From: Alicyclobacillus sacchari
GTDB taxonomy: Bacteria > Bacillota > Bacilli > Alicyclobacillales > Alicyclobacillaceae
NCBI RefSeq assembly: GCF_004366795.1
Contig: NZ_SORF01000005.1
Location: 124,001 to 188,000, forward strand
Reading direction: 5' to 3'
Length of the DNA stretch: 64,000 bases
A program made the position numbers and the translations under genes. Shown here in pieces: positions 1-64,000 of the stretch; the stretch's first letter is position 1, and each line of letters opens with the position of its first letter. The notes beneath the pieces were generated by a model. It saw only the letters and a program-made list of their open reading frames with translations. It did no database searches and was not told the DNA's origin.

Positions 1-934
1 GCGACAGAATGGTCACGGTCAAGAGAACGCAAAAGCCGCCACAAATTGCAATCGGACCCATGCGAACATGGAGAACGGCCAGAGCCAATATCGCCGCCGC
101 AAGCGGTTCGCCGCAAGCGAGCAAACTCGCTTCAGCGGGCTCAATATATTGGAGGCTTGCCATGTACAGATAAAACGCGAGCAACGTGCCGAACAGGACG
201 ACAAAAGCAACCAACCCCCATGCCCCGAGCGGCAAATTCGGCATTGTCCGGCCGCGAACCGTCATCATGCTCATGATGATGCCACCCACAAGCATTCCCC
301 AGCCTGTCGTTGTCGCTGCACCAAATTGCGCAAGGAGTCGCCGCGGATACATCGAGTAAAACGTGACCGCAAATGCGGAAGCGAGACCCCAAATTACCGC
401 AAGAGGCGCTATCGACAAACGCATGACATGCCCGTCCGTGACGAGAAGCGCCGACCCAACGAGTGCCAATATCAAGCACATGAATTGCGTGCGTGAAGGC
501 AACCGGCGACTCCGAATGGCACTATAGGCGACGATGACCAGCGGACTTAGATACTGCAGGATGGTCGCGGTTGCTGCATTGCCGTAACCGATAGCCGAAA
601 AGTACGTGTACTGCACACCCAATAGACCAATGAGGCCAAACACCAACATGCCAACAGCGGTTCTCAAATTCCGCCAGGGCGCAAGCACGCTCAGCCGCCC
701 TGTCCGCACGCCAACGATTGTAACAAGGAGCAGTCCGGACACAGTCATGCGCACAGCGACAAGCCAACCCGGTGCAATGCCGAAACGCTGAAAGAGAACC
801 TGGGCGGCGGTTCCGGAAACACCCCACAGGACCGCGCCGAGCAGAGCGAGCAATAAACCCTTCAAGCGCCTGACTCTGTTTGCATTGGAAGCCGCCTCTG
901 GTTGTAACGATGTCTGAGTTGTCAACTCGGACAA
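1..934 (-). CDS. EamA/DMT-superfamily permease (partial, cut by left edge)
   Basis: Membrane permease of the drug/metabolite transporter superfamily; substrate unknown. About 311 codons are present and the family is usually about 300 residues, so little is missing at the C-terminus. I translated this frame by hand. The chosen start is TTG, six bases after a G6 tract on the minus strand. The first 25 residues are polar, followed by repeated hydrophobic helices. The segment GNAATATILQYLSP (about residues 118-131) is typical of the first EamA repeat. The reading frame stays open and hydrophobic to the edge. It stands alone, divergent from the hemerythrin-like gene. Confidence 0.85.
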   Translation of the reverse strand, partial: MSELTTQTSLQPEAASNANRVRRLKGLLLALLGAVLWGVSGTAAQVLFQRFGIAPGWLVAVRMTVSGLLLVTIVGVRTGRLSVLAPWRNLRTAVGMLVFGLIGLLGVQYTYFSAIGYGNAATATILQYLSPLVIVAYSAIRSRRLPSRTQFMCLILALVGSALLVTDGHVMRLSIAPLAVIWGLASAFAVTFYSMYPRRLLAQFGAATTTGWGMLVGGIIMSMMTVRGRTMPNLPLGAWGLVAFVVLFGTLLAFYLYMASLQYIEPAEASLLACGEPLAAAILALAVLHVRMGPIAICGGFCVLLTVTILS

Positions 935-1065
935 CAGAATCCCCCCGGTTTCGCCCGTCCTAAGAACGCGACAACCTTTTATAGCCGAACATGATCGGGC
1001 TTTGTGTTACACTCATTTTCACAGACCTGTGCGTCACCACTTGCCAAGAAAGGGGCTCACAAGTT

Positions 1066-1500
1066 ATGCCGACGAAACGGCATCCTTCCCTGCAGCCGCT
1101 CTCGCGCCATCACCACCATGCACTTGTCTTGGCGTTGCACCTGATCAAGCAGGAGCGCTCCAACGACGAGCTGCGCACAGAGCTTCAACATTTTTGGCAA
1201 AATGGAGGTCAGGAGCATTTCCGTGAAGAAGAGGAAGTGCTTTTACCGGCCTACGCGAAGCACGCCGCACTGGACAGACCTGAGATCGTGCAGCTACTCC
1301 TTGAACACGTTCAGGTGCGCAGCTTAATCAGTCAAATTTGTGAAGATCAGCGTGCTGACAAGATGCAACAACTGGGTCGGCTGTTACAAAGTCACGTTCG
1401 GAATGAAGAACAAGTGGTCTTTCCTTTGATTGAGTCCGCCCTGCCTGAAGCGGAACTGGCGCGACTGGCGCCGTATTTTGCCGAACATTACACGCAGTGA
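1066..1500 (+). CDS. Hemerythrin-like (HHE) cation-binding protein
   Basis: A 144-residue protein predicted to form a four-helix bundle holding a di-iron site, with roles such as oxygen, NO or iron sensing known in the family. Candidate ligands occur at the spacing expected: the His cluster 15-18 and His25, His51 with Glu55 in HFREEEEVLLP, His81, and His110 with Glu114 in HVRNEEQVVFP. The two H-x3-E motifs followed by aliphatic residues and Pro are the HHE signature. The ATG at 1066 follows AAAGGGG with a 10-base gap; an upstream ATG at 991 would add a 25-residue tail without a ribosome binding site. Its physiological role is not shown by the neighbours. Confidence 0.88.
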   Translation: MPTKRHPSLQPLSRHHHHALVLALHLIKQERSNDELRTELQHFWQNGGQEHFREEEEVLLPAYAKHAALDRPEIVQLLLEHVQVRSLISQICEDQRADKMQQLGRLLQSHVRNEEQVVFPLIESALPEAELARLAPYFAEHYTQ

Positions 1501-1511
1501 TGTATCCGCGA

Positions 1512-2321
1512 CTACAGAAAGTGAAATACCGGCTGCAGCGGGATGAAACGCACGGGGATTGGAGCCAGCAAGGCACGAAGGTTGTCTGCAATCAGCTCCA
1601 TCCCGGCTTCCTCGCTTTGCTGATGACCGACCACAATCATCGCTTTCGCGTAGCCCATCGCCGCGGCATCGCGCACGTACTCCACTGTCTCCCACTCCGG
1701 TCCCTCGCCTACGATGACGACGTCGAGACCAGCCTCGCGCAAATAAGGGATGGCAGTCGATCCGCCCCCGCGATATCCAGGCAATAAGCCAGCACGACGA
1801 CATGTCAATTGCGGATCACCGACCACACGGACCCATGCAAGCTGGAAGGCCATCTTGACCTGAAGTGCAAGGTGCCCCAGTGTGATGGATGGTAGTTGCA
1901 CAATGGGAGCATCGAAAGAAGCTGTATGGGAACCGACAATCAAGTCAGTCCATCCGAGCTTTTTGGCAAGCCCTTGTACGATGCAATCGGGGCGTGTTCG
2001 ATGGGGACGATCATGCAGCCTATATACAGCCACGTTGTTTTGCACGATATATTCTAACTTTTTGCGGGCAACTGGATCTTCGTGCAGAGTGCCGCAATTG
2101 CCCATGTGCTGATAAAACAATCCTTCATGCGAGATGATGAGGTTGCAGCCCTCGGCCACCGCATCTCGCAGCGCTTCATACGAAGCGACGAACGTCATGG
2201 CTACGCCGCGTATCGAGTCGTCCATGTTGCCAAAGAGAAGTGTATCCACCGTTTCTACTTCGCCGTTTGGCCACGGCAGCAGCGTTTCTAGGTTTTGCAC
2301 AACATCTCGTACAGTCGTCAT
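1512..2321 (-). CDS. Nif3-like dinuclear metal centre protein
   Basis: A 269-residue member of the Nif3/YbgI family, which forms hexameric toroids with a two-metal site; biochemical function is unsettled, although GTP cyclohydrolase I type 2-like activity has been proposed for some members. Visible metal-site elements are SHEGLFYQH (residues 64-72) in place of the more usual THHP motif, the LHD at 102-104, and VGHQQSEEAG near the C-terminus. The start follows GGGG by six bases; an upstream in-frame start at 2468 lacks support. The shorter form without the central insert differs from the second Nif3 protein at about 47 kb. It converges on the hemerythrin-like gene with only 11 bases between. 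Confidence 0.82.
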   Translation of the reverse strand: MTTVRDVVQNLETLLPWPNGEVETVDTLLFGNMDDSIRGVAMTFVASYEALRDAVAEGCNLIISHEGLFYQHMGNCGTLHEDPVARKKLEYIVQNNVAVYRLHDRPHRTRPDCIVQGLAKKLGWTDLIVGSHTASFDAPIVQLPSITLGHLALQVKMAFQLAWVRVVGDPQLTCRRAGLLPGYRGGGSTAIPYLREAGLDVVIVGEGPEWETVEYVRDAAAMGYAKAMIVVGHQQSEEAGMELIADNLRALLAPIPVRFIPLQPVFHFL

Positions 2322-2595
2322 GATGATCCCCAACTTCAGCTTACATGAATCTAGCTTGGCAAGGAATACCCTATTACAGCAAACACGAGCCACCTGCCAC
2401 CCGATTGCCGCGGCTTGGTGCCTCTCTGTTGAAATCAAAAAGCACCCGACCGGATTGCCGGGTGCCATGATGGCGGTGTTACAACCGCCTTCCGGCCAAC
2501 CTTCATATGATCACAGGCGGCTGTGCGCGATGCATCGCCACCTATATTATTTGTGGAAGACCTTCCAAACGAACTTCATAGGCATCCATTTGGCG

Positions 2596-3801
2596 TCACA
2601 GGGTCTTTTTCAGCAACAAGGTGTTGGCCTGCGGCCGGCCCGCCTCCACGAATCCAAGTCGTTGGTAAAAGCGTTGCGCGCGTTCGTTGTTGGTTTGTAC
2701 ACACAACTGCAACATCGTGCAGCGAAGCCGTCTGGCTTCCGCTTCAAGCCATGTCATAATCGCTCGGCCCATGTGTTTGCCCTGTTGATCCCGCCGCAGG
2801 ACGATGATATGCAAGTGCAAGTGGCTGCCCTGCCGCTCATACGAGACAAATCCCTGTAGACGTCCGTCTTGATCCTGTACCGCCAACGAGATCGATCCTC
2901 CTGCACACAAATCTTGGGGATTGACACGGCGCCCCCACGCCTCGAGCAGAATGGGATCCATCTCAGCTGCCACGAGTCGGACAAGTTCACGCTTATCGAC
3001 CTTTCCGGCTGGAACGAGTACAACTTCTCCCAGGCGAATAACCTGCGGCCTCTGCGCGGATCGCGTGATCACTTCTGCCGCGCCATCGTGCACGATCACG
3101 GTATCCTCGACGTGTACGCTCAAATCGCCATACATCGTTACGTCCGCCCAGCCGTTCTCCGCCCGCCGGGCATGGCGGCTGATCTGCGCGATGACCGGTT
3201 CAATTGCCAAGACCATCCCTTCGCGCAAGCGAGGCCCGAAGCCTGGCGGGCCAAAATTAGGCAGCCACGGTTCCTCGTGCAAACTTCTTCCCGTGCCATG
3301 CCCCACAGCCTGCCGAATCACGCGCATGCCGGAACGCTTTACGATCACGCCGATCGCATGCGAAATATCCGAACATCTGCCGCCGGCCACAGCATGTTCG
3401 ATCCCCGCCGCTAACGCCGTTTCCGCGACCTCAATCAGGTGAAGAGTCTCCTCTGTACCGTCCCCTACGACGTACGATCGCGCGGCGTCAGTCATCCAGC
3501 CATCGACAGCGACGGCGATGTCCACCTTGACGAGGTCGCCCGCCTTGAGTCGATATGATCCCGGTACACAATGTCCAATCTCACTGTTGACCGACACGCA
3601 AATCTCGCCCGGAAAGCCGTTCACACCCTTGATGGCCGATCTCGCCCCGCATTGGCGCATCGCCGCGATGGCAATTTCCTGCAATTCGCCAGTCGTCACA
3701 CCGGATCGCATGGCCTCGGCCACAGCGCCATGCACTCCGCCATTGGCCCGCCCGCAAGCGCGCAACGCATCCAACTCACCGCCTGTTCGCACCTCAATCA
3801 T
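2596..3801 (-). CDS. Methionine aminopeptidase fused to a GNAT acetyltransferase
   Basis: A 401-residue two-domain protein. Residues 1 to about 248 are a type I methionine aminopeptidase that would remove initiator Met: all five metal ligands are present (Asp94, Asp105, His168, Glu201, Glu232), as are the substrate His77 and His175 in GHGTGRSLHEEP. Residues about 255-401 are a GNAT N-acetyltransferase, with the acetyl-CoA loop RRDQQGKHMG (337-345) and the motif B stretch NNERAQRFYQRLGF (371-384). The ATG at 3801 is 9 bases after AGAGGGGAG; longer starts at 3825 and 3885 lack a ribosome binding site. It is divergent from a peptide deformylase, which points to N-terminal protein processing. The acetyltransferase substrate is unknown; coupling to exposed N-termini is inference. 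Confidence 0.9.
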   Translation of the reverse strand: MIEVRTGGELDALRACGRANGGVHGAVAEAMRSGVTTGELQEIAIAAMRQCGARSAIKGVNGFPGEICVSVNSEIGHCVPGSYRLKAGDLVKVDIAVAVDGWMTDAARSYVVGDGTEETLHLIEVAETALAAGIEHAVAGGRCSDISHAIGVIVKRSGMRVIRQAVGHGTGRSLHEEPWLPNFGPPGFGPRLREGMVLAIEPVIAQISRHARRAENGWADVTMYGDLSVHVEDTVIVHDGAAEVITRSAQRPQVIRLGEVVLVPAGKVDKRELVRLVAAEMDPILLEAWGRRVNPQDLCAGGSISLAVQDQDGRLQGFVSYERQGSHLHLHIIVLRRDQQGKHMGRAIMTWLEAEARRLRCTMLQLCVQTNNERAQRFYQRLGFVEAGRPQANTLLLKKTL

Positions 3802-3942
3802 GTCGGCACGCTCCCCTCTTAGCATCGATACGCGTACCGCTACATACGCGCAACAGGCTGTTGGCATGGGTGGTCGCTTGGTCAAACGTCACGCCAGCTG
3901 CATCTTATAGAGATCGATAAATGACAGGATGGAGGAACCGAT

Positions 3943-4704
3943 GTGCCCATACAGCCTATTTTGCAAGGGGATATCCCAGAACTGCGTCAGATCTCACAGC
4001 CCGTGACGCAATTTGACAACCAGCTTGCCGAGCTTGTCGCAGATCTCATGGATACACTGGAAGCCCACCGCGGTCTTGGACTGTCCGCCCCCCAAATCGG
4101 CCGTCTGCAAAACGTCTTTGTCGCGGATACAGGCGATGGCGTGCAGGTATTTGTCAATCCCACGCTGCACGAGCCGTGTGGATCCGCAAAAGCGTACGAA
4201 TCATGCCTCAGTTTCCCCGATCACGCCTTGTGCATCGAACGCCCCACACGCGTGATGGTACGAGCGCAGGACATCCATGGTACGCCGTTTGAAGTGGAAG
4301 CCACCGGTCTCTTAGCGCGCGTCGTCTGCCACGAGTACGATCACCTGCAAGGCGTCTTGTTCATCGACTATCTGAGCGAGGAAGAACTCTTCGAACAGCT
4401 TCTGACAAACGCCTACGTTGTGGACGATGACGAGACAGCGACTCCGCCCCAGCCGCCGACCGATACCGACGCTGTGGCCGGCGCGATCGCGGAGGAGAGC
4501 CGGCAAGAGCGACAAATGGTGGTCGACATGCTCGCGGAAGTCTCTTGGAAATTGGTGCTTACCATCGACATGTTGCGGGAAGATGCAACGGGTTGGACGG
4601 ACGGCGTCAACTGGCGCATGCTGAACAAGGCCAGTCAGGCGCTGGAAGCGACAGTCGATCTGCTGTCGGAACGCCTTTCGACAGATGGAAGGCTGCAGGA
4701 GTAA
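3943..4704 (+). CDS. def: Peptide deformylase with C-terminal extension
   Basis: Predicted to remove the formyl group from N-formylmethionine. The three deformylase motifs are present: GLGLSAPQ (44-51; Ala to Ser), ESCLS (86-90; Cys88 is the metal ligand and Gly of EGCLS is Ser), and HEYDH (130-134; HExxH). The catalytic domain ends near residue 148; about 100 more residues follow, with an acidic Pro/Thr linker (about 155-185) and a predicted helical tail. The total, 253 residues, is long for the family (about 150-200). The GTG start lies five bases after GGAGGAA; the ATG two bases earlier is out of frame. Divergent from the MetAP-GNAT gene, so both steps of N-terminal maturation are encoded together. 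Confidence 0.9.
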   Translation: MPIQPILQGDIPELRQISQPVTQFDNQLAELVADLMDTLEAHRGLGLSAPQIGRLQNVFVADTGDGVQVFVNPTLHEPCGSAKAYESCLSFPDHALCIERPTRVMVRAQDIHGTPFEVEATGLLARVVCHEYDHLQGVLFIDYLSEEELFEQLLTNAYVVDDDETATPPQPPTDTDAVAGAIAEESRQERQMVVDMLAEVSWKLVLTIDMLREDATGWTDGVNWRMLNKASQALEATVDLLSERLSTDGRLQE

Positions 4705-4723
4705 TCTTGGGATACACGGGATC

Positions 4724-4752
4724 GGGACACGCGCGTCTCGTTATGCTATCAT
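4724..4752 (+). promoter_or_regulatory. Candidate SigA promoter of the thiamin operon
   Basis: GGGACA (4724-4729), a 17-base spacer and TATCAT (4747-4752). The -10 matches 5/6 and the -35 4/6. It sits about 22 bases before the first base of the TPP riboswitch, which is where a promoter should be. Confidence 0.4.
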
Positions 4753-4774
4753 GACAATGGAAGACAATTTGGAT

Positions 4775-4859
4775 GCCACTAGGGGAGCGCTTGCTGAGAC
4801 GGAGGATGGCTCCGGACCCTTAGCACCTGATCTGGGTAATACCAGCGTAGGAAAGTGGC
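4775..4859 (+). promoter_or_regulatory. TPP riboswitch (THI element)
   Basis: The conserved THI-box blocks are in order: AGGGGAGC, GCTGAGA (4793-4799), GGACCCTT, ACCTGATCTGGGTAATACC and GCGTAGGAAAGTGG. The closing stem P1 is GCCACT (4775-4780) with AGTGGC (4854-4859). It precedes tenA-thiD-thiM-thiE, as expected for thiamin pyrophosphate feedback. Downstream, GCCTC (4911-4915) can pair with GAGGC (4925-4929) and hide the tenA ribosome binding site, which suggests translational control; there is no T-rich terminator. A 14-base palindrome at 4872-4885 lies between aptamer and start. Confidence 0.96.
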
Positions 4860-4935
4860 TCGGCTCACGCTGCGGATCGATCCGCCGACTGGGCCGTTTC
4901 CCCCTTGTTGGCCTCGAACTATAGGAGGCTGGAAC

Positions 4936-5655
4936 ATGCGCTTTTCCACGGAACTCTACGAAGCATCGCGACCAATCTTTGCGGCCACCCTCGCACACCC
5001 TTTCCTGCAGGGCATCGCGCAAGGCGAACTGCCCCGCGACGCGCTCGTCCGCTACGTACAGCAGGATGAACTTTACTTGACCACGTACTGCCGCGTATAC
5101 GCCAAGGCTCTCGCCTGTGCCGATACGGACGAACACATGCGCGATTTTTACGATCGCGTTGGACTGCTCTTGGAAGGCGAACATGAGGCTCATGAAAACC
5201 TTTTGCAGGTTGCGGCGGTACGCCCCGATGAACGCGGCGCCATGGTGGAAAAACTCCCCACCCTGCACCATTACGAAAGTCATCTGCTCGCCGTCGCCGC
5301 GACATCCGATTTCGGCGCTATCATCGCGGCCATCCTTCCTTGCCACTGGCTGTATGTCGATCTCGCTCGCCGCATTGTCGACGAGGTACAACCCACCGCA
5401 GACCATCCGTTTTCTGCGTGGCTATCGTTTTACGCGAGCGACGACATGAAGGACAGTTTGGACCGGTTGCTGGTCATGGTGGATAAGCGAGCCGCCCTGG
5501 CCAATACCGAAGCGAGGGCGTTCATGCGCGCAGCTTACATGGAAAGCTGTTACTTGGAATACCGCTTCTTTGATATGGCCTACCGCGGCGAGTCATGGTT
5601 GCCTCAAACGACCGCGAACGGTGCGCTTGCAGGCGGACGTGATCGCCATGTTTAA
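4936..5655 (+). CDS. tenA: TenA, aminopyrimidine aminohydrolase (thiaminase II)
   Basis: A 239-residue TenA that would hydrolyse aminopyrimidines released from degraded thiamin back to hydroxymethylpyrimidine. The active-site Cys136 lies in LPCHWLY, with Asp44 in QQDELYL and the acidic YMESCYLEYRFFDMAY segment (201-216) near the C-terminus. The ATG follows ATAGGAGG by seven bases; longer starts would run into the riboswitch leader. First gene of the operon under the TPP riboswitch; its stop overlaps the thiD start by eight bases, indicating coupled translation. Absence of thiC/thiG here makes this a salvage operon. Confidence 0.94.
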   Translation: MRFSTELYEASRPIFAATLAHPFLQGIAQGELPRDALVRYVQQDELYLTTYCRVYAKALACADTDEHMRDFYDRVGLLLEGEHEAHENLLQVAAVRPDERGAMVEKLPTLHHYESHLLAVAATSDFGAIIAAILPCHWLYVDLARRIVDEVQPTADHPFSAWLSFYASDDMKDSLDRLLVMVDKRAALANTEARAFMRAAYMESCYLEYRFFDMAYRGESWLPQTTANGALAGGRDRHV

Positions 5656-6553
5656 AACGGCTGCTGGCCATATTGCGCGCATGCTGACCATCGCCGGCTC
5701 GGATTCCGGGGGCGGCGCCGGCATTCAGGCAGACTTGAAAACGGCACACCAATTCTCCGTGTATGGCATGTCCGCCATCACGGCCATCACGGCACAAAAC
5801 ACGGTCGGCGTACAGGGCGTCTTCCCGCTTTCGCCAGAGGCCATCCTGCAACAACTGACATCGATTGCGGACGATCTCGGCTTTGACGCTATCAAAACCG
5901 GCATGTTGGGCGACGCCGCAGCGATACATACCATTGCGTCGTTCCTTACGGAGCGGGCCACGTGCCCGATTGTCGTCGATCCTGTGATGGTTGCCAAAGG
6001 CGGTACACCACTGCTCGATCCGGCCGATGTGAAGGCCGTGATCGAGCGATTGTTGCCTTTGGCGACCATCGTCACCCCGAACGCCCCTGAAGCAACGGCC
6101 TTGACGGGCATCGATGTGCAATCGCTCGCCGACTGCAAAGTCGCGGCGATACGCATAGCACAACTTGGCCCACAGATGATAGTGGTCAAGGGTGGTCACA
6201 TCGCGACGGACATCAGAGAACACGAGCTTGCTGTCGACGTGGTGTACGCAAATGGCACATTTACGTACTTTGCCGCGCCACGACTGCAAACGGCAAAGAC
6301 ACATGGCACAGGATGCACGTTTTCATCCGCCATCGCGTCCTGTCTAGCGCGCGGTATGGAACCTTTGGCAGCCATCGCCGCAGCGAAGACGTTTATTCAC
6401 CGGGCAATCGCCCAAGCCAGCACATGGGACGTGGGCCGCGGACACGGGCCAACGGATCATTCCGCGCAACCGGTCTTCACGGCACATTTCAGGCCGGGTG
6501 CGTTCTATCTGTTCGATGGCGACCGTTGGCTGGAAGAGAATCGTATCGTATAA
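5648..6553 (+). CDS. thiD: ThiD, hydroxymethylpyrimidine/phosphomethylpyrimidine kinase
   Basis: A 301-residue ribokinase-fold enzyme that phosphorylates HMP and HMP-P. GSDSGGGAG (17-25) forms the substrate site and HGTGC (219-223) the anion hole with its catalytic region. About 30-35 residues after the usual C-terminus (an HFRPGAFYLFDGDRW segment) are longer than typical ThiD. The ATG overlaps the tenA stop by eight bases. Second gene of the TPP-controlled operon. PdxK-type activity on pyridoxine is possible in the family, but the context favours thiamin. Confidence 0.94.
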   Translation: MFKTAAGHIARMLTIAGSDSGGGAGIQADLKTAHQFSVYGMSAITAITAQNTVGVQGVFPLSPEAILQQLTSIADDLGFDAIKTGMLGDAAAIHTIASFLTERATCPIVVDPVMVAKGGTPLLDPADVKAVIERLLPLATIVTPNAPEATALTGIDVQSLADCKVAAIRIAQLGPQMIVVKGGHIATDIREHELAVDVVYANGTFTYFAAPRLQTAKTHGTGCTFSSAIASCLARGMEPLAAIAAAKTFIHRAIAQASTWDVGRGHGPTDHSAQPVFTAHFRPGAFYLFDGDRWLEENRIV

Positions 6554-6600
6554 CTTAGACTCTTAACTGGGACTATCGAAGTCCGCTAGGGAGGATGGTA

Positions 6601-7413
6601 TTGGACATGAGCATCGGTTCTTGGCTGACACGCGTGCGCGATCAGCGCCCGCTTGTCCACAACATCACCAATCTCGTCGTCACAAACGTGGCGGCCAACA
6701 CACTGCTTGCACTCGGCGCTTCACCCGTCATGGCATACGCCCACGAAGAGGTCGCGGATATGGCAAGCATCGCCAAGTCGCTCGCGCTGAACCTTGGCAC
6801 GCTCGATCCCGAGATCGTCGTCGCCATGCGCTTGGCCAGCACGGCCGCCAATCGCACCGGCGTCCCGATTGTACTCGATCCGGTTGGTGCTGGAGCAACC
6901 CCTTATCGCACGCGAGCTGCACAAGAAATCATCGACGGCCATCAGCTTGCCATTTTGCGCGGCAACGCGTCGGAAATCGGGATTCTTACTGGCGCCGGTG
7001 GCTCAGTCGTCGGTGTCGATGCGGGCCAAGCGAGCGAGCATCTGATTGACGCGATGCGTGCCTTTGCGACTGAGCACCGTACCGTCGTCGTCGCCACTGG
7101 GCCGCGCGACCTTGTGACGGATGGACAGGCAGTGTGGGAATTGGCCAACGGTCATCCACATCTCGCCGCCATCACCGGCTCTGGCTGCTCCTTGACCGCG
7201 GTCATCGGCGCATTCGTCGGGACCGTCGACACCTGCGATCCACACCTCTACGCAGAAGCCGCCATCGCGGCCGTAACATGCTTCAACGTCGCGGCTGAGC
7301 GGGCGGCTGCGCACGCAGCCGGCCCAGGCAGCTTCCAGGTCGCACTGCTGGACGCCCTATACCACATCACACCTGAGCAAATCGACGAAGCAGCCCGGGT
7401 GCGCACCCTGTAA
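6601..7413 (+). CDS. thiM: ThiM, hydroxyethylthiazole kinase
   Basis: Phosphorylates 4-methyl-5-hydroxyethylthiazole for thiamin salvage. HNITNLVVTN (20-29), VLDPVGAGATPYR and TGSGCSLTAVIGAF are the family blocks, the last holding the catalytic Cys. Start choice: GGGAGG (6589-6594) directly abuts an ATG at 6595, so the TTG at 6601 (six bases downstream) is better spaced; the ATG at 6607 is also possible. Third gene of the operon, separated from thiD by 47 bases and from thiE by 11. Confidence 0.94.
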   Translation: MDMSIGSWLTRVRDQRPLVHNITNLVVTNVAANTLLALGASPVMAYAHEEVADMASIAKSLALNLGTLDPEIVVAMRLASTAANRTGVPIVLDPVGAGATPYRTRAAQEIIDGHQLAILRGNASEIGILTGAGGSVVGVDAGQASEHLIDAMRAFATEHRTVVVATGPRDLVTDGQAVWELANGHPHLAAITGSGCSLTAVIGAFVGTVDTCDPHLYAEAAIAAVTCFNVAAERAAAHAAGPGSFQVALLDALYHITPEQIDEAARVRTL

Positions 7414-7424
7414 GGAGGATGGCG

Positions 7425-8084
7425 ATGATAAGCGAAAGACCAGCCGACTGGAAGGCGAAACTGGCCGTGTACGCGATCACGGACGATCGTGAGGACACGA
7501 CGAGCCTGCTCGCCGCCGTCGAAGCTGTACTCGCTGGCGGTGCAACGGCGATTCAATTGCGCCGCAAACGCGAGGATGGCGGTCCGATGTTGGCCCTTGG
7601 TTTGGAAATTCGGCGTATGACCCGCGAAGCCGGAGCGCTGTATATCGTGAACGATCGCGTCGACATTGCGCTACTCACGGAAGCCGATGGCATTCACGTC
7701 GGGCAGACCGACATTCCCTGCACGCGTGTGCGAGAACTGGCGCCGGAGAAGTTGATTGGGGTATCGGCGCGCACCATTGCCGAAGCGATCGCGGCCGAAC
7801 GAGACGGCGCAGACTATTTGGGGGTCGGCGCCGTATTCCCGACCGCGACAAAGGCGGACGCTGTGCACAGCGGGATCGACACGCTGCGTGCGATTGCCGC
7901 CACCAGTTCCATTCCCATTGTGGCCATCGGCGGAATCGATGTGGCACGGGCGCCTCAGGTATTGGCGGCTGGAGCAGATGGACTCGCGGTCGTCTCGGCC
8001 ATGATGTCGGCTCCCTCGCCGCGCCAAGCCGCGGAAGCGTTCGCGTCCCTCTACCGGGATTTCGACAACGCGCGCCCACACTGA
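7425..8084 (+). CDS. thiE: ThiE, thiamin-phosphate synthase
   Basis: A 219-residue TIM barrel that joins HMP-PP and thiazole phosphate into thiamin monophosphate. Family blocks: QLRRK (44-48), NDRVDIAL (76-83), DGIHVGQ (88-94), GVGAVFPTATKADA and IPIVAIGGI. The ATG at 7425 is six bases after GGAGG; the ATG at 7419 abuts the ribosome binding site and was rejected. Last gene of the operon. Confidence 0.94.
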   Translation: MISERPADWKAKLAVYAITDDREDTTSLLAAVEAVLAGGATAIQLRRKREDGGPMLALGLEIRRMTREAGALYIVNDRVDIALLTEADGIHVGQTDIPCTRVRELAPEKLIGVSARTIAEAIAAERDGADYLGVGAVFPTATKADAVHSGIDTLRAIAATSSIPIVAIGGIDVARAPQVLAAGADGLAVVSAMMSAPSPRQAAEAFASLYRDFDNARPH

Positions 8085-8133
8085 AGAACATCTTCCATCT
8101 CCATCCTCGTTCGCCGAAACGATATGCAAATGC

Positions 8134-8166
8134 AAAAAGGCGGCTGTCCGGATGGCATATCCGCCC
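8134..8166 (-). terminator. Candidate terminator of the drug-exporter gene
   Basis: On the minus strand GGCGG pairs with CCGCC around a 17-base loop and is followed by TTTTTGC. The region also forms a longer imperfect hairpin (TGTCCGGATGG with CCATCCGAACA, about 8145-8177). It lies between convergent thiE and the exporter. Confidence 0.5.
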
Positions 8167-8249
8167 ACCATCCGAACAACTGCCTGCTCGTTTGCGTTGG
8201 AGATCCTTCTCCGATCCCCAACCTGTATCCTTGCAGAAAATACAAAGGA

Positions 8250-9869
8250 TTACGACACGCTTTCCTCACTCGCAGGATTTGATTCGAAGTATTCCCTGCC
8301 CTTCAGCTTCACTTCTGGCAAGAAGAACGTGCCGAGGAAACTCAGGATGGCAAAAACCAAGCCAACCTCAAACAAGTGTTGAATGCCAAATGTCAACGAT
8401 GCTTTGACTGCATCCATCAACTGTGCGTACATGTGATGTCCGGCAGGACCAAATTTGTTAAATTCCCGAGCGATGGCGTCCTGTGCCTGCGCCGTCAGCA
8501 GCGACTGCGGATTGAGGCCGGCCAGTTTACTTTTGAACGCCGCCAGCGAAGCTGGTAAAGATTCACTCAATTTGTGACTGAACGCTTTGCTCAGAATCGA
8601 ACCAAAGATAGGTGATGCGATGACGCCAGCAAGCGAACTCACAAACTGCTGGGTCGAGTTGACCGTGCCCATCATCTTATACGGGAAGGCGTTTTGTACC
8701 GCCATGTTCATCAACGGCATCAGCGATCCAATGCCAAGGCCAATCACGACCATGTTGACCATGACCGTCCCCCACGTCGTATGCAGGTTCATCTGATTGA
8801 GCAATATCGATCCGACGACAATCACGGCGCCGCTCAGCCAGGCAAGATACCGATAGCGCCCGGTCTTCGACATGACTTGCCCAGACACCATGCTACCGAC
8901 GATAAAGCCACCCATCATCGGAGTCATGACCCAACCGCTGTTCTGCGCGTTCAGCCCAATGACACCTTGGACGTAGATGGGCAGGAACATCAAGCTGCCA
9001 AACATGGTCATGCCGACGAGCATTCCAAGAATAAGCGACGTGCTGAAAATCCGGTTCTTGAAGAGAGATGGTGCGAGCAGCGGATCGGCAGCCTTGCGTT
9101 CCCATAGTACAAACAAGACCAATACGGCCGCGCCGCCAAGGAGCAGTGCTAAGGTCGGCGCCGATCCCCAGGCGTACTTCGTACCAGCCCACGTGAATCC
9201 AAGCAGCATAGGAATCAACCCGATGGTCAAAACTGTGGCTCCGATCCAGTCGACCTTCACGCGCGCCTCCGAGCGAACCCTTGGCAACGCGACGATCACG
9301 CCGATGATGGCGAGTACGGCAAACGGCAGGTTGATATAGAACACCCAACGCCACGACAGGCTGTCTGTGATCCAGCCGCCAAGCGCCGGTCCGACAATGC
9401 TCGAGATGCCAAACACAGCCATCATGACGCCCATCCATTTTGCGCGTTCCTGCGGCGAGAAAATGTCGCCGACCGTCGCGCGTGGCATGCTCATCATCGC
9501 GCCTGCGCCAATGCCTTGAAACGCCCGCGCCCACACCAGTTCTGTCATCGTGTGCGCCATGCCGGACACCGCGGAACCGACGCCAAACATGATAAGCCCA
9601 AACAAATAGAACGGCTTGCGCCCGAAGACGTCGGATAGCTTTCCGTAAATGGGCACCGTGATCGAGGACGTGATCATATACGCTGTGAAAACCCACGAAT
9701 ACAAGCTAAAACCCTTTAAATCGCCAATAATGGTGGGCATAGCGGTCGATACGACGGTCTGATCCATCGATGAAAAGAACATGGTCAAAAGTACCGTGGC
9801 AAACGCCCACCATTTGCGTTGTCCCGTAATTTGATTTGTCGTCTGCACAGCAGCAGCTGTCTGCGACAT
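8250..9869 (-). CDS. MFS drug exporter, DHA2 (EmrB/QacA) family
   Basis: A 539-residue proton-driven multidrug efflux protein with about 14 membrane helices. Motif D MDQTVVSTAMPTI (35-47, Asp36) and motif A GKLSDVFGRKP (76-86) are clear; motif C-like GPALGGWITD follows in helix 5. A large periplasmic loop precedes the last helix (LNPQSLLTAQAQD segment). Start ATG follows AGAGGGGG. It begins three bases after the MarR-type regulator stop, so the two form one operon, probably repressed by that regulator and induced by its ligand. Substrate cannot be told. Confidence 0.92.
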   Translation of the reverse strand: MSQTAAAVQTTNQITGQRKWWAFATVLLTMFFSSMDQTVVSTAMPTIIGDLKGFSLYSWVFTAYMITSSITVPIYGKLSDVFGRKPFYLFGLIMFGVGSAVSGMAHTMTELVWARAFQGIGAGAMMSMPRATVGDIFSPQERAKWMGVMMAVFGISSIVGPALGGWITDSLSWRWVFYINLPFAVLAIIGVIVALPRVRSEARVKVDWIGATVLTIGLIPMLLGFTWAGTKYAWGSAPTLALLLGGAAVLVLFVLWERKAADPLLAPSLFKNRIFSTSLILGMLVGMTMFGSLMFLPIYVQGVIGLNAQNSGWVMTPMMGGFIVGSMVSGQVMSKTGRYRYLAWLSGAVIVVGSILLNQMNLHTTWGTVMVNMVVIGLGIGSLMPLMNMAVQNAFPYKMMGTVNSTQQFVSSLAGVIASPIFGSILSKAFSHKLSESLPASLAAFKSKLAGLNPQSLLTAQAQDAIAREFNKFGPAGHHMYAQLMDAVKASLTFGIQHLFEVGLVFAILSFLGTFFLPEVKLKGREYFESNPASEESVS

Positions 9870-9872
9870 GCA

Positions 9873-10349
9873 TTAGGCCCCCTCTACCGATTCCTGAATC
9901 ATACGCTCGACATCGACCTGCGCAGCGATTTCCGCAAGCGACTCCAGTGTGCGAATACATGCTGATAACTCGTTCACATCCAATTGTTCCAAACAGCGGC
10001 GAAACAGGTTCCGCCACACGCGTTCAACCTGTTGTAACTTCTTCTCGCCCTGCCCCGTCAGTTCGATCACGACGACGCGCCGATCCTCTTGGTCTCGTAA
10101 GCGAGTCACAAGTCCATGGTTCTCCAGGCGATCCAGCATGACAGTAATCGCGCTTGGCGTGACTTCCATCTTCTCAGCCAATCGAGACACTTTGCAGCGG
10201 CCTTCTTGCTGAATGACGTGCAAGGTGAAAAATTGGCCCGCGGTCAATCCGACATGCATACGATTGACCAGATGTGGCCCAAAATGCTGTGCCAAAACCG
10301 ATAATGACCGATCAAACCTTTCCGTCAATAGGTCGATATCCTCTGCCAT
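9873..10349 (-). CDS. MarR-family transcriptional regulator
   Basis: A 158-residue winged-helix repressor. The HTH core reads KVSRLAEKMEVTPSAITVMLDRLENHGLV and the wing contains the family motif RLRDQEDRRVVVIELT. The ATG at 10349 is eight bases after GGAGGAC; the upstream in-frame start at 10418 has no ribosome binding site and lies in the operator. It heads the operon with the MFS exporter. An inverted repeat over its own promoter suggests autorepression. Confidence 0.92.
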   Translation of the reverse strand: MAEDIDLLTERFDRSLSVLAQHFGPHLVNRMHVGLTAGQFFTLHVIQQEGRCKVSRLAEKMEVTPSAITVMLDRLENHGLVTRLRDQEDRRVVVIELTGQGEKKLQQVERVWRNLFRRCLEQLDVNELSACIRTLESLAEIAAQVDVERMIQESVEGA

Positions 10350-10398
10350 GAATGAAGTCCTCCACATCCTTTTACGAAATACATGTTCAACACTTAAA

Positions 10399-10451
10399 AT
10401 GTTTATATCAATTAACATTTATACTATATAAACACGTGTCGTGCACGTCAA
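10399..10451 (-). promoter_or_regulatory. SigA promoter overlapped by a MarR operator candidate
   Basis: On the minus strand: TTGACG (10446-10451), 17-base spacer, TATAGT (10423-10428). An 8-bp inverted repeat GTTTATAT/ATATAAAC (arms 10401-10408 and 10426-10433) and a nested ATGTT/AACAT repeat (10399-10403, 10414-10418) cover the -10 region and the transcription start, the expected place for MarR binding. Confidence 0.65.
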
Positions 10452-10560
10452 GCCGGAATATTAGATTGATTAAACATTTACGATAAAAAATGACGGCCAT
10501 ACAGCTCGTCTCCATGGTAAGATGCGGATACAGAAGCGCGAATCGGATGGAGGCGATGGC

Positions 10561-11241
10561 ATGGAGTATCGAATTCACGGCACGACAATGCAAACATTGG
10601 AGGTTCATTTACGCGCGGGCGAATCTGTATTCTCGGAGGCAGGCTGTCTACTCAGCATGACACCAGGCACGCATATGGAAACGAAATCGCCGGGTGGAAT
10701 TGGCGGCATGTTTCGGCGAGCGTTTAGCGGAAACAGTTTATTTCTCAACTATTTTCGGGCGGCGCGGGAAGAATCCGTCGTACAGTTCACAACCCGTATG
10801 CCAGGACACATCCTTCCGCTCTCCTTGCGCAACTACGGCCGCGTGATCGCACAAAGACACGCGTTTTTATGCGCGGAAGAACAGATCGACTTCGGTATCG
10901 AAGCGACATTGAATATTGGGCGCTTCCTTGGCGGCAACGGGCTCGTGTTCACGTACCTCGATGGCGATGGAACCAGCTTTTTATCCATCGATGGCGAGGT
11001 CATTGAGCGCGATCTCGCTCGCGGCGAGAGCCTGCTCGTCCATCCAGGTCACATCGCCGCTTTCACGTCGTCCATCGACTATCGGGTGCAGGTGATGCAG
11101 GGCGTCAGCAACATGCTGTTCGGCGGTGATGGCGTATTCCTCGTGCAATTGACCGGGCCTGGACGAGTCTGGATGCACTCGCTTACCATACACAATCTCG
11201 TTCACATCATTCAGGAATATTGGGATACAGGGAGAAATTGA
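10561..11241 (+). CDS. AIM24/TIGR00266-family protein
   Basis: A 226-residue member of the AIM24 family, a beta-rich fold whose bacterial function is unknown. Recognisable stretches are ESVFSEAGCLLSM near the N-terminus, a Gly-rich GGIGGMFRRAFSGNSLFLNYF segment and LVQLTGPGRVWMHSL near the C-terminus. The ATG at 10561 follows GGAGG by seven bases. Its TGA stop shares a base with the next ATG (TGATG), so it is translationally coupled to a histidine phosphatase. Confidence 0.85.
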   Translation: MEYRIHGTTMQTLEVHLRAGESVFSEAGCLLSMTPGTHMETKSPGGIGGMFRRAFSGNSLFLNYFRAAREESVVQFTTRMPGHILPLSLRNYGRVIAQRHAFLCAEEQIDFGIEATLNIGRFLGGNGLVFTYLDGDGTSFLSIDGEVIERDLARGESLLVHPGHIAAFTSSIDYRVQVMQGVSNMLFGGDGVFLVQLTGPGRVWMHSLTIHNLVHIIQEYWDTGRN

Positions 11242-11885
11242 TGGCGAAGGAACCTCAGGCGACCCGCGTCATCCTCGTCAGGCATGCACCGACCGCGGAA
11301 AACGCCCGACACATCCTCATCGGCCGCACAGATCCGCCCTTGTCGACACACGGGCGGAAACTGGCGCGCCGAGTGGCAAAGGCGCTGGCAGGTGCGCCGA
11401 TTGTGGCGATTTGTTCAAGCCCGCGATTGCGCGCGCAGCAGACAGCCAGCGCAATCGCCAGGCGGCTTGCAGTACACGAAGTGTTAACTGACGAGCGCTT
11501 CGCCGAAATCGATCTCGGGGTTGTCGACGGGATGCCTGTCTGGGAGGCATACGAGCGGTATCAACCTTGGTTTGAAGCGTCGTTTATCGAGGACGAACGA
11601 GACTTCGCGTTCCCCGGCGGCGAAACTTGGAGCCATGCCGCGGATCGGTTTTTGCGGGGATTGACGGAAGCGGCCATGAACTATGCCACGCAAACGATAT
11701 GCGTCGTCACGCATGGAGCCGTGCTGGGGCTGTTTCACGCGTGTCTTTGCAGGCTTCCCTTCGCTCGTTTTCGCTCGTATCAACCGCATCACGCGAGCAT
11801 CTCGGAGCTCGTGCTGCGAGCGACCGACGGCACATGGGAAATCGTGCGTTGGAATGACACACACCACCTCAGTGATCCTTCATAA
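11241..11885 (+). CDS. Histidine phosphatase, probable alpha-ribazole phosphatase (CobC-like)
   Basis: A 214-residue phosphoglycerate-mutase-fold phosphatase. The catalytic motif is VRHAPTAEN with Arg14-His15 (Ala replaces the usual Gly); ICSSPRLRAQQTA supplies a second Arg, Glu lies in FAEIDLGVVDG, and VVTHGAVLG carries the second His. The neighbouring cobS/cobU genes make CobC, which dephosphorylates alpha-ribazole phosphate or adenosylcobalamin phosphate, a good guess, but other small-molecule phosphatases share this fold. ATG at 11241 follows GGGAG. It converges on cobS. Confidence 0.75.
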   Translation: MAKEPQATRVILVRHAPTAENARHILIGRTDPPLSTHGRKLARRVAKALAGAPIVAICSSPRLRAQQTASAIARRLAVHEVLTDERFAEIDLGVVDGMPVWEAYERYQPWFEASFIEDERDFAFPGGETWSHAADRFLRGLTEAAMNYATQTICVVTHGAVLGLFHACLCRLPFARFRSYQPHHASISELVLRATDGTWEIVRWNDTHHLSDPS

Positions 11886-11899
11886 GGCAGGCATTCGGT

Positions 11900-12685
11900 T
11901 TACATCGCGTCGAACCTGGCGAAGACGACTCCATGATGGTGCATCGCCAAGGCTAGGAGCCCGATGCACCATTCGCCGCTCTCGACCAGTGCGCCGTAGA
12001 CGTCGCCTGTGGCGCCGCCAAAGCGTCGCTTGGCAAAACGAATCGAATACGTTGCGATGACCGCTTGCGCACCCATACACGCAAGACCAGGAAGCCACCG
12101 GCAAACCACCAGCGTTACAGTCATGCTGCATAGGGTGACGAGTGCCACGCCCCGGACGCAAATCCGCCGTGCAAAGAGAGCGCCTAGCCCGCTCGGCCTC
12201 GCCGCAGGCATGACAACGATAGCCCAAAGCAGCGCGGCCCGACTCCATACTGGCGCCAGCCACAAGACTAACCAATTCGATCCGCCTAGCCCATAGGCCG
12301 CAATCCACTTTCCCACCAACAACAGGATAGCCGCAATCGCTCCCATCGCGCCGACACGGCTGTCCTTCATCACCGCGAGGGCCGCATCGCCGCGCGTTCG
12401 ACTCCCCAGCGCATCCGCGACGTCCATGAAACCATCGACGTGCAGAAAACCGGTGAGCAGGCCTGGCAACACCACCGCGAAAAAACTTGCAAGCAAGGGC
12501 CCGCCAAGCCACAGTCCGATGCGATCCGCCAACCACGCCGCGCCGCCGACAACACCACCCACAACCGGCAACCAATACGCAGACCTGGCCAACTCTTCGG
12601 GTGCAGGAGGACGCTTCAACACAGGTGAAGGCAAGACAGTAAAAAACGTCCAGGCTAACGCAAAAGCTCTCCACAACGCCTGCAA
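11900..12685 (-). CDS. cobS: CobS, adenosylcobinamide-GDP ribazoletransferase
   Basis: A 261-residue integral membrane enzyme that joins AdoCbi-GDP to alpha-ribazole (phosphate) to give adenosylcobalamin (phosphate). The family signature is GFLHVDGFMDVADALGSRTRGDAALAVMKDSRVGA-like, visible in the first half (HVDGFMDVADAL), followed by several hydrophobic helices. The TTG at 12685 is eight bases after AAGGGGG; the long upstream extension overlaps cobU and is rejected. Last gene of the btuF-btuC-btuD-cobU-cobS operon. Confidence 0.92.
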   Translation of the reverse strand: MQALWRAFALAWTFFTVLPSPVLKRPPAPEELARSAYWLPVVGGVVGGAAWLADRIGLWLGGPLLASFFAVVLPGLLTGFLHVDGFMDVADALGSRTRGDAALAVMKDSRVGAMGAIAAILLLVGKWIAAYGLGGSNWLVLWLAPVWSRAALLWAIVVMPAARPSGLGALFARRICVRGVALVTLCSMTVTLVVCRWLPGLACMGAQAVIATYSIRFAKRRFGGATGDVYGALVESGEWCIGLLALAMHHHGVVFARFDAM

Positions 12686-12699
12686 AAAGACGTCCCCCT

Positions 12700-13248
12700 T
12701 CAATGCACCATGATCGCGCCGGGCAACGCCTTGAGATTCACCGCAATTCCGCTGGTGACGAGAAACACTTGGTCCGCAGAGCGTGCAAACGTTTGATTCA
12801 TCCAGCCAAGCCAATCGCGATATAACCGCGTCTCTGGATCGGCAGGTACAATCCCAAGGCCGATTTCATTCGTCACAACGATACAGGTGGCACGGGATGA
12901 GGCCAAAGCGTCAACCAAGGTCTTCAGCTTGTCCCAAAAACCTGATTCGTCTACCCTAGATGCAAACACCCAATTCGCGAGCAACAGCGAAAGACAGTCG
13001 ATGAGATAGACATCGGCCTGTTCGGCGCGTACGACAGCAGCGGGATCGAACGGCTCTTCGACAGTCTGCCATTGCGCATCGCGCGATAGACGATGGCGAT
13101 GAATTCGCTCCTTCATTTCGTCGTCCAGCGCCTGCGCCGTTGCCACAAAACAAACCACCGCCCCAGCATCGGCGTACTGGGCAGCCAGCATCTCAGCAAA
13201 TCGGCTCTTTCCACTGCGAGCGCCGCCGGTAATCAAGATTAAGCTCAT
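12700..13248 (-). CDS. cobU: CobU, adenosylcobinamide kinase / guanylyltransferase
   Basis: A 182-residue bifunctional enzyme that phosphorylates adenosylcobinamide and transfers GMP. The P-loop is GGARSGKS (8-15); the RIHRHR segment holds the His that forms the guanylyl intermediate; VTNEIGLGIVP is family-typical. ATG at 13248 follows GGAGGAG and overlaps the end of the ATPase gene by four bases. Cobinamide salvage or late cobalamin synthesis. Confidence 0.94.
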   Translation of the reverse strand: MSLILITGGARSGKSRFAEMLAAQYADAGAVVCFVATAQALDDEMKERIHRHRLSRDAQWQTVEEPFDPAAVVRAEQADVYLIDCLSLLLANWVFASRVDESGFWDKLKTLVDALASSRATCIVVTNEIGLGIVPADPETRLYRDWLGWMNQTFARSADQVFLVTSGIAVNLKALPGAIMVH

Positions 13249-14039
13249 GACTCCTCCCTTTCCTCTGCATTCGTACTCAGGCACCCCAAAACGCTCAGGC
13301 GCGGGTCTCCCGTGAACGGATCGGCAAAGCGGCGCGCGTCGATTTGAAATACACGCTGCATCAGTTGCGTGTGAAACACTTTATCCAGTGGGCCTGATGC
13401 CGCAATGGCTCCCTGATCAAGGACGATACAAGTATCGCAATAGCGCATCGCAAACTCCAGGTGATGAATCGCGAGGACGATGAGCCGCCCAGCCGCGGCG
13501 AGGTCGCGCAGCCGCGATAGGATATCCATTTGGTAAAACACGTCGAGATTGGCGATTGGCTCATCGAGCAGAAAAATGGGAGAAGCTTGTGCCAAGCAAC
13601 GGGCAATGCCCGCACGCTGGCGTTCTCCCCCCGAAATCTGCGCGAGCGGCGCATCGAGCAAACGATCGAGACCCATCTGGGCGACGGCTGCCATGACGGC
13701 GTCTCGGCGAGACGTGCCCTGGGCCCATGCGGATTCCCGACTGTATCTCCCCATTTCCACGAATTCACGCACGGTAAATGGGATGTCATCGCTGATCAAC
13801 TGTGGTAAATATGCGATTTGCTGAGCGCGCCAGCGCGGCGGCTGACGGGTGATGGGCATGTCTGCCACAACAACTTGACCGGACGTCGGCGCGATAAGGC
13901 CGGCCATGAGACGGAGCAATGTCGATTTTCCAGCCCCATTTGGTCCGATCACGCCGACGACCTGACCCAATTCAAGCGCAAAAGACATCGGTTGTAATAC
14001 CGGTAGGTAAGCGGCAGACTCCAGACGCATACCCGCCAT
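13245..14039 (-). CDS. btuD: ABC transporter ATPase, BtuD/FecE type (probable corrinoid uptake)
   Basis: A 264-residue cytoplasmic ATPase: Walker A GPNGAGKST (32-40), signature ISGGERQRA, Walker B IFLLDEP and H-loop AIHHLEFA. Sequence alone fits iron-siderophore or corrinoid importers. The cobalamin riboswitch upstream and cobU-cobS downstream decide for corrinoids. Start choice: AAAGGAG runs straight into an ATG at 14048, so the ATG at 14039 (eight bases on) is preferred. Confidence 0.87.
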   Translation of the reverse strand: MAGMRLESAAYLPVLQPMSFALELGQVVGVIGPNGAGKSTLLRLMAGLIAPTSGQVVVADMPITRQPPRWRAQQIAYLPQLISDDIPFTVREFVEMGRYSRESAWAQGTSRRDAVMAAVAQMGLDRLLDAPLAQISGGERQRAGIARCLAQASPIFLLDEPIANLDVFYQMDILSRLRDLAAAGRLIVLAIHHLEFAMRYCDTCIVLDQGAIAASGPLDKVFHTQLMQRVFQIDARRFADPFTGDPRLSVLGCLSTNAEEREES

Positions 14040-14044
14040 CGCGC

Positions 14045-15058
14045 TCATCTCCTTTGCCAATTGCGCCCATGCTGAAATAGTAGAAAGAGAAAGAACGGTG
14101 CACCGAGACACGATGTGACAATGCCCACGTTCAACTCAACCGGGGCGACCACCGTGCGCGCAACGAGATCGGAAAGCGCGAGTAAAGTGGCACCGCAAAG
14201 CGCACAAGCCGGAATCAAGTGGCGGTGGCGCGGACCGACGAGATAGCGGAGAACGTGAGGAACGATGAGGCCAACAAAGGAAATGACGCCTGTCGTACTG
14301 ACCGACACGCCGACGATAAGCGCGCACAGGCCAAGCGCTATCTGCTTCACCCGCTGCACGGCAACACCCACGCCTTCGGCATGTTCTTCGCCAGTCACCA
14401 TAATGTCGAGGGCCCACGCCAGAGAAAGAAATACGGGCAGCACAACGCCGTCGACGATGGCGAGCATGCACGTTTCACGCCAATTGCTACCGTCCAGTCC
14501 ACCAAATAGCCAGAACATCATCTGCTCCATGGTTTGAAGAGGCGACATGTCGAGGATGGCTGTAATGATGGCGCTGCACAACGAACCAACGGCCACGCCA
14601 GCGAGAAGCAACGCATACAGATTCGTCCGACGTCCGAAGGTGGAAAGGCGATAAATGAGGACGACGACCAGCAATCCGCAGACGAACGAACCGACAGGCG
14701 TCACCCACAGCCACTTGCTCGACCAGCCCAAGGCAATCGTAAGCACCGCGCCAAGCGCGCCGCCGCTCGATACGCCGATCACGCCCGGATCAGACATCGG
14801 GTTCTTGAAAATGGCCTGCAGGACGCAACCCGCCACGGCCAAGGCAGCTCCCACGAGGAGCGCAACCAGCAACCGCGGCCAACGAATGGCGCCGACGACG
14901 ATCGCGTCGAGCGACCGATGGCCGCTCGCGTACGCGATCGTGTCACTGGGGATGTGCCAAAACGGAATATAGACGGGGCCAATCCCAATTTCGAGCGCGA
15001 CGGCGACACACAGGGCGACTCCTAACAGCGCGAACGCAAGCCGCCGCCGACGCTTCAT
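14045..15058 (-). CDS. btuC: FecCD/BtuC-type ABC permease (probable corrinoid uptake)
   Basis: A 337-residue permease with about ten hydrophobic helices. Family blocks include RWPRLLVALLVGAALAVAGC, KNPMSDPGVIGVSSGGALGA near residues 85-105, and FVGLIVPHVLR. The start overlaps the binding-protein stop (ATGA), and the ATPase gene follows six bases after its stop, so the three form a transport operon under the cobalamin riboswitch. Confidence 0.9.
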   Translation of the reverse strand: MKRRRRLAFALLGVALCVAVALEIGIGPVYIPFWHIPSDTIAYASGHRSLDAIVVGAIRWPRLLVALLVGAALAVAGCVLQAIFKNPMSDPGVIGVSSGGALGAVLTIALGWSSKWLWVTPVGSFVCGLLVVVLIYRLSTFGRRTNLYALLLAGVAVGSLCSAIITAILDMSPLQTMEQMMFWLFGGLDGSNWRETCMLAIVDGVVLPVFLSLAWALDIMVTGEEHAEGVGVAVQRVKQIALGLCALIVGVSVSTTGVISFVGLIVPHVLRYLVGPRHRHLIPACALCGATLLALSDLVARTVVAPVELNVGIVTSCLGAPFFLFLLFQHGRNWQRR

Positions 15059-16038
15059 GAAAGCACCTGAACAGCCGGAACGTGAGCGTTCGGATGGATC
15101 ACCTTAGCCACGTCATAGACGCCTTTGACGACATATTGCGAAACCGATGACAAATCGGCGCTGTCGATGGCATAGAGATGGTGTTCACGCACAGCCGCAA
15201 CCGACTGCAAAGCCGGATCGGACGCCAGTTTTTTGAGGAAAGCCGCATCGTCGCTTGAATCGATGATCACGCTCGGATTGAGTTTGACGATTTCCTCATC
15301 GGTGATTTTGGCCCAACCGTTTAAACCCGCAGCGGCATTCGTCCCGCCCGCCATGCGAATGATGTCGTTGACCGTCGTACCCTGACCGGCGGCATAGCCA
15401 TACGAACTATAATCGAGCACCGTTGGACGGCCGTACGCTGCCACGGCGTGTTCGATGTTGGCGATGTTGTGATTCATATTGTTCACGATGGCCTTCGCCT
15501 TTTGTGGCTCACCCACCAACTTGCCGATGACAGCGATATTGTGTTCAATCATGGCCACGGAGGTGAAATCATTGAACTCGTAGACCGGAACGCCGGCACT
15601 GCGGATTTGGCTCACAACTTTTTGGGGAGCGTACGAGGCCATGAGAACCAAGTCCGGGTTCACGGCGAGCGCTTGCTCGGCATCCTCCCCGCTCCACTGG
15701 TGAATGCCCTTGACGAGCGAGGTGACGTCCGAATATGTGGCATCACTCGAGAGATTGGTCACGAGCGAGATGCGAGATTTCGGCACAAGCGATACCAAAA
15801 TCTCATCTGTGCCCTCGGTGCCGGATACGATGTGCATCGGCTCTTTTTGGATGGTGACCTTGGTGCCGGTGTCGTCGGTCAGCGTGATCGGAAAGGCGGC
15901 CGTGCTAGATGCAGCCTCCGTGTGGGACGGCGCATTTTGAGTGGCACCCGATCCACCTGTTGCCGCACCACAGCCAGTGAGTGCCGCCACGACAGCCAAT
16001 GCTGCCGACCAAACGGCGATATTTGTCCTTTGTTTCAT
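15055..16038 (-). CDS. btuF: Corrinoid ABC transporter substrate-binding lipoprotein
   Basis: A 327-residue extracellular lipoprotein. The signal peptide has a basic start, a hydrophobic core and the lipobox LTGC with Cys23 as lipid anchor, followed by a Gly/Ser/Thr-rich spacer. The rest is a periplasmic binding fold of class III (for example MHIVSGTEGTDEILVSLVP and VNPDLVLM). ATG at 16038 lies about ten bases after GGGGG. First gene after the cobalamin riboswitch, which supports corrinoid over iron-siderophore. Confidence 0.87.
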   Translation of the reverse strand: MKQRTNIAVWSAALAVVAALTGCGAATGGSGATQNAPSHTEAASSTAAFPITLTDDTGTKVTIQKEPMHIVSGTEGTDEILVSLVPKSRISLVTNLSSDATYSDVTSLVKGIHQWSGEDAEQALAVNPDLVLMASYAPQKVVSQIRSAGVPVYEFNDFTSVAMIEHNIAVIGKLVGEPQKAKAIVNNMNHNIANIEHAVAAYGRPTVLDYSSYGYAAGQGTTVNDIIRMAGGTNAAAGLNGWAKITDEEIVKLNPSVIIDSSDDAAFLKKLASDPALQSVAAVREHHLYAIDSADLSSVSQYVVKGVYDVAKVIHPNAHVPAVQVLS

Positions 16039-16141
16039 AAAAAATGGACCCCCATTCATCTGGAGCGTCCCTTACGAGAAAGTTTGCAGCAAAACACTGC
16101 GATTGTCCGTCGTGCACACTTGTCGTTGAAAGCGTGCATGT

Positions 16142-16166
16142 CAAAACAAACCTTTCCTCGAAGGTT
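16142..16166 (-). terminator. Candidate attenuator terminator below the cobalamin riboswitch
   Basis: On the minus strand AACCTT pairs with AAGGTT around CGAGGA and is followed by TGTTTTG. It lies between the aptamer and btuF, so it may be the off-state of the switch. The stem is short (6 bp), so this call is moderate. Confidence 0.5.
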
Positions 16167-16175
16167 GGCTCGTAA

Positions 16176-16350
16176 ACCGCTGGGCAGGTCTCCTGGCTCA
16201 CAGGTTCATGCTACATCCTTCCCACCGAACGGCAGTGGATTGCAGCATGTGCCTCATGCGAGGCTTCTATCCTGTTCACAGTGGCGGGACCGCATCGGAT
16301 TTGCACCGATTTCCCTATTCTCTTCGCGACGCGCGAAGCACCTAGCGGCT
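16176..16350 (-). promoter_or_regulatory. Cobalamin riboswitch
   Basis: Reading the minus strand, the class-I core is complete: CCGCT and AGGTGC, AATAGGGAA, CGGTGCAAATCCG, CGGTCCCGCCACTGTGA, CCACTG, GGGAAGG and the B12-box GAGCCAGGAGACCTGCC, closed by AGCGG. It precedes btuF-btuC-btuD-cobU-cobS and should lower their expression when adenosylcobalamin is plentiful. The cobT-bluB and pduO genes lie upstream and are outside its direct control. Confidence 0.96.
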
Positions 16351-16367
16351 GATTCAGTTCGCCTTTC

Positions 16368-16396
16368 ATCCTAGACAGCGACGGTCCTCCTGTCAA
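16368..16396 (-). promoter_or_regulatory. SigA promoter of the riboswitch-controlled corrinoid operon
   Basis: TTGACA (16391-16396), a 17-base spacer and TAGGAT (16368-16373), about 18 bases before the riboswitch. The perfect -35 overlaps the stop codon of pduO. It separates the operon from pduO transcription. Confidence 0.65.
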
Positions 16397-16995
16397 TCCT
16401 CTTGTGGACGGTCACGACGCGCACGCGGATCGCGAAACACGGGCGGACTGTTCGCATAGTCGACATCCTGTACTTGCATACGAGCATTGACAGCGCGGGC
16501 AAGGACAAACAGCAAATCGGACAGTCGATTCAAATAGCGCATGACCGCGCCCGGCACCTGTTCCATCTCCGCCAAACGCACCGCCTGGCGCTCAGCCCGG
16601 CGCACCACCGTACAGGCGACGTGCAGCGTAGCCGCGGGTTGCGAACCCTGACGGAGCACAAATTTGTCCAACTTCTCGGCCTCCGCTTGATAGGTGTCGA
16701 TGTAGGGTTCCAATTGTGCTGCAGCATTCTCTGGCGTGCGCGGCACATATGATTTCGCCGATTCAGGTGCCGCCAAGTCGGCACCGACATCCCACAAGCG
16801 CTGCTGAATCGTCAGCAAAAGTTCGCGGATATCCGCAAACTGCACCTCGTCCAGTTGGCTCGACGCCAAGCCTAGAAAGGCACCAGCCTCATCCACCGTG
16901 CCGTACGCTTCGACGCGCACATCGCTTTTGCGCCTGCGTTCACCGCCGATGAGCGCCGTCGTACCAAGATCGCCGCCGCGAGTGTACAATCTCAT
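16393..16995 (-). CDS. Corrinoid adenosyltransferase, PduO type
   Basis: A 200-residue ATP:cob(I)alamin adenosyltransferase that makes the Co-C bond of adenosylcobalamin. The N-terminal MRLYTRGGDLGTTALIGG is the ATP-binding signature, with RRKSDVRVEAYGTVDEAGA after it and VRRAERQAVRLAE plus YLNRLSDLLFVLAR in the C-terminal half. ATG at 16995 follows AAGGAGG and overlaps the stop of the cobT-bluB gene by four bases, so the two are coupled. Confidence 0.93.
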   Translation of the reverse strand: MRLYTRGGDLGTTALIGGERRRKSDVRVEAYGTVDEAGAFLGLASSQLDEVQFADIRELLLTIQQRLWDVGADLAAPESAKSYVPRTPENAAAQLEPYIDTYQAEAEKLDKFVLRQGSQPAATLHVACTVVRRAERQAVRLAEMEQVPGAVMRYLNRLSDLLFVLARAVNARMQVQDVDYANSPPVFRDPRARRDRPQED

Positions 16996-18809
16996 TTCAG
17001 TTCCTCCTTCCATGTCCGTGCCCAACCGTCGAGAAAGATAATTTGGCCGATGTCGATGCGCTCTCTCCAGCCGACCCTCTGCAGGATTGGCTCGTCCGCA
17101 AAGTGCGGTGTATAGCCGAGCGATAGCAGGGCGACGGGATCCACATGTGCGGGAATGCCCAAAATCGCGCGCACGTCGTCCTTTTCATACATCGATACCC
17201 ATCCCATGCCAATGCCTTCGGCACGCGCGGCCAGCCACATGTTCTCGATTGCGCAGGCTGTCGACATCAAATCGGTTTCCGGAATCGTATTGCGCCCGAG
17301 AACCACCGGACCACCGCGCGTCGAATCGTTCGTAACACAAATGGTCCACGGCGCCTCGCGCAGCCCTTCTACTTTGAGCCGCAGATAGTAATCTCTTCGC
17401 TCATCCGGAAACTTCTCACCCGCTCGCACACGTTCCCGTTCAACGGCTTCGGCGATCCGTTCGAGCACCTGCCGATCGCGAATCGCGATGAAGTTCCAGG
17501 GCTGCATATAGCCGACAGACGGCCCTTGGTGGCCGGCTTCCAAAATGCGCCGCACCACCGCCGCAGGCACAGGATCGGGCAAAAACACGCGCACGTCGCG
17601 CCTTGTCGCGATCGCCTTGTACACCGCCCTGCGTTCCGCATCGTCAAAGTCTAGAGCGATCGGCGGCGTCACGCGCGTGGCGTCGGCATCGTCAGGAACG
17701 ATAGCAGGTTCGCCGTCAGGCAGCGTGTCGGCAAACGGATTCGAGACACGAGCGTCGGCAAACGTGGCCGTTTCCGCCATGATTTCACATCCCGCTTTGA
17801 TAAGCGGCCAAGCCATCATGGCTCCCGTTCCTTCGCCGACGCGCAACCCCATGTCGAGCACAGGCGTCTTACCAAGCGCGGACAAAATTCGGCCGTGCGC
17901 TGGCTCAGGAGAACGATGCCCGGCGATGAGATACGCAGTCGTCCCCGGCCGCAACCGCGCTGCCCAGAGCGCACATACGCCTGCCAGCAAACCGTCGAGC
18001 AAAATGGCCACTCCCGATGCGCTGGCTTGCAGCATAGCCCCCGCCATCGCAGCCAGCTCAAAGCCGCCTAGTTGGGCCATGCCGGCCAACCAGTAGGCGT
18101 CACTGCCCGGTGCGTAAGCCATCTCGGCGCGGCGCCAAAGCGCACACGCTCGCTCCACCGCGTCGCGCTTGCTCGCGACCGCCTCATCGGCGATACCCGT
18201 ACCTGGACCGACCACGTCGCGCGCGTCGAGATGGAGCAACCATGCGGCAAGCGCGCTGGCCGCCGTCGTGTTGCCAATCCCCATCTCGCCGAGAATGAGC
18301 AAATCCATCCCGTCTTCTTCGATGGCCCGTGCAACAGCCTGCATACCCACCGCCAGCGCTTGCCCGCACTGCTCCTTGGTCATGGCCGGACCCGACGTAA
18401 AGTCTGCCGTACCCAGTCCCACCTTCTCAACACGCACGCGCGGGTGACGCGGCTTGCGCAAGACCCCGACGTCGTAGACGTCGAGTGCAACCCCCATGTT
18501 GCGCGCCATAACCGAAGATACGCTGGTACCCATCGCGATGTTGACCACCATCTCTTCGGTCACATGCTGGCCGTAGCGCGAGATGGAGCGGTTCGATGCG
18601 ACACCGTGATCGGCCGCGAATATGACAAATCGCGGCCTGTGCACGGATGGAATCGCTCGGCCCTGGATGGCAGCGAGATCGCATAAAATGGGCTCGAGCA
18701 GACCGAGGCTTCCGACCGGCTTGGTCAATTGATTCAGCCGATCCTGCGCTCTGGCGTACGCCCTTTGGTCGACCGGGCGTGGATCAGGAATTGGCAATGA
18801 GCCGTCCAC
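16992..18809 (-). CDS. CobT-BluB fusion: DMB phosphoribosyltransferase plus DMB synthase
   Basis: A 605-residue bifunctional protein. Residues 1 to about 357 are CobT, which activates 5,6-dimethylbenzimidazole to alpha-ribazole phosphate: QLTKPVGSLG (27-36), AADHGV (65-70), GEMGIGNTT (174-182, Glu175) and catalytic-type Glu326 in GEGTGA. Residues about 385-605 are BluB, the flavin enzyme that cuts FMNH2 with O2 to yield DMB: Asp405 in TRRDVRVF and Ser539 in GWVSM match its key Asp and Ser. The GTG at 18809 is nine bases after AAGGAG; the longer frame from 18941 has no ribosome binding site. Coupled to pduO. BluB/CobT fusions are known (Propionibacterium), but I recall the opposite domain order there. 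Confidence 0.92.
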   Translation of the reverse strand: MDGSLPIPDPRPVDQRAYARAQDRLNQLTKPVGSLGLLEPILCDLAAIQGRAIPSVHRPRFVIFAADHGVASNRSISRYGQHVTEEMVVNIAMGTSVSSVMARNMGVALDVYDVGVLRKPRHPRVRVEKVGLGTADFTSGPAMTKEQCGQALAVGMQAVARAIEEDGMDLLILGEMGIGNTTAASALAAWLLHLDARDVVGPGTGIADEAVASKRDAVERACALWRRAEMAYAPGSDAYWLAGMAQLGGFELAAMAGAMLQASASGVAILLDGLLAGVCALWAARLRPGTTAYLIAGHRSPEPAHGRILSALGKTPVLDMGLRVGEGTGAMMAWPLIKAGCEIMAETATFADARVSNPFADTLPDGEPAIVPDDADATRVTPPIALDFDDAERRAVYKAIATRRDVRVFLPDPVPAAVVRRILEAGHQGPSVGYMQPWNFIAIRDRQVLERIAEAVERERVRAGEKFPDERRDYYLRLKVEGLREAPWTICVTNDSTRGGPVVLGRNTIPETDLMSTACAIENMWLAARAEGIGMGWVSMYEKDDVRAILGIPAHVDPVALLSLGYTPHFADEPILQRVGWRERIDIGQIIFLDGWARTWKEELK

Positions 18810-18997
18810 CGCTGTCATCTCCTTCGTCGTGCGCATTTCACTTGTCTCAGATGTAACAGAACTGGCCGCAATCTGCAATGGATGGAGGGTTTCGCCACAA
18901 ACGGTCGAATATTCTGGCGGCAGCAAAGAAAAGTTACTCACCTTCAGTAGGAGACGTTGAAGGGAATGTGGTACAATAACGCTAGGAGATGATCGTC

Positions 18998-19351
18998 ATG
19001 GGCAACCATGAGCAGATATGCCCGCGCTTCGAGTCGGCTTTCGCCCTCTTGGGCAAGCGCTGGACGGGGCTCATCATACGGGTTCTTTTACAGGGTCCGA
19101 AACGATTTAAAGATATTTCGGAAATGATTCCAAACATGAGCGACCGAATGCTGGCAGAAAGGTTCAAGGAGCTTGAGAAAGCCGGCATTCTGATTCGGCA
19201 CGTGTACCCGGAAACACCCGTTCGCATTGAGTACGAATTGACGCCAAAGGGCAAGGCGCTCCGTCCGGTGATGGATGCTGTCCAACAGTGGGGCGACGAA
19301 TGGGTGACCCCTGAGGAATGTCAAGAACTCGCATCGAAATTGAGTCGCTGA
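18998..19351 (+). CDS. HxlR-family transcriptional regulator
   Basis: A 116-residue winged-helix protein of the HxlR/YodB type: FALLGKRWTGLIIRVLLQGP, RFKDISEMIPNMSDRMLAERFKELEKAGI and the wing RIEYELTPKGKAL. A conserved Cys (in EQICPRF) is present as in redox-sensing members. The ATG at 18998 is nine bases after AGGAG, which abuts an earlier ATG. It is divergent from the cobT-bluB fusion, so control of that gene is possible but unproven. Confidence 0.9.
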   Translation: MGNHEQICPRFESAFALLGKRWTGLIIRVLLQGPKRFKDISEMIPNMSDRMLAERFKELEKAGILIRHVYPETPVRIEYELTPKGKALRPVMDAVQQWGDEWVTPEECQELASKLSR

Positions 19352-19482
19352 GATCAATACAGCGATGGAAGGCTGTCATCCAACGGGTTGCCTTGGAGGC
19401 AGCCTCATTTATGTGTATAGGAAAGGTTCGCCCCTGGGTTCACAGCGGGATGTTCACACTCGGTAGCAAGGAGTGAGAGACG

Positions 19483-19950
19483 ATGGCCGAATACGCGATA
19501 CCGGGCCGATTGCAGGTTCTCGGCGTCGATATAGAGAAATCCGAACTCCCCTATCATCGAAAGCGTGTCGCCGTCACGAAAGAATTCACATTCGATGCGG
19601 CACACCACCTACATGCGTACGACGGCAAGTGTACCAATTTGCATGGCCACACGTATCGCCTGGTTGTCACCGTAAGTGGCTTTGTGAATGATATTGGCAT
19701 CGTGATCGACTTCGGCGAGTTGAAACAGATGTACCGCGATGTCATCGAACGAAAACTCGATCATCAATATCTGAACGACGTGTTGCCAAAGATGAACACG
19801 ACTGCTGAAAACATGGTGGTGTGGATCTGGGAACAACTTGAGGCAGCCTTGGCTCAATATGATACCAATCACGCGCTTCGCCTGGAGCAGGTCGATCTGT
19901 ATGAGACGCCGACGAGTAAAGCGACGGTCAAACGGGAGTGGATGGTATGA
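19483..19950 (+). CDS. queD: QueD, 6-carboxytetrahydropterin synthase
   Basis: A 155-residue enzyme that turns dihydroneopterin triphosphate into 6-carboxytetrahydropterin, the second step toward preQ0/queuosine. The zinc site is His41, His54 and His56 in FDAAHHLH and NLHGHTY, with Cys50 as catalytic Cys. The ATG follows AAGGAG by nine bases. queE starts inside its last codons. I see no preQ1 riboswitch in the leader. Confidence 0.93.
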   Translation: MAEYAIPGRLQVLGVDIEKSELPYHRKRVAVTKEFTFDAAHHLHAYDGKCTNLHGHTYRLVVTVSGFVNDIGIVIDFGELKQMYRDVIERKLDHQYLNDVLPKMNTTAENMVVWIWEQLEAALAQYDTNHALRLEQVDLYETPTSKATVKREWMV

Positions 19951-20723
19951 CCGGACGCCCCGCAGCTACAAGCTCTCGGCGAACCGTCGATTGGTTGGCG
20001 CAATATGAGCAAGCCCGCAAGGGAGATTGGCGATCCCTGCGCTTGCCGATGGTCGAGATTTTCGAAACGGTGGAGGGGGAAGGCACGCGCGCCGGCTATC
20101 CCACCGTATTTGTGCGCGTGTTTCACTGCAACCTGCGTTGTACCTGGTGCGACACACCGTACAGCTACGCCCCTGCCCAACCGGAATTCGAGGCGACGAT
20201 TGGCGAGATCGCCAGTCGAGTGAATGAGTTGGGCTGGCATCACGTCTGCCTGACTGGCGGTGAACCACTCATTCACCGCCACAAATCGCAATTGCTCGTT
20301 GACGCGATTGCGCGACTGCCCCAGGTCCAAGATGTGCACGTCGAGACCAACGGCGCGATCGACGTACGGCCGTTTGCGGCACTGCGCCATCAATCTCGCG
20401 AATTGACTGCGAAGCTGCGGTTTATCGTCGACTACAAGCTCCCGTCCAGCGGCGAGCAAGCGCAAATGGTACACGAACACCTTGCGGTTCTGTCGGAACA
20501 GGATGAACTGAAATTTGTGATCGCGGACGATCACGACTTTGACACGGCGATCGCCATATTGAAATCGTATCCGACGAAGGCGCAGGTCTTGTTCAGTCCT
20601 GTCTGGGAGTCCATGCCGCCTCACGAGCTGGTGGAACGAATGCTCAAGAACCGGCTCGCGCAGGTCAAGCTGAATCTGCAGATACACAAAGTCATTTGGG
20701 ATCCGAATCAGCGCGGTGTTTAA
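19947..20723 (+). CDS. queE: QueE, 7-carboxy-7-deazaguanine synthase
   Basis: A 258-residue radical-SAM enzyme that makes CDG from CPH4. The cluster motif is C61-x3-C65-x2-C68 in FHCNLRCTWCDTPY, preceded by EIFETVEGEGTRAG (37-50); LTGGEPLIH is the SAM-binding GGE motif. ATG at 19947 overlaps the queD stop and follows GGGAG by eight bases; a GTG at 19938 is less well placed. queC and queF are not in the window. Confidence 0.93.
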   Translation: MTGRPAATSSRRTVDWLAQYEQARKGDWRSLRLPMVEIFETVEGEGTRAGYPTVFVRVFHCNLRCTWCDTPYSYAPAQPEFEATIGEIASRVNELGWHHVCLTGGEPLIHRHKSQLLVDAIARLPQVQDVHVETNGAIDVRPFAALRHQSRELTAKLRFIVDYKLPSSGEQAQMVHEHLAVLSEQDELKFVIADDHDFDTAIAILKSYPTKAQVLFSPVWESMPPHELVERMLKNRLAQVKLNLQIHKVIWDPNQRGV

Positions 20724-20746
20724 CTCGTCGGTCGGGGGGATATGTT

Positions 20747-21427
20747 GTGGCGGTTGTCGTATTTGATGCCTATGGAACTCTGTTTGATCTGAATGGCTTG
20801 GCCGACATCGCGCGCCCATTGTTCGACAGTCAACTCGCCGCCCGTGCGTTTTGTCGGCGTTGGCGACAGCTTCACCTCGAATTCGCGTGGCAAGCGGCAT
20901 TGGTCGAGCAATACCGCGATTTCGATCAACTGGCGAAGCAGGCCCTCGATGCGGCGGTTGCCGAGCACAACCTCGTACACCCACATGTAGATGTAATAGC
21001 TGCAGACTTGCTCAAATCCATGCAAACACTTCCGGTTTATCCTGACGTGAAGCCGATGCTGGAAGAATTGACGACGTACAGGTTGGCAATTTTGTCAAAC
21101 GGCACGCTGCGAGCCCTGCAGGCCTCAGCCGTTGCGAATGATGTATTATTTTCATTCGACTTCATTCTGAGCGTCGATCCCGTTCGCACCTACAAACCCT
21201 CGCGCAAAGCGTACGCGCTTGCACAGTCAGCATTTGGCATCGAGAAACGAGACATTCTGTTTGTCTCCAGCAACAGTTGGGACGTCGCAGGCGCGAAAGC
21301 GTACGGATTCCGCACATGTTGGTGCAATCGAACCAAATCGCCGTACCTATCCCCCGGCCAAAGGCCAGATTATATGATCGCAACGCTCAGCGAATTGCCT
21401 GCCATCTTGAGCGAATGTATCCGATGA
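20747..21427 (+). CDS. HAD-superfamily hydrolase, haloacid dehalogenase type II
   Basis: A 226-residue HAD hydrolase resembling (S)-2-haloacid dehalogenases. Motif I is DAYGTLFD (7-14, nucleophile Asp7), motif II LSNGT, motif III Lys in TYKPSRKAYALA, and motif IV SSNSWDVAGAKAYGF, which is characteristic of type II dehalogenases. Many such proteins act on other substrates. GTG start seven bases after GGGGGG; just downstream of queE, so possibly in the same transcript. Confidence 0.85.
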   Translation: MAVVVFDAYGTLFDLNGLADIARPLFDSQLAARAFCRRWRQLHLEFAWQAALVEQYRDFDQLAKQALDAAVAEHNLVHPHVDVIAADLLKSMQTLPVYPDVKPMLEELTTYRLAILSNGTLRALQASAVANDVLFSFDFILSVDPVRTYKPSRKAYALAQSAFGIEKRDILFVSSNSWDVAGAKAYGFRTCWCNRTKSPYLSPGQRPDYMIATLSELPAILSECIR

Positions 21428-21470
21428 CGGCAAAAAGGGGCCGAACCAAATGGTTCGCCCCTTTTTGCCG
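21428..21470. terminator. Bidirectional terminator between the HAD gene and the SASP gene
   Basis: Arms CGGCAAAAAGGGG-CGAACC and GGTTCG-CCCCTTTTTGCCG form about 19 bp with one bulged C and a 4-base loop. The A and T runs flank the stem symmetrically, so it can stop convergent transcription from both sides. Confidence 0.9.
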
Positions 21471-21480
21471 CTCGATTGGA

Positions 21481-21678
21481 TTATACACGACCAGCAAGGT
21501 TTTGCTCAGCAAATGCAACGAGGCGCTTAGTAATCTCGCCGCCGACAGAGCCATTCTGGCGCGATGTCGTTTCGGCACCCAAGTTGACGCCGAACTCAGA
21601 AGCAATCTCGTACTTCATTTGCTCCAAAGCCTTCTCTGCCTGCGGAATCAACTTGCTGTTGTTATTGTTGTTAGCCAT
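21481..21678 (-). CDS. Alpha/beta-type small acid-soluble spore protein
   Basis: A 65-residue DNA-binding protein of the forespore that protects spore DNA from UV and heat. [19 protein letters not shown] contains the germination-protease site (EIASEFGV), and [18 protein letters not shown] is the second conserved block; an Asn run precedes them. The ATG at 21678 is eight bases after AAGGAGGT; the ATG two codons earlier is too close. A SigG-like promoter is visible upstream. Confidence 0.96.
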
Positions 21679-21718
21679 CGTCATTTACCTCCTTGTGGTG
21701 TGGTGATGATGACAGTTG

Positions 21719-21747
21719 TATTGTGACCGCATGGCGGAGAACTATGC
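21719..21747 (-). promoter_or_regulatory. Candidate SigG promoter of the SASP gene
   Basis: Minus strand GCATA (21743-21747), 17-base spacer and CACAATA (21719-21725), matching the forespore consensus GHATR-N18-CATWHTA at the -35 and at 5 of 7 positions of the -10. Confidence 0.4.
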
Positions 21748-21872
21748 TGCACTCATCATTCCACGTTATCCGATTATATCCAATCACCATAGCTCGTCCT
21801 TTGGATCGACTTACGGTGACAATACACGTATGATGGTGCTTGACCGAATGACATACGGAAGAGGATGAATTT

Positions 21873-23342
21873 ATGGAGCGAAACGAGCGGCTCGGTATTC
21901 TCGATCTCGGTTCCAACTCGTGCCGAATGTCGCTATTTGACACATTTCAAGACTCGACATATCGACCTGTTTACGAAGTCAAACAAAATGTACGACTTGC
22001 CGAAGGACTTGCGGAACATGGTGGTTTGACCAACGCAAGCCTGTTACGAGCTATGTATTGTCTGAAACGATTTGTCCATATTGGCCAATTGTACGGTGTC
22101 AATCGTTGGATTGCCGTTGCCACGGCTGCGGTTCGTCAAGCGAACAACCGCGAGGATGTACTCTCGCTGCTGGAACGCGAAACTGGTGTTACATTTCGCG
22201 TCTTGACAGGGGACGAGGAGGCCCGTTACGGATACCTCGGCGTGATCAACACGGTCGCATTGAACCATGCCTTGGTATTCGACATTGGCGGTGCAAGCAG
22301 CGAACTGTGCCTAGTCTTGAACCGCCAACTCTTGAACGCCATCAGTATCCCCTTTGGCGCACTCAATCTGCGGGAAATGTATGGTACGCTTGGCGAGGAG
22401 AAAGCTGTCGAGCGAGCTTATGCAACCGTAGCACAGGCCTTATCTGACGTTCCGTGGTTAGCACAGGCGTATTCCTTGCCACTTATCGGCCTCGGTGGAA
22501 CCGCTCGCGCCATTGCCAAGCTTCATATGGGGGATGCAGGAACTGAATGGACACGCCTGCACGGCTATTCATTCCCTGCCGCCTACACCGCATCGAAACT
22601 CCGCGAGTTGCAGGGCATGAGCGTGAGCAAACGTCGAAAAATCAAAGGCATTGCCAAACATCGAGCGGAGATCATCACATCTGGTATGGCCGTGCTGCAA
22701 GCCATCATCGATCAGGTGCATCCCGCCATTGTCTATATCAGTCGCAACGGCATTCGCGAAGGGCTTCTTTTCGACGCATTGCTGGGTCAAACGGGAACGC
22801 CAGTCGTCAGCTCTGTGCTGGCATACAGCGTGAGCAACTTCCAGCGGCAGTTTGAAGTGGATCGGAACGTCGCCGCCATTGTCACGACCGCGGCGCTTCG
22901 TCTGTTCGATGCAATGCAGTCTGATTCGGACCTGGGTCAAGAAGACCGGATCATCTTGTGGACGGCCGCACAGATAGAAGGTGCTGGTACCTATGTCCAT
23001 CCGGAAAACGCGGCGAATCACGCCGCTTACCTAGTACAATCGACATACTTGTACGGCTTGTCAAACGAACAATGGGCGCGAGTTGGACATGTGGTGAGTG
23101 GAAAAACTGGCGATCCGCGCTGCTCGAAACTCTCCGTATTGTTGCGACTTGCGCGCTGGCTCACGTTGGAACTCGGCGTCCCGCTCACCGATATCGGGTG
23201 GATCACGCAGCGGCGCGAACTGACGATCGCGGGCGGTGCTGACCTTCAAGCCATTGTGCCAGATACTGCAGACGGCAAAGTCGTCGAAGATGCGCAGCGG
23301 CTGCTTGGGATTACGCTTCACTTTTCGGAAACCACTCCCTAA
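21873..23342 (+). CDS. Ppx/GppA-family exopolyphosphatase
   Basis: A 489-residue actin-like ATPase-fold phosphatase acting on polyphosphate and/or pppGpp. LGILDLGSNSCRM (7-19) and VFDIGGASSELCLV are the two phosphate-binding loops, with AVATAAVRQANN and LTGDEEARYGYLG between them. The C-terminal about 180 residues form an HD-like helical region (LLFDALLGQ onward) as in Ppx proteins. Single gene; the ATG follows GAAGAGGATG-type purines. Ppx versus GppA specificity cannot be told. Confidence 0.9.
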   Translation: MERNERLGILDLGSNSCRMSLFDTFQDSTYRPVYEVKQNVRLAEGLAEHGGLTNASLLRAMYCLKRFVHIGQLYGVNRWIAVATAAVRQANNREDVLSLLERETGVTFRVLTGDEEARYGYLGVINTVALNHALVFDIGGASSELCLVLNRQLLNAISIPFGALNLREMYGTLGEEKAVERAYATVAQALSDVPWLAQAYSLPLIGLGGTARAIAKLHMGDAGTEWTRLHGYSFPAAYTASKLRELQGMSVSKRRKIKGIAKHRAEIITSGMAVLQAIIDQVHPAIVYISRNGIREGLLFDALLGQTGTPVVSSVLAYSVSNFQRQFEVDRNVAAIVTTAALRLFDAMQSDSDLGQEDRIILWTAAQIEGAGTYVHPENAANHAAYLVQSTYLYGLSNEQWARVGHVVSGKTGDPRCSKLSVLLRLARWLTLELGVPLTDIGWITQRRELTIAGGADLQAIVPDTADGKVVEDAQRLLGITLHFSETTP

Positions 23343-23354
23343 ATCATAAACGAA

Positions 23355-23398
23355 CAAAACGGCCCAGGTCGGACGAAAACTCTCCGCAAGCCTGGGCC
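23355..23398 (-). terminator. Terminator downstream of lgt
   Basis: Perfect 8-bp arms GGCCCAGG (23361-23368) and CCTGGGCC (23391-23398); in the minus direction the stem is followed by GTTTTGTT. It also lies 18 bases after the Ppx stop. Confidence 0.8.
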
Positions 23399-23420
23399 AT
23401 GATAAACTCCCACATACCGC

Positions 23421-24230
23421 TTATGATTCACCTTGCACACCCAACGGGGTTTTGCGCTTTTCCTTCAGGAAGATCCATATGCCAAGCACCAAACCGACAA
23501 GAACGGTCGCCAACGCAGTCCACTGTGCCGCGTCCCAGCCAAAGACGCCTCGCGGTGAGTCGCCTCGAAGCATCTCGAGGAAAAATCGGCATATGTTATA
23601 CACGACCAAGTAATACACGAACGGAAATCCGAGCGGCCAACCCTTTTTGCGCTGCAAAACGACAAAGAGAAGGGCCAAAAGCACAATATCAACCTGCCCC
23701 TCCCAAAGAACCGCCGGCCAGAGGGGTTGGTGACCATATTCTTCATAGGCCAACGTACCAGGCGGAAAGAGTACGCCAAAACCCTGGTGGGTCGGCGCAC
23801 CAAATGCGCTTCCGTTCATGAAGTCTGCATCACGGCCAATGCTTTGGCCTAACAAGATCCCTGGCGTCGCAATATCGGCAAAATGCAAGAAGCTTTGCTT
23901 CTTTCGCCACAAGTAGATGATGGACGCCGCCAGTGCACCGGCGATGCCGCCTTGAATGGACAGGCCGCCGTGCCACACCTGAAGAATCTGACCCGGATGG
24001 GACGCATAATAGCCAAAGTCAAAGAAAAAGACTTGCCAAAACCGCGCCCCCACGACACCGCCGACGAGACACAGCGGTGCAAGCGCCCACCAGTGCTCGG
24101 AATCCCCTGGGTTTCCCCGAACCTTGGCTAAGTACAGCGTGATGCCGAGGCCGAGTAAAAACGCCAGTGCAAAAATCGTGCTGTAAGAACGAACTGGAAA
24201 AGCGCCAATGTGAAACCAATACGAATGCAC
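23421..24230 (-). CDS. lgt: Lgt, prolipoprotein diacylglyceryl transferase
   Basis: A 269-residue membrane enzyme that moves diacylglycerol to the lipobox Cys of prolipoproteins (for example BtuF and GerAC here). HGGLSIQGG (87-95) contains the essential His; the signature normally GRxGNFxN reads GRDADFMN (132-139), keeping Arg133 and Asn139 but with Asp at the central Asn. About seven membrane helices. The GTG at 24230 is well spaced from AAAGGA; the GTG at 24239 is too close. Confidence 0.9.
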   Translation of the reverse strand: MHSYWFHIGAFPVRSYSTIFALAFLLGLGITLYLAKVRGNPGDSEHWWALAPLCLVGGVVGARFWQVFFFDFGYYASHPGQILQVWHGGLSIQGGIAGALAASIIYLWRKKQSFLHFADIATPGILLGQSIGRDADFMNGSAFGAPTHQGFGVLFPPGTLAYEEYGHQPLWPAVLWEGQVDIVLLALLFVVLQRKKGWPLGFPFVYYLVVYNICRFFLEMLRGDSPRGVFGWDAAQWTALATVLVGLVLGIWIFLKEKRKTPLGVQGES

Positions 24231-24307
24231 ACTTGCCACATCCTTTGTTCGAGTTAGTCACTCGTACCAATTTCCGTAGCCAGCGTACATGGATTCGCAC
24301 CGCCGCG

Positions 24308-24607
24308 TCAACTCATGGTCGTGCGACTCGTAAACTGGACGACGTGAAACCTTTTGCGGTATTTGAGGGGATGTGTACGTTTTTCGATATACGTGTGTTC
24401 CCCAGAGACGCGAGGAACAAATCCATCGTCACTCGCGGCGCCTCCAGGCTGCTGCGAATTGCGCATGGCCGCCACCAAATGAAGGTCCAGCAACTGACTG
24501 ATGCGAATGACCCGCTCGTCTAACAGATTACCCGTTTCCTCCGCGGTCTCAATCATCTTCTTGCGCAGATATTCAACCAAATCTGTGGTGTTGCCCGCGC
24601 AGGCCAT
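24308..24607 (-). CDS. Spo0E-family sporulation phosphatase-like protein
   Basis: A 99-residue protein whose first half, EYLRKKMIETAEETGNLLDERVIRISQLLDLHL, matches the two-helix Spo0E fold (about residues 10-45) with the SQ-x-LD motif. Family members dephosphorylate Spo0A-P and delay sporulation. The C-terminal half is longer than usual and rich in polar residues. ATG follows GGGGGGAA. Partner Spo0A is not in the window. Confidence 0.8.
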   Translation of the reverse strand: MACAGNTTDLVEYLRKKMIETAEETGNLLDERVIRISQLLDLHLVAAMRNSQQPGGAASDDGFVPRVSGEHTYIEKRTHPLKYRKRFHVVQFTSRTTMS

Positions 24608-24762
24608 CGAATTCCCCCCACCCAAGTGACACAAACCAACGTTCAACATTATACGACGTTTTGTCGTGTGAGGGGAAAAATAGTTGGAACAAAACCATGA
24701 CAAGATTGTCGAACAAGGTCGATTCGAAAGGGATTTCGTAAGATTGCACACAAATCGCCCGG

Positions 24763-25017
24763 TCAGCCGCGAACGAGCCGGACAATGGCGGCGACAATCG
24801 CGCTGGCAACCATCGGATCGATATATTGTGACAGCAAATCGCGTCGCAAAAAACGATGTTGAAGCAGATATTTACGGACTGTCGACAACAGCCCAAAGGC
24901 GAGGACAAAACACCCCAGCACACAAGCGATTTTCACAGAATCGCCCACTACGCGCGCGATCCCCCATGTGGCTGCGGAGCATAGCAATGCCGTCACCACG
25001 CGAATCAACCAGACCAT
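24763..25017 (-). CDS. Small membrane protein, unknown function
   Basis: An 84-residue protein with two hydrophobic segments (about 1-22 and 28-45), then a basic stretch (STVRKYLLQHRFLRRDLL) and a third weak hydrophobic segment before a basic end. I do not recognise a family. ATG follows AAGGAG by about eleven bases; an in-frame extension upstream would overlap metA and is rejected. It lies just downstream of metA on the same strand. Confidence 0.6.
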   Translation of the reverse strand: MVWLIRVVTALLCSAATWGIARVVGDSVKIACVLGCFVLAFGLLSTVRKYLLQHRFLRRDLLSQYIDPMVASAIVAAIVRLVRG

Positions 25018-25064
25018 GACGACACACCACTCCTTCCAAATGAGATGATCGCGCGAATGGAGGT

Positions 25065-26000
25065 TTACGGCTTCGCTACTCGCTTTCGAATGCGGCCGCT
25101 CAAGTCGTACGGCGTCTCCTGGTATACGCAGTAATTCAGCCAATTCGCAAACAGGAGATTGGCGTGACCACGCCATCGGTTCAGCGGCTCACGCTGCGGA
25201 TCGTCCCCAGGATAATAATTGTATGGCACATCGATTTCCAATCCTCGCTCAACGTCGCGCTGATACTCCTCCGCAAGCGTCAAAGCGTCATACTCCGGAT
25301 GTCCCGTGACGAAAATTTGGCGGGCATCGGGCGTGGCGATCAGAAATGCCCCAGCGCGGGCCGACTCGGCGAGAATATCGAGCCCTTTGACACGGCGAAT
25401 GTCGTCTGATCGGACTTCCGTATGGCGCGAATGCGGCGCAAGGAATACGTCATCAAACCCTCGCGTCAAGTTACATCGAACGTTGACCACGTGCTCGAAA
25501 ACGCCGAATGTCTTGCGCTCCAGCGCGTGTTTGGGAAGTCCATAATGCCTGTACAGCCCTGCCTGTGCAGCCCAGCAAATATGAAGGGTTGAGGTCACCG
25601 CACCCTTGGTCCAATCGAGAATATCGCAGAGCTCCGGCCAATAGGTCACTTCTTCGAACGGCAGGTGCTCGACGGGCGCTCCCGTGATGATCATTCCGTC
25701 ATACGCCTGCTGTTCCACTTCATCAAACGTCTGATAAAACGCCTCCAGATGTTCTGCGGGCGTATTTTTTGCAACATGGGACCGCATGCGCAACAACGTG
25801 ACTTCCACTTGCAGCGGAGAGTTGCCGAGCAAACGCAAAAGCTGCGTCTCGGTCACCTCTTTGCGCGGCATGAGGTTCAAGATCACAATTTTTAACGGGC
25901 GAATGTCCTGCGTATACGCTCGTTCTTCGCCCATCACAAAAATATGTTCAGACTGCAAAACTTCTTTCGCAGGTAAATGATCAGGTATCTTAATGGGCAC
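25065..26000 (-). CDS. metA: MetA, homoserine O-acyltransferase (predicted acetyltransferase)
   Basis: A 311-residue enzyme of methionine synthesis. The catalytic Cys142 is in [10 protein letters not shown], with His234 and Glu236 in GHPEYD and Lys47 in [11 protein letters not shown]. Residue 111 in GAPVE is Glu; Glu here has been linked to acetyl-CoA use and Gly to succinyl-CoA, so I predict O-acetylhomoserine as product. The GTG at 26000 follows AGAGGTGG and gives the family start [11 protein letters not shown]; the longer frame from 26018 is not needed. I see no SAM riboswitch upstream. Confidence 0.92.
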
Positions 26001-26197
26001 GTCGACGCCACCTCTCATCTGGGCTTGCCTTGCCGACTCGCAGAGTGACAGCAGAATCGGACAAATTCCGCAATGAAATCAGTTTAGCACAAATCGCCCT
26101 GGCTCACCGTGCGCCCAAAACGATCGGGACATTCGCACAGGATCATAGGTCAATGCATTCTATGGTGATGACTTTGCAATTAGGAGGATGTGTACGC

Positions 26198-26851
26198 GTG
26201 GCGAATGAATTTCCGTGGATGTTTGACGCAGAGCAGGGACGCAGCGAATCTCCGTCGCATGCTGCAAAACATGAGAGTTATGCGAATTTGGAACCATCCT
26301 CTTCATCCACTTCCGATTCAACGACGCCCATTGCTCCGGTGCCACCGTTTTCGTACGAAGATCCCGACAGTTCACCTATGGATGTCGTCTTTCACGCATC
26401 GCAGGTCCCTCCCGCCGCCTCGATCCCGATGGGCTTGGAAGTACCGGGTGGACAATATAAAGTTGTGGAAGAAAAGGTCGAAATCGAGGAAATTTGGTTC
26501 AAGCCGCATCCGCATCATCAGTGCTTGAACATCTGCGAGTATGTGAAGGACTGTATGTTACATTGTGAGCGCACCTTGCACATGCTCATGTGCCAACCGG
26601 ACGCACCCCTACGGCGGCGGCAATTGGCCTTATTGCAAGACATGATCGACGTGTCGCTGATGACCACACGCGTGATCGCCCGCAAGAGTCCACTGATGAA
26701 ATCTGCATTGCTCTACTGCGCGAAGGTATGTCGCATCTGCGCAGATGAATGCGCGAGCTATGCGGACCCCATCTCGGTGTCTGCGAAACAATGCTGCCTG
26801 CGCTGTGCCGACGCCTGCGAAAAGTTTATATCCGGCTACACGTGGATGTAA
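26198..26851 (+). CDS. Cys-rich four-helix copper-storage-like protein with N-terminal extension
   Basis: A 217-residue protein. The C-terminal half (about 104-210) has 13 Cys spaced like DUF326/Csp four-helix bundles: HQCLNICEYVKDC, CERTLHMLMC, and CAKVCRICADEC followed by CCLRCADACEKF. Csp proteins store many Cu(I) ions inside the bundle. Residues 1-100 are an acidic, Ser/Pro-rich, probably disordered region ending in VVEEKVEIEEIWFKPHPHH, not part of the family. No signal peptide is visible. GTG start nine bases after GGAGG. A role in the spore coat or in metal storage is possible; neither is shown. Confidence 0.75.
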   Translation: MANEFPWMFDAEQGRSESPSHAAKHESYANLEPSSSSTSDSTTPIAPVPPFSYEDPDSSPMDVVFHASQVPPAASIPMGLEVPGGQYKVVEEKVEIEEIWFKPHPHHQCLNICEYVKDCMLHCERTLHMLMCQPDAPLRRRQLALLQDMIDVSLMTTRVIARKSPLMKSALLYCAKVCRICADECASYADPISVSAKQCCLRCADACEKFISGYTWM

Positions 26852-26963
26852 ACGGATGATGGGTTTGCGCGACGCGGTTCGGCCATTGACAAGAGGCCCG
26901 CACCCCTTCTTCGACATGCACAGAAGCACGTCCGCATAGGTTGTACAGAGGGGGTGCTCGCCG

Positions 26964-27377
26964 GTGCTCATCGCCATGGTGGTGCCGATCGCGCTGATTG
27001 AATCGTGGCTCATCTGGAAACGGATTGGCGTAAGCGCCAACGTGGACGCCGGCGTGTCGCACGACGTCGCAAACAGCGTTTTGATGCGGTTGACGTTCGC
27101 CACACAACTGATTGTCGAACTGTTGATGCACAATAAGACCGTGGGCGGGATCGCAGCCTGCGTGGCAGGCGTCAGCGCCGGCCTGTTGACGATGCGATCC
27201 GCCCACCTCGAGGCGTTTTCCGAGCTTGCGATGAACGTGTTCATGGGAGTGTCGATGGGGATTTTCCTGATTGGATCCCTTCCGCGTCACATCACCGTTT
27301 TGCTGATTACGCCTGTGCTCGGTTCAAGCGTATTCACGTGGTTGCACGTCGTCAGGCGGAAACGTCTCGCTTCGTGA
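26964..27377 (+). CDS. Small membrane protein, unknown function
   Basis: A 137-residue protein with about four hydrophobic segments (1-15, 48-66, 85-110 and 112-130) and short charged loops; the C-terminus is basic. I do not recognise a family. GTG start nine bases after GAGGGGG. It ends inside the tail of the convergent ABC permease gene (26-base overlap of coding regions). Confidence 0.55.
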   Translation: MLIAMVVPIALIESWLIWKRIGVSANVDAGVSHDVANSVLMRLTFATQLIVELLMHNKTVGGIAACVAGVSAGLLTMRSAHLEAFSELAMNVFMGVSMGIFLIGSLPRHITVLLITPVLGSSVFTWLHVVRRKRLAS

Positions 27378-28146
27378 AGGACAACCAGGATACTGCGAGA
27401 AAAACGGCATAGTACACGGTGAGAACCGCAATGGAAAACGATAAGGTCATGTTCGGCAATGGCGGCACGTCGGACTCAAAGTATGGTGCAAGGTTCCAGT
27501 TTGCGAACAGGACAAATTTGTCCCATGCGTAGCTGCGCAAGACCTCGGTGATGACGGGGCCAAAGAGCACCAAAAACACAGAGAGTGCAATCGCCACCAC
27601 CGAGCTGCGAAATAGCGTGGAAATCATAAAGGCTAACGTCGCTGTCAGCAACAGCGGGATGGCCAGATACGCATAGGTGCGCACACTTTCCGCCCAAGTC
27701 GAGATGGACACCACATGTGCGCCATGCGGAAGCGAAAACGGCGCACTGGCACCCGAAAAACCAAACACAAAGCCGCCGACAAGCCACGACATGAAAGCTG
27801 TGAACAGGAGAAGCGTAAAGCTGAATGAAAGAACGGACAAATATTTACTCAGGAGTATCTTCCACCGACGGTGTGGCCGAATCAGCAGCAGTTTGACGGT
27901 GCCGGCAGCAAATTCACCTCCGACGATATCGCCAGCCACGATCGATGCAAAGACGATGACGAGATAGACCGCTCGCGACATGCTGTCCAAAAACATCCAA
28001 ACTGTCTCCTTGGCATGGAATTGAACAGCCGTGTGATGTTTCAAAGCGACCCCCAATAGCGAAATGGCAACCATCGCGGCATAAAATATCCAAGTCCTTG
28101 CCCGCCGATAGATTTTCACGTGTTCATTGCGGAGAAGCCCCATCAT
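27352..28146 (-). CDS. ABC-2 type transporter permease
   Basis: A 264-residue permease with six predicted helices. GEFAAGTVKLLLIRPHRRWKILLSKYLS (about 76-103) is the typical ABC-2 segment between the first and second helices, and the N-terminus NEHVKIYRRARTWIF fits the BcrB/NatB-like group. Starts with an ATGA overlap on the ATPase stop, so it is its partner. Substrate unknown. Confidence 0.88.
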   Translation of the reverse strand: MMGLLRNEHVKIYRRARTWIFYAAMVAISLLGVALKHHTAVQFHAKETVWMFLDSMSRAVYLVIVFASIVAGDIVGGEFAAGTVKLLLIRPHRRWKILLSKYLSVLSFSFTLLLFTAFMSWLVGGFVFGFSGASAPFSLPHGAHVVSISTWAESVRTYAYLAIPLLLTATLAFMISTLFRSSVVAIALSVFLVLFGPVITEVLRSYAWDKFVLFANWNLAPYFESDVPPLPNMTLSFSIAVLTVYYAVFLAVSWLSFTKRDVSA

Positions 28147-29072
28147 GCTTTGCCTGCACCGCCCGTCATCTCTAAGAATCGATCCTCGAGCGTCTGTGTG
28201 GCGACGCGGACTTCGAAGATCGGTATGTCCGATTGCACAAGCAACTTGTGAACCCGTGGAATGGCCTCATGCGGCAGTTTTACCTCAATGCCGCCATCGA
28301 CAATAGCGATCTCTGCCATGCCTTCCACCCGACCAAGCAGCGCCGCCTTCGCCTCTTCTTGGCACTTGGTTTCGACAAAGACGCTCACCAGTCCGTCTGT
28401 TCCTGCGGCGATCATCTTATCGATCCGCTCGACACTGACGAGTCTCCCCTGCTGGATGACAGCGACGCGATCACACATCAACTCCATCTCGCCAAGTAGG
28501 TGACTCGATACAACGACAGCCACACCTTCCTCGCGCGCCAGGCGCCGCAGATGATCGCGCAATTCGCGGATACCTGCCGGATCCAAGCCGTTGGTGGGCT
28601 CGTCCAAAATCAACACCGACGGTCGATGCAAAAGCGCCTGTGCGAGGCCGAGCCGCTGGCGCATGCCTAAAGAATATTGGCGAACTTTATCGTGAATGCG
28701 TTCAGACAAACCGACAAACTCGACGACCTCATCGATCCGCCTTGTCTCAATCCCTGGCGTCATCCGTGCAAACTGTTGCAAATTCTGATATCCAGACAAG
28801 TACTTGTACATCTCGGGATTTTCGACAATCGCACCCACCTGCCGGATGGCCTGTCCATAGTCACGCACAATGTCGTGGCCCGCAATCTCGACCGTTCCCG
28901 CACTCATGCGGACGAGGCCGACCATCATGCGAATCGTGGTCGTCTTACCCGCACCGTTCGGGCCAAGTAAACCAAATACCTCGCCCGAAGGGACATCCAA
29001 CGTCAGGTTGTCGACGATCGCCTTTTGGCCAATTCGCTTCGTCAGCCCCCGCAATGCGATTGCGCTTGGCAT
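28143..29072 (-). CDS. ABC transporter ATPase (ABC-2 exporter)
   Basis: A 309-residue ATPase: Walker A GPNGAGKTT, signature YSLGMRQRLGLA, Walker B LILDEPTNGLDP and the C-terminal domain common in BcrA/CcmA-like exporters. ATG at 29072 follows GAGGAGGGG. Paired with the permease downstream. Lantibiotic or bacitracin resistance is common in the family but nothing here proves it. Confidence 0.9.
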   Translation of the reverse strand: MPSAIALRGLTKRIGQKAIVDNLTLDVPSGEVFGLLGPNGAGKTTTIRMMVGLVRMSAGTVEIAGHDIVRDYGQAIRQVGAIVENPEMYKYLSGYQNLQQFARMTPGIETRRIDEVVEFVGLSERIHDKVRQYSLGMRQRLGLAQALLHRPSVLILDEPTNGLDPAGIRELRDHLRRLAREEGVAVVVSSHLLGEMELMCDRVAVIQQGRLVSVERIDKMIAAGTDGLVSVFVETKCQEEAKAALLGRVEGMAEIAIVDGGIEVKLPHEAIPRVHKLLVQSDIPIFEVRVATQTLEDRFLEMTGGAGKA

Positions 29073-29210
29073 GCAGCCCCTCCTCAAACCAATATATCCA
29101 TGGTATCAGTTTACGTTCATAGGAAAACTCCACAACGCCTATTGTGATCCGATAGAGGTGGATCTTGTCAATAGTCAAATTAGACAACAGGCTGTCCAGC
29201 CAGGTCCACC

Positions 29211-30263
29211 TTACTCTTCTTCGACTTTTACCCGTCGCGATCGCGGACGCATACTCCAGTAGAGAAAAGCCACAACGACCGATGCGACGGCGATAAACAA
29301 AGCGGTATATTGGTTGCGAACCAAGATATCAACAAGCAAATGACTGACGAGCAATGACGTCACCGGCGACACGATCCAAGTCTTGAGTATGTGCGTCACT
29401 ACACCTTGCCGCCAGATGTCCGATCCGACATGGGATTGCCCCACCCCGAAAATGGCCATCGTCGTCGCCTGTGTCTGCGGCACAGGTAAACCGAAAAGCG
29501 ACGCTATCAGGACCAAAGTCGCACTCGTGAATGAAACCACAATTCCTTGCATCAGCGACAATTTTGTAATCTTTTTGGCGTTTGTATCTAAGACTTTGCT
29601 GCCAAGTGTCAAGGCGCCAAGAGAAACAAAGAGAGCGCCCCAGTATAAACCGGCATGCACCGTGAGGATCCCGGACGCCACCATCGGTCCGACCGCGTTG
29701 GCGACGTTGTTCATACCGGCTGAAAACGCCTCATAACACCCTGCCAAAACCAATAACGAAATCAAGATTGGAACCACACCTTTTGCTTTTCGCAACAGGC
29801 GGGGCTCGACGTGACGAACCAAGCTCCCTAAACCGAGCGCGATACACATTGCAAGAAACGGCATGACGAGCCATACGGCGATGATGAACAAAAGATGTAC
29901 GTAATGCACATGCCCCATCGCGAGACCCGCGCCCACGACCGCACCGACCGTTACCTCACTGGTTGACAACGGCACACCAAACAGATTGGATCCAAATAGG
30001 GTCAGACAAGCCGCTCCCAGAATGATCACGGTGATCTCGACCGTGATGACATGCGACGGAACGATGCCACTGCCGATGGTCTTGACGACGTTTCCCCCGC
30101 CAATCACTGCACCGAGAAACGCTGCCACTGCGACCAACAGAAGGGCGACCCACTTTTTGCGCACCGCACCAGCGCCATATGCTGCCCCCATCGAAGCCGC
30201 TGTACCGCTTGCGCCGATGTTGGCGGCGAAAAATAGCGCAACCAGCCATGCTGCAATAATCAT
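29211..30263 (-). CDS. PiT-family permease (sulfate CysP-like or phosphate)
   Basis: A 350-residue membrane protein with about ten helices in two inverted repeats: NIGASGTAASMGAAYG near the N-terminus and SAGMNNVANAVGP in the second half are the paired PiT signatures. The form NIGASG and GGGNVVKTIGSGIVPS resembles the Bacillus sulfate permease CysP more than phosphate transporters, from memory, so sulfate is a real possibility. ATG at 30263 is better spaced from AAGAGGG than the ATG at 30269. Single gene; no PhoU-like partner adjoins it. Confidence 0.85.
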   Translation of the reverse strand: MIIAAWLVALFFAANIGASGTAASMGAAYGAGAVRKKWVALLLVAVAAFLGAVIGGGNVVKTIGSGIVPSHVITVEITVIILGAACLTLFGSNLFGVPLSTSEVTVGAVVGAGLAMGHVHYVHLLFIIAVWLVMPFLAMCIALGLGSLVRHVEPRLLRKAKGVVPILISLLVLAGCYEAFSAGMNNVANAVGPMVASGILTVHAGLYWGALFVSLGALTLGSKVLDTNAKKITKLSLMQGIVVSFTSATLVLIASLFGLPVPQTQATTMAIFGVGQSHVGSDIWRQGVVTHILKTWIVSPVTSLLVSHLLVDILVRNQYTALFIAVASVVVAFLYWSMRPRSRRVKVEEE

Positions 30264-30408
30264 ATACATCCCTCTTGTCGTACCTTAACGGCACCCAATT
30301 CATCACAAGTCCCAAATAAAAACGCATTAAACCAAATAGAAAAGTCGGATTTAGAGCAGTGTAGCACACCGAAGTTTCGGTTGCAATGACCTTGTCCCAT
30401 GTTCTTCC

Positions 30409-30431
30409 GCCGCAGCGCCAGGCGCTGCGGC
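30409..30431 (-). repeat. GC-rich perfect inverted repeat downstream of panD
   Basis: GCCGCAGCGCC, one base, GGCGCTGCGGC: a perfect palindrome that can fold into a strong hairpin just after the panD stop. There is no T run on either side, so it is not a canonical intrinsic terminator; it may protect the 3-prime end of the mRNA or mark the gene end. Confidence 0.55.
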
Positions 30432-30437
30432 AGCCGG

Positions 30438-30830
30438 TCAAGGCCCATCCATCCAACCGTCAAAAGGCCTGCTCGTCACAACGGACGTAACCTCGTTGTG
30501 ATCGCCAACAAACACCACACTTGCCGTAAAGTCGTCCCACTCGCTGTCGTCGATCCAGGCTAGCGAGAGGACGATGACGTGATCACCCGGCTGAAAATGG
30601 CGAGCTGGTGGACCATTGAGACAGACAACACCACTGTTCTCCTGGCCTTCAATGGCGTAGGTTTGCCAAATGACACCGTTCTCCACGCTCGTGATTTGTA
30701 CCACTTCGTAAGGTCGAATGCGAGCGGCTCGCATCAAAGCTGGATCGAGTGTGATGCTTCCCATGTAGTTGAGATCTGCCTGCGTCACCCGAACACGGTG
30801 AAGCTTGCCCTTACACACCTTCCGCAGCAC
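30438..30830 (-). CDS. panD: PanD, aspartate 1-decarboxylase proenzyme
   Basis: A 130-residue proenzyme that makes beta-alanine for pantothenate. It self-cleaves at Gly24-Ser25 in NYMGSITLD to form the pyruvoyl cofactor; KGKLHRVRVT before and NGPPARHFQPGDHVIVL after are family-typical, including Tyr22 and Lys9. GTG start seven bases after GGAGG. panB and panC are not adjacent. Confidence 0.94.
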   Translation of the reverse strand: MLRKVCKGKLHRVRVTQADLNYMGSITLDPALMRAARIRPYEVVQITSVENGVIWQTYAIEGQENSGVVCLNGPPARHFQPGDHVIVLSLAWIDDSEWDDFTASVVFVGDHNEVTSVVTSRPFDGWMDGP

Positions 30831-30911
30831 GCGAATCGCCTCCTCCCCGCGTCCGCAGACGCGGTGTTCGATTCAGCATATTGTTCGTGTGCTTGGTCAT
30901 ATGTTTCGGTG

Positions 30912-31796
30912 TTACACGTTGCCCCCTGTAACCGCATTCGTGCCGTAACTTTGGCCAGTCGATTCCCCAGAACCCGGGCTTTGCCACTCAATTGATCCCG
31001 TGCCGAATGTCGCGATGAAGTCGTCAAAGAGAAGTTCCCCGGCCAACTCGTGTCCGGCCTCGTTTGGATGCCAACTATCGCCGTAGTACGATTGCCAGGT
31101 CTGGCCGTGTGCGGCCATGTATACAGACATATCGTGATTTAAATCGATAAAATAGATATTTGGATTGTCAAACGAGCTTGCCTGCGCCTGTTCCGTAGCG
31201 ATGTAATTCTCCACTTCAGCGTGATTGTACGTAGCGGTCGCCTTTGTCACCGGCGATGTGACGAATATCACCACAGCGTTTGCCGCAAGTGCTTCCTGAA
31301 TCTCGTTGTGAATGGCTTGATTAAAGGACGCCATCGGCGTCTTGTCGTACACATCATTGAGCAGTCCCCAGGAAATGACGACGATCTGAGGTTTATCCTC
31401 GGCCAGCCAAGTCGCGTATTTGCCGCTCTTGTCCAATCCTACCGGCGATCCGCCCACGACCGTGCGATCGTCATATTCATATTGCGTGTCGGTCGAATTG
31501 GAGAGCGCCTGAAACGCCCGCCGCAAATAGCTGTCATTGTTCGGATCCTTCCACCCGTGTGCCATCGAGCCACCGACCACCATCACTTTTTCAGTGGTCA
31601 GTTGGCTGGACAATTGCCCTGCAGGCGTCGCAGCCATGACGTTGTCGGAGCGGCTTTGCAGCGTTCCCATACACCACCCACCAACCATCAGCATGGCGCC
31701 GCACATGACCAGCCCCGCACCGCGCCCGATACGACGCCAAACCTTACTTTGCTTGCCCGCATCCTTCCGCTTTGGCTCCTCCTCACGCTCCGTCAC
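30912..31796 (-). CDS. Membrane-anchored SGNH/GDSL hydrolase
   Basis: A 294-residue extracellular hydrolase. A basic N-terminus and one hydrophobic segment (about 27-46) anchor it. The catalytic Ser77 lies in VVGGSMAHGW, the Asn block is WGLLNDVYD, and the Asp-His pair is DSWHPNEAGH. Likely an esterase, possibly of cell-wall polymers. The GTG at 31796 is nine bases after AAAGG; the ATG three codons earlier abuts it. C-terminus is Gly/Ser/Thr-rich. Confidence 0.85.
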   Translation of the reverse strand: MTEREEEPKRKDAGKQSKVWRRIGRGAGLVMCGAMLMVGGWCMGTLQSRSDNVMAATPAGQLSSQLTTEKVMVVGGSMAHGWKDPNNDSYLRRAFQALSNSTDTQYEYDDRTVVGGSPVGLDKSGKYATWLAEDKPQIVVISWGLLNDVYDKTPMASFNQAIHNEIQEALAANAVVIFVTSPVTKATATYNHAEVENYIATEQAQASSFDNPNIYFIDLNHDMSVYMAAHGQTWQSYYGDSWHPNEAGHELAGELLFDDFIATFGTGSIEWQSPGSGESTGQSYGTNAVTGGNV

Positions 31797-31937
31797 CGCT
31801 GTCATCCTTTCGAACTCTGCCAGGTGGAAAAGGTCAAGGATGGCCTTTCATCTAGCTTGCTTGATCAAATCTCCCTTCGCTATGTATATCAAAAATTCCT
31901 TGAAGCGAATTCGAAAAATGCATCTATTCGCACCGCT

Positions 31938-32156
31938 TTAATGAACCGTTCCGTGCGCGTCACAATTGACCTCATCGATCACCCTCCGAATCACCGCGTC
32001 GTCGACTGTATCGTCGTCGTACGTGATCACAGCAATTTCGTCAGATAAATCGACATCCAAGTTGCGTACACCCGCAATAGCGTGCAAGGCCACCGAAACC
32101 CGATTGGCGCAAAGCGGACATGTTACGGATTGCAGCGTGATCGTTGAAATGGCCAC
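31938..32156 (-). CDS. Heavy-metal-associated (HMA) domain protein, CopZ-like
   Basis: A 72-residue single HMA domain with the metal motif TCPLC (Cys13, Cys16) after a beta strand and the fold pattern beta-alpha-beta-beta-alpha-beta. CopZ-type proteins carry Cu(I) to CopA; here no ATPase is adjacent and the first motif residue (usually Met) is Thr-preceded. GTG start about ten bases after AAGGAG. Confidence 0.85.
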   Translation of the reverse strand: MAISTITLQSVTCPLCANRVSVALHAIAGVRNLDVDLSDEIAVITYDDDTVDDAVIRRVIDEVNCDAHGTVH

Positions 32157-32249
32157 GGTAACAACACTCCTTCCGAGAATGTGTGGATAGCATCCCCGTG
32201 TGCCTGTCTGCGTTATGCCTGAAGGCAACGATACGAATACCATAAACGC

Positions 32250-32279
32250 GCATATCCTTCCAGGATCATACACATGCTA
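32250..32279 (+). promoter_or_regulatory. SigG/SigF-type promoter of the gerA operon
   Basis: GCATA (32250-32254), an 18-base spacer and CATGCTA (32273-32279): a perfect -35, ideal spacing and 6 of 7 -10 positions of the forespore SigG consensus. It is 31 bases before the gerAA start, and ger receptors are known forespore genes. Confidence 0.65.
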
Positions 32280-32310
32280 GGTACGCACCTATGAATAAGG
32301 GTGGTATCAC

Positions 32311-33954
32311 ATGGGATGGTTCAAACAACTGACAGAACGCTGGTCATTCACCAATCCTGTTCACGGCCGCTATGCGCCACACATACCGAACTTCAGGGAC
32401 TTTCCTGACTATACAGGTAAACTCGATCAGACACTGGAATACCTTGCTCAGACACTCGGCGTAAGCGACGACTACATCGTCCGCATGATTGAGGTGCAAG
32501 GCGTTTCTGGAGCGTTGATCTTCTATTCGAGTATTTGCGACAAGCGTGCGGTGGAAGACACGCTGCGCTCCATTCATTCGCATCGGTTTCCCCGACGCAT
32601 GCCCAAAAATTTGTCCCAATATCTGATTGAACGCGTATTGGTGGGTTCAGACGCCATTTTTATGGTCAACATGTTCGAGCTGCGCGAAGCCGTGGCTGCC
32701 GGCAAGCTGGTCTTGCTATTTGACCAACATAAGCCCGCGGTGGTCATCAGCGCAAAGGCGGTGGAGCACCGCACACCGGAACAGCCCACTGTGGAAAGCG
32801 CATCTCGCGGATCGCAGGTTGCCTTTGTCGAAAATATCGACATCAATCTGGGGATGATCCGGCAGTTGCTCAGCACTGATACCTTGGTCATCAAGCGCTG
32901 GACAATTGGCGTTCGATCGCATCACGTGGTGGCCATGGCGTTTATTCGGGACGTCGCCAACCCTGTATTGGTCGATACCGTGATGAAACGCCTGGAAACG
33001 ATTCATATCGACCACATCAGCAACTCGGCCGCCATCGAACAGCGGATCAGTGATCACCCTTGGTCCCTTTTCAACCTGACGCGCGTGACAACCCGCGTAG
33101 ATAGCGTCTGCCGCGAGTTGAACCAAGGAAAGATTGTCATCATTGTCGATGGCGATCCCACTGTGCTCCTTGCACCCACAACCTTTCAGGACTTCTTTCA
33201 AACAGAAGAAGATTATGTGCATTCCTGGTGGGAAGGAACATTTATTCGTTGGCTGCGCATCATCGCGTTTGCCCTCGCCGTGTGGCTTCCGGCCCTATAT
33301 ATCTCATTTGCCGATTTCAGCCCGGAATTGCTGCCAAAGACGATGGCTTTACAAATTGCGCAATCGCGGCAGGGTGTGCCGTTTCCCGCTGTCATGGAAG
33401 TTATCATCATGCAGACGGTCGTCGAGATTTTGCGCGAGGCCACTCTCCGCATGCCTAAACAAATGGGTCAAACCATCAGTATTGTCGGTGGTCTTGTCGT
33501 CGGTCAGGCGTCTGTGGAGGCGGGCATCGTCAGCAACATTCTGATCATTGTCGTCGCACTGACTGCAGTCAGCATCTTTGTGAGTCCGAGTTACGAATTC
33601 ACCGTCATGATTCGCCTTGGCGGCTGGATCATGATCCTGGCAGCAACGCTCCTTGGATTTTACGGCGTCGTCCTCGTTACGCTCTGGGCTTTGTATGAAA
33701 TTTGCAACCTAAAATCGTTTGGTGTGCCGTACGTGGATCCTTTAGGTGGCGATTACGTCAAAGACGCGTTTGTCGACGGCTTGATTCGCCTGCCGATCAC
33801 GGTCATGGACAAGCGTACCAAGCACTTGCATCCGTTCGATGCGACCGGCGACACCGACATGGTAGTGCCTGTGCCCCATCCGCAACTCGAGAAGTGGCCG
33901 CCGCCGCCCACCACTCCCAAGCGCCGGCGAAGGTGGTGGCGACGCCAGCCATGA
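32311..33954 (+). CDS. gerAA: GerAA-type spore germinant receptor subunit A
   Basis: A 547-residue subunit of a nutrient receptor in the spore inner membrane. The N-terminal about 300 residues are soluble, with family stretches such as GRSDxxVRxIE-like VSDDYIVRMIEVQG and ERVLVGSDAIFMV; about five membrane helices follow (330-500), including PFPAVMEVIIMQTVVEILREATLRMP. The tail is Pro/Arg-rich. ATG six bases after AAGGGTGG. First gene of A-C-B operon. Confidence 0.94.
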   Translation: MGWFKQLTERWSFTNPVHGRYAPHIPNFRDFPDYTGKLDQTLEYLAQTLGVSDDYIVRMIEVQGVSGALIFYSSICDKRAVEDTLRSIHSHRFPRRMPKNLSQYLIERVLVGSDAIFMVNMFELREAVAAGKLVLLFDQHKPAVVISAKAVEHRTPEQPTVESASRGSQVAFVENIDINLGMIRQLLSTDTLVIKRWTIGVRSHHVVAMAFIRDVANPVLVDTVMKRLETIHIDHISNSAAIEQRISDHPWSLFNLTRVTTRVDSVCRELNQGKIVIIVDGDPTVLLAPTTFQDFFQTEEDYVHSWWEGTFIRWLRIIAFALAVWLPALYISFADFSPELLPKTMALQIAQSRQGVPFPAVMEVIIMQTVVEILREATLRMPKQMGQTISIVGGLVVGQASVEAGIVSNILIIVVALTAVSIFVSPSYEFTVMIRLGGWIMILAATLLGFYGVVLVTLWALYEICNLKSFGVPYVDPLGGDYVKDAFVDGLIRLPITVMDKRTKHLHPFDATGDTDMVVPVPHPQLEKWPPPPTTPKRRRRWWRRQP

Positions 33955-35084
33955 AGAGGCTTTGGCTTATGATGTTCCTCGTCCTTCTCTGCGTTACGGG
34001 ATGCGGCGATTACCAAAAGATTAATGAACGCTCGCAAATTATTGGTGTCGGTGTCGATGCCGTGCCAGGGCGAAACGACGTTCTCGCGTTTACCCTGCAG
34101 ATACCGAACTTGGAAAAACCGACGTCGCAAAGCATGAATCTTGGCACGAGTGGCAGACAGGGCGGTGAATCCCAGCCGTATAAAAACTTTTATGTCGAGG
34201 CGACTTCGCTGCAGTCCGCACTGGCCAGAGCGCAGACGACCTATGATAAGTCGTTTTTTCTTGGCAACATGGAAACCATCGTCTTTCAGTCGCAGTTGAG
34301 TGAACAAGCCGTCATGCGCGTCACAGAGCAGATGATGAGAGACGAGTCACTCGACAAGTTAGCCGTCGTTGTTGCGTCACCATCATCGGCACGCTCGGTC
34401 TTGGAGGCCAACACGAGTTCTCCTCCGGCCACCTATATCGAGTCGATGTGGACGCGTTCCATTCCGCAACGCGGCTTCACGGCACCAACGCGCCTTTGGG
34501 AGTTTTGGCGAGACGCCGAGTTGATAGGCCGCGAACCGCATATGCCGCTGGTCGAAACCCTGGACGACGGCGTTAAGGTGGGAGGTACGCTGGCGTTTCA
34601 AGGATACCGGCCCGTATGGGCGCTCAGTCCCGATGATACCGTGTTCTATAATCTGCTTGCTCACGATATCCATGCCTTGGCCTTGAACATCCCGGACGGT
34701 GACAAATCATTTGATATCAAGAATACGTCCAGCCGCTCGAGTTTTTACGTGACAGACGATCACGGTATGCTGACCCTACACGATTCGATCCAGGTCAATG
34801 CGGATCTCGCGTCGTCCGAGGGGCTTGGGCAACGACCAACCACAAACGCCGAAAGTGAACGATACGAAGACGTCATTGAGTCTTACGTCAGAGAGAACGC
34901 GCTCAACGTACTGAAACGACTACAAGAGAACCAAACAGATATCGTCGGATTTGGTTTTTGGTACATGATCAAACATCCAAAAGCGGCTATGCTCGTGCGG
35001 GATCAGTGGAGCGACATGTTCCGCCATGCCCGCCTCGATGTACAAGTTCATTGCACCATCTCCCGCGAGGGCAACCTCATATGA
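33951..35084 (+). CDS. gerAC: GerAC-type germinant receptor lipoprotein
   Basis: A 377-residue Ger(x)C lipoprotein on the outer face of the spore inner membrane. The signal is MKRLWLMMFLVLLCVTGC with Cys18 in lipobox VTGC, so Lgt would modify it. Family blocks: NERSQIIGVGVD, TYDKSFFLGNMETIVFQ and the C-terminal FGFWYMIKHP. The ATG overlaps the gerAA stop. Long in-frame upstream sequence is gerAA in another frame. Confidence 0.92.
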   Translation: MKRLWLMMFLVLLCVTGCGDYQKINERSQIIGVGVDAVPGRNDVLAFTLQIPNLEKPTSQSMNLGTSGRQGGESQPYKNFYVEATSLQSALARAQTTYDKSFFLGNMETIVFQSQLSEQAVMRVTEQMMRDESLDKLAVVVASPSSARSVLEANTSSPPATYIESMWTRSIPQRGFTAPTRLWEFWRDAELIGREPHMPLVETLDDGVKVGGTLAFQGYRPVWALSPDDTVFYNLLAHDIHALALNIPDGDKSFDIKNTSSRSSFYVTDDHGMLTLHDSIQVNADLASSEGLGQRPTTNAESERYEDVIESYVRENALNVLKRLQENQTDIVGFGFWYMIKHPKAAMLVRDQWSDMFRHARLDVQVHCTISREGNLI

Positions 35085-35099
35085 CAGGAGGGGAAATAC

Positions 35100-36272
35100 T
35101 TGACCAAGGCAACCATTTCTAAGTACCAGACCATCGCACTGTCTTCTTCGAGTTACCTGCCTGTCATGTTCTGGTTTTATCCGAGTGTCGCCGTACACTA
35201 CGCGTTTCTCGATGCGCAATGGGCCGTCTTGGCGGTCGTGCTGATCGGGGTTTGGGTCAATTGGATGCATGGCAAATTCAATGACCGCTTTCCCAACATG
35301 ACAGGGGCGGATCCAGCGGTCCTACTGTTCGGAAAGCCCTTGGGCAAGTTGATTGTCATTGTCTATATGCCCGTGTATATCCTGTTTGTCTCGCTAAGTT
35401 TATATTTTGCCATTAGTTTGATGAAATACTTTTTCCCGCACACACCTCGTTACATTCTCGGCGCGGCGATGACACTCGTCAGTTGGCGCGGAGCTTGGTG
35501 CGGAATCGAAGCGCTCGGCCGCACCGCCGCCATCGTCCACCCGTTGACGTTTGCGGGCATTATTGCTGCGTTTACGGCCATCTTGTTTCAAGCCAAGCAT
35601 CCCATGCTCCCGCTTGCCATAGCAAGCCCCAAAGCCACTGCCATCGCGACCTATCACCTGCTGCCGCTCTATCTCGGCGTGGATCTCATTCTCATTCTCA
35701 GCCCATACTACGCGCATAAAAACAAGGTCAGCGCGTGGTACCCGGTATACGGCTCCATTGCGAGCGGTATAATCGTGCTCCTCGTGTTCTTTTCCATTGT
35801 GATGAACCTTGGCTGGTCCCCTGTGGAACGGCTGGCATATCCCGTCCAAGTGGTGATTCAACTCATTCGTCTGCGTGGATTTTTGGTCGAGCGCCTGGGA
35901 ATTGTGATCATCATTCTGTCAGTCGCCTTCACGACACTGTTTATCAGTAACCACATCTGGGGCATCTCCACGACCATCGCCCGCATCTTTGGCCAGTCGG
36001 ATCACCAATTTAAACCGTACACCTTGTTTGTCGCACCGTGCGTGTATACGCTGAGCCTAATCGTACAGTCGACGGTGGAAGCGCGCAGTCTGGTCTACAA
36101 CATTCTGACTCCTGTGACTTGGCTGCTGATTGTCATCATCCCGACCGCCAAGCTCGTGACATCCTATGTACGAAACATTCGTACCGATGATCGAGAAGAA
36201 GGTCCCAGACAAATCAAGCAGCCAAATCAGACATACCGTCGAACGCAGCGACGAACTAGGGGGAAGGCGTAA
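35100..36272 (+). CDS. gerAB: GerAB-type germinant receptor permease subunit
   Basis: A 390-residue APC-superfamily protein with about ten helices that binds the germinant. Family features: ISKYQTIALSSSSYLPVMFWFYPS at the N-terminus and MNLGWSPVERLAYPVQVVIQLIRLRGFLVERLG in the middle. TTG start after AGGAGGGG. The C-terminus is highly basic and polar. Third gene, so the order is A-C-B instead of the usual A-B-C. Confidence 0.92.
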   Translation: MTKATISKYQTIALSSSSYLPVMFWFYPSVAVHYAFLDAQWAVLAVVLIGVWVNWMHGKFNDRFPNMTGADPAVLLFGKPLGKLIVIVYMPVYILFVSLSLYFAISLMKYFFPHTPRYILGAAMTLVSWRGAWCGIEALGRTAAIVHPLTFAGIIAAFTAILFQAKHPMLPLAIASPKATAIATYHLLPLYLGVDLILILSPYYAHKNKVSAWYPVYGSIASGIIVLLVFFSIVMNLGWSPVERLAYPVQVVIQLIRLRGFLVERLGIVIIILSVAFTTLFISNHIWGISTTIARIFGQSDHQFKPYTLFVAPCVYTLSLIVQSTVEARSLVYNILTPVTWLLIVIIPTAKLVTSYVRNIRTDDREEGPRQIKQPNQTYRRTQRRTRGKA

Positions 36273-36278
36273 CGTGTA

Positions 36279-37148
36279 TCACTTGGCCAAGGCCAGCAAC
36301 GTTTGAAAATCGGCTTCGCTAAGCTCGATACTCACAGCCGCCATATTCTCTTCCAAATGTGCGACCGACGATGTACCCGGAATGGGAAGCATCACAGGCG
36401 AACGCTTTAACAACCAAGCTAAAGCCAGTTGCGACGGCTTGGCATGCAGCCGTTTGGATATTTCGTCGAGTGGGCCGCCCGCCTTTGCCAGCTGGCCAGT
36501 CGCCAGTGGAAACCAGGGAATGAACGCAATCTGATGCGCCTCACAGTACTGTAAGACTGGCTCGGCATCGCGCTTTACGAGATTATACAGATTCTGCACC
36601 GACACAATGTCGACAATTTTGCTGGCTGCCTCAATCTGCTCGACAGTCACTTCGCTCAGACCGATGTGGCGAATCTTCCCCTCATCCTGCAGGAGCTTTA
36701 ATTCGCCGATTTGTTCCTCCAACGGAACCTTTGGGTCAATCCGATGCAGCTGCAACAGATCGATCCGCTCAACGCCTAAATGGCGCAGACTTAAATGGAC
36801 CTGCTGCCGAAGATACTCGGGACGGCCGACCGGCCGCCAATCGTCCGGGCCGGATCTGGTAAGCCCCGCCTTCGTCGCGATCACAAGGTTTTCTGGATAT
36901 GGGTGCAGTGCCTTTCGAATCAACAATTCGGAGACAAATGGTCCGTACGCATCAGCCGTATCGATAAACGTGACATCAAGCTCCAGCGCGCGGCGCAGGA
37001 CGCGTACAGCTTCATCCGGATCCCGAGGGTCCCCCCAAACCCCAGGTCCCGTCAGTTGCATGGCCCCGTAACCGAGGCGATTGACAGTCAAATCGCCGCC
37101 GATGGCAAACGTCCCAGAACGTTTCGCGGACATCGTTTCGTTGGTCAA
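36279..37148 (-). CDS. Aldo/keto reductase
   Basis: A 289-residue NADPH-dependent TIM-barrel oxidoreductase. The catalytic tetrad is visible: Asp and Tyr in [10 protein letters not shown], Lys in VIATKAGL and His in LLQLHRID. The [18 protein letters not shown] segment is typical of the YdbC/YajO-like group. TTG start six bases after GGAGGG. Substrate unknown. Convergent with gerAB. Confidence 0.9.
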
Positions 37149-37569
37149 ATGTATCCCTCCATGTTTCTTACAAATGTTTAGTGCTCCAAACTTAGTTTAA
37201 CCTTTCCACATGCAAACACCAAAATTCCTATTGCCGACCTCTCCCTTGCAATCTTTGTTCCGATTGCGCCCGTGCGACTCGTTACTCAACGCTGAATGTG
37301 GATGACCTAGAGCAAATGGGAGACTGACAGGACGAACTTGGACGACGAAGGTGTGATTGCATGCGCGCTCACATGTTCAACGGAAGGAATCGGGAAGAAG
37401 GGAAAACGCCGTTTTGGCCATACTCGTCTTGAAAACTACGAAGATCACCGGAGGGCGTTGCCCATACGCGAGGGTGAAGACATCTTATCGGGGAAACCAC
37501 TCGGCCCTGTTGTCAGGGGCAACGATGCCACAAATGATGGAACAAGCATGACACCGTGCCCCTCACCTG
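37149..37569. other. 420-base intergenic stretch without a gene I can support
   Basis: Between the aldo/keto reductase and a small orphan gene. Two overlapping plus-strand frames (37338-37670 and 37357-37551) lack ribosome binding sites and recognisable motifs. I found no riboswitch or terminator I could name; a decayed gene or an unknown RNA is possible. Confidence 0.4.
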
Positions 37570-37743
37570 TTAGGCTCGTTGGAACAATTGAACTTGCACG
37601 AGAAACGAATCGGGCATTTCCTGTTTGGCAAACGCCTCGGCTTCTTTTGCGCTGCCAAGGGGAGGGGTGAGAAGGACCTTCGGCTTCTTCGCAAACACTT
37701 CGTACATCGTTTTATACGCGAACACTTTGTATACGTTCATCAT
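37570..37743 (-). CDS. Small protein of 57 residues, unknown function
   Basis: Sequence begins MMNVYKVFAYKTMYEVFAKK and contains PKVLLTPPLGSAKEAEAFAKQE before VQVQLFQRA. AGGAGG lies ten bases before the first of two ATGs. No hydrophobic helix or Cys; a compact alpha/beta fold is plausible. I do not recognise a family. The longer frame from 37839 has no support. Confidence 0.5.
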   Translation of the reverse strand: MMNVYKVFAYKTMYEVFAKKPKVLLTPPLGSAKEAEAFAKQEMPDSFLVQVQLFQRA

Positions 37744-37897
37744 CCAACATTCGCCTCCTGAACTTCTGCTTACATGTATAGTGTATCCTGGAGGCGATCC
37801 GCGCTCAATCGGCAAAACGTCGATTGTATGCGCTAGCATCAGAATATTGTACGAAACGTTTGGCTAACGAAAACGGTTGCCCTAACATACGGTACAC

Positions 37898-38863
37898 TCA
37901 GTCGTTCCACCCGACTTTGCGATCCAGGTTATGAATAGCGTCGACAAAACGGACTGTACCCGTTTTGGCGCGCATGACAATCGACTGCGTGCGAGCACGG
38001 CCATTCGCAAGAAACCGAACACCATGCAACAGCGATCCGTCTGTCACACCCGTTGCCGAAAAAATGGCGTCATCGCCAGCAACCATATCTTCCAACATGA
38101 AAACGTGATCCGGGTCCGTGACTCCCATGTCGATACAGCGTTGACGCTGCTCATCGTTTTCAGGAAGTAAGCGGCCCTGCATCTCTCCACCAAGACATTT
38201 CAGCGCACACGCGGCAAGAACACCTTCCGGCGCGCCGCCGGAACCCAGCAAGATATCCACACCACTTTCCGGAAACGCCGTCTGGATGGCAGCTGCCACA
38301 TCACCGCTTGGGATGAGTTTGATCCGCGCGCCGGCCGCCCGCACTTGTTCAATCAACTCCGCATGGCGAGGCCTGTCCAGAATGACGGCAACCACCTGGG
38401 AAACAGGTTTACGATTGGCCTTTGCAACGGCCTCCAGATTCTCTCGCACGGTCTGTTCCATATGTACACAGCCTTTGGCACTTGGACCGACGACAAGCTT
38501 GTCCATATACATATCCGGCGCATGAAGCAAGTTTCCACGCGGTGCAATTGCGACGACGGTCATCGCGTCCGTCTGGCCACTGGCGACGACGTCCGTCCCT
38601 TCCAGTGGATCGACGGCGACGTCGACGATGGGTGGCACACCGGTACCCAACCGCTCACCGATGTACAACATGGGGGCCTCATCCATCTCCCCTTCGCCAA
38701 TGACGACGGTTCCGTCCATCGAAACAGTGTCGAACATCCTTCGCATGGCTTCCGTTGCCGCTTTGTCCGCCTCCATCTTGTTGCCGCGCCCCATCCAGCG
38801 CGCGCTCTTGAGCGCGGCCAATTCAGTCACGCGAACGATTTCCATCGCCAATTCGCGTTCCAT
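37898..38863 (-). CDS. glpX: GlpX, class II fructose-1,6-bisphosphatase
   Basis: A 321-residue Mg/Mn-dependent gluconeogenic phosphatase. Family blocks: [20 protein letters not shown] (23-42), [18 protein letters not shown] (53-70), the catalytic VDPLEGT (84-90), and [22 protein letters not shown] after GAGGTGG. Single gene. Confidence 0.94.
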
Positions 38864-39049
38864 CTCACATCCACCTCTTTCCTATCAACACCCCAAGTAT
38901 CATCCTCCCTCTGACCAACTATGCGAACAATTGACGAATCTGTTCGTCTTTATCTTGCAATCGCATGGTCAGTGTAGTGAAATTGACGGTAGTTGTATGG
39001 CCGCCCACAGTTGACGATCCGCCGTTTTCTTTCGCAAGGAGGCTTGACG

Positions 39050-39364
39050 ATGCAACCGACCGACAAGGATTCATCGCTGCCATTCCCTTGGCGCTATGTT
39101 TCAGCCTTTCTCATTTGCGTTGCCCTGACTGGACTTGCCATTCTGATCGCAAATGAACTTCACATGCCCCATGCGATAACCGTCGTGATCATCCTTGGCA
39201 TGGCGCTCGTGCAAGTTATTCTCCAACTCACACTGCTGTTGCACGCCAGTTTCAAAGACGAGCGCTGGGTGCGTTTGGCGGCGCTGATTGGCGGCACGTT
39301 TATTGCTATCGTCGTCGTCAGCTTTACCTATTTGGTGATGACATTTCAAAGCGGCGTTTCGTGA
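39050..39364 (+). CDS. Cytochrome oxidase subunit IV-like (CyoD/QoxD family) membrane protein
   Basis: A 104-residue protein with three hydrophobic helices (about 12-34, 41-65, 76-98). The segment ILGMALVQVILQLTLLLHASFKDERW has the Gln and His positions of CyoD/QoxD/CtaF small subunits of terminal oxidases. No other oxidase gene is nearby. ATG follows AAGGAGG. Followed 17 bases later by a DUF1284 gene. Confidence 0.75.
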   Translation: MQPTDKDSSLPFPWRYVSAFLICVALTGLAILIANELHMPHAITVVIILGMALVQVILQLTLLLHASFKDERWVRLAALIGGTFIAIVVVSFTYLVMTFQSGVS

Positions 39365-39381
39365 CCAGAAGGAGGATTTGC

Positions 39382-39807
39382 ATGATTCGACTGCGCGGCC
39401 ACCACTTACTATGTCTGCTTGGGTATCGGGGTATGGGCTACTCGGAGGAATATGTTCGCAACATGACGCAAATCTACGAGACCTTGCGTACGACGCCGGA
39501 GACACGCGTGCGATTGGTCGCCGGTCCAGACGATTTGTGCGCACGATTCCCTGCCGACAAGCCATACCACTGTCAGAACGCTGGTGTCCACAGGCGGGAT
39601 GCTGCCGTATTGGCACGCCTGGGACTCAAGCCGAATGGTTGGGCCACTTGGTCTGAAATCCAGAAGCGCGTCGCTCAGCGGGTACAGCCTCAGGACATTC
39701 ACGCACTGTGCAAAACGTGCTCCTGGCGCACATATGGCGTTTGCGAAGAAGGCGTGGCACTGGTGCAGTCGAGCCGTCCTTTGCCCCCTGCACCACAGGT
39801 CGATTGA
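39382..39807 (+). CDS. DUF1284 domain protein
   Basis: A 141-residue protein with the DUF1284 start MIRLRGHHLLCLLGYRGMGYS, ending in HALCKTCSWRTYGVCEEGV. It has several Cys and His (Cys11, Cys61, Cys73 region, the CKTC pair) that could hold a metal cluster or zinc. Function unknown. ATG six bases after AAGGAGG; probably co-transcribed with the subunit IV-like gene. Confidence 0.85.
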   Translation: MIRLRGHHLLCLLGYRGMGYSEEYVRNMTQIYETLRTTPETRVRLVAGPDDLCARFPADKPYHCQNAGVHRRDAAVLARLGLKPNGWATWSEIQKRVAQRVQPQDIHALCKTCSWRTYGVCEEGVALVQSSRPLPPAPQVD

Positions 39808-39829
39808 AACTTCACGTGGCGTCCGAGGT

Positions 39830-41728
39830 TCAGATTCGTTCTTCGTCTGTCGCCGTCATGTTGCGATGCAAGGCAATCGGAAGCTCAATCGTCACGGTCG
39901 TCCCCTGTCCAATGGTGCTCTGTACAGACATACGGCCGCCATGTTCCGCGACAATTCGTTGACTGACCATCATACCCAGTCCCGTTCCTTGTTCCTTCGT
40001 CGTGAAAAACGGCTCTCCGATATGTTGTAACTTCTCAGGCGAAATGCCAATGCCCTCGTCGACGAAGTCGATTCGTACGTAATCACCGCTTCGCGTCGCC
40101 AGTACGCGCAAGGTTCCCCCGCCGTCCATCGCTTCAATGCCATTGCGGACGATGTTGATAAACACCTGCTTCAATTGATTTGGTTCACAAGTAATCTGAG
40201 GCAAATCTTCACGAAAAGACGTCTCGATCACGACGTTGTGGATAATCGCCTGCGGGCTCATGAACGCCACAATTTCTTGCAACAACAAGTCGACATCTTC
40301 CATTGAGTAATGGACTTGCTGCGGCTTGGCCAGCATGAGCAACTCGCCTAAAATCAGCTCCATGCGGCCGACCTCGCCTTTCATGATTTCCAGATATCGT
40401 TTGTTATTTCCTTTTGCTTTACGATGCATCAGATCGATGAACCCTTTCAGGGCCGTGAGCGGATTGCGAATTTCATGGGCGATGCCGGCCGCCAGCTGAC
40501 CGACGGCAGCCAACTTTTCCGAGCGCTCCAACAGTTCCCGCGAAGTCTCCAGCGCCAACTCCTGTTCTTTGCGAGCCGTAATATCTTGGGCAACACCAAA
40601 AAAGCGGATAGGCCTGCCATCCGCGTCCATGTCGGTTTGGCCGAGTGCCGATATACAGCGGACTTCGCCGCGCCCCGTACGAATCCGAAACTCGATTTCG
40701 TACAATTGCCCCTGTAACGACTCCTGCACCGCATGATCGACCGCCTGACGATCTTCATCGACAACCGTTTGTAAAAAAGCCTCGTACGTTCCGGAAAATG
40801 TGTTCGGATCCATACCCCAAATGGCAAACATCTCATCAGACCACATGAGATGATCATGCTCGACATCGAGTTCCCAGTAGCCAGAGCGGGCCAGTTGATG
40901 CGCCTGCTTCAAATTGTCACGGCTGCGTTGCAATGCATGCTCTTGTGCCAGTTTGTCCGTGATATCCCGAAACGTCATCACGGCTCCGACAATCTCATCG
41001 CCTTCGTTGATGGGCGTGATCGAGTATTCAACAGGGATGTATGTGTTGTCGCTTCGGCAAAACCGCGCTCGTGATGCCGTGATCACCTGGCCTGTTACGA
41101 GGGTACAAGCAAACAGAGACTGGCTATGCACGTCCTGACCCAGAACCGCAGTGACAGAAGCAAATGGTTTGCCAATCATCTCTTCAGTGGTACGCCCCAG
41201 GATCTTTGCCGCGGCTGGATTGGCGAAAATAATGTGCTCTTTTGGATCGATCCCGACAATCCCCTCGCTGGCCGCATTCAAAATCCACTCGTACTTCCGC
41301 TTCAGCGCCGCCAGTTGTTCGGCCGCAAGCCGTTCATCCGTCACATCACGGCCAATGCCAATAACGCCCACGGCCCGCCCCCGAGCATTGCGTTGTATAC
41401 GCAAGGTCACCTCAAACCAGCGATAGTCGCCTCGCCTGTGGAGAATGCGCAGGGTGACACGTTCGTTGTCCGTCCCTTGCTCCATTGCCTGTATGGCTTC
41501 GACCCACACATGTCGATCTTCTGGGTGTAAGAAAGGTTCAATCGTTTGCCCCAAGAGTTCCTCAGACGAGTACCCTACAATATGGTAAACAGACGGCGAC
41601 ACGTACTCGCAGATGCCGCCTGGCGTACAATATGTAATGACGTCTTGCGAATTATGTGAAATGATATCAAATAGCTGCTTGATCCGCCGCGCCCGGCTGC
41701 GCGGAGAATCCGCCGGCCCTTCCGTCAT
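39830..41728 (-). CDS. PAS-domain sensor histidine kinase (sporulation-kinase type)
   Basis: A 632-residue cytoplasmic kinase: three PAS/PAC modules (about 12-135, 140-260 and 265-390), then HisKA with QLAAGIAHEIRNPLTALKGF and a HATPase with NIVRNGIEAMDGGG and GTGLGMMVS. No membrane helix. The arrangement resembles sporulation kinases KinA/KinE and phosphorelay use is likely because no response regulator is beside it. ATG at 41728 chosen because it starts the soluble region; the longer frame reaches into an upstream terminator. Confidence 0.85.
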   Translation of the reverse strand: MTEGPADSPRSRARRIKQLFDIISHNSQDVITYCTPGGICEYVSPSVYHIVGYSSEELLGQTIEPFLHPEDRHVWVEAIQAMEQGTDNERVTLRILHRRGDYRWFEVTLRIQRNARGRAVGVIGIGRDVTDERLAAEQLAALKRKYEWILNAASEGIVGIDPKEHIIFANPAAAKILGRTTEEMIGKPFASVTAVLGQDVHSQSLFACTLVTGQVITASRARFCRSDNTYIPVEYSITPINEGDEIVGAVMTFRDITDKLAQEHALQRSRDNLKQAHQLARSGYWELDVEHDHLMWSDEMFAIWGMDPNTFSGTYEAFLQTVVDEDRQAVDHAVQESLQGQLYEIEFRIRTGRGEVRCISALGQTDMDADGRPIRFFGVAQDITARKEQELALETSRELLERSEKLAAVGQLAAGIAHEIRNPLTALKGFIDLMHRKAKGNNKRYLEIMKGEVGRMELILGELLMLAKPQQVHYSMEDVDLLLQEIVAFMSPQAIIHNVVIETSFREDLPQITCEPNQLKQVFINIVRNGIEAMDGGGTLRVLATRSGDYVRIDFVDEGIGISPEKLQHIGEPFFTTKEQGTGLGMMVSQRIVAEHGGRMSVQSTIGQGTTVTIELPIALHRNMTATDEERI

Positions 41729-41763
41729 GGCAACCACCTGCGTTCCGCAAACGAACCGGTGTT

Positions 41764-41803
41764 GACAAAAGAGCCGAATAGGCCATCGAGTGCCCTTCGG
41801 CTC
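41764..41803 (-). terminator. Terminator downstream of namA
   Basis: Perfect 8-bp arms GAGCCGAA and TTCGGCTC with a 17-base loop, followed on the minus strand by TTTTGTC. It separates namA from the PAS kinase. Confidence 0.78.
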
Positions 41804-41901
41804 ACCTTTTGTAACAAGCCAGTTCAATGTTCTCTATCTCAACCTAGTCTACTTGATGTATCATACGTGGCGGAACGCAGTTTCGCAATGACCAGTGACT
41901 G

Positions 41902-42924
41902 TCAAAATGCCCGGGCATACTGCTTCGGCACATTCAGCTCGACACCCAGCGCCTGCGCTGCGTGAATGGGCCAATATGGATCGCGCAGCAGGCCGCGACC
42001 GATGGCGACGAGATCGGCATCTCCGCTTGCGACGACAGACTCGGCCAGCGCGTACTCATCGAGCATACCGACCGCAATCACTGGCACGCCAAGCGCTTCC
42101 TTGATTTGACGTGCGAACGGCACCTGATAACCGGGGTAATTACCTGGTTTACGCTTGCCTGGCCTGCCTTCCCCACCCGAGCTGACGTGCACAACGTCGA
42201 CCCCGGCCTCTCGGTAGCGGCGACAAAGCTCGATGGCGTGATCGATCCCATAGCCTCCGTCGACATATTCGACGGCCGAGACGCGAATCAGCAACGGCAT
42301 GTCGCTGGGCATTTCGCTTTTCACTGCCTGTATGACCTCGACGCCAAAACGAGCAAGATCCTGTCCATATTCATCGGAACGGCGATTGGTTACGGGCGAT
42401 TGGAACTGGTGAATCAGGTAACCGTGCGCACCGTGCAACTCGATGGTGTCAAACCCTGCGGCCACAGCCCTCTTTGCCGCTTGGCCAAACCGCTCGACCA
42501 TACGCTTGACCTCGTCTGTCGACAATTCGCGAGGCAACTTGTACTGCGGCCCCTCAAAGGCGATTGCAGACGGCGCCACAGGCGTTGCGGCATCTTCCGC
42601 CTTGCGTCCGGCATGCGCGATTTGCACGCCAATTTTCGCGCCATAGCCATGGCACGCGTCCACAATTCGCGCAAACGGCGCAATGTGGTCATCCGACCAA
42701 AGCCCAAGATCAAAGTCGCTGATCCGGCCATCCGGCTCGACGTCTGTCATCTCGATGATGACCAAACCGGCTCCGCCAATGGCGCGGCTCGTATAATGCG
42801 TATAATGCCAGTCGTTCGGCTTACCGTCTTTTGCCGTCACTGAGTACTGACACATCGGCGCCATGACGATCCGGTTTTTTAACGCTAGACTTCCCACTGT
42901 GAACGGCGTAAACAGGTGTGCCAT
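41902..42924 (-). CDS. namA: NamA/YqjM-type NADPH dehydrogenase (old yellow enzyme)
   Basis: A 340-residue FMN ene-reductase of the YqjM class. APMCQYS (22-28) holds the class-specific Cys and Tyr near the flavin; HGAHGYLIHQFQSP has the substrate His pair; the C-terminal GRGLLRDPYWP closes the barrel. Reduces activated C=C bonds of xenobiotics; physiological substrate unknown. ATG after GGGGAG. Confidence 0.93.
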   Translation of the reverse strand: MAHLFTPFTVGSLALKNRIVMAPMCQYSVTAKDGKPNDWHYTHYTSRAIGGAGLVIIEMTDVEPDGRISDFDLGLWSDDHIAPFARIVDACHGYGAKIGVQIAHAGRKAEDAATPVAPSAIAFEGPQYKLPRELSTDEVKRMVERFGQAAKRAVAAGFDTIELHGAHGYLIHQFQSPVTNRRSDEYGQDLARFGVEVIQAVKSEMPSDMPLLIRVSAVEYVDGGYGIDHAIELCRRYREAGVDVVHVSSGGEGRPGKRKPGNYPGYQVPFARQIKEALGVPVIAVGMLDEYALAESVVASGDADLVAIGRGLLRDPYWPIHAAQALGVELNVPKQYARAF

Positions 42925-43084
42925 GGTTCAACGCTCCCCATCTCCAAAAGTACGACCCACGCGGGCAATTCACCCTCATGGTGCCCCAAACCAAGCCTGG
43001 GCATCTGCTTTCGTCTATTTACTTACTACGATTTTTATAGCACATTCGCCGTCCCCATGCAAAATCCCGGTCCAACAGTGTGTG

Positions 43085-44449
43085 TCAAGGTTGTGCGTGC
43101 ACTCCACGAAGTGGTAACGAAACCGTCACCTGCGTGCCGACACCCCAATCTGCAGGGCTTGCGATGCTCATCTCACCGCCATGCGCTTCGACAATCCACT
43201 TTGCAATCGCGAGCCCGAGCCCGGCTCCGACCGTCGAGCGCGATGGATCAGCCTGGTAAAACCGTTCCCATACGCGCGGCAAATGTTCCGGCGCAATGCC
43301 CGATCCCGTGTCCTTTACGAGGATCAAAGCGCGATTGTGGCGTCTCAGCACAGCAATCACGATACGTCCACCTTCTGGGGTAAACGACAAGGCATTGTCG
43401 AGAACAATGGTGAACAATTGCCTTAATCGCTCTGGGTCTGCCTGCAAATGCACTGGCTCCAAACTGTCGGTCCGAAGTTGTACGCCGTGTGCTCTGGCGA
43501 GATCGGCAAAGCGCTCCTCGGCTTCCCGGGCAAGGGCGTCAAGCTGCACATCGCGCATTTGCAGCCACGCATGTCCAGAGTCTGCCCGTGCCAAGGCGAG
43601 TAAATCCGTAACCAGTTTTTGCAACCGACGCGTTTCGCGATCAAGCGCGGCCAGAGTCTCACCCATCTCTTCCACGGTCGCTGACGGATGGCGAAACATG
43701 CGCTCGACGTGGAGCTGGACGATGGAAAGAGGTGTCCGCAATTCGTGCGATGCGTTGGCGACAAACTGCTGCTGACGTGTCCAGGCGCGCGATATCGGCG
43801 CCAGTGCTCGTTGCGCCAGGAAGATACCAATGGCTGCAGCCAGACCGGCAAAGCCGATGATGCTCACTTCCATAACCCTTGCCATGTGGCGTAAAAAGGC
43901 GACGTCCATAGTACGGTTATATAACAGATAGACAGCTTTGACGGGTTTGTCTTGATACACCATGGGCGGTGTGGGATAAACCGTTTCTAAGAGAAATGGT
44001 GTGTTGTTGAGAACGACCGCTTGTAATCGGTTTGCCGCGGAGAACGTAAACAGTTGTTTGAGTCCCGTGTTCGACAGACTTCCAGCGGGCGTCTGGACAA
44101 CCATGTGCTGCGAGGCTCCTTCCAGTACATACACCATGTGTTCATCGCGCGTTTCCCGCTCTTCTTCATCCAGTGTATCAGGAGGCGGAGCATGTCCCAG
44201 CACGGCATCCGACTTTGGGGCGCGGTGATCCGTCAAAACACGATCTATCCCATCGTGATCGCCGAAAAGTTGATCATTATGATGCGCGAGAATTTGCGTG
44301 GCGGCCGAGCTGACCACCTGGGCTTCCAGTGACCACAGACGCTGGGCGGTGACGCGGTCCACCACCCATGAAAACAGCACAAGAATTCCAATAAACGCAA
44401 GGGTATACAACGTAACAAGCCGCCATGCTGTTTTCCGGAACACGGTCAC
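43085..44449 (-). CDS. Two-component sensor histidine kinase
   Basis: A 454-residue membrane kinase: helix at about 8-30, extracellular sensor of about 160 residues, second helix about 193-215, then HisKA QQFVANASHELRTPLSIVQL, N-box LDNALSFT, and GAGLGLAIAKWIVEAHGG. The link between helix 2 and the His box is short. GTG start overlaps the regulator stop (GTGA), five bases after GGAG. It forms a pair with the regulator. Confidence 0.92.
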   Translation of the reverse strand: MTVFRKTAWRLVTLYTLAFIGILVLFSWVVDRVTAQRLWSLEAQVVSSAATQILAHHNDQLFGDHDGIDRVLTDHRAPKSDAVLGHAPPPDTLDEEERETRDEHMVYVLEGASQHMVVQTPAGSLSNTGLKQLFTFSAANRLQAVVLNNTPFLLETVYPTPPMVYQDKPVKAVYLLYNRTMDVAFLRHMARVMEVSIIGFAGLAAAIGIFLAQRALAPISRAWTRQQQFVANASHELRTPLSIVQLHVERMFRHPSATVEEMGETLAALDRETRRLQKLVTDLLALARADSGHAWLQMRDVQLDALAREAEERFADLARAHGVQLRTDSLEPVHLQADPERLRQLFTIVLDNALSFTPEGGRIVIAVLRRHNRALILVKDTGSGIAPEHLPRVWERFYQADPSRSTVGAGLGLAIAKWIVEAHGGEMSIASPADWGVGTQVTVSLPLRGVHAQP

Positions 44450-45120
44450 GACTCACTCCAGATATAGCCGACATTGCGAATCGTGCGAATGCGCTTGTCC
44501 AGATCAAACGGCTTCAACTTCTTGCGTACATAGTGAATGTACAAATCCACCGTCGACTCGTTCGTGTCCGCATCGTGTCCCCACAGGCGATAGGAGATGC
44601 GCTCGCGCGTAAGAATTTCTCCCTGATGCAGCAAAAGATATTCGAGCAATTCGAATTCCTTGTCAGTCAGGACAAGTGGCACATCCCCACATGCGGCCTC
44701 TTTCGCGGACGGATTGAGAACAAGATCTCCGCTTTTCACAGTCATGTCCGAACCAACATCGCGATTGCGTCGAAGCAGCGCCCGCAAACGAGCGAGCAAT
44801 TCTTCCGTGGCAAACGGCTTTGCCAGATAGTCGTCCGCTCCTGCATTCAGGCCAACCACGCGATCATCGACATCGCCGCGCGCCGTGAGAAACAGAACGG
44901 GCACAAAAATCTGCTGCTGTCGCAGCTGTTTGACCAACTCGATCCCGTTCAGTCCAGGGAGCATAATGTCGACAATCAGCACGTCATACACGGCCGACTC
45001 TGCGAAATAGAGGCCATCTTCGCCAGTCTCCGCCACATCAACCTGGTACGACGCCTCTTCCAGGATATCCTTGACAATCGCGCGAAGACCGGAATCGTCC
45101 TCGATCAATAAGACGCGCAT
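44446..45120 (-). CDS. OmpR-family response regulator
   Basis: A 224-residue regulator: receiver with Asp8/Asp9, phosphorylation site Asp51 in LIVDIMLPG, Thr79 and Lys101 in YLAKPF; winged helix with LTDKEFELLEYLLLHQGEILTRERI and VDLYIHYVRKKL. ATG after AAGGAAG. Target genes unknown; the DUF2231 membrane protein is divergent. Confidence 0.93.
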   Translation of the reverse strand: MRVLLIEDDSGLRAIVKDILEEASYQVDVAETGEDGLYFAESAVYDVLIVDIMLPGLNGIELVKQLRQQQIFVPVLFLTARGDVDDRVVGLNAGADDYLAKPFATEELLARLRALLRRNRDVGSDMTVKSGDLVLNPSAKEAACGDVPLVLTDKEFELLEYLLLHQGEILTRERISYRLWGHDADTNESTVDLYIHYVRKKLKPFDLDKRIRTIRNVGYIWSES

Positions 45121-45360
45121 AGATACACTTCCTTATATTCAATCCATCCATGCCGTTGGTGTACCACAATACCCAAACAAACTTGAAAGCACATTTGGGC
45201 CGCCGGTGGCGCCGCACATAGATTCCAGAACGCCACCCATTCTACGACGATCCCGACACATGCACAAAAGTTTTTTCAAGGATACTTTGCGAAAATGGAT
45301 ATTGATTTGTCACGAAGTCCCTTCCTCCATCGAACTGGGCAAACAAGGAAAGGAGCATCT

Positions 45361-45816
45361 TTGCACGTGTTGAAGGTCATCGAACACATGCTTCCAGCTA
45401 CGATACACCCAATGGTCGTTCACTTCACGATCGCCATCACCTATCTCGCAACACTCGCAGGCCTGATTGGACTCGTCCGCCGCAAGTCAGATTTTTGGCC
45501 GAAATCGTTTTTGTATCTCCTAGGTCTTGGTGTCCTGGCCACCATCGCGGCGGGCGTCGCGGGTGTGGTCAGCGAATCATACATTTCCCATATATCCCCG
45601 ACGGTTGCCCCGATGTTTCATCACCACAAAGAGTACGGCGTACTCACAGGTGTCGCACTTCTTTTGGCTTTCGCGGCGCAGTGGCTGCTCGGCATGCGCA
45701 GACAACGAGTTGCCATGATCGGTTTCCTGGCCTCGCTCGCCGCGACCATATTGGTCACCCTGGCCGGACACCTAGGTGGAACACTGGTGTATCACGATGC
45801 ATTTGGTATCTCGTAA
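45361..45816 (+). CDS. DUF2231 membrane protein
   Basis: A 151-residue protein with four hydrophobic helices. IHPMVVHFTIAITYLATLAGL (about 15-35) is the DUF2231 signature, and conserved His residues near membrane ends (HHHKEYG, TLAGHLGG) suggest heme or metal. TTG start five bases after AAGGAG; earlier ATG at 45295 lacks a ribosome binding site. Function unknown. Confidence 0.78.
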   Translation: MHVLKVIEHMLPATIHPMVVHFTIAITYLATLAGLIGLVRRKSDFWPKSFLYLLGLGVLATIAAGVAGVVSESYISHISPTVAPMFHHHKEYGVLTGVALLLAFAAQWLLGMRRQRVAMIGFLASLAATILVTLAGHLGGTLVYHDAFGIS

Positions 45817-45953
45817 TCCGCTGGCCATCTGGTATACGTCAATCACCTAGTGTATTGCTCTCTATGGATTTCTCACGAACAGCGAAAATTGTTCAACTTT
45901 GTATGGGGATTTCAACTCGCGTATGCCTACTTCCGGGAAATCAAACCCAAAAC

Positions 45954-45996
45954 AAAACCGCACCTGGACTTGTGTGAAACAGTCAGGTGCGGTTTT
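45954..45996. terminator. Bidirectional terminator between the DUF2231 gene and rnpB
   Basis: AAAACCGCACCTG and CAGGTGCGGTTTT form a 13-bp stem with A/T flanks on both sides. It ends rnpB on the minus strand and may end DUF2231 on the plus strand. Confidence 0.88.
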
Positions 45997-46025
45997 CTGA
46001 TAAGCGAACGGTATGTATTAGGTAC

Positions 46026-46434
46026 GAAGAAGCAAGCCTGTAAGCCGAGTTCTGTACTCCTGTGCTGCAAGCGGCACGCACGTGGCGGCCTCGCACGTTG
46101 GAGCAGCAATCATCTATCTAGGCCGACTGTTGCCAGTCGGCTCAAGCGACCAACCCGAGTGCGTGGCGGGCCACCACATCAGCACTCCTATCCGGTCTTG
46201 CTCCAGGTGGGGTTTACCTAGCCAGCCCGTCTCCGGACTGCTGGTGCGCTCTTACCGCACCGTTGCATCCTTGCCTGTGCCTGCATCAGGCCATCGGCGG
46301 TCTTCATTTCTGTGGCACTTTCCCTGAGATCGCTCTCGCCGGACGTTATCCGGCACCCTGCCCTGTGGAGCTCGGACTTTCCTCCCGTGCTGCCTTTCGG
46401 CCATGCACCGGCGATTGCCCAGCTTACTTCCTCG
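46026..46434 (-). ncRNA. rnpB: RNase P RNA, type A
   Basis: Minus strand shows the universal core: GGAGGAAAGTCCGAGCTCC, CAGGGCAGGGTGCCGGATAACG, GAAGACCGCCGATGGCC, GGTAAGAGCGCACC and, near the 3-prime end, AGTACAGAACTCGGCTTAC. The ends GAGGAAGTAAGC and GCTTGCTTCTTC pair as helix P1. The catalytic RNA matures tRNA 5-prime ends. Type A layout, in contrast with the type B of Bacillus subtilis, is my reading of the order of helices. Confidence 0.96.
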
Positions 46435-46449
46435 TTTGAAACCTTTAAT

Positions 46450-46478
46450 AGTATACCCCGGTCTGCTTCGACTGACAA
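46450..46478 (-). promoter_or_regulatory. SigA promoter of rnpB
   Basis: TTGTCA (46473-46478), a 17-base spacer and TATACT (46450-46455), about 16 bases before the RNA start. Confidence 0.85.
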
Positions 46479-46500
46479 CCGCATACCATAAAGTAACAAA

Positions 46501-47610
46501 TTACAACCAACGCCACGGGTCAACACCGACGGGTACGGTCTCCACGACAACACCGTTGCCGAGTGCAGCCTGCAACTGTTTCGCGACCACCTCGCACACC
46601 GGCGCTTCCAACGCCGCATGCGGAACGTCGATCACGGCCATACCATCGTGCACTGCATCGGCCGCCTGATGATGCGAAACATCGGCCGTCACCATCACGT
46701 CCGCCCCCGCCGCCAACGCCTTGCCGATCCATCCACTGCCCGATCCGCCAAGCACTGCCGCCGTTTTGACGATCCGCCCTGGATCGCCCGCGTATCGCAC
46801 GTGCGGAAGCCCAAACGCGATGCGCGCGCGATCGGCAAATTCGGCCAGCGTCTCCCGGACCGACAGTTGCCCGATACGCCCAATCCCGAAGGCCGCGCCA
46901 GGTATATCGAGGTCGTATATATCGTAGGCGACTTCTTCGTAAGGATGTACCCGTAACATCGCAGAAACCACATCGGCGAGACGATACGCTGGGACAACTG
47001 TCTCCAGCCGCACTTCGGAGACCAGCTCCAGTTTCCCAACTTCACCGACATACGGATGCGTCCCATCTCCAGGTACAAACGAACCGGTACCAGGTGCAGC
47101 AAACGTGCAGTGAGAGTAGTTCCCAATGCACCCTGCCCCTGCGTCACCGATTGTCTGTCGAACAGACTCGACACTCTCCTTGGGCGTATAGACCACCAAC
47201 TTCTTAAGCGGAGTCCGATACGTGATATCAAGCGGCTGAGGATCGAGCAGTTCCAGTCTTTTTGCGATCACGTCATTGACTCCGCCCGGAGCCACATCAA
47301 GGTTGGTATGCGCTGCGAAGACAGAGATACGATGAGCCACTAACTCCGCAATGGCTCGCTGACGCGGCTGCGACCAATCGATGTGGGTAAGGGGCCGATA
47401 CAATGGCGCATGGTGCGTAACCAACATATCGACACCTGCTGCAATCGCCTGTGTGACCAGTTCGGGCGTCACCTCCAAGCCTACCCACAAGCGCTCGACG
47501 ACCGCATTGGGATCTCCCAGTTGGAGTCCAATTCGATCATGTTCCAACGCCAACTGCTTGGGAGCAATCCGCTCCATCTCACGCATGACATCAGCAACGC
47601 GTATGTCCAT
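46501..47610 (-). CDS. Nif3-like protein, YqfO type (with central insert)
   Basis: A 369-residue Nif3 family protein. LVTHHAPLYRPL (about 63-74) and AAHTNLDVAPGGVND carry metal ligands, and VMVTADVSHHQAADAVHDGMAVIDVPH near the end gives the remaining His. Residues about 120-235 are the extra YqfO/PII-like domain found in Bacillales. The ATG shares a base with the trmK stop and follows GGAGG. Gene order sigA-trmK-yqfO is typical of Bacilli. Confidence 0.9.
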   Translation of the reverse strand: MDIRVADVMREMERIAPKQLALEHDRIGLQLGDPNAVVERLWVGLEVTPELVTQAIAAGVDMLVTHHAPLYRPLTHIDWSQPRQRAIAELVAHRISVFAAHTNLDVAPGGVNDVIAKRLELLDPQPLDITYRTPLKKLVVYTPKESVESVRQTIGDAGAGCIGNYSHCTFAAPGTGSFVPGDGTHPYVGEVGKLELVSEVRLETVVPAYRLADVVSAMLRVHPYEEVAYDIYDLDIPGAAFGIGRIGQLSVRETLAEFADRARIAFGLPHVRYAGDPGRIVKTAAVLGGSGSGWIGKALAAGADVMVTADVSHHQAADAVHDGMAVIDVPHAALEAPVCEVVAKQLQAALGNGVVVETVPVGVDPWRWL

Positions 47611-48374
47611 CAGGTAACTTCCTCCATCTGTGCAAGCCACAGCTCCAACATCCGTATCGAGCGATTCAGTTGAACGTGTTTCTCGCTATAATCGGACGAT
47701 CCGACAGGCAATCTCGACGAGACCCAGCGCAGGCGGTCAAGGTCTGCCAAGGCGCGCTGTCGCGCGAGGGGATGGCGCGATCGGACAATCATGGGCCCGT
47801 AGGTGTACAAAAATGGACGCAATGCAGCCGGCGAAACTTCCGCCAGAAACCTCGGCAGACCAGTGGGTTCATACGCCAAATCCGGACCGTCCTTCGGCTC
47901 GGCGGCAATCACTTCATACAGCTTGTCCCCTTCGGCGACCAATGCCTCGGCCGCGATGTGGAAGCCGAGATCGTAGAATGCTGCCCGTACCAAGTGACCC
48001 GCGTTCATCGGTTGCAGGACGATGCGCCTGGCCGCTTTCGCCACGGGCTCACCCGTGCGCAGAAGCTGCGCATGGACGTGACCTCCGATGCCAGCAGATA
48101 CGATCACGTCGGCCTCACCACGTTCGACAGGCGCAAGGCCATCGCCAAGGCGCAGCGAAATCTTCGTCGTCAAGCGATGCAGGGCGACGTTGGTACGAGC
48201 GCGATCGAGCGGACCGGTACGCAAATCGGTCGCAATTGCTTGTTCGGCTAGCCCATGCGCGATGGCGTAGATGGGCAAATTGGCGTGATCGGTGCCGATA
48301 TCGGCCAACACCGCACAGGGTAAGGCATAGTCCGCGACTTGCTGAAGGCGCGGCGATAATCGTAGTTCGGACAT
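47610..48374 (-). CDS. trmK: TrmK, tRNA (adenine(22)-N1)-methyltransferase
   Basis: A 254-residue Rossmann methyltransferase that methylates A22 of tRNA. VLADIGTDHANLPIYAIA (about 22-39) is the SAM motif I and IVSAGIGGHVHAQLL contains the conserved GxGG motif. The ATG at 48374 follows GGAG; the longer frame from 48545 overlaps the DUF218 gene end and is rejected. Coupled to yqfO by TGATG. Confidence 0.9.
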   Translation of the reverse strand: MSELRLSPRLQQVADYALPCAVLADIGTDHANLPIYAIAHGLAEQAIATDLRTGPLDRARTNVALHRLTTKISLRLGDGLAPVERGEADVIVSAGIGGHVHAQLLRTGEPVAKAARRIVLQPMNAGHLVRAAFYDLGFHIAAEALVAEGDKLYEVIAAEPKDGPDLAYEPTGLPRFLAEVSPAALRPFLYTYGPMIVRSRHPLARQRALADLDRLRWVSSRLPVGSSDYSEKHVQLNRSIRMLELWLAQMEEVT

Positions 48375-48405
48375 ACTCCACTCCAGATTCGACGATCCGC
48401 GATCG

Positions 48406-49008
48406 TCACGAATTCCAAAACGGCGCTTCGCGCCCCCGTAAAGTATATTGGATATGCGCGAATACCTCACGCGTCGCGGCGCGAAACTCCTGACGGGAGG
48501 ATGGCGCCCCACAGCCACTCGCCTCGATGCCGAGTGTGCGCGCAACCGCCAATGCTCGCGGCAAATGGTAGTCGGACGTAATAATGACGGCCGTCCGATA
48601 CTGTAGTTTTTCCATGAGGGCTTGGCTGTTCTTCAAATTTTCCCAGGTATTACTGGACCAGCGCTCCTCGTGAATCAATTGCGCAGGCACGCCGTTCATC
48701 ATCAAAAACCGCTTCATCGACGACGATTCGCTCACCGTCTCGTCGTCGCCGCGACCGCCGCTGACGATGAACGCCTGGATATAACCATGCCGGTACAGGT
48801 GCAGCGCCGTACGCAACCTGGACAAAAGAGGCTTACTCGGGTGGTAGCCATCCGTATAAGCGCCTAACACAATGCCGACGTCGCTCGGTATCGGGCGCTC
48901 GCGCAACCCCTCGCGACGCAAATGGTGTGCAAACCGTTCGATGAACATCGAAGTGCCGCACAGTGCGATCACGACCGCAAACAGCGCGAGCAAGAGCCAA
49001 ACGAACAC
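48406..49008 (-). CDS. DUF218/YdcF-family membrane protein
   Basis: A 200-residue protein: one N-terminal helix (1-22), then the DUF218 core with VGIVLGAYTDGYHPSKPLLSRLRTAL, AFIVSGGRGDDE, SSNTWENLKNSQ and IITSDYHLPRALAVARTLG. SanA/ElyC relatives act in envelope maintenance. The GTG at 49008 is eight bases after AGGGGGG; the TTG at 49041 is an alternative. It sits between sigA and trmK on the same strand, behind the sigA terminator. Confidence 0.87.
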   Translation of the reverse strand: MFVWLLLALFAVVIALCGTSMFIERFAHHLRREGLRERPIPSDVGIVLGAYTDGYHPSKPLLSRLRTALHLYRHGYIQAFIVSGGRGDDETVSESSSMKRFLMMNGVPAQLIHEERWSSNTWENLKNSQALMEKLQYRTAVIITSDYHLPRALAVARTLGIEASGCGAPSSRQEFRAATREVFAHIQYTLRGREAPFWNS

Positions 49009-49102
49009 ATCCGTCACCCCCCTGCGAGGTGAACATGACAAAGTCTCCCTTCACCATACGCGCAGGGGTGTCACTCTAGACCGAACCGCAAGCTCGAAAT
49101 GC

Positions 49103-49148
49103 AAAACAGGCTGTTTCCCCGTGAATCAGGAGACAAACAGCCTGTTGC
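49103..49148 (-). terminator. Terminator of the dnaG-sigA operon
   Basis: AACAGGCTGTTT (49105-49116) pairs perfectly with AAACAGCCTGTT (49135-49146), and on the minus strand TTTTGC follows. Confidence 0.85.
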
Positions 49149-49168
49149 CTTGCACGCGGGTTACAACC

Positions 49169-50284
49169 TCATTCGAGAAAATCCTTCAATCGCTTGCTGC
49201 GACTTGGATGACGCAGTTTGCGAAGAGCTTTGGCTTCAATCTGACGAATGCGCTCACGAGTGACGCCAAACACCTTGCCTACCTCTTCAAGCGTCCGCGT
49301 GCGGCCGTCATCTAAGCCGAAACGCAGGCGCAACACATTTTCCTCGCGCTCAGTCAACGTATCGAGGACGTCCTCCAATTGTTCTTTTAACAACTCATAC
49401 GCAGCCGCATCTGCCGGGGCCGGTGCTTCGTCATCCGGGATAAAGTCGCCCAGATGGGAATCGTCCTCCTCGCCAATGGGCGTCTCCAAAGAGACGGGCT
49501 CCTGGGCAATCTTTTGAATTTCGCGCACCTTGTCAGGCGTCAAGTCCATCTCTGCGGCAATCTCCTCCGCAGTCGGTTCACGACCCAGTTCCTGTAAGAG
49601 TTGACGCGAAACGCGAATCAATTTATTGATGGTCTCAACCATATGCACTGGAATACGGATGGTTCGCGCCTGATCCGCAATCGCGCGCGTGATGGCCTGG
49701 CGAATCCACCACGTCGCATATGTGCTGAACTTATAACCCTTGCGATAGTCAAACTTTTCAACCGCCTTGATCAGCCCCAGGTTGCCCTCTTGAATCAAGT
49801 CCAGGAACAACATGCCACGGCCGACATAACGCTTTGCGATGCTCACGACAAGACGGAGATTGGCTTCGGCCAACCGGCGTTTTGCCTCTTCGTCGCCGGC
49901 TTCAATCCGCTTTGCCAATTCGATTTCTTCTTGGGCCGACAAAAGTGGTACCCGGCCAATTTCTTTTAGATACATGCGAACCGGATCGGAAATCTTGACA
50001 CCGGGAGGCATGGAGAGATCATGCAAATCATAATCTTCTTCACCGCCGTCCTGTTGGCTCGGATCTCCATCGCGCTCATTTACGACATCGATACCTTGTT
50101 CCGCAAGTTGCTCAAAAAAATCGTCCAAAGCATCCGCGTCCTGGTCAAACTGCGCCAACCGATCCGAAATTTCTTCATATGTCAACGATCCTTGCTTTTT
50201 ACCCAGTTCCACCAGTTGCTGTTTTGCAGCTTGAAGGGTCAAGCCCTGATCTTCCTCGCGGACTTCATCTTTTGCCTTCGCCAT
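49169..50284 (-). CDS. sigA: Primary sigma factor SigA (RpoD)
   Basis: A 371-residue housekeeping sigma factor. Region 1.2 [17 protein letters not shown]; regions 2.3-2.4 [19 protein letters not shown] with Trp-Trp for melting; region 3 [13 protein letters not shown]; region 4.2 [32 protein letters not shown]-terminus about 100 residues is acidic, region 1.1 type. ATG after AAAGGAGG. Preceded by dnaG, 26 bases away, as in most Firmicutes. Confidence 0.97.
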
Positions 50285-50310
50285 AGTTCCCCGCCTCCTT
50301 TACCCCAAGT

Positions 50311-52119
50311 TCACTCCGCGTGAATCGCTCGGGGCTGCTTCAGTGTTGCAATCTGGTCCTGAATCCGTTCCACTTGCAACTTTATCTCTGTGGATTTCTC
50401 TTCATCACCGCCAGCTTCCACTTCGATCCACTGTCTAAGCAGACTTCTGTGCAGCTGCTCAAGCCGGTGCAATTCCAACGCACGCAGATAATCGTCCAAC
50501 AGGGCTGTGGAAAACTCCGGCACTTCGTAAAAGAACAATGACGAGGCAAAGTGAGCCAACGACTCATCCTCCAGTTGATCTACGAAGGCGGACGGCGATC
50601 CGTCCGGATTCTCCAAACGCCATGCGTACAGATTGGATAACAAGGCAGTCTGCAACGGCTCGGCCAGTTCGGTCAAGCCCTTCTCCATAAGGTACGCGGC
50701 CGCCTCAGGACTGAACAGCACCGCCTGCAACAACCTCACACTTGCCTGTTGTTCCGCGCGCGCCAGCGGCTGCGCCACCGTCTTCAAACCGCTCGCTTCT
50801 CGTCCGAAAGTACGGCGCCTAGATTGTTTCGAGAAGGTTCGCAGTTCCTCCTTCAATGTTTCGACAGAGAGGTTAAATTCCTGTGACAAATTTCGCAACT
50901 CGTACTCTTGCTCGACTGGCGTGGCCCGTTCTGCGAGAATCCGCAGCGCCTGACGGACAAACTCGGTGCGTCCAACCGCGCTCACCAGCTGCGCGCCCTG
51001 CCTGATCTCATCGAGTAAAAATTGCACGACGGACAGCGTATTTCGGCTCAACAGGCGTGCAAATGCCGCACCGCCGTGCGCACGAATGTATTCATCCGGA
51101 TCCATGCCATCCGGTATCCGCAACACGAGTGGCGATATGCCGACTCCTTCCAGAATGTCGATTGCCCGCACGGTCGCCTTGCGTCCCGCCTGATCTCCAT
51201 CGTATGCGATCACGACTTTGTCACAGTCCGTCTTGAGCAGATGCGCCTGCTCCTCAGTCAATGACGTCCCCAAGGTCGCCACGCCGTGTTCAATGCCCGC
51301 CTGCCGTACCGCGATGACATCCATGTAACCTTCAAGTAACAGCGCTTGCTTCTCTTTGCGGATGGCCTTTCGCGCAACGTGGTATTGAAACAACAACTGA
51401 CTCTTGTGGAACAGCTCATACTCAGGCGAGTTGAGGTACTTAGGCTTCACGCCCGCATCCATGGCTCGCCCGCCAAAGGCCACAACCTGCCCCTTGCGAT
51501 CCGCGATTGGGATCATGACGCGCCCACGAAAACGATCCGAGACCACCGATCCAAGCTCGATGGCCAGCCCGCATTCGACTAACTCCGATTCCGTGAAACC
51601 CTTTCGCTTCAAAAATGGAACAAGAACGTTGCCTGGCTTGGGCGAAAAACCCAATTGATACAACGCGATGGTCGTTCGTGAAATTCCTCGCGAAAGCAAG
51701 TAATTCAGGGCTTGCACACCAGCATCTGTATTCATTAGAATGTGGTTGAACACTTTTGCAGCCAGAGCATGTGCTTCGCGAAAGCGCTCCAACTTTGGAT
51801 TCGATGTGATGTGCCTAACGCCAAAATTTGCGGGCAAAGCGATGCCTTGCCGCTCAGCGAGATATGCAACAGCTTCAGCAAACGGCAATCCCTCGATATC
51901 CATAATGAAGCGAAATACGGTACCACCGGCTCCGCACCCAAAACAATGATACATTTGTCGTTCCGGTGACACAGAAAATGATGGGGTACGCTCGTTGTGA
52001 AACGGACAAAGTCCTGTCAAAGAGCGGCCGTTTTTTCGCAATTGGACGTACTCACTGACCACTTCTACGATATCAACCTGTTGACGCAGCGACTCTAGGA
52101 ACGAATCGGGTACGTTCAC
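50311..52119 (-). CDS. dnaG: DNA primase DnaG
   Basis: A 602-residue primase. Zinc-binding domain CPFHNERTPSFSVSPERQMYHCFGC (CHC2) near residues 38-62; TOPRIM with LLLEGYMDVIAVRQAGIEHGVATLGTSLT and VVIAYDGDQAG; C-terminal helicase-interaction region after about 430. The GTG at 52119 is better spaced from GGGGG than the one at 52122. Operon with sigA. Confidence 0.95.
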   Translation of the reverse strand: MNVPDSFLESLRQQVDIVEVVSEYVQLRKNGRSLTGLCPFHNERTPSFSVSPERQMYHCFGCGAGGTVFRFIMDIEGLPFAEAVAYLAERQGIALPANFGVRHITSNPKLERFREAHALAAKVFNHILMNTDAGVQALNYLLSRGISRTTIALYQLGFSPKPGNVLVPFLKRKGFTESELVECGLAIELGSVVSDRFRGRVMIPIADRKGQVVAFGGRAMDAGVKPKYLNSPEYELFHKSQLLFQYHVARKAIRKEKQALLLEGYMDVIAVRQAGIEHGVATLGTSLTEEQAHLLKTDCDKVVIAYDGDQAGRKATVRAIDILEGVGISPLVLRIPDGMDPDEYIRAHGGAAFARLLSRNTLSVVQFLLDEIRQGAQLVSAVGRTEFVRQALRILAERATPVEQEYELRNLSQEFNLSVETLKEELRTFSKQSRRRTFGREASGLKTVAQPLARAEQQASVRLLQAVLFSPEAAAYLMEKGLTELAEPLQTALLSNLYAWRLENPDGSPSAFVDQLEDESLAHFASSLFFYEVPEFSTALLDDYLRALELHRLEQLHRSLLRQWIEVEAGGDEEKSTEIKLQVERIQDQIATLKQPRAIHAE

Positions 52120-52122
52120 CAC

Positions 52123-52425
52123 GGCACCCCCAATTCGGTGCGACTGGAATTCAGTACGTCGAATGTTCCTTGCCTTTCGGCTTATATACAGTTATTCTAC
52201 AAAGTAAGACACTTTCCTCCTATCTGATCAAAGTTTATCGTTTCCAAGCTGGGTAAAGGCAGGACACCTCTTCACGACGCGACGAACGACCGTGTCCGTT
52301 CGCGTTCAAGACAAACCTAGTATCGACGCATTGAGACAAATTTATCCTCTTCGATGTCCCGCAATCAGTGTATGGTTTGACAAATCCACTTATGTGTGCA
52401 ATGTGGCCGAATTTCACTTTTGTTA
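52123..52425. other. 303-base gap between recO and dnaG without a gene
   Basis: In many Bacilli glyQ-glyS or a regulator occupies this place. Here I see no coding frame with a ribosome binding site; an overlapping minus frame from 52235 is a shadow of recO. It should hold the dnaG promoter, though I cannot point to a convincing one. Confidence 0.5.
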
Positions 52426-53193
52426 TCAATCCAATCGTAAAGATCGTATGATTTGGTCCAGTACGTCTTTTGCCTTGCCATGCAGACCTGCGAACTCGCG
52501 CAATTGATGTGAGAGAATGGCGTCGAGTGAACGTCTCGTCGGTGGTGAAACTTGAATCCGCCCCAAACGTCGTACGTCCACTTCCGTAAACGCGGTCAGC
52601 AAACGCCCAGTTCGCTCCGGAACGACGAATTCTGCAGATCTGTCCACATCGCGTCGACAGGGACCACAGACGAGCCCTCCCTCGGTCATGTGATAGGCCG
52701 CTGGCGGGACGAGCGGTCCCATGCAGCGAATGCATCTCTCCCAATTTGGACTGGCGCCTAGCCAACTGCAAATTTTTGCTTCGTATACGCGTGCCAGGAG
52801 ATCGGGCGGCGTCTCGTCACGCAACTCCAGTGCATCGAGCACAGCTGAGAATTGGGTAAACATTGCCTTAGGCGCATGCGGGCGCTCCGGTGTGGACACA
52901 AGAGCGAGATCGCAAAAATAGGCGGCATACGCCGCCGCTTCGATATCCTCGTGCAGCCGTCGGCGGCTCGCCGTCAGCTGCACTTGCCGAATATCCCCCA
53001 TCCCGTGACCCTGATATAGGAAATAAGTTCCCTGTGCACACAAGCGCGTTCCGGCCGCCAAACGACTCTGCGGTTTGAGCGCGCCTTTGGCCATCGCCGA
53101 TACGAGACCGGACGGAGTCAAGAGCGTGACGATGGCACTATGTTCCCCGTAGCGAACCGTTTTGACGACCACCGCGTCCGTGTTGTACAGCAA
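52426..53193 (-). CDS. recO: RecO, DNA repair protein
   Basis: A 255-residue recombination mediator (RecFOR). N-terminal OB fold starts LLYNTDAVVVKTVRYGEHSAIVTLLT; GALKPQSRLAAGTRL follows; zinc site CIRCMGPLV and CGPC in the second half. TTG at 53193 gives the family N-terminus, five bases after GGAG; longer frames overlap yqzL. Last gene of the era cluster. Confidence 0.94.
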   Translation of the reverse strand: MLYNTDAVVVKTVRYGEHSAIVTLLTPSGLVSAMAKGALKPQSRLAAGTRLCAQGTYFLYQGHGMGDIRQVQLTASRRRLHEDIEAAAYAAYFCDLALVSTPERPHAPKAMFTQFSAVLDALELRDETPPDLLARVYEAKICSWLGASPNWERCIRCMGPLVPPAAYHMTEGGLVCGPCRRDVDRSAEFVVPERTGRLLTAFTEVDVRRLGRIQVSPPTRRSLDAILSHQLREFAGLHGKAKDVLDQIIRSLRLD

Positions 53194-53219
53194 CGTTTCT
53201 CCAACTCCCAAATCGGCTG

Positions 53220-53375
53220 TCAAGATGGAGGGAAATGCGACTCCTCTGCGAGCTCGACGTCGTTCGCCACACGAACGTCGTCGCCTGTGAGATCCGCCTG
53301 CTCGCAGGCGCGGTACAACAAATATGCGTCGATATCGCCTGTGAGCTCGAACATTTGCCACGTGATGTCACGCAA
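53220..53375 (-). CDS. yqzL: YqzL-like small protein
   Basis: A 51-residue protein between era and recO, translated by hand. Start MRDITWQMFELTGDIDAYLL fits the YqzL pattern (short W-x-x-F-x-x-TGDIDAYLLYK) and the position is the same as in Bacillus. TTG start nine bases after AAAGGAG; a CTG directly before it is possible. Function unknown. Confidence 0.8.
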   Translation of the reverse strand: MRDITWQMFELTGDIDAYLLYRACEQADLTGDDVRVANDVELAEESHFPPS

Positions 53376-53467
53376 CAGGATCGTCTCCTTTCAAGCTCTC
53401 CTGGGCTGCATTTCCGAACGCCTTTAGTTTTCCGCGCCAACGGCCTGCTATACCCTGCCGAACTGTA

Positions 53468-54361
53468 TCACACATCCTGGTCAAAGCCGAATTGGCGCAG
53501 TAGCGCCGGGCGGTTGCGCCAATCTCGTTTGACCTTAACCCATAGCTCAAGATAAATCCGATTCCCCAACAGACCTTCGAGTTCTCGTCTGGCCATTTCA
53601 CCCACGCGCTTCAACATCTGACCTTGTTTTCCAATCAAAATGCCCTTTTGACTATCCCGTTCCGTGTAGATGGTCGCATGCACATGCAGCGTATCGGACG
53701 CCCGCCGCTCCATGTGTTCAATCGCGACCATGACCGAGTGTGGCACTTCCTCGCGCGTCAACATCAGCACCTTTTCGCGGACGATCTCGCTGATGATGAA
53801 GCTCTCCGGATAATCCGTGACCATATCGTCCGGGTAGTATTTGGGACCCTCCGGCAAGCGCGCTTCGATCAACCTTGCGAGCAAATCTGTTTGTTCTTGG
53901 CGCAAGGCCGACACTGGCACATACTCATCAAATGACCGCAAAGCTTGAAAAGCCGCGATCCTCTCCAGTATCAGTCCCTTCTCGACCGCATCCGTCTTGT
54001 TGATCACAAGAAAAACCGGTGTGCGCACGCCTTCCAGCTGCTTGATGATCTCTTGTTCCGCCGGGTGCACGGCAGACGTCACGTCGACGACAAACAGGAT
54101 TAAATCGACTTCGCTCAACGTCTGCAGCGCCATATCGACCATCACTTCACCGAGACGGTGATGCGGCGTGTGAACGCCAGGGGTATCGATGAAGATCATC
54201 TGCGCGGTTTCCGTAGTCAGGACGCCGCGAATCCGATTGCGCGTGGTCTGTGGCCGATTCGACATAATGGCAATCTTCTGGCCGACAAGCGCATTTAACA
54301 AAGTTGACTTACCGACATTGGGACGCCCTACGATCGCGACAAATCCCGATTTAAACGCCAT
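53468..54361 (-). CDS. era: Era GTPase
   Basis: A 297-residue ribosome-assembly GTPase that binds 16S rRNA near its 3-prime end. G1 GRPNVGKST, G3 DTPG, G4 NKTD and G5 SAL are in place; the KH domain is in the C-terminal half, with IGKQGQMLKRVGEMARRELE. The ATG at 54361 is six bases after GGGGG; the ATG at 54367 is too close. Confidence 0.96.
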   Translation of the reverse strand: MAFKSGFVAIVGRPNVGKSTLLNALVGQKIAIMSNRPQTTRNRIRGVLTTETAQMIFIDTPGVHTPHHRLGEVMVDMALQTLSEVDLILFVVDVTSAVHPAEQEIIKQLEGVRTPVFLVINKTDAVEKGLILERIAAFQALRSFDEYVPVSALRQEQTDLLARLIEARLPEGPKYYPDDMVTDYPESFIISEIVREKVLMLTREEVPHSVMVAIEHMERRASDTLHVHATIYTERDSQKGILIGKQGQMLKRVGEMARRELEGLLGNRIYLELWVKVKRDWRNRPALLRQFGFDQDV

Positions 54362-54893
54362 GTTCATCCCCCTTTCGCCTGCGTTTGATCACAGCTTGCT
54401 GACGATGCGGCCAACAGCGAAACGTCCACACTACAATTAAGCCGGCGGCAGCCATGCCGGCACCCACAGGATGGCGCCCGGTGAACAACCAAAAATGCCA
54501 CGGCCAGAGGCTCACCACCAACCAAACCGCCAACGCGATGGCGCCGATCGACACGCACGTCACAGCTCCAGACGCGACGTCTTTCGCCACTCCCGCCACG
54601 ACATGATGCCGCCACTGTGATGCAATGTCGACAGCCAGTTCAATTGCCGTGTTGAACAACTCGGCGGCAAACACGCACATGGCGACAAACATCGTCAAAG
54701 CGACATCGCGCAAGGGCGGCCGCAGCACGAGTTCGACTGCGCACAGCAGGGTGAATAGCCAAACGTCGCGTTTGACGTTCTGTTCGGTGTGAAACGCGTA
54801 TACTACACCCTGCAAACTATACACGACAGCCCGCGCAAACGGCTGTGCCACTTGCAAGTCCGAGTCGTGGCGGTTCACTTCGCCCTCGTGCAT
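54351..54893 (-). CDS. dgkA: DgkA-type undecaprenol/diacylglycerol kinase
   Basis: A 180-residue membrane kinase. FAAELFNTAIELAVDIA and HVVAGVAKDVASGAVTCVSIGA are the conserved catalytic segments with three helices. Gram-positive members phosphorylate undecaprenol. An added C-terminal helix and basic tail (about 130-180) make it longer than the usual 120-130 residues. ATG after GGGGC; position in era cluster is standard. Confidence 0.9.
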   Translation of the reverse strand: MHEGEVNRHDSDLQVAQPFARAVVYSLQGVVYAFHTEQNVKRDVWLFTLLCAVELVLRPPLRDVALTMFVAMCVFAAELFNTAIELAVDIASQWRHHVVAGVAKDVASGAVTCVSIGAIALAVWLVVSLWPWHFWLFTGRHPVGAGMAAAGLIVVWTFRCWPHRQQAVIKRRRKGDEHGV

Positions 54894-54913
54894 GTCGATC
54901 GCCCCAATCTTTG

Positions 54914-55396
54914 TCAACCGCGCGACAAACCGATGGTCTGCAGGATTTCCTCCTGCAGCCCAAACATTTCGCGTTCATCTTCCGGATCAGCGTGATCGTA
55001 GCCATTGAGGTGAAGAAAGCCATGCACCAACAGGAACGCCATCTCGCGTTCCAAAGAGTGGCCGTACGATTCGGCCTGCGCTTTAGCCGTGTCGATACTG
55101 ACGACGATGTCGCCGAGCACGGGCAACTCGCCCTCGGGCAGCGGCGTTTCTTCGCCTTCGAGCATCGCAAACGAAAGTACGTCGGTCGGCCTGTCCACCT
55201 GTCGGTACGTTCTGTTGAGCTCATGAATAACTTCATCGTCAACGAACAACACCGATACCTCGCCCATGATACCAAGGCGATCCGCGGCCGCCGTCAAAAC
55301 CCGTTCCACGAACGACTGCGGATCCTTTCCGGCATCCGACCAAGGCCAATCGACCTCGCATTCGACGCCGATGGCGAGTTGATGTTCCGCCGTCAT
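54914..55396 (-). CDS. ybeY: YbeY, rRNA maturation endoribonuclease
   Basis: A 160-residue metalloprotein with the zinc motif HGFLHLNGYDH (H-x3-H-x5-H), and TDVLSFAM before it. Acts in 16S rRNA 3-prime maturation and quality control. ATG after AAGGAAG, overlapping the pgpH stop by four bases. Confidence 0.95.
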   Translation of the reverse strand: MTAEHQLAIGVECEVDWPWSDAGKDPQSFVERVLTAAADRLGIMGEVSVLFVDDEVIHELNRTYRQVDRPTDVLSFAMLEGEETPLPEGELPVLGDIVVSIDTAKAQAESYGHSLEREMAFLLVHGFLHLNGYDHADPEDEREMFGLQEEILQTIGLSRG

Positions 55397-57516
55397 TTGG
55401 CCACTTCCTTCCGCAGTTTATCGATATCCGGATATTCAATCCGAGAGTGGTAGATGCCTTTGAGCGTCTTCATGAAGGCGCCGACCATCGCGTCGAGATC
55501 CTGCAGTGTCAAGTCGCACTCGTCCAACTGCCCATCCTGCAGGCGATCCCGTATGATTTTGCGGATGACGCCCTCCACCCGGTTCGGCGTAGGACGCGCC
55601 ATGCTGCGCACTGCCGCTTCCACAGCGTCGCAAATCATAATGATGGCGCACTCACGCGTCTTGGGCTTGGGACCGGGATAGCGAAAATCGTCCACCTTGA
55701 CGGTACCGTTCTTATCTTGCTCTTTCGCCTTGTTATAAAAGTACCACAAAATGGTCGTCCCGTGATGAGTGGCACAAATGTCCTGAATAGGTTTCGGTAG
55801 GCCTGCCTGTTTGAGCATCTCAAGACCGTCGCTGACGTGCGACGTAATGATCAAATGGCTCAAACTTGGCGCCACTTTTTCATGCGGATTGTCTTTCGTC
55901 ATCTGGTTTTCGACGAAAAACATCGGCCGCTTTGTTTTACCGACGTCATGGTAGTAAGCACCGACCCGGCAAAGCAGCGGATCCGCCCCGACCAATTCAG
56001 CAGCCGCCTCGGCTAAATTGCCAACGATCAAACTGTGGTGGTAGGTTCCAGGCGCTTCCAGCAATACCTTGCGCAACAGTGGATGATTCGGGTTGGACAA
56101 CTCAAGCAATCGAATGGGAGTCAACAACCCAAATGCCGATTCGAAGAACGGCAGAATGCCCATCGCCAGGATCGCCGCAAAAATGCCATTGAGGGCGGCG
56201 AGGCCCACGTGCAGCGACAGCGAGTGTAAATCGGTACTTCGGTTGGCCTGCAACAAATACAGTGCAAGCACAGAGCCGATATTCATCAACGACACGAAAA
56301 AGCCTGCCCGCATAAACGTCCCGCGACTCGTCACGCGAGCCACGCTGTACGCGCCGACAAGCGAACCGACAAATCCATAGAAGACAAAGTCGTAGTTAAA
56401 ATTCAGGGCTGCGCCCAACAAAAACGAGAAATAGAAGGATGCCACCACCGCCAGAGACGAATCCATCATGACGGTAATCAGCATCGCACCTAAAGAGATG
56501 GGCAATAAATAGGCAATCGAATTCGGGCCGCCGGCCGCGATGATCCATTTCGTCACCGAAATCAAAATCGACATCAGAACAAAAACCAAGCCGAGGATGC
56601 CAAGCAGTAAATTATCAACCCTCCGCCGCGGCGCCCGCCTTTCGATGTAGGCGGCGAGCATGCCCACGGACAGCGCGACAAACAGCGCGAATCCAACCGC
56701 GATACCGACACTGGGATACGAAGAATACAGCCCGACATCTCGCAATTTGCTGATGACGTCTTGCGTGACGATACCGTTTTTTGCAACGATGATATCACCC
56801 GCGTGAATCAATACGGGTTGCACAGACAGGGCTGCCTGTTGCCTGGCCGCCGCGGTCGCCTGCGCCTGATAGATCATGTTAGGCTTGAGAACACTGACTG
56901 CAACATTTTGCACAATCAGCGCGTCGTCGTGATCAAGGCCCAGATTGAGATTCAATATCTGTCGGTCGACCAGCAGCGTTGCCTGCTGCATCGACTCTTG
57001 ATAAAACGGCGCGTCGAGGATTTCCTCGACAACCCGTTCCGTGTCCCGCTCCAGAACCGTCATCTCTGCCGGCGTATGCGTGAGTAAACGCACTAACGTC
57101 GCCTGGCTCACTCCAGCTGGGGCAGCGTTGCGCAATTGTTTGAGCTTGTCCGCGTCGGAGAGCGACGAGTCCGATACGGCCTGCATCGCCGCTGCAAATA
57201 GAATATCGACACGGTTGACCGCCTGCGTCAAAACTGCGGGAGATTGCGCATACTGCTTGGGAACTTTGCTCTCCGCCGCTTCCTTCTCAGCTTCCGTTGC
57301 CGCCGTATCCACGGTCGTCGTCGGCGAGACGATGGTTGTTGGACTCGTCTGTCCGACGGTGAAATGGTATCGAGGCGGCAAAATGCTGCCGACGAGAATC
57401 GCAAACATGGCGAGACCGAGTCCGATGTATATCCATGTGCGGATCCGGTGGTTCTGCCGGAACTTTTCATCGTCGAGAAACTGGCGAATGGCCTGTCCCC
57501 ATCCTGAAAAGACCAT
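55393..57516 (-). CDS. pgpH: PgpH-type 7TM-HD phosphodiesterase (c-di-AMP)
   Basis: A 707-residue membrane protein: N-terminal helix, large extracellular domain to about 260, seven helices (about 270-470) and a cytoplasmic HD domain with HHSLIVGNLAEAAAE, YYHDVGKTKRP (HD pair), and ATHHGTT. Known homologues hydrolyse c-di-AMP. ATG after AAGGAG. Between phoH and ybeY as in Bacillus. Confidence 0.93.
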   Translation of the reverse strand: MVFSGWGQAIRQFLDDEKFRQNHRIRTWIYIGLGLAMFAILVGSILPPRYHFTVGQTSPTTIVSPTTTVDTAATEAEKEAAESKVPKQYAQSPAVLTQAVNRVDILFAAAMQAVSDSSLSDADKLKQLRNAAPAGVSQATLVRLLTHTPAEMTVLERDTERVVEEILDAPFYQESMQQATLLVDRQILNLNLGLDHDDALIVQNVAVSVLKPNMIYQAQATAAARQQAALSVQPVLIHAGDIIVAKNGIVTQDVISKLRDVGLYSSYPSVGIAVGFALFVALSVGMLAAYIERRAPRRRVDNLLLGILGLVFVLMSILISVTKWIIAAGGPNSIAYLLPISLGAMLITVMMDSSLAVVASFYFSFLLGAALNFNYDFVFYGFVGSLVGAYSVARVTSRGTFMRAGFFVSLMNIGSVLALYLLQANRSTDLHSLSLHVGLAALNGIFAAILAMGILPFFESAFGLLTPIRLLELSNPNHPLLRKVLLEAPGTYHHSLIVGNLAEAAAELVGADPLLCRVGAYYHDVGKTKRPMFFVENQMTKDNPHEKVAPSLSHLIITSHVSDGLEMLKQAGLPKPIQDICATHHGTTILWYFYNKAKEQDKNGTVKVDDFRYPGPKPKTRECAIIMICDAVEAAVRSMARPTPNRVEGVIRKIIRDRLQDGQLDECDLTLQDLDAMVGAFMKTLKGIYHSRIEYPDIDKLRKEVAK

Positions 57517-57577
57517 ACCATGTGCTCCTTAGATGTGAACTATCGCGGCAGGTTGCTGCCGCCGGGTACACGGCGGC

Positions 57578-58549
57578 TCAGCTATTCGCGCTCTGGAGGG
57601 CGGCGTACGCATCGATGATCTTTTGTACAAGATGATGACGTACGACGTCGCTTGCCGAAAACGTGTGAAACGCGATGCCTGAAATACCTGTCAGCACTTG
57701 CTGGGCATGCAATAACCCCGACTGCTTGCCGACAGGTAAGTCGACCTGCGTGACGTCCCCTGTAATCACCATCTTCGAATGAAAGCCCAGCCGCGTCAAG
57801 AACATCTTCATCTGCTCGACGGTTGTGTTCTGTGCCTCATCGAGAATGACATAACTGTCTTCCAGTGTCCGTCCGCGCATGTAGGCGAGCGGGGCGATCT
57901 CGATATTGCCGCGCTCCAGCGCACGCTGCACCTGTTCCATACCGTAAATGTCGTACAGTGCATCATAGAGCGGGCGCAGGTACGGATCGACCTTTTCCTG
58001 CAGGTCTCCTGGAAGAAAGCCCAGTTTTTCGCCCGCTTCGACAGCCGGACGAGTGAGAACAATGCGTTTTACTTCCCCTCGTTTAAGCGCCATGACAGCC
58101 ATGGCCACCGCCAGGTACGTCTTACCCGTCCCCGCGGGGCCCACGCCAAAGACGATGTCGTTCTTCTGGATGGCATCGATGTAGCGGCGTTGACCCAAGG
58201 TCTTGACGCGAATGGCCTTGCCTTTGAATGTGACACCAATCTCCGTGGTATACACGTCGACAACACTGTCCAGTTCATCGGCGTTTGCCATTTGAATGAT
58301 ATATCGATAATCTGCTTCACCCAGCTGCATACCGTGGCGCACAAGCGTCGTCACTGTACTGCAAATCGCCTGCAAGCGCGCAACTTCATCGTCCGCACCC
58401 GCAAACGCAACCTCCGTTCCACGCGCGATAACCTTCGCCGAAGACGCCTGACTGAGCAGGTGGATGAGCAGGTCGTTCGGCCCGAGTACTTTTACCGCCT
58501 CTTCATTCGTCGCAAATACCCACTTCTTCGTCGCTGTCTGCTCGGTCAA
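57578..58549 (-). CDS. phoH: PhoH-family ATPase
   Basis: A 323-residue P-loop protein: Walker A GPAGTGKT (about 137-144), LTRPAVEAGEKLGFLPGDL, Walker B YVILDEAQN and GDVTQVDLP. N-terminal region has a KH-like part. Function likely RNA helicase-type. TTG start follows GGGGGTTGG; separated from yqfD by 20 bases. Confidence 0.93.
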   Translation of the reverse strand: MTEQTATKKWVFATNEEAVKVLGPNDLLIHLLSQASSAKVIARGTEVAFAGADDEVARLQAICSTVTTLVRHGMQLGEADYRYIIQMANADELDSVVDVYTTEIGVTFKGKAIRVKTLGQRRYIDAIQKNDIVFGVGPAGTGKTYLAVAMAVMALKRGEVKRIVLTRPAVEAGEKLGFLPGDLQEKVDPYLRPLYDALYDIYGMEQVQRALERGNIEIAPLAYMRGRTLEDSYVILDEAQNTTVEQMKMFLTRLGFHSKMVITGDVTQVDLPVGKQSGLLHAQQVLTGISGIAFHTFSASDVVRHHLVQKIIDAYAALQSANS

Positions 58550-58569
58550 CCGTCAACCAACCCCCGTCT

Positions 58570-59790
58570 TCAGCCTTGCGTTTGCGATGTGTTGTTGCCC
58601 GCTTCCGGCGCTGGCGCAGGAATCGGCGCCGGCGCACCAATGTCCTGTTCGACCCGTGTCAATATGGTCTCGTATAGAGTACCACGCTCGACTCGTTCGT
58701 GTAAAACGGACTGCCCCAAGACGTGGCTGTCGCCGCCAGCTTGCGTCGCCACGTCGCGTTCCGCTGTGAGAAGCGCCTGTCGCTTCGCAGCTGCCACCGA
58801 CTGAACGACTGCCGATGGCGATGCCTCATACAGCGTTGCGCGCTGCCACTGTATCGGTAACACAAACTGCCCGATGTGCCACTCCGTTCCCTCGTCACGC
58901 TCGTAAACGGCCGTGAACTGAGGTTCTTTAAAGCCCCACACGCGCAAGCGCAAGGAGCCTACGCACAGATAGTCGCGGGTCGTGGTTTCCCCCGTCAACC
59001 CCTGCTGGATCATCGTGAGCGGAATCGTGACGTTCGATGTATACCAAACTTCACCCAACACTTTCCCGGACGCTGGCACATTGGGCTCGCCTTCGGCCAG
59101 AACGCCTGAAATCAGCACTTGGCCTGGACGCACAAATTGGTTGGGCTTGACGATGGGCCGGCCACGCGTAGCCTGCACGTTAAGAATGACGGCCGGACGC
59201 GTGGCGACGACGTTGTGTGGCTCTTCCGCAGCGGCCCGCGAGCCTGCGATCTTCGGAATCGCGCGGATTGTCGTGACCGACCCAGTTGTTTGCACGCCGA
59301 TCCAAACAAAGTTGCTTGCGTGCTTGAGCATTTCTTCGGCAAGGACAGCGGGTTCGGCGAGGCGCGATCGCCATTGCCCCACATATACTCCAGCGTCGTG
59401 CGCGGCGGATCGCAATTCGGCCACACCATCCTCATCCGCAGCCCCTTGGATATCGATCCGCCAAATGACAGACGACATGGCGTACATCGCACAGACAAAG
59501 ACCATGGCGCCAAGCGCGAACGCCTTGCGCCGCCATAGCCGCCGACGCCAGAAAGGTGCACCGTGGCGGGCCTCAATGCGAAACTTGACGCGGTGCTGTC
59601 GGCAAACCTGGTACACGGTCGGAAAAGCGCGCAAGCTCACCGTGACGACGGCGTGATCGCGCCGGACCCGCACGTCGCGTAACGTGATCCCGCGCCGCTG
59701 CAGGTCTGCGATACAGCGGCTGATCTCAACGCCGCGCAACGCGAGTGTCAGCGAGCCGTACCAAACCCACTGAATCGGCGTCTCGCTCAT
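58570..59790 (-). CDS. yqfD: Sporulation protein YqfD
   Basis: A 406-residue protein made in the mother cell during sporulation. One membrane helix near 88-108 (KAFALGAMVFVCAMYAMSSVIW), then the extracellular region with NVQATRGRPIVKPNQFVRPGQVLISG, and LRVWGF in the second half. Ends with a Pro/Ala-rich tail. ATG overlaps the yqfC stop. Confidence 0.93.
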   Translation of the reverse strand: MSETPIQWVWYGSLTLALRGVEISRCIADLQRRGITLRDVRVRRDHAVVTVSLRAFPTVYQVCRQHRVKFRIEARHGAPFWRRRLWRRKAFALGAMVFVCAMYAMSSVIWRIDIQGAADEDGVAELRSAAHDAGVYVGQWRSRLAEPAVLAEEMLKHASNFVWIGVQTTGSVTTIRAIPKIAGSRAAAEEPHNVVATRPAVILNVQATRGRPIVKPNQFVRPGQVLISGVLAEGEPNVPASGKVLGEVWYTSNVTIPLTMIQQGLTGETTTRDYLCVGSLRLRVWGFKEPQFTAVYERDEGTEWHIGQFVLPIQWQRATLYEASPSAVVQSVAAAKRQALLTAERDVATQAGGDSHVLGQSVLHERVERGTLYETILTRVEQDIGAPAPIPAPAPEAGNNTSQTQG

Positions 59791-60083
59791 AAACTCGCGC
59801 CCCCTTGCGACTGATACTCAATCTGGGCGACGCGCCCCGTAACATGAATCTCGTGCTCTGTGACTAACGTCACCTCAAATGCCTGACCGCGCACCCACAG
59901 CGTTTGACCGCCGAGATCGACCGCGATGCACGAATCGCCCACTTCGATCAGCCCATCCGCACCTTCGACGATTACCTGCGATCCGCCGATGCATGTGACG
60001 CGCGGCACGTTCAGCAGCGCGTCGGCAGGCAGGTTCAGCACCTCACTGGCGCGCTTGCGAATCCGCGTCTTCCATCCTGGCAT
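59787..60083 (-). CDS. yqfC: Sporulation protein YqfC
   Basis: A 98-residue YabP/YqfC protein: LNLPADALLNVPRVTCIGGSQVIVEG and EHEIHVTGRV. The ATG at 60083 follows GGGGAGGAG; the longer frame from 60269 would run through a terminator. Coupled to yqfD (ATGA). SigE control is expected, but I could not identify a clear SigE promoter. Confidence 0.92.
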   Translation of the reverse strand: MPGWKTRIRKRASEVLNLPADALLNVPRVTCIGGSQVIVEGADGLIEVGDSCIAVDLGGQTLWVRGQAFEVTLVTEHEIHVTGRVAQIEYQSQGGASL

Positions 60084-60170
60084 GGCCAACTCCTCCCCTT
60101 GCATGACTATGCTCGTCTTGGGTCGGCTAACACCTGGATGTGCGAGCTTCGTCCACCACTGGACGCCAAC

Positions 60171-60217
60171 GAAAAAAAACAATCGCCCGAACGGCAGATA
60201 CCCGCCATTCGAGCGAT
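60171..60217 (-). terminator. Terminator of rpsU-yqeY
   Basis: ATCGCCCGAACGGC (60182-60195) pairs with GCCATTCGAGCGAT (60204-60217) with two mismatches; on the minus strand it is followed by a run of eight T. Confidence 0.9.
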
Positions 60218-60265
60218 CTCTCACGTCTGTTTCATTTTTGTACAGGCAAACAACCGAGTGTCCGA

Positions 60266-60709
60266 TCACGCGAGCAAACTCTGAACCACCTGTTGCACAA
60301 GCCGACCATCGGCGCGGCCCCGTACCATCGGCATCAGTTCAGCCATCACTTTGCCCATGTCGGACTTGGACGATGCGCCCACGCGCTCGACGACCTCTGA
60401 CGCCAATGCGCGCAACTCATCTTCGCTGAAAGGCTCTGGCAGATACGATTCGAGAATAGCTATCTCCTCTTCCGCCGTCTCAGCCAAATCCGTTCGATTC
60501 GCATCCTGGAACGCCTGGAGGGAATCTTTGCGCTGCTTAACCTCCTTCTGAATGACGCCAACGACGTCATCGTCGGAGAGCGGATGCCCGAGTTCGATCT
60601 CCCGGTTCTTCACCGCGGACTTGACCATACGAATGACGGAAAGCCGCACCTTTTGCTTCTCTTTCATGGCCTGCTTCAAATCGTCATTGAGACGATCAAG
60701 TAACCCCAT
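60266..60709 (-). CDS. yqeY: GatB/YqeY domain protein
   Basis: A 147-residue protein related to the C-terminal tRNA-binding domain of GatB: LLDRLNDDLKQAMKEKQKVRLSVIRM and ILESYLPEPFSEDEL. Function unknown; usually follows rpsU, as here. ATG after AGGAGG. Confidence 0.95.
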   Translation of the reverse strand: MGLLDRLNDDLKQAMKEKQKVRLSVIRMVKSAVKNREIELGHPLSDDDVVGVIQKEVKQRKDSLQAFQDANRTDLAETAEEEIAILESYLPEPFSEDELRALASEVVERVGASSKSDMGKVMAELMPMVRGRADGRLVQQVVQSLLA

Positions 60710-60736
60710 GGAACGTCCTCCTGGCCATCCGAATGA

Positions 60737-60916
60737 TCAGAAGCTGCGGCGCTTTTTGCGAGCAGCCTCGGCCTTTTTCTTGCGTGCGACGCTCGGCTTC
60801 TCGTAGTGAGCGCGCTTGCGCGCTTCAGCCAAGACGCCGTCGCGAGCCGTCGCCTTCTTAAAGCGGCGCAGGGCGCTGTCGAGCGACTCGTTCTTGCGCA
60901 GACGAATTTCAGACAT
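60737..60916 (-). CDS. rpsU: Ribosomal protein S21
   Basis: A 59-residue protein of the small subunit: [20 protein letters not shown] and the basic tail [17 protein letters not shown] at 60916 follows GGAGGGAGGG; the ATG eleven codons upstream would lengthen it beyond the family. Confidence 0.97.
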
Positions 60917-60954
60917 CGAATTCCCTCCCTCCAGCGATGCATCAGACAATCGTA

Positions 60955-60984
60955 ATTATAGTACAGCGAAAAAAAGCTCGTCAA
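60955..60984 (-). promoter_or_regulatory. SigA promoter of rpsU-yqeY
   Basis: TTGACG (60979-60984), an 18-base spacer and a perfect TATAAT (60955-60960) on the minus strand. Confidence 0.85.
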
Positions 60985-61043
60985 ACGAAAGCATGGCCCC
61001 ACTCGTGTCCGCATACGGTTGTCCTAGAACAGGAGAGATAGCC

Positions 61044-61970
61044 ATGTGGACTCATACTATCGCGACGATACTCTCCATCGTCGCCTTTCTGGGTGGACTG
61101 CGCGTCATGCGCAGCGGCCTGACGGGCCTTGCTCAAGGCGCCCTGACAAAATGGCTGCAGCGGCTTGTGGCGACGCCCTCGCGGGGCATCATCACGGGCG
61201 CCGTCGCCACGGCGATACTGCAAAGCAGCGCGGCCCTGACCGCGATCGCCGTCGGCCTCGTCGCCGCCGGCAGCATTACATTCCCGAGCGGCCTCGCCGT
61301 CGTCCTTGGCGCCAACGTCGGATCGACCATCACGCCGCAATTGCTAAATCTCAATCTTTGGGGCATCGTATTGCCTGCACTCATCGCCGGTATCATCCTG
61401 GCATGCACGCGCAAACCGAAGCTCCTACGCCTCGGTGAGGGCCTCGTCGGCTTCGCCTGCATCTTCATTTCACTGCAGGCGTTAAAAACATCCCTGGCGC
61501 CCCTGGCGGCGAGCGCCTGGTTTCATGCCGCACTGCTCCACGCCGGCACCCGGCCGCTGTTGGCCCTTGCCATCGGATGCGGCCTGAGCGCCATGGTTCA
61601 GTCTTCGACCGCGACCACGCTCATCGCCATGGCCCTTGCCGGTGACGGGCTGATCCCCGTCACCGGCGGCATCGCGATCGCGCTTGGCGCCAATATCGGC
61701 ACGTGCTTGACATCTATCATCGCCGCCATCGGCACCATTCGCCCGGCACAACAGGTCGCCTTGGCCCACGTGCTACTCAACGTGTTTGGTGTCCTCGCGT
61801 TTGTCCCATTGCTGCAACCGTTCACGCACCTAATGACGATGACCGCCAAAGATCCTGCACAAGAGATCGCCAATGCAAATACGGCATTCAACCTGTTGTG
61901 CACGCTCATCGTCTGGCCGTTCACGCGCCAGTTTGCGGCGCTCGTCGAAAGGCTGTTGCCTGCGGACTGA
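61044..61970 (+). CDS. yqeW: Na/Pi cotransporter family protein (YqeW-like)
   Basis: A 308-residue membrane protein with the paired NptA repeats: TAILQSSAALTAIAVGLV (about 52-69) and MVQSSTATTLIAMALAG, both with QSS, and GANVGSTITPQ / GANIGTCLTS. The substrate is probably phosphate. It is divergent from rpsU; Bacillus has yqeW at the same place. ATG after AGGAGAG. No PhoU-like C-terminal domain. Confidence 0.9.
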   Translation: MWTHTIATILSIVAFLGGLRVMRSGLTGLAQGALTKWLQRLVATPSRGIITGAVATAILQSSAALTAIAVGLVAAGSITFPSGLAVVLGANVGSTITPQLLNLNLWGIVLPALIAGIILACTRKPKLLRLGEGLVGFACIFISLQALKTSLAPLAASAWFHAALLHAGTRPLLALAIGCGLSAMVQSSTATTLIAMALAGDGLIPVTGGIAIALGANIGTCLTSIIAAIGTIRPAQQVALAHVLLNVFGVLAFVPLLQPFTHLMTMTAKDPAQEIANANTAFNLLCTLIVWPFTRQFAALVERLLPAD

Positions 61971-61972
61971 AG

Positions 61973-63250
61973 TTACGGCAACAATTTCCCCGCTGCGGAC
62001 GTGCCGAGCCGATCTGCCCCGAAGCGCAACAACAACTTCGCCGCTTCGGGGGTGCGAATGCCGGCAGAAGCCTTCACACCGGCCCGGCCTCCGACCGCCA
62101 TCGTCATCGCCGCGACATCTGCGACCAAAGCGCCACCCGCGTGAAACCCTGTCGATGTCTTGACGAAGTCCACACCCGCCGCGACAGCGACCATAGCGCC
62201 TTTGATGACCGCGTCGATGGGAAGCGCGCTCGTCTCGAGAATGACCTTGACGACCGGAGGCGCCGCGAACTGGCGCGCCGTGTCAACCACGGCGCGAACT
62301 GCCTCATACCAAGTCGCGAGATCCCCCTCGACAAGCGCCCCAACAGGTCCAACCATGTCGATCTCGACAGCACCGCTCGCCACCGCGTCAGCCACCTCAA
62401 AGCGCAGGGCGCCTTGGGTCGATGTGCCGTGCGGAAAACCGATCACCGTGCACACGCGCACCGCCTCATGGCCGATGAACCGCTTTGCCAGCGCCACATG
62501 GCGTGGGGAGACACACACGGTTGGCCATTTGCGGCGGATCGCTTCCGCGCACAGATTTTGCACGTCGATCTCGCTGGCCTCCGGACGCAACAACGTGCTT
62601 TCGATGGCAGTTCGCACAGCTTCACCGTCAGGCTCTGGGCGAGGCAGAGAAACCTCGCCGGCGGGGAACCCTTGCACTTGCGGCAACGTATGCCGCAATT
62701 CGTCGCGGCAGGCCGCCACAAGTTGGGCAAGCGTTGGTCGCGCCTTGGCAAACACCGCATCCACGTCGGACATCGGTGCGGCGAGCGGCAGCTTTCGGAA
62801 CTTCTCCTCAAAGCCGCCATCTCGCCAGTGCAACACCGCCTCGGCCTTGGCAAAGGCGAAACTCCAATTGGCATATCCGCGTTCGTCGTGACGCGTCTTT
62901 GCCTCATCCCATGGCAAGAAGTAAGCGGCATTCACTTCTTCAACTTGGTGCACGGGCGAGTCGTCGCCCTCGGCCTCTAGCAGGTAGAGGCGAACCTGTT
63001 TGCGCACCGGGCTGCCATTGCGCTCAATCCGGTACTCAATCCGCCCAATATCGCCAATGATGCGCGCTCGCACGCCAGTCTCCTCGAAGATTTCACGAAC
63101 CGCTGCCTCTTCCCACGTCTCACCAGGCTCCAGATGGCCTTTCGGAAAGGCAACCTTGCCGTACGCATCGTCAATCATCAATACCTCGCGGCCTTGCCTT
63201 CCCTGCCGAACGACCAATCCGCCTGCAGCCCGCTCGATCCGCTCGCTCAC
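61973..63250 (-). CDS. Nudix hydrolase fused to deoxyribose-phosphate aldolase (DeoC)
   Basis: A 425-residue two-domain protein. Residues 1 to about 150 are a Nudix domain with the full box GHLEPGETWEE...REIFEETG (38-59; Glu44, Arg52, Glu53, Glu56, Glu57). Residues about 205-425 are DeoC: Asp298 in EIDMV, Schiff-base Lys364 in DFVKTSTGF and Lys393 in KASAGIRT. DeoC splits deoxyribose 5-phosphate to acetaldehyde and glyceraldehyde 3-phosphate. GTG start eight bases after GGGAGG and overlapping the mtaB stop. The Nudix substrate (a nucleotide sugar or dNTP?) is unknown; a linked salvage role is inference. Confidence 0.9.
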   Translation of the reverse strand: MSERIERAAGGLVVRQGRQGREVLMIDDAYGKVAFPKGHLEPGETWEEAAVREIFEETGVRARIIGDIGRIEYRIERNGSPVRKQVRLYLLEAEGDDSPVHQVEEVNAAYFLPWDEAKTRHDERGYANWSFAFAKAEAVLHWRDGGFEEKFRKLPLAAPMSDVDAVFAKARPTLAQLVAACRDELRHTLPQVQGFPAGEVSLPRPEPDGEAVRTAIESTLLRPEASEIDVQNLCAEAIRRKWPTVCVSPRHVALAKRFIGHEAVRVCTVIGFPHGTSTQGALRFEVADAVASGAVEIDMVGPVGALVEGDLATWYEAVRAVVDTARQFAAPPVVKVILETSALPIDAVIKGAMVAVAAGVDFVKTSTGFHAGGALVADVAAMTMAVGGRAGVKASAGIRTPEAAKLLLRFGADRLGTSAAGKLLP

Positions 63251-64000
63251 GATGTCAACCTCCCGTTTACACTCGCCGTTGTGGCATGATGCTCGTCGTC
63301 CGCAGACGTCAGTTGCTCGACGAAGTGCCCTTGTTGCACACCCGAGCCCGTTTCCGCGACGCGCACACGAATCAGTTCGCCCACCAGCGATTCGAGGGGC
63401 ATGCCCTCTGGTGCGCGAAACGCCACGCGCAGGTAGTTCCCGGCATAGCCGACGAGCATGCGCCCTTTCTCCGGATGTGCCGCAAACGCCCGCCGCGTCT
63501 CTTCGTCTGCCGAAATCACCGGAGACTCTGCGATGACGTCGAGATGGCGCCCGACAAACCGACTTGCATACGCCTCTGCGAGGCGCTCGGACAGTTCGAT
63601 CATGCGTGTCACGCGGCCGTGTTTCACGTCTTCCGCAACCTGATCGCCAAACTTTGCCGCCGCTGTCCCCCGCCGCTGTGAATATGGAAAGACGTGGATC
63701 TGTGAGAAGCACTGCTCCTCGACGAAGGCGTAAGTGTTCTCGAAGTCGTCGTCGGTCTCGCCCGGAAATCCAACGATGACGTCGCTGGTGATGGCGAGAT
63801 CGGGTAATGCTCTGCGCAGTTGTTCGAGCTTTGCCGCATATTCGGCGACAGTATAATGGCGGTGCATGCGGCGCAGCACAGCGTCGCTGCCAGCTTGCAA
63901 CGGAATATGCAAATGATTCACCACTTTTTGCGAGCGGCCAAGCACATCGATGACGTGATCGTCGATCTCGCTCGCCTCAATCGAACTGATACGAATGCGA
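63247..64000 (-). CDS. mtaB: MtaB-type tRNA methylthiotransferase (partial, cut by right edge)
   Basis: The C-terminal about 250 residues of a radical-SAM methylthiotransferase that converts t6A37 to ms2t6A37. Visible are SSIEASEID, HLHIPLQAGSD, ITSDVIVGFPGETDDDF, FPYSQRRGTAAA and a TRAM domain after about ELIRVRV. The N-terminal cluster motifs lie outside. It overlaps the Nudix-DeoC start by four bases. Confidence 0.92.
   Translation of the reverse strand, partial: RIRISSIEASEIDDHVIDVLGRSQKVVNHLHIPLQAGSDAVLRRMHRHYTVAEYAAKLEQLRRALPDLAITSDVIVGFPGETDDDFENTYAFVEEQCFSQIHVFPYSQRRGTAAAKFGDQVAEDVKHGRVTRMIELSERLAEAYASRFVGRHLDVIAESPVISADEETRRAFAAHPEKGRMLVGYAGNYLRVAFRAPEGMPLESLVGELIRVRVAETGSGVQQGHFVEQLTSADDEHHATTASVNGRLTS

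Follow-up and report, generated by a model that had tools for sequence, protein, structure and literature searches.

A methionine aminopeptidase–GNAT fusion paired with a second, tailed peptide deformylase in Alicyclobacillaceae

Introduction

Can a single bacterial locus bring together the enzymes that deformylate, trim and acetylate protein N termini? In eukaryotes, NatA acting with MAP1/NAC or with MAP2 couples Met excision to acetylation at the ribosomal tunnel exit, as an excerpt of PMC12830823 describes. Bacteria show less N-terminal acetylation than eukaryotes; for those of their proteins that have been characterised it is described as post-translational, and a co-translational route is also considered possible (excerpt of PMC8556138). 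One bacterial example is YfmK of Bacillus subtilis, reported in part of PMC12299546 to acetylate the initiating Met of HBsu. The limited set of literature that we searched yielded no description of a methionine aminopeptidase (MetAP) fused to a GNAT acetyltransferase.

Here we analyse such a fusion from Alicyclobacillus sacchari, in a 64,000-nucleotide stretch of DNA (the window). The locus fuses a Met-removing enzyme to an acetyltransferase fold, and the enzyme of the preceding step, peptide deformylase (PDF), is encoded alongside. What is new is the combination, together with a tail on the PDF, and not the enzyme chemistry. We give a probability of roughly one half to the reading that the locus encodes an accessory module for N-terminal maturation, with PDF, MetAP and GNAT acting in sequence and the tail as a partner of the GNAT.

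Results

Architecture of the locus

The first-pass annotation proposed a MetAP–GNAT fusion lying head to head with a PDF, and Pfam domains on both open reading frames confirm this. One frame matches Peptidase_M24 (E 1.4e-39) and Acetyltransf_1 (E 8.7e-15), and the divergent frame matches Pep_deformylase (E 9.2e-42). The fusion had been read from a TTG at 3885, which makes it 28 codons too long. Homologues align from residue 29 of that frame and an ATG at 3801 follows a Shine-Dalgarno-like GAGGGGAG; hence the protein has 401 residues and the intergenic gap is 141 bp (Table 1). Loci of this architecture, at ~40% identity, also turn up in other genera and in a second family, which rules out chance or an assembly artefact.

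Table 1. Features of the locus, in window coordinates.
Feature	Position	Strand	Basis
MetAP–GNAT fusion gene, 401 aa, ATG at 3801	2596..3801	-	Pfam, NCBIfam; start from homologue alignment and Shine-Dalgarno
MetAP domain, residues 1–248; H77, D94, D105, H168, H175, E201, E232	3058..3801	-	23/23 loci; TIGR00500
GNAT domain, residues ~254–401	2599..3042	-	Pfam Acetyltransf_1; GNAT strand/helix order in model
Putative acetyl-CoA P-loop, residues 340–345, QGKHMG	2767..2784	-	Consensus from an excerpt of PMC8556138
Divergent intergenic region with ribosome-binding sites of both genes	3802..3942	.	141 bp
Second PDF gene, 253 aa, GTG start at 3943	3943..4704	+	Pfam, NCBIfam
PDF catalytic core, residues 1–150; Q51, C88, H130, E131, H134; motif 2 ESCLS	3943..4392	+	
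PDF tail: linker, then probably a helical hairpin with invariant W202–K203	4393..4701	+	

The same genome carries a stand-alone MetAP (G000:C3:49191) and a separate PDF (C6:40506) immediately upstream of fmt. The locus enzymes are therefore second copies and not the only ones in the cell. They have catalytic residues and family models in common with stand-alone bacterial PDF and type I MetAP. Unlike these, the locus has a GNAT joined to its MetAP, a tail on its PDF and a divergent arrangement of the two adjacent genes, and ordinary copies lie elsewhere in the genome.

Distribution and linkage

A profile built from 19 fusions found the full architecture in 21 of the 41 genomes of the family Alicyclobacillaceae; a 22nd match, G029, has the MetAP only and is excluded from this count. 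The check suggested at the outset, for the fusion and its PDF neighbour across the family, was thus positive in roughly half of the genomes covered. One scan of contigs returned three loci, two of them fusions. Alicyclobacillus hesperidum and A. tengchongensis are two relatives that carry the fusion. The fusion is present in 21 of the 59 genomes of the order and in 13 of the 398 genomes of a class sample. Two of these 13 belong to another family, where they represent 2 of the 14 genomes of their order. No fusion other than the window's own was found in a phylum sample (1/398 genomes). Both samples were drawn from larger groups, and the fusion may occur more widely. We count the 20 of 41 family genomes without the fusion against the maturation-module reading. 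Close relatives do without the locus, so that species with and without it, as well as deletion strains, would allow a direct test of the acetylation question.

The two genes stay together. A complete divergent PDF adjoins the fusion at 22 of 23 loci; at the remaining one (L052, genome G024) the PDF is cut off by the end of the contig, and another contig of that genome opens with a PDF-plus-tail fragment (L094). When open reading frames were grouped over 21 loci, the fusion was recovered at 21 and the PDF at 19, an overlap filter having dropped the PDFs of L042 and L052, both of which are present. Other neighbours vary, and no other gene family is found at more than 7 of the 21 loci. The gap between the divergent genes, which depends on the start codons chosen here, falls within 129–153 bp at 12 of the 18 loci measured; at the others it is as long as 472 bp.

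Catalytic residues of MetAP and PDF

The MetAP domain scores above the type I equivalog cut-off of TIGR00500 (216.3 versus 171.35 bits). The seven residues listed in Table 1, which we take to be the metal ligands and the two catalytic His with roles as in E. coli MetAP, are identical at all 23 loci. F63, L174 and W218 are likewise invariant, and C68 is kept at 22.

The PDF lies above the cut-offs of TIGR00079 (114.8 versus 103.95) and NF001159 (128.6 versus 125). Q51, C88, H130 and H134 are present at 23 of 23 loci and E131 at 22, with L094 substituting for L052 in the PDF counts. Motif 2, for which the PDF consensus is EGCLS, reads ESCLS in the window; the residue preceding the metal Cys is Ser at 18 and Gly at 2 of the 23 loci, and the one following it is Leu (15), Ala (7) or Met (1). 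The exception at the HExxH Glu is locus L022, whose PDF (137–916, -) has Ala (GCC) there, two bases from either Glu codon. It adjoins an intact MetAP–GNAT in a genome that is 62% complete. This PDF without its catalytic Glu counts against the maturation-module reading.

All parts of the locus are under purifying selection. In comparisons of the window with its two nearest relatives, at dS near 1, dN/dS is 0.06–0.23 overall: 0.06–0.07 for the PDF core, 0.12–0.14 for MetAP, 0.14–0.15 for the GNAT core and 0.19–0.23 for the tail.

GNAT domain

The GNAT domain is well above the Acetyltransf_1 cut-off (55.5 versus 20.7 bits), and the predicted model has a complete GNAT order of strands and helices in a region of moderate confidence. 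The predictions drew on three near-identical sequences and are of low confidence overall (mean pLDDT 46.3 and 38.4); we used them with caution and for nothing beyond the GNAT region and the apparently helical tail of the PDF. V368, Q369, N372 and Y379 are found at all 23 loci. The nearest other GNATs in these genomes are solo proteins of ~213–322 residues that have the VQ..N pattern and lack the Tyr; one of them, in the window's own genome, is L061 1396–2082 (-) on contig C4.

The P-loop is more variable. Measured against the consensus Arg/Gln-x-x-Gly-x-Gly/Ala (excerpt of PMC8556138), it is complete at 17 of 23 loci and begins with His at three (L048, L051 and L089). The first Gly is missing at the other three, namely the window, where QGKHMG has His in its place and departs from the consensus, and L040 and L041, which have QGRQRG. 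Low dN/dS in the window's clade indicates that the altered loop is not simple decay. Acetyl-CoA binding by the GNAT of this clade is nonetheless putative, and the loss of the first Gly here is counted against the maturation-module reading.

These features raise the alternative that the GNAT of the window's clade is noncatalytic, its role being to bind the tail or to support assembly with it, which leaves PDF and MetAP as the only active enzymes. Such a role would fit the altered P-loops, the long branch of the window-clade GNAT (1.33) and the dN/dS of 0.45 for linker plus GNAT between the window's two near relatives, L037 and L038 (GNAT core 0.25). The L022 PDF, retained without its Glu, also illustrates that parts can persist for structure. 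We nevertheless consider it improbable, given the Tyr, VQ and N kept at 23 of 23 loci, the first Gly kept at 20 and the low dN/dS of the window's GNAT core.

All 21 GNAT rows scanned match the NCBIfam model of RimI, the ribosomal protein S18-alanine N-acetyltransferase, but the window's GNAT falls below the equivalog cut-off (46.9 versus 86.4 bits) and so is only distantly RimI-like. RimI, moreover, is not fused to MetAP. The nearest solved structures and families are mixed and include streptothricin, polyamine and aminoglycoside acetyltransferases as well as Ard1 and RimI, and Foldseek matched many kinds of GNAT with no one substrate class. The sub-threshold RimI score and the mixed function of the PDB relatives count against the maturation-module reading. 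They would suit a GNAT that acetylates something other than nascent N termini (lysines, a polyamine, another small molecule or one dedicated protein), its link to PDF and MetAP being one of shared regulation or stability, all the more as the genome has a separate RimI that scores above cut-off (147.7 bits). This alternative has difficulty, however, in explaining a MetAP fusion and a divergent PDF across two families, and we regard it as unlikely, if less so than a noncatalytic GNAT.

A conserved tail on the deformylase

The locus PDFs are extended C-terminally by ~70–130 residues, consisting of a variable linker and then a conserved stretch that, according to the low-confidence model, is probably two helices. 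Its W–K pair is invariant in 21 aligned rows. No relative of the tail was found in the PDB up to E 1, and Pfam gave scattered sub-threshold matches, each in 1 of 17 members. Within the family the tail is present in 22 of 41 genomes, exactly the 21 fusion genomes and G029, using a model without G029; with G029 in the model, 14 of the 398 genomes of the class sample have it, namely 13 that carry the fusion and G029. In the searches made, the tail is thus a domain without a relative outside these loci.

Phylogeny and a broken-up module

The locus PDFs group in a single clade (91/87; recovered in 92% of 200 bootstrap trees). The locus MetAPs together with the MetAP of G029 form another (100/100), whose branches are long. 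A further 13 stand-alone MetAP rows were sampled in the family; 12 fall in a separate clade and one, L114 of genome G006, has a very long branch and was left out of a second MetAP tree. Identical rows were collapsed in the trees. PDF and MetAP trees share six groupings: own, L040 and L041 with L042; L045 with L056; L048, L089 and L051; L053 with L055; L049 with L090; and L087 with L088. L022 is discordant, its MetAP grouping with L053/L055 and its PDF with L048/L051/L089, and it is long in both trees; this discordance counts against the maturation-module reading. So does a flat mirror-tree test of four domains over 16 loci, in which partial correlations of 0.16–0.37, with bootstrap standard deviations of 0.12–0.18, did not discriminate. 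L041 (a near copy), L044 and L052 (absent from the tail alignment) and L087–L090 were left out of that test.

G029 shows which parts of the module stay together when it breaks up. No fusion was found in this genome, and its single PDF match is of ordinary length, with no second PDF. A MetAP of the fusion clade, with intact catalytic residues, is encoded at 2.56 Mb (L058). A solo GNAT at 4.25 Mb scores 169 bits against the fusion GNAT profile, where other solo GNATs tried reached at most 94.5. Divergent from it and 374 bp away is a 98-residue gene, preceded by a Shine-Dalgarno, that encodes the tail alone (E 2.8e-7).

The G029 MetAP lies inside the fusion clade, and a tree grouping the 22 fusion rows without it is rejected (AU p 0.0086). 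This suggests that the G029 module split after the fusion had formed, with the qualification that the G029 row is long-branched and the GNAT tree unresolved. A small gene near this stray MetAP (L058 4345–4659, +) resembles genes near the fusion in L040, L041 and L047. The resemblance hints weakly that the MetAP has remained at the original site and that GNAT and tail relocated as a pair. Because GNAT and tail are still side by side in a genome where PDF and MetAP have parted from them, we regard the two as functional partners; physical contact between them is something we infer.

The G029 arrangement also bears on a quite different explanation. PDF and MetAP are known antibiotic targets, both are present here as second copies, and antibiotic inactivation is common among GNATs, with such families appearing in the domain matches. 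The locus might then supply inhibitor-tolerant enzymes against natural PDF and MetAP inhibitors, together with a GNAT that inactivates the inhibitor. Yet the tail remains with the GNAT in G029, where the second PDF is absent; a PDF without its Glu is retained in L022; and neighbours differ between loci, with no common biosynthetic neighbour seen. We consider inhibitor tolerance very improbable.

A possible N-terminal maturation module

In the favoured reading of an accessory maturation module, the second PDF would take off the formyl group and the MetAP domain would take off Met. The GNAT on the same chain would then acetylate some of these proteins at the freed amino group. As a dock or adaptor, the tail of the PDF would partner the GNAT and so unite both gene products in a single working assembly. 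The activities, N-terminal acetylation, substrates, timing and ribosome association in this scheme are what we infer from the genes. The first-pass annotation had suggested that all three steps could be coupled at this single locus. Conserved divergent linkage, co-occurrence, the kept catalytic residues and the GNAT–tail pair of G029 support the coupling.

A more specific and doubtful version, though one we would place ahead of any of the alternatives, is a two-protein complex with three active sites in which the PDF tail docks on the GNAT, with GNAT and tail as a separable core, and which deformylates, removes Met from and acetylates nascent proteins at the ribosome. If true, the docked complex would be a bacterial counterpart of the eukaryotic MetAP–NatA assembly. 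The NatA–NAC–MAP1 and NatA–MAP2 systems, as an excerpt of PMC12830823 presents them, likewise join Met excision to a GNAT N-terminal acetyltransferase. Those are separate proteins that meet on the ribosome. In the present locus a single chain holds both MetAP and GNAT, there is a deformylase as well, and complex formation and ribosome binding are predicted features.

Intergenic motif and surroundings

RNAalifold predicted no conserved RNA structure in 10 of the 18 intergenic regions. By eye, we read a motif, GAAACGGGCA, in 7 of the 18 (L042, L043, L044, L045, L046, L049 and L056; L043 and L044 do not differ from each other); an imperfect inverted repeat often comes after it. It was not found in the intergenic region of the window or its clade. 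The motif may be a promoter or operator element, possibly a shared regulatory site.

Past the PDF gene, at 4771–4870 (+) of the window, is a TPP riboswitch (72 bits) upstream of a TENA-family gene; the frames that follow are presumably thiamine genes, resembling ThiD, ThiM and ThiE as labelled by eye. The window also holds a Cobalamin riboswitch at 16166–16360 (-; 108.4 bits) and an RNase P class A RNA at 46025–46430 (-; 302 bits).
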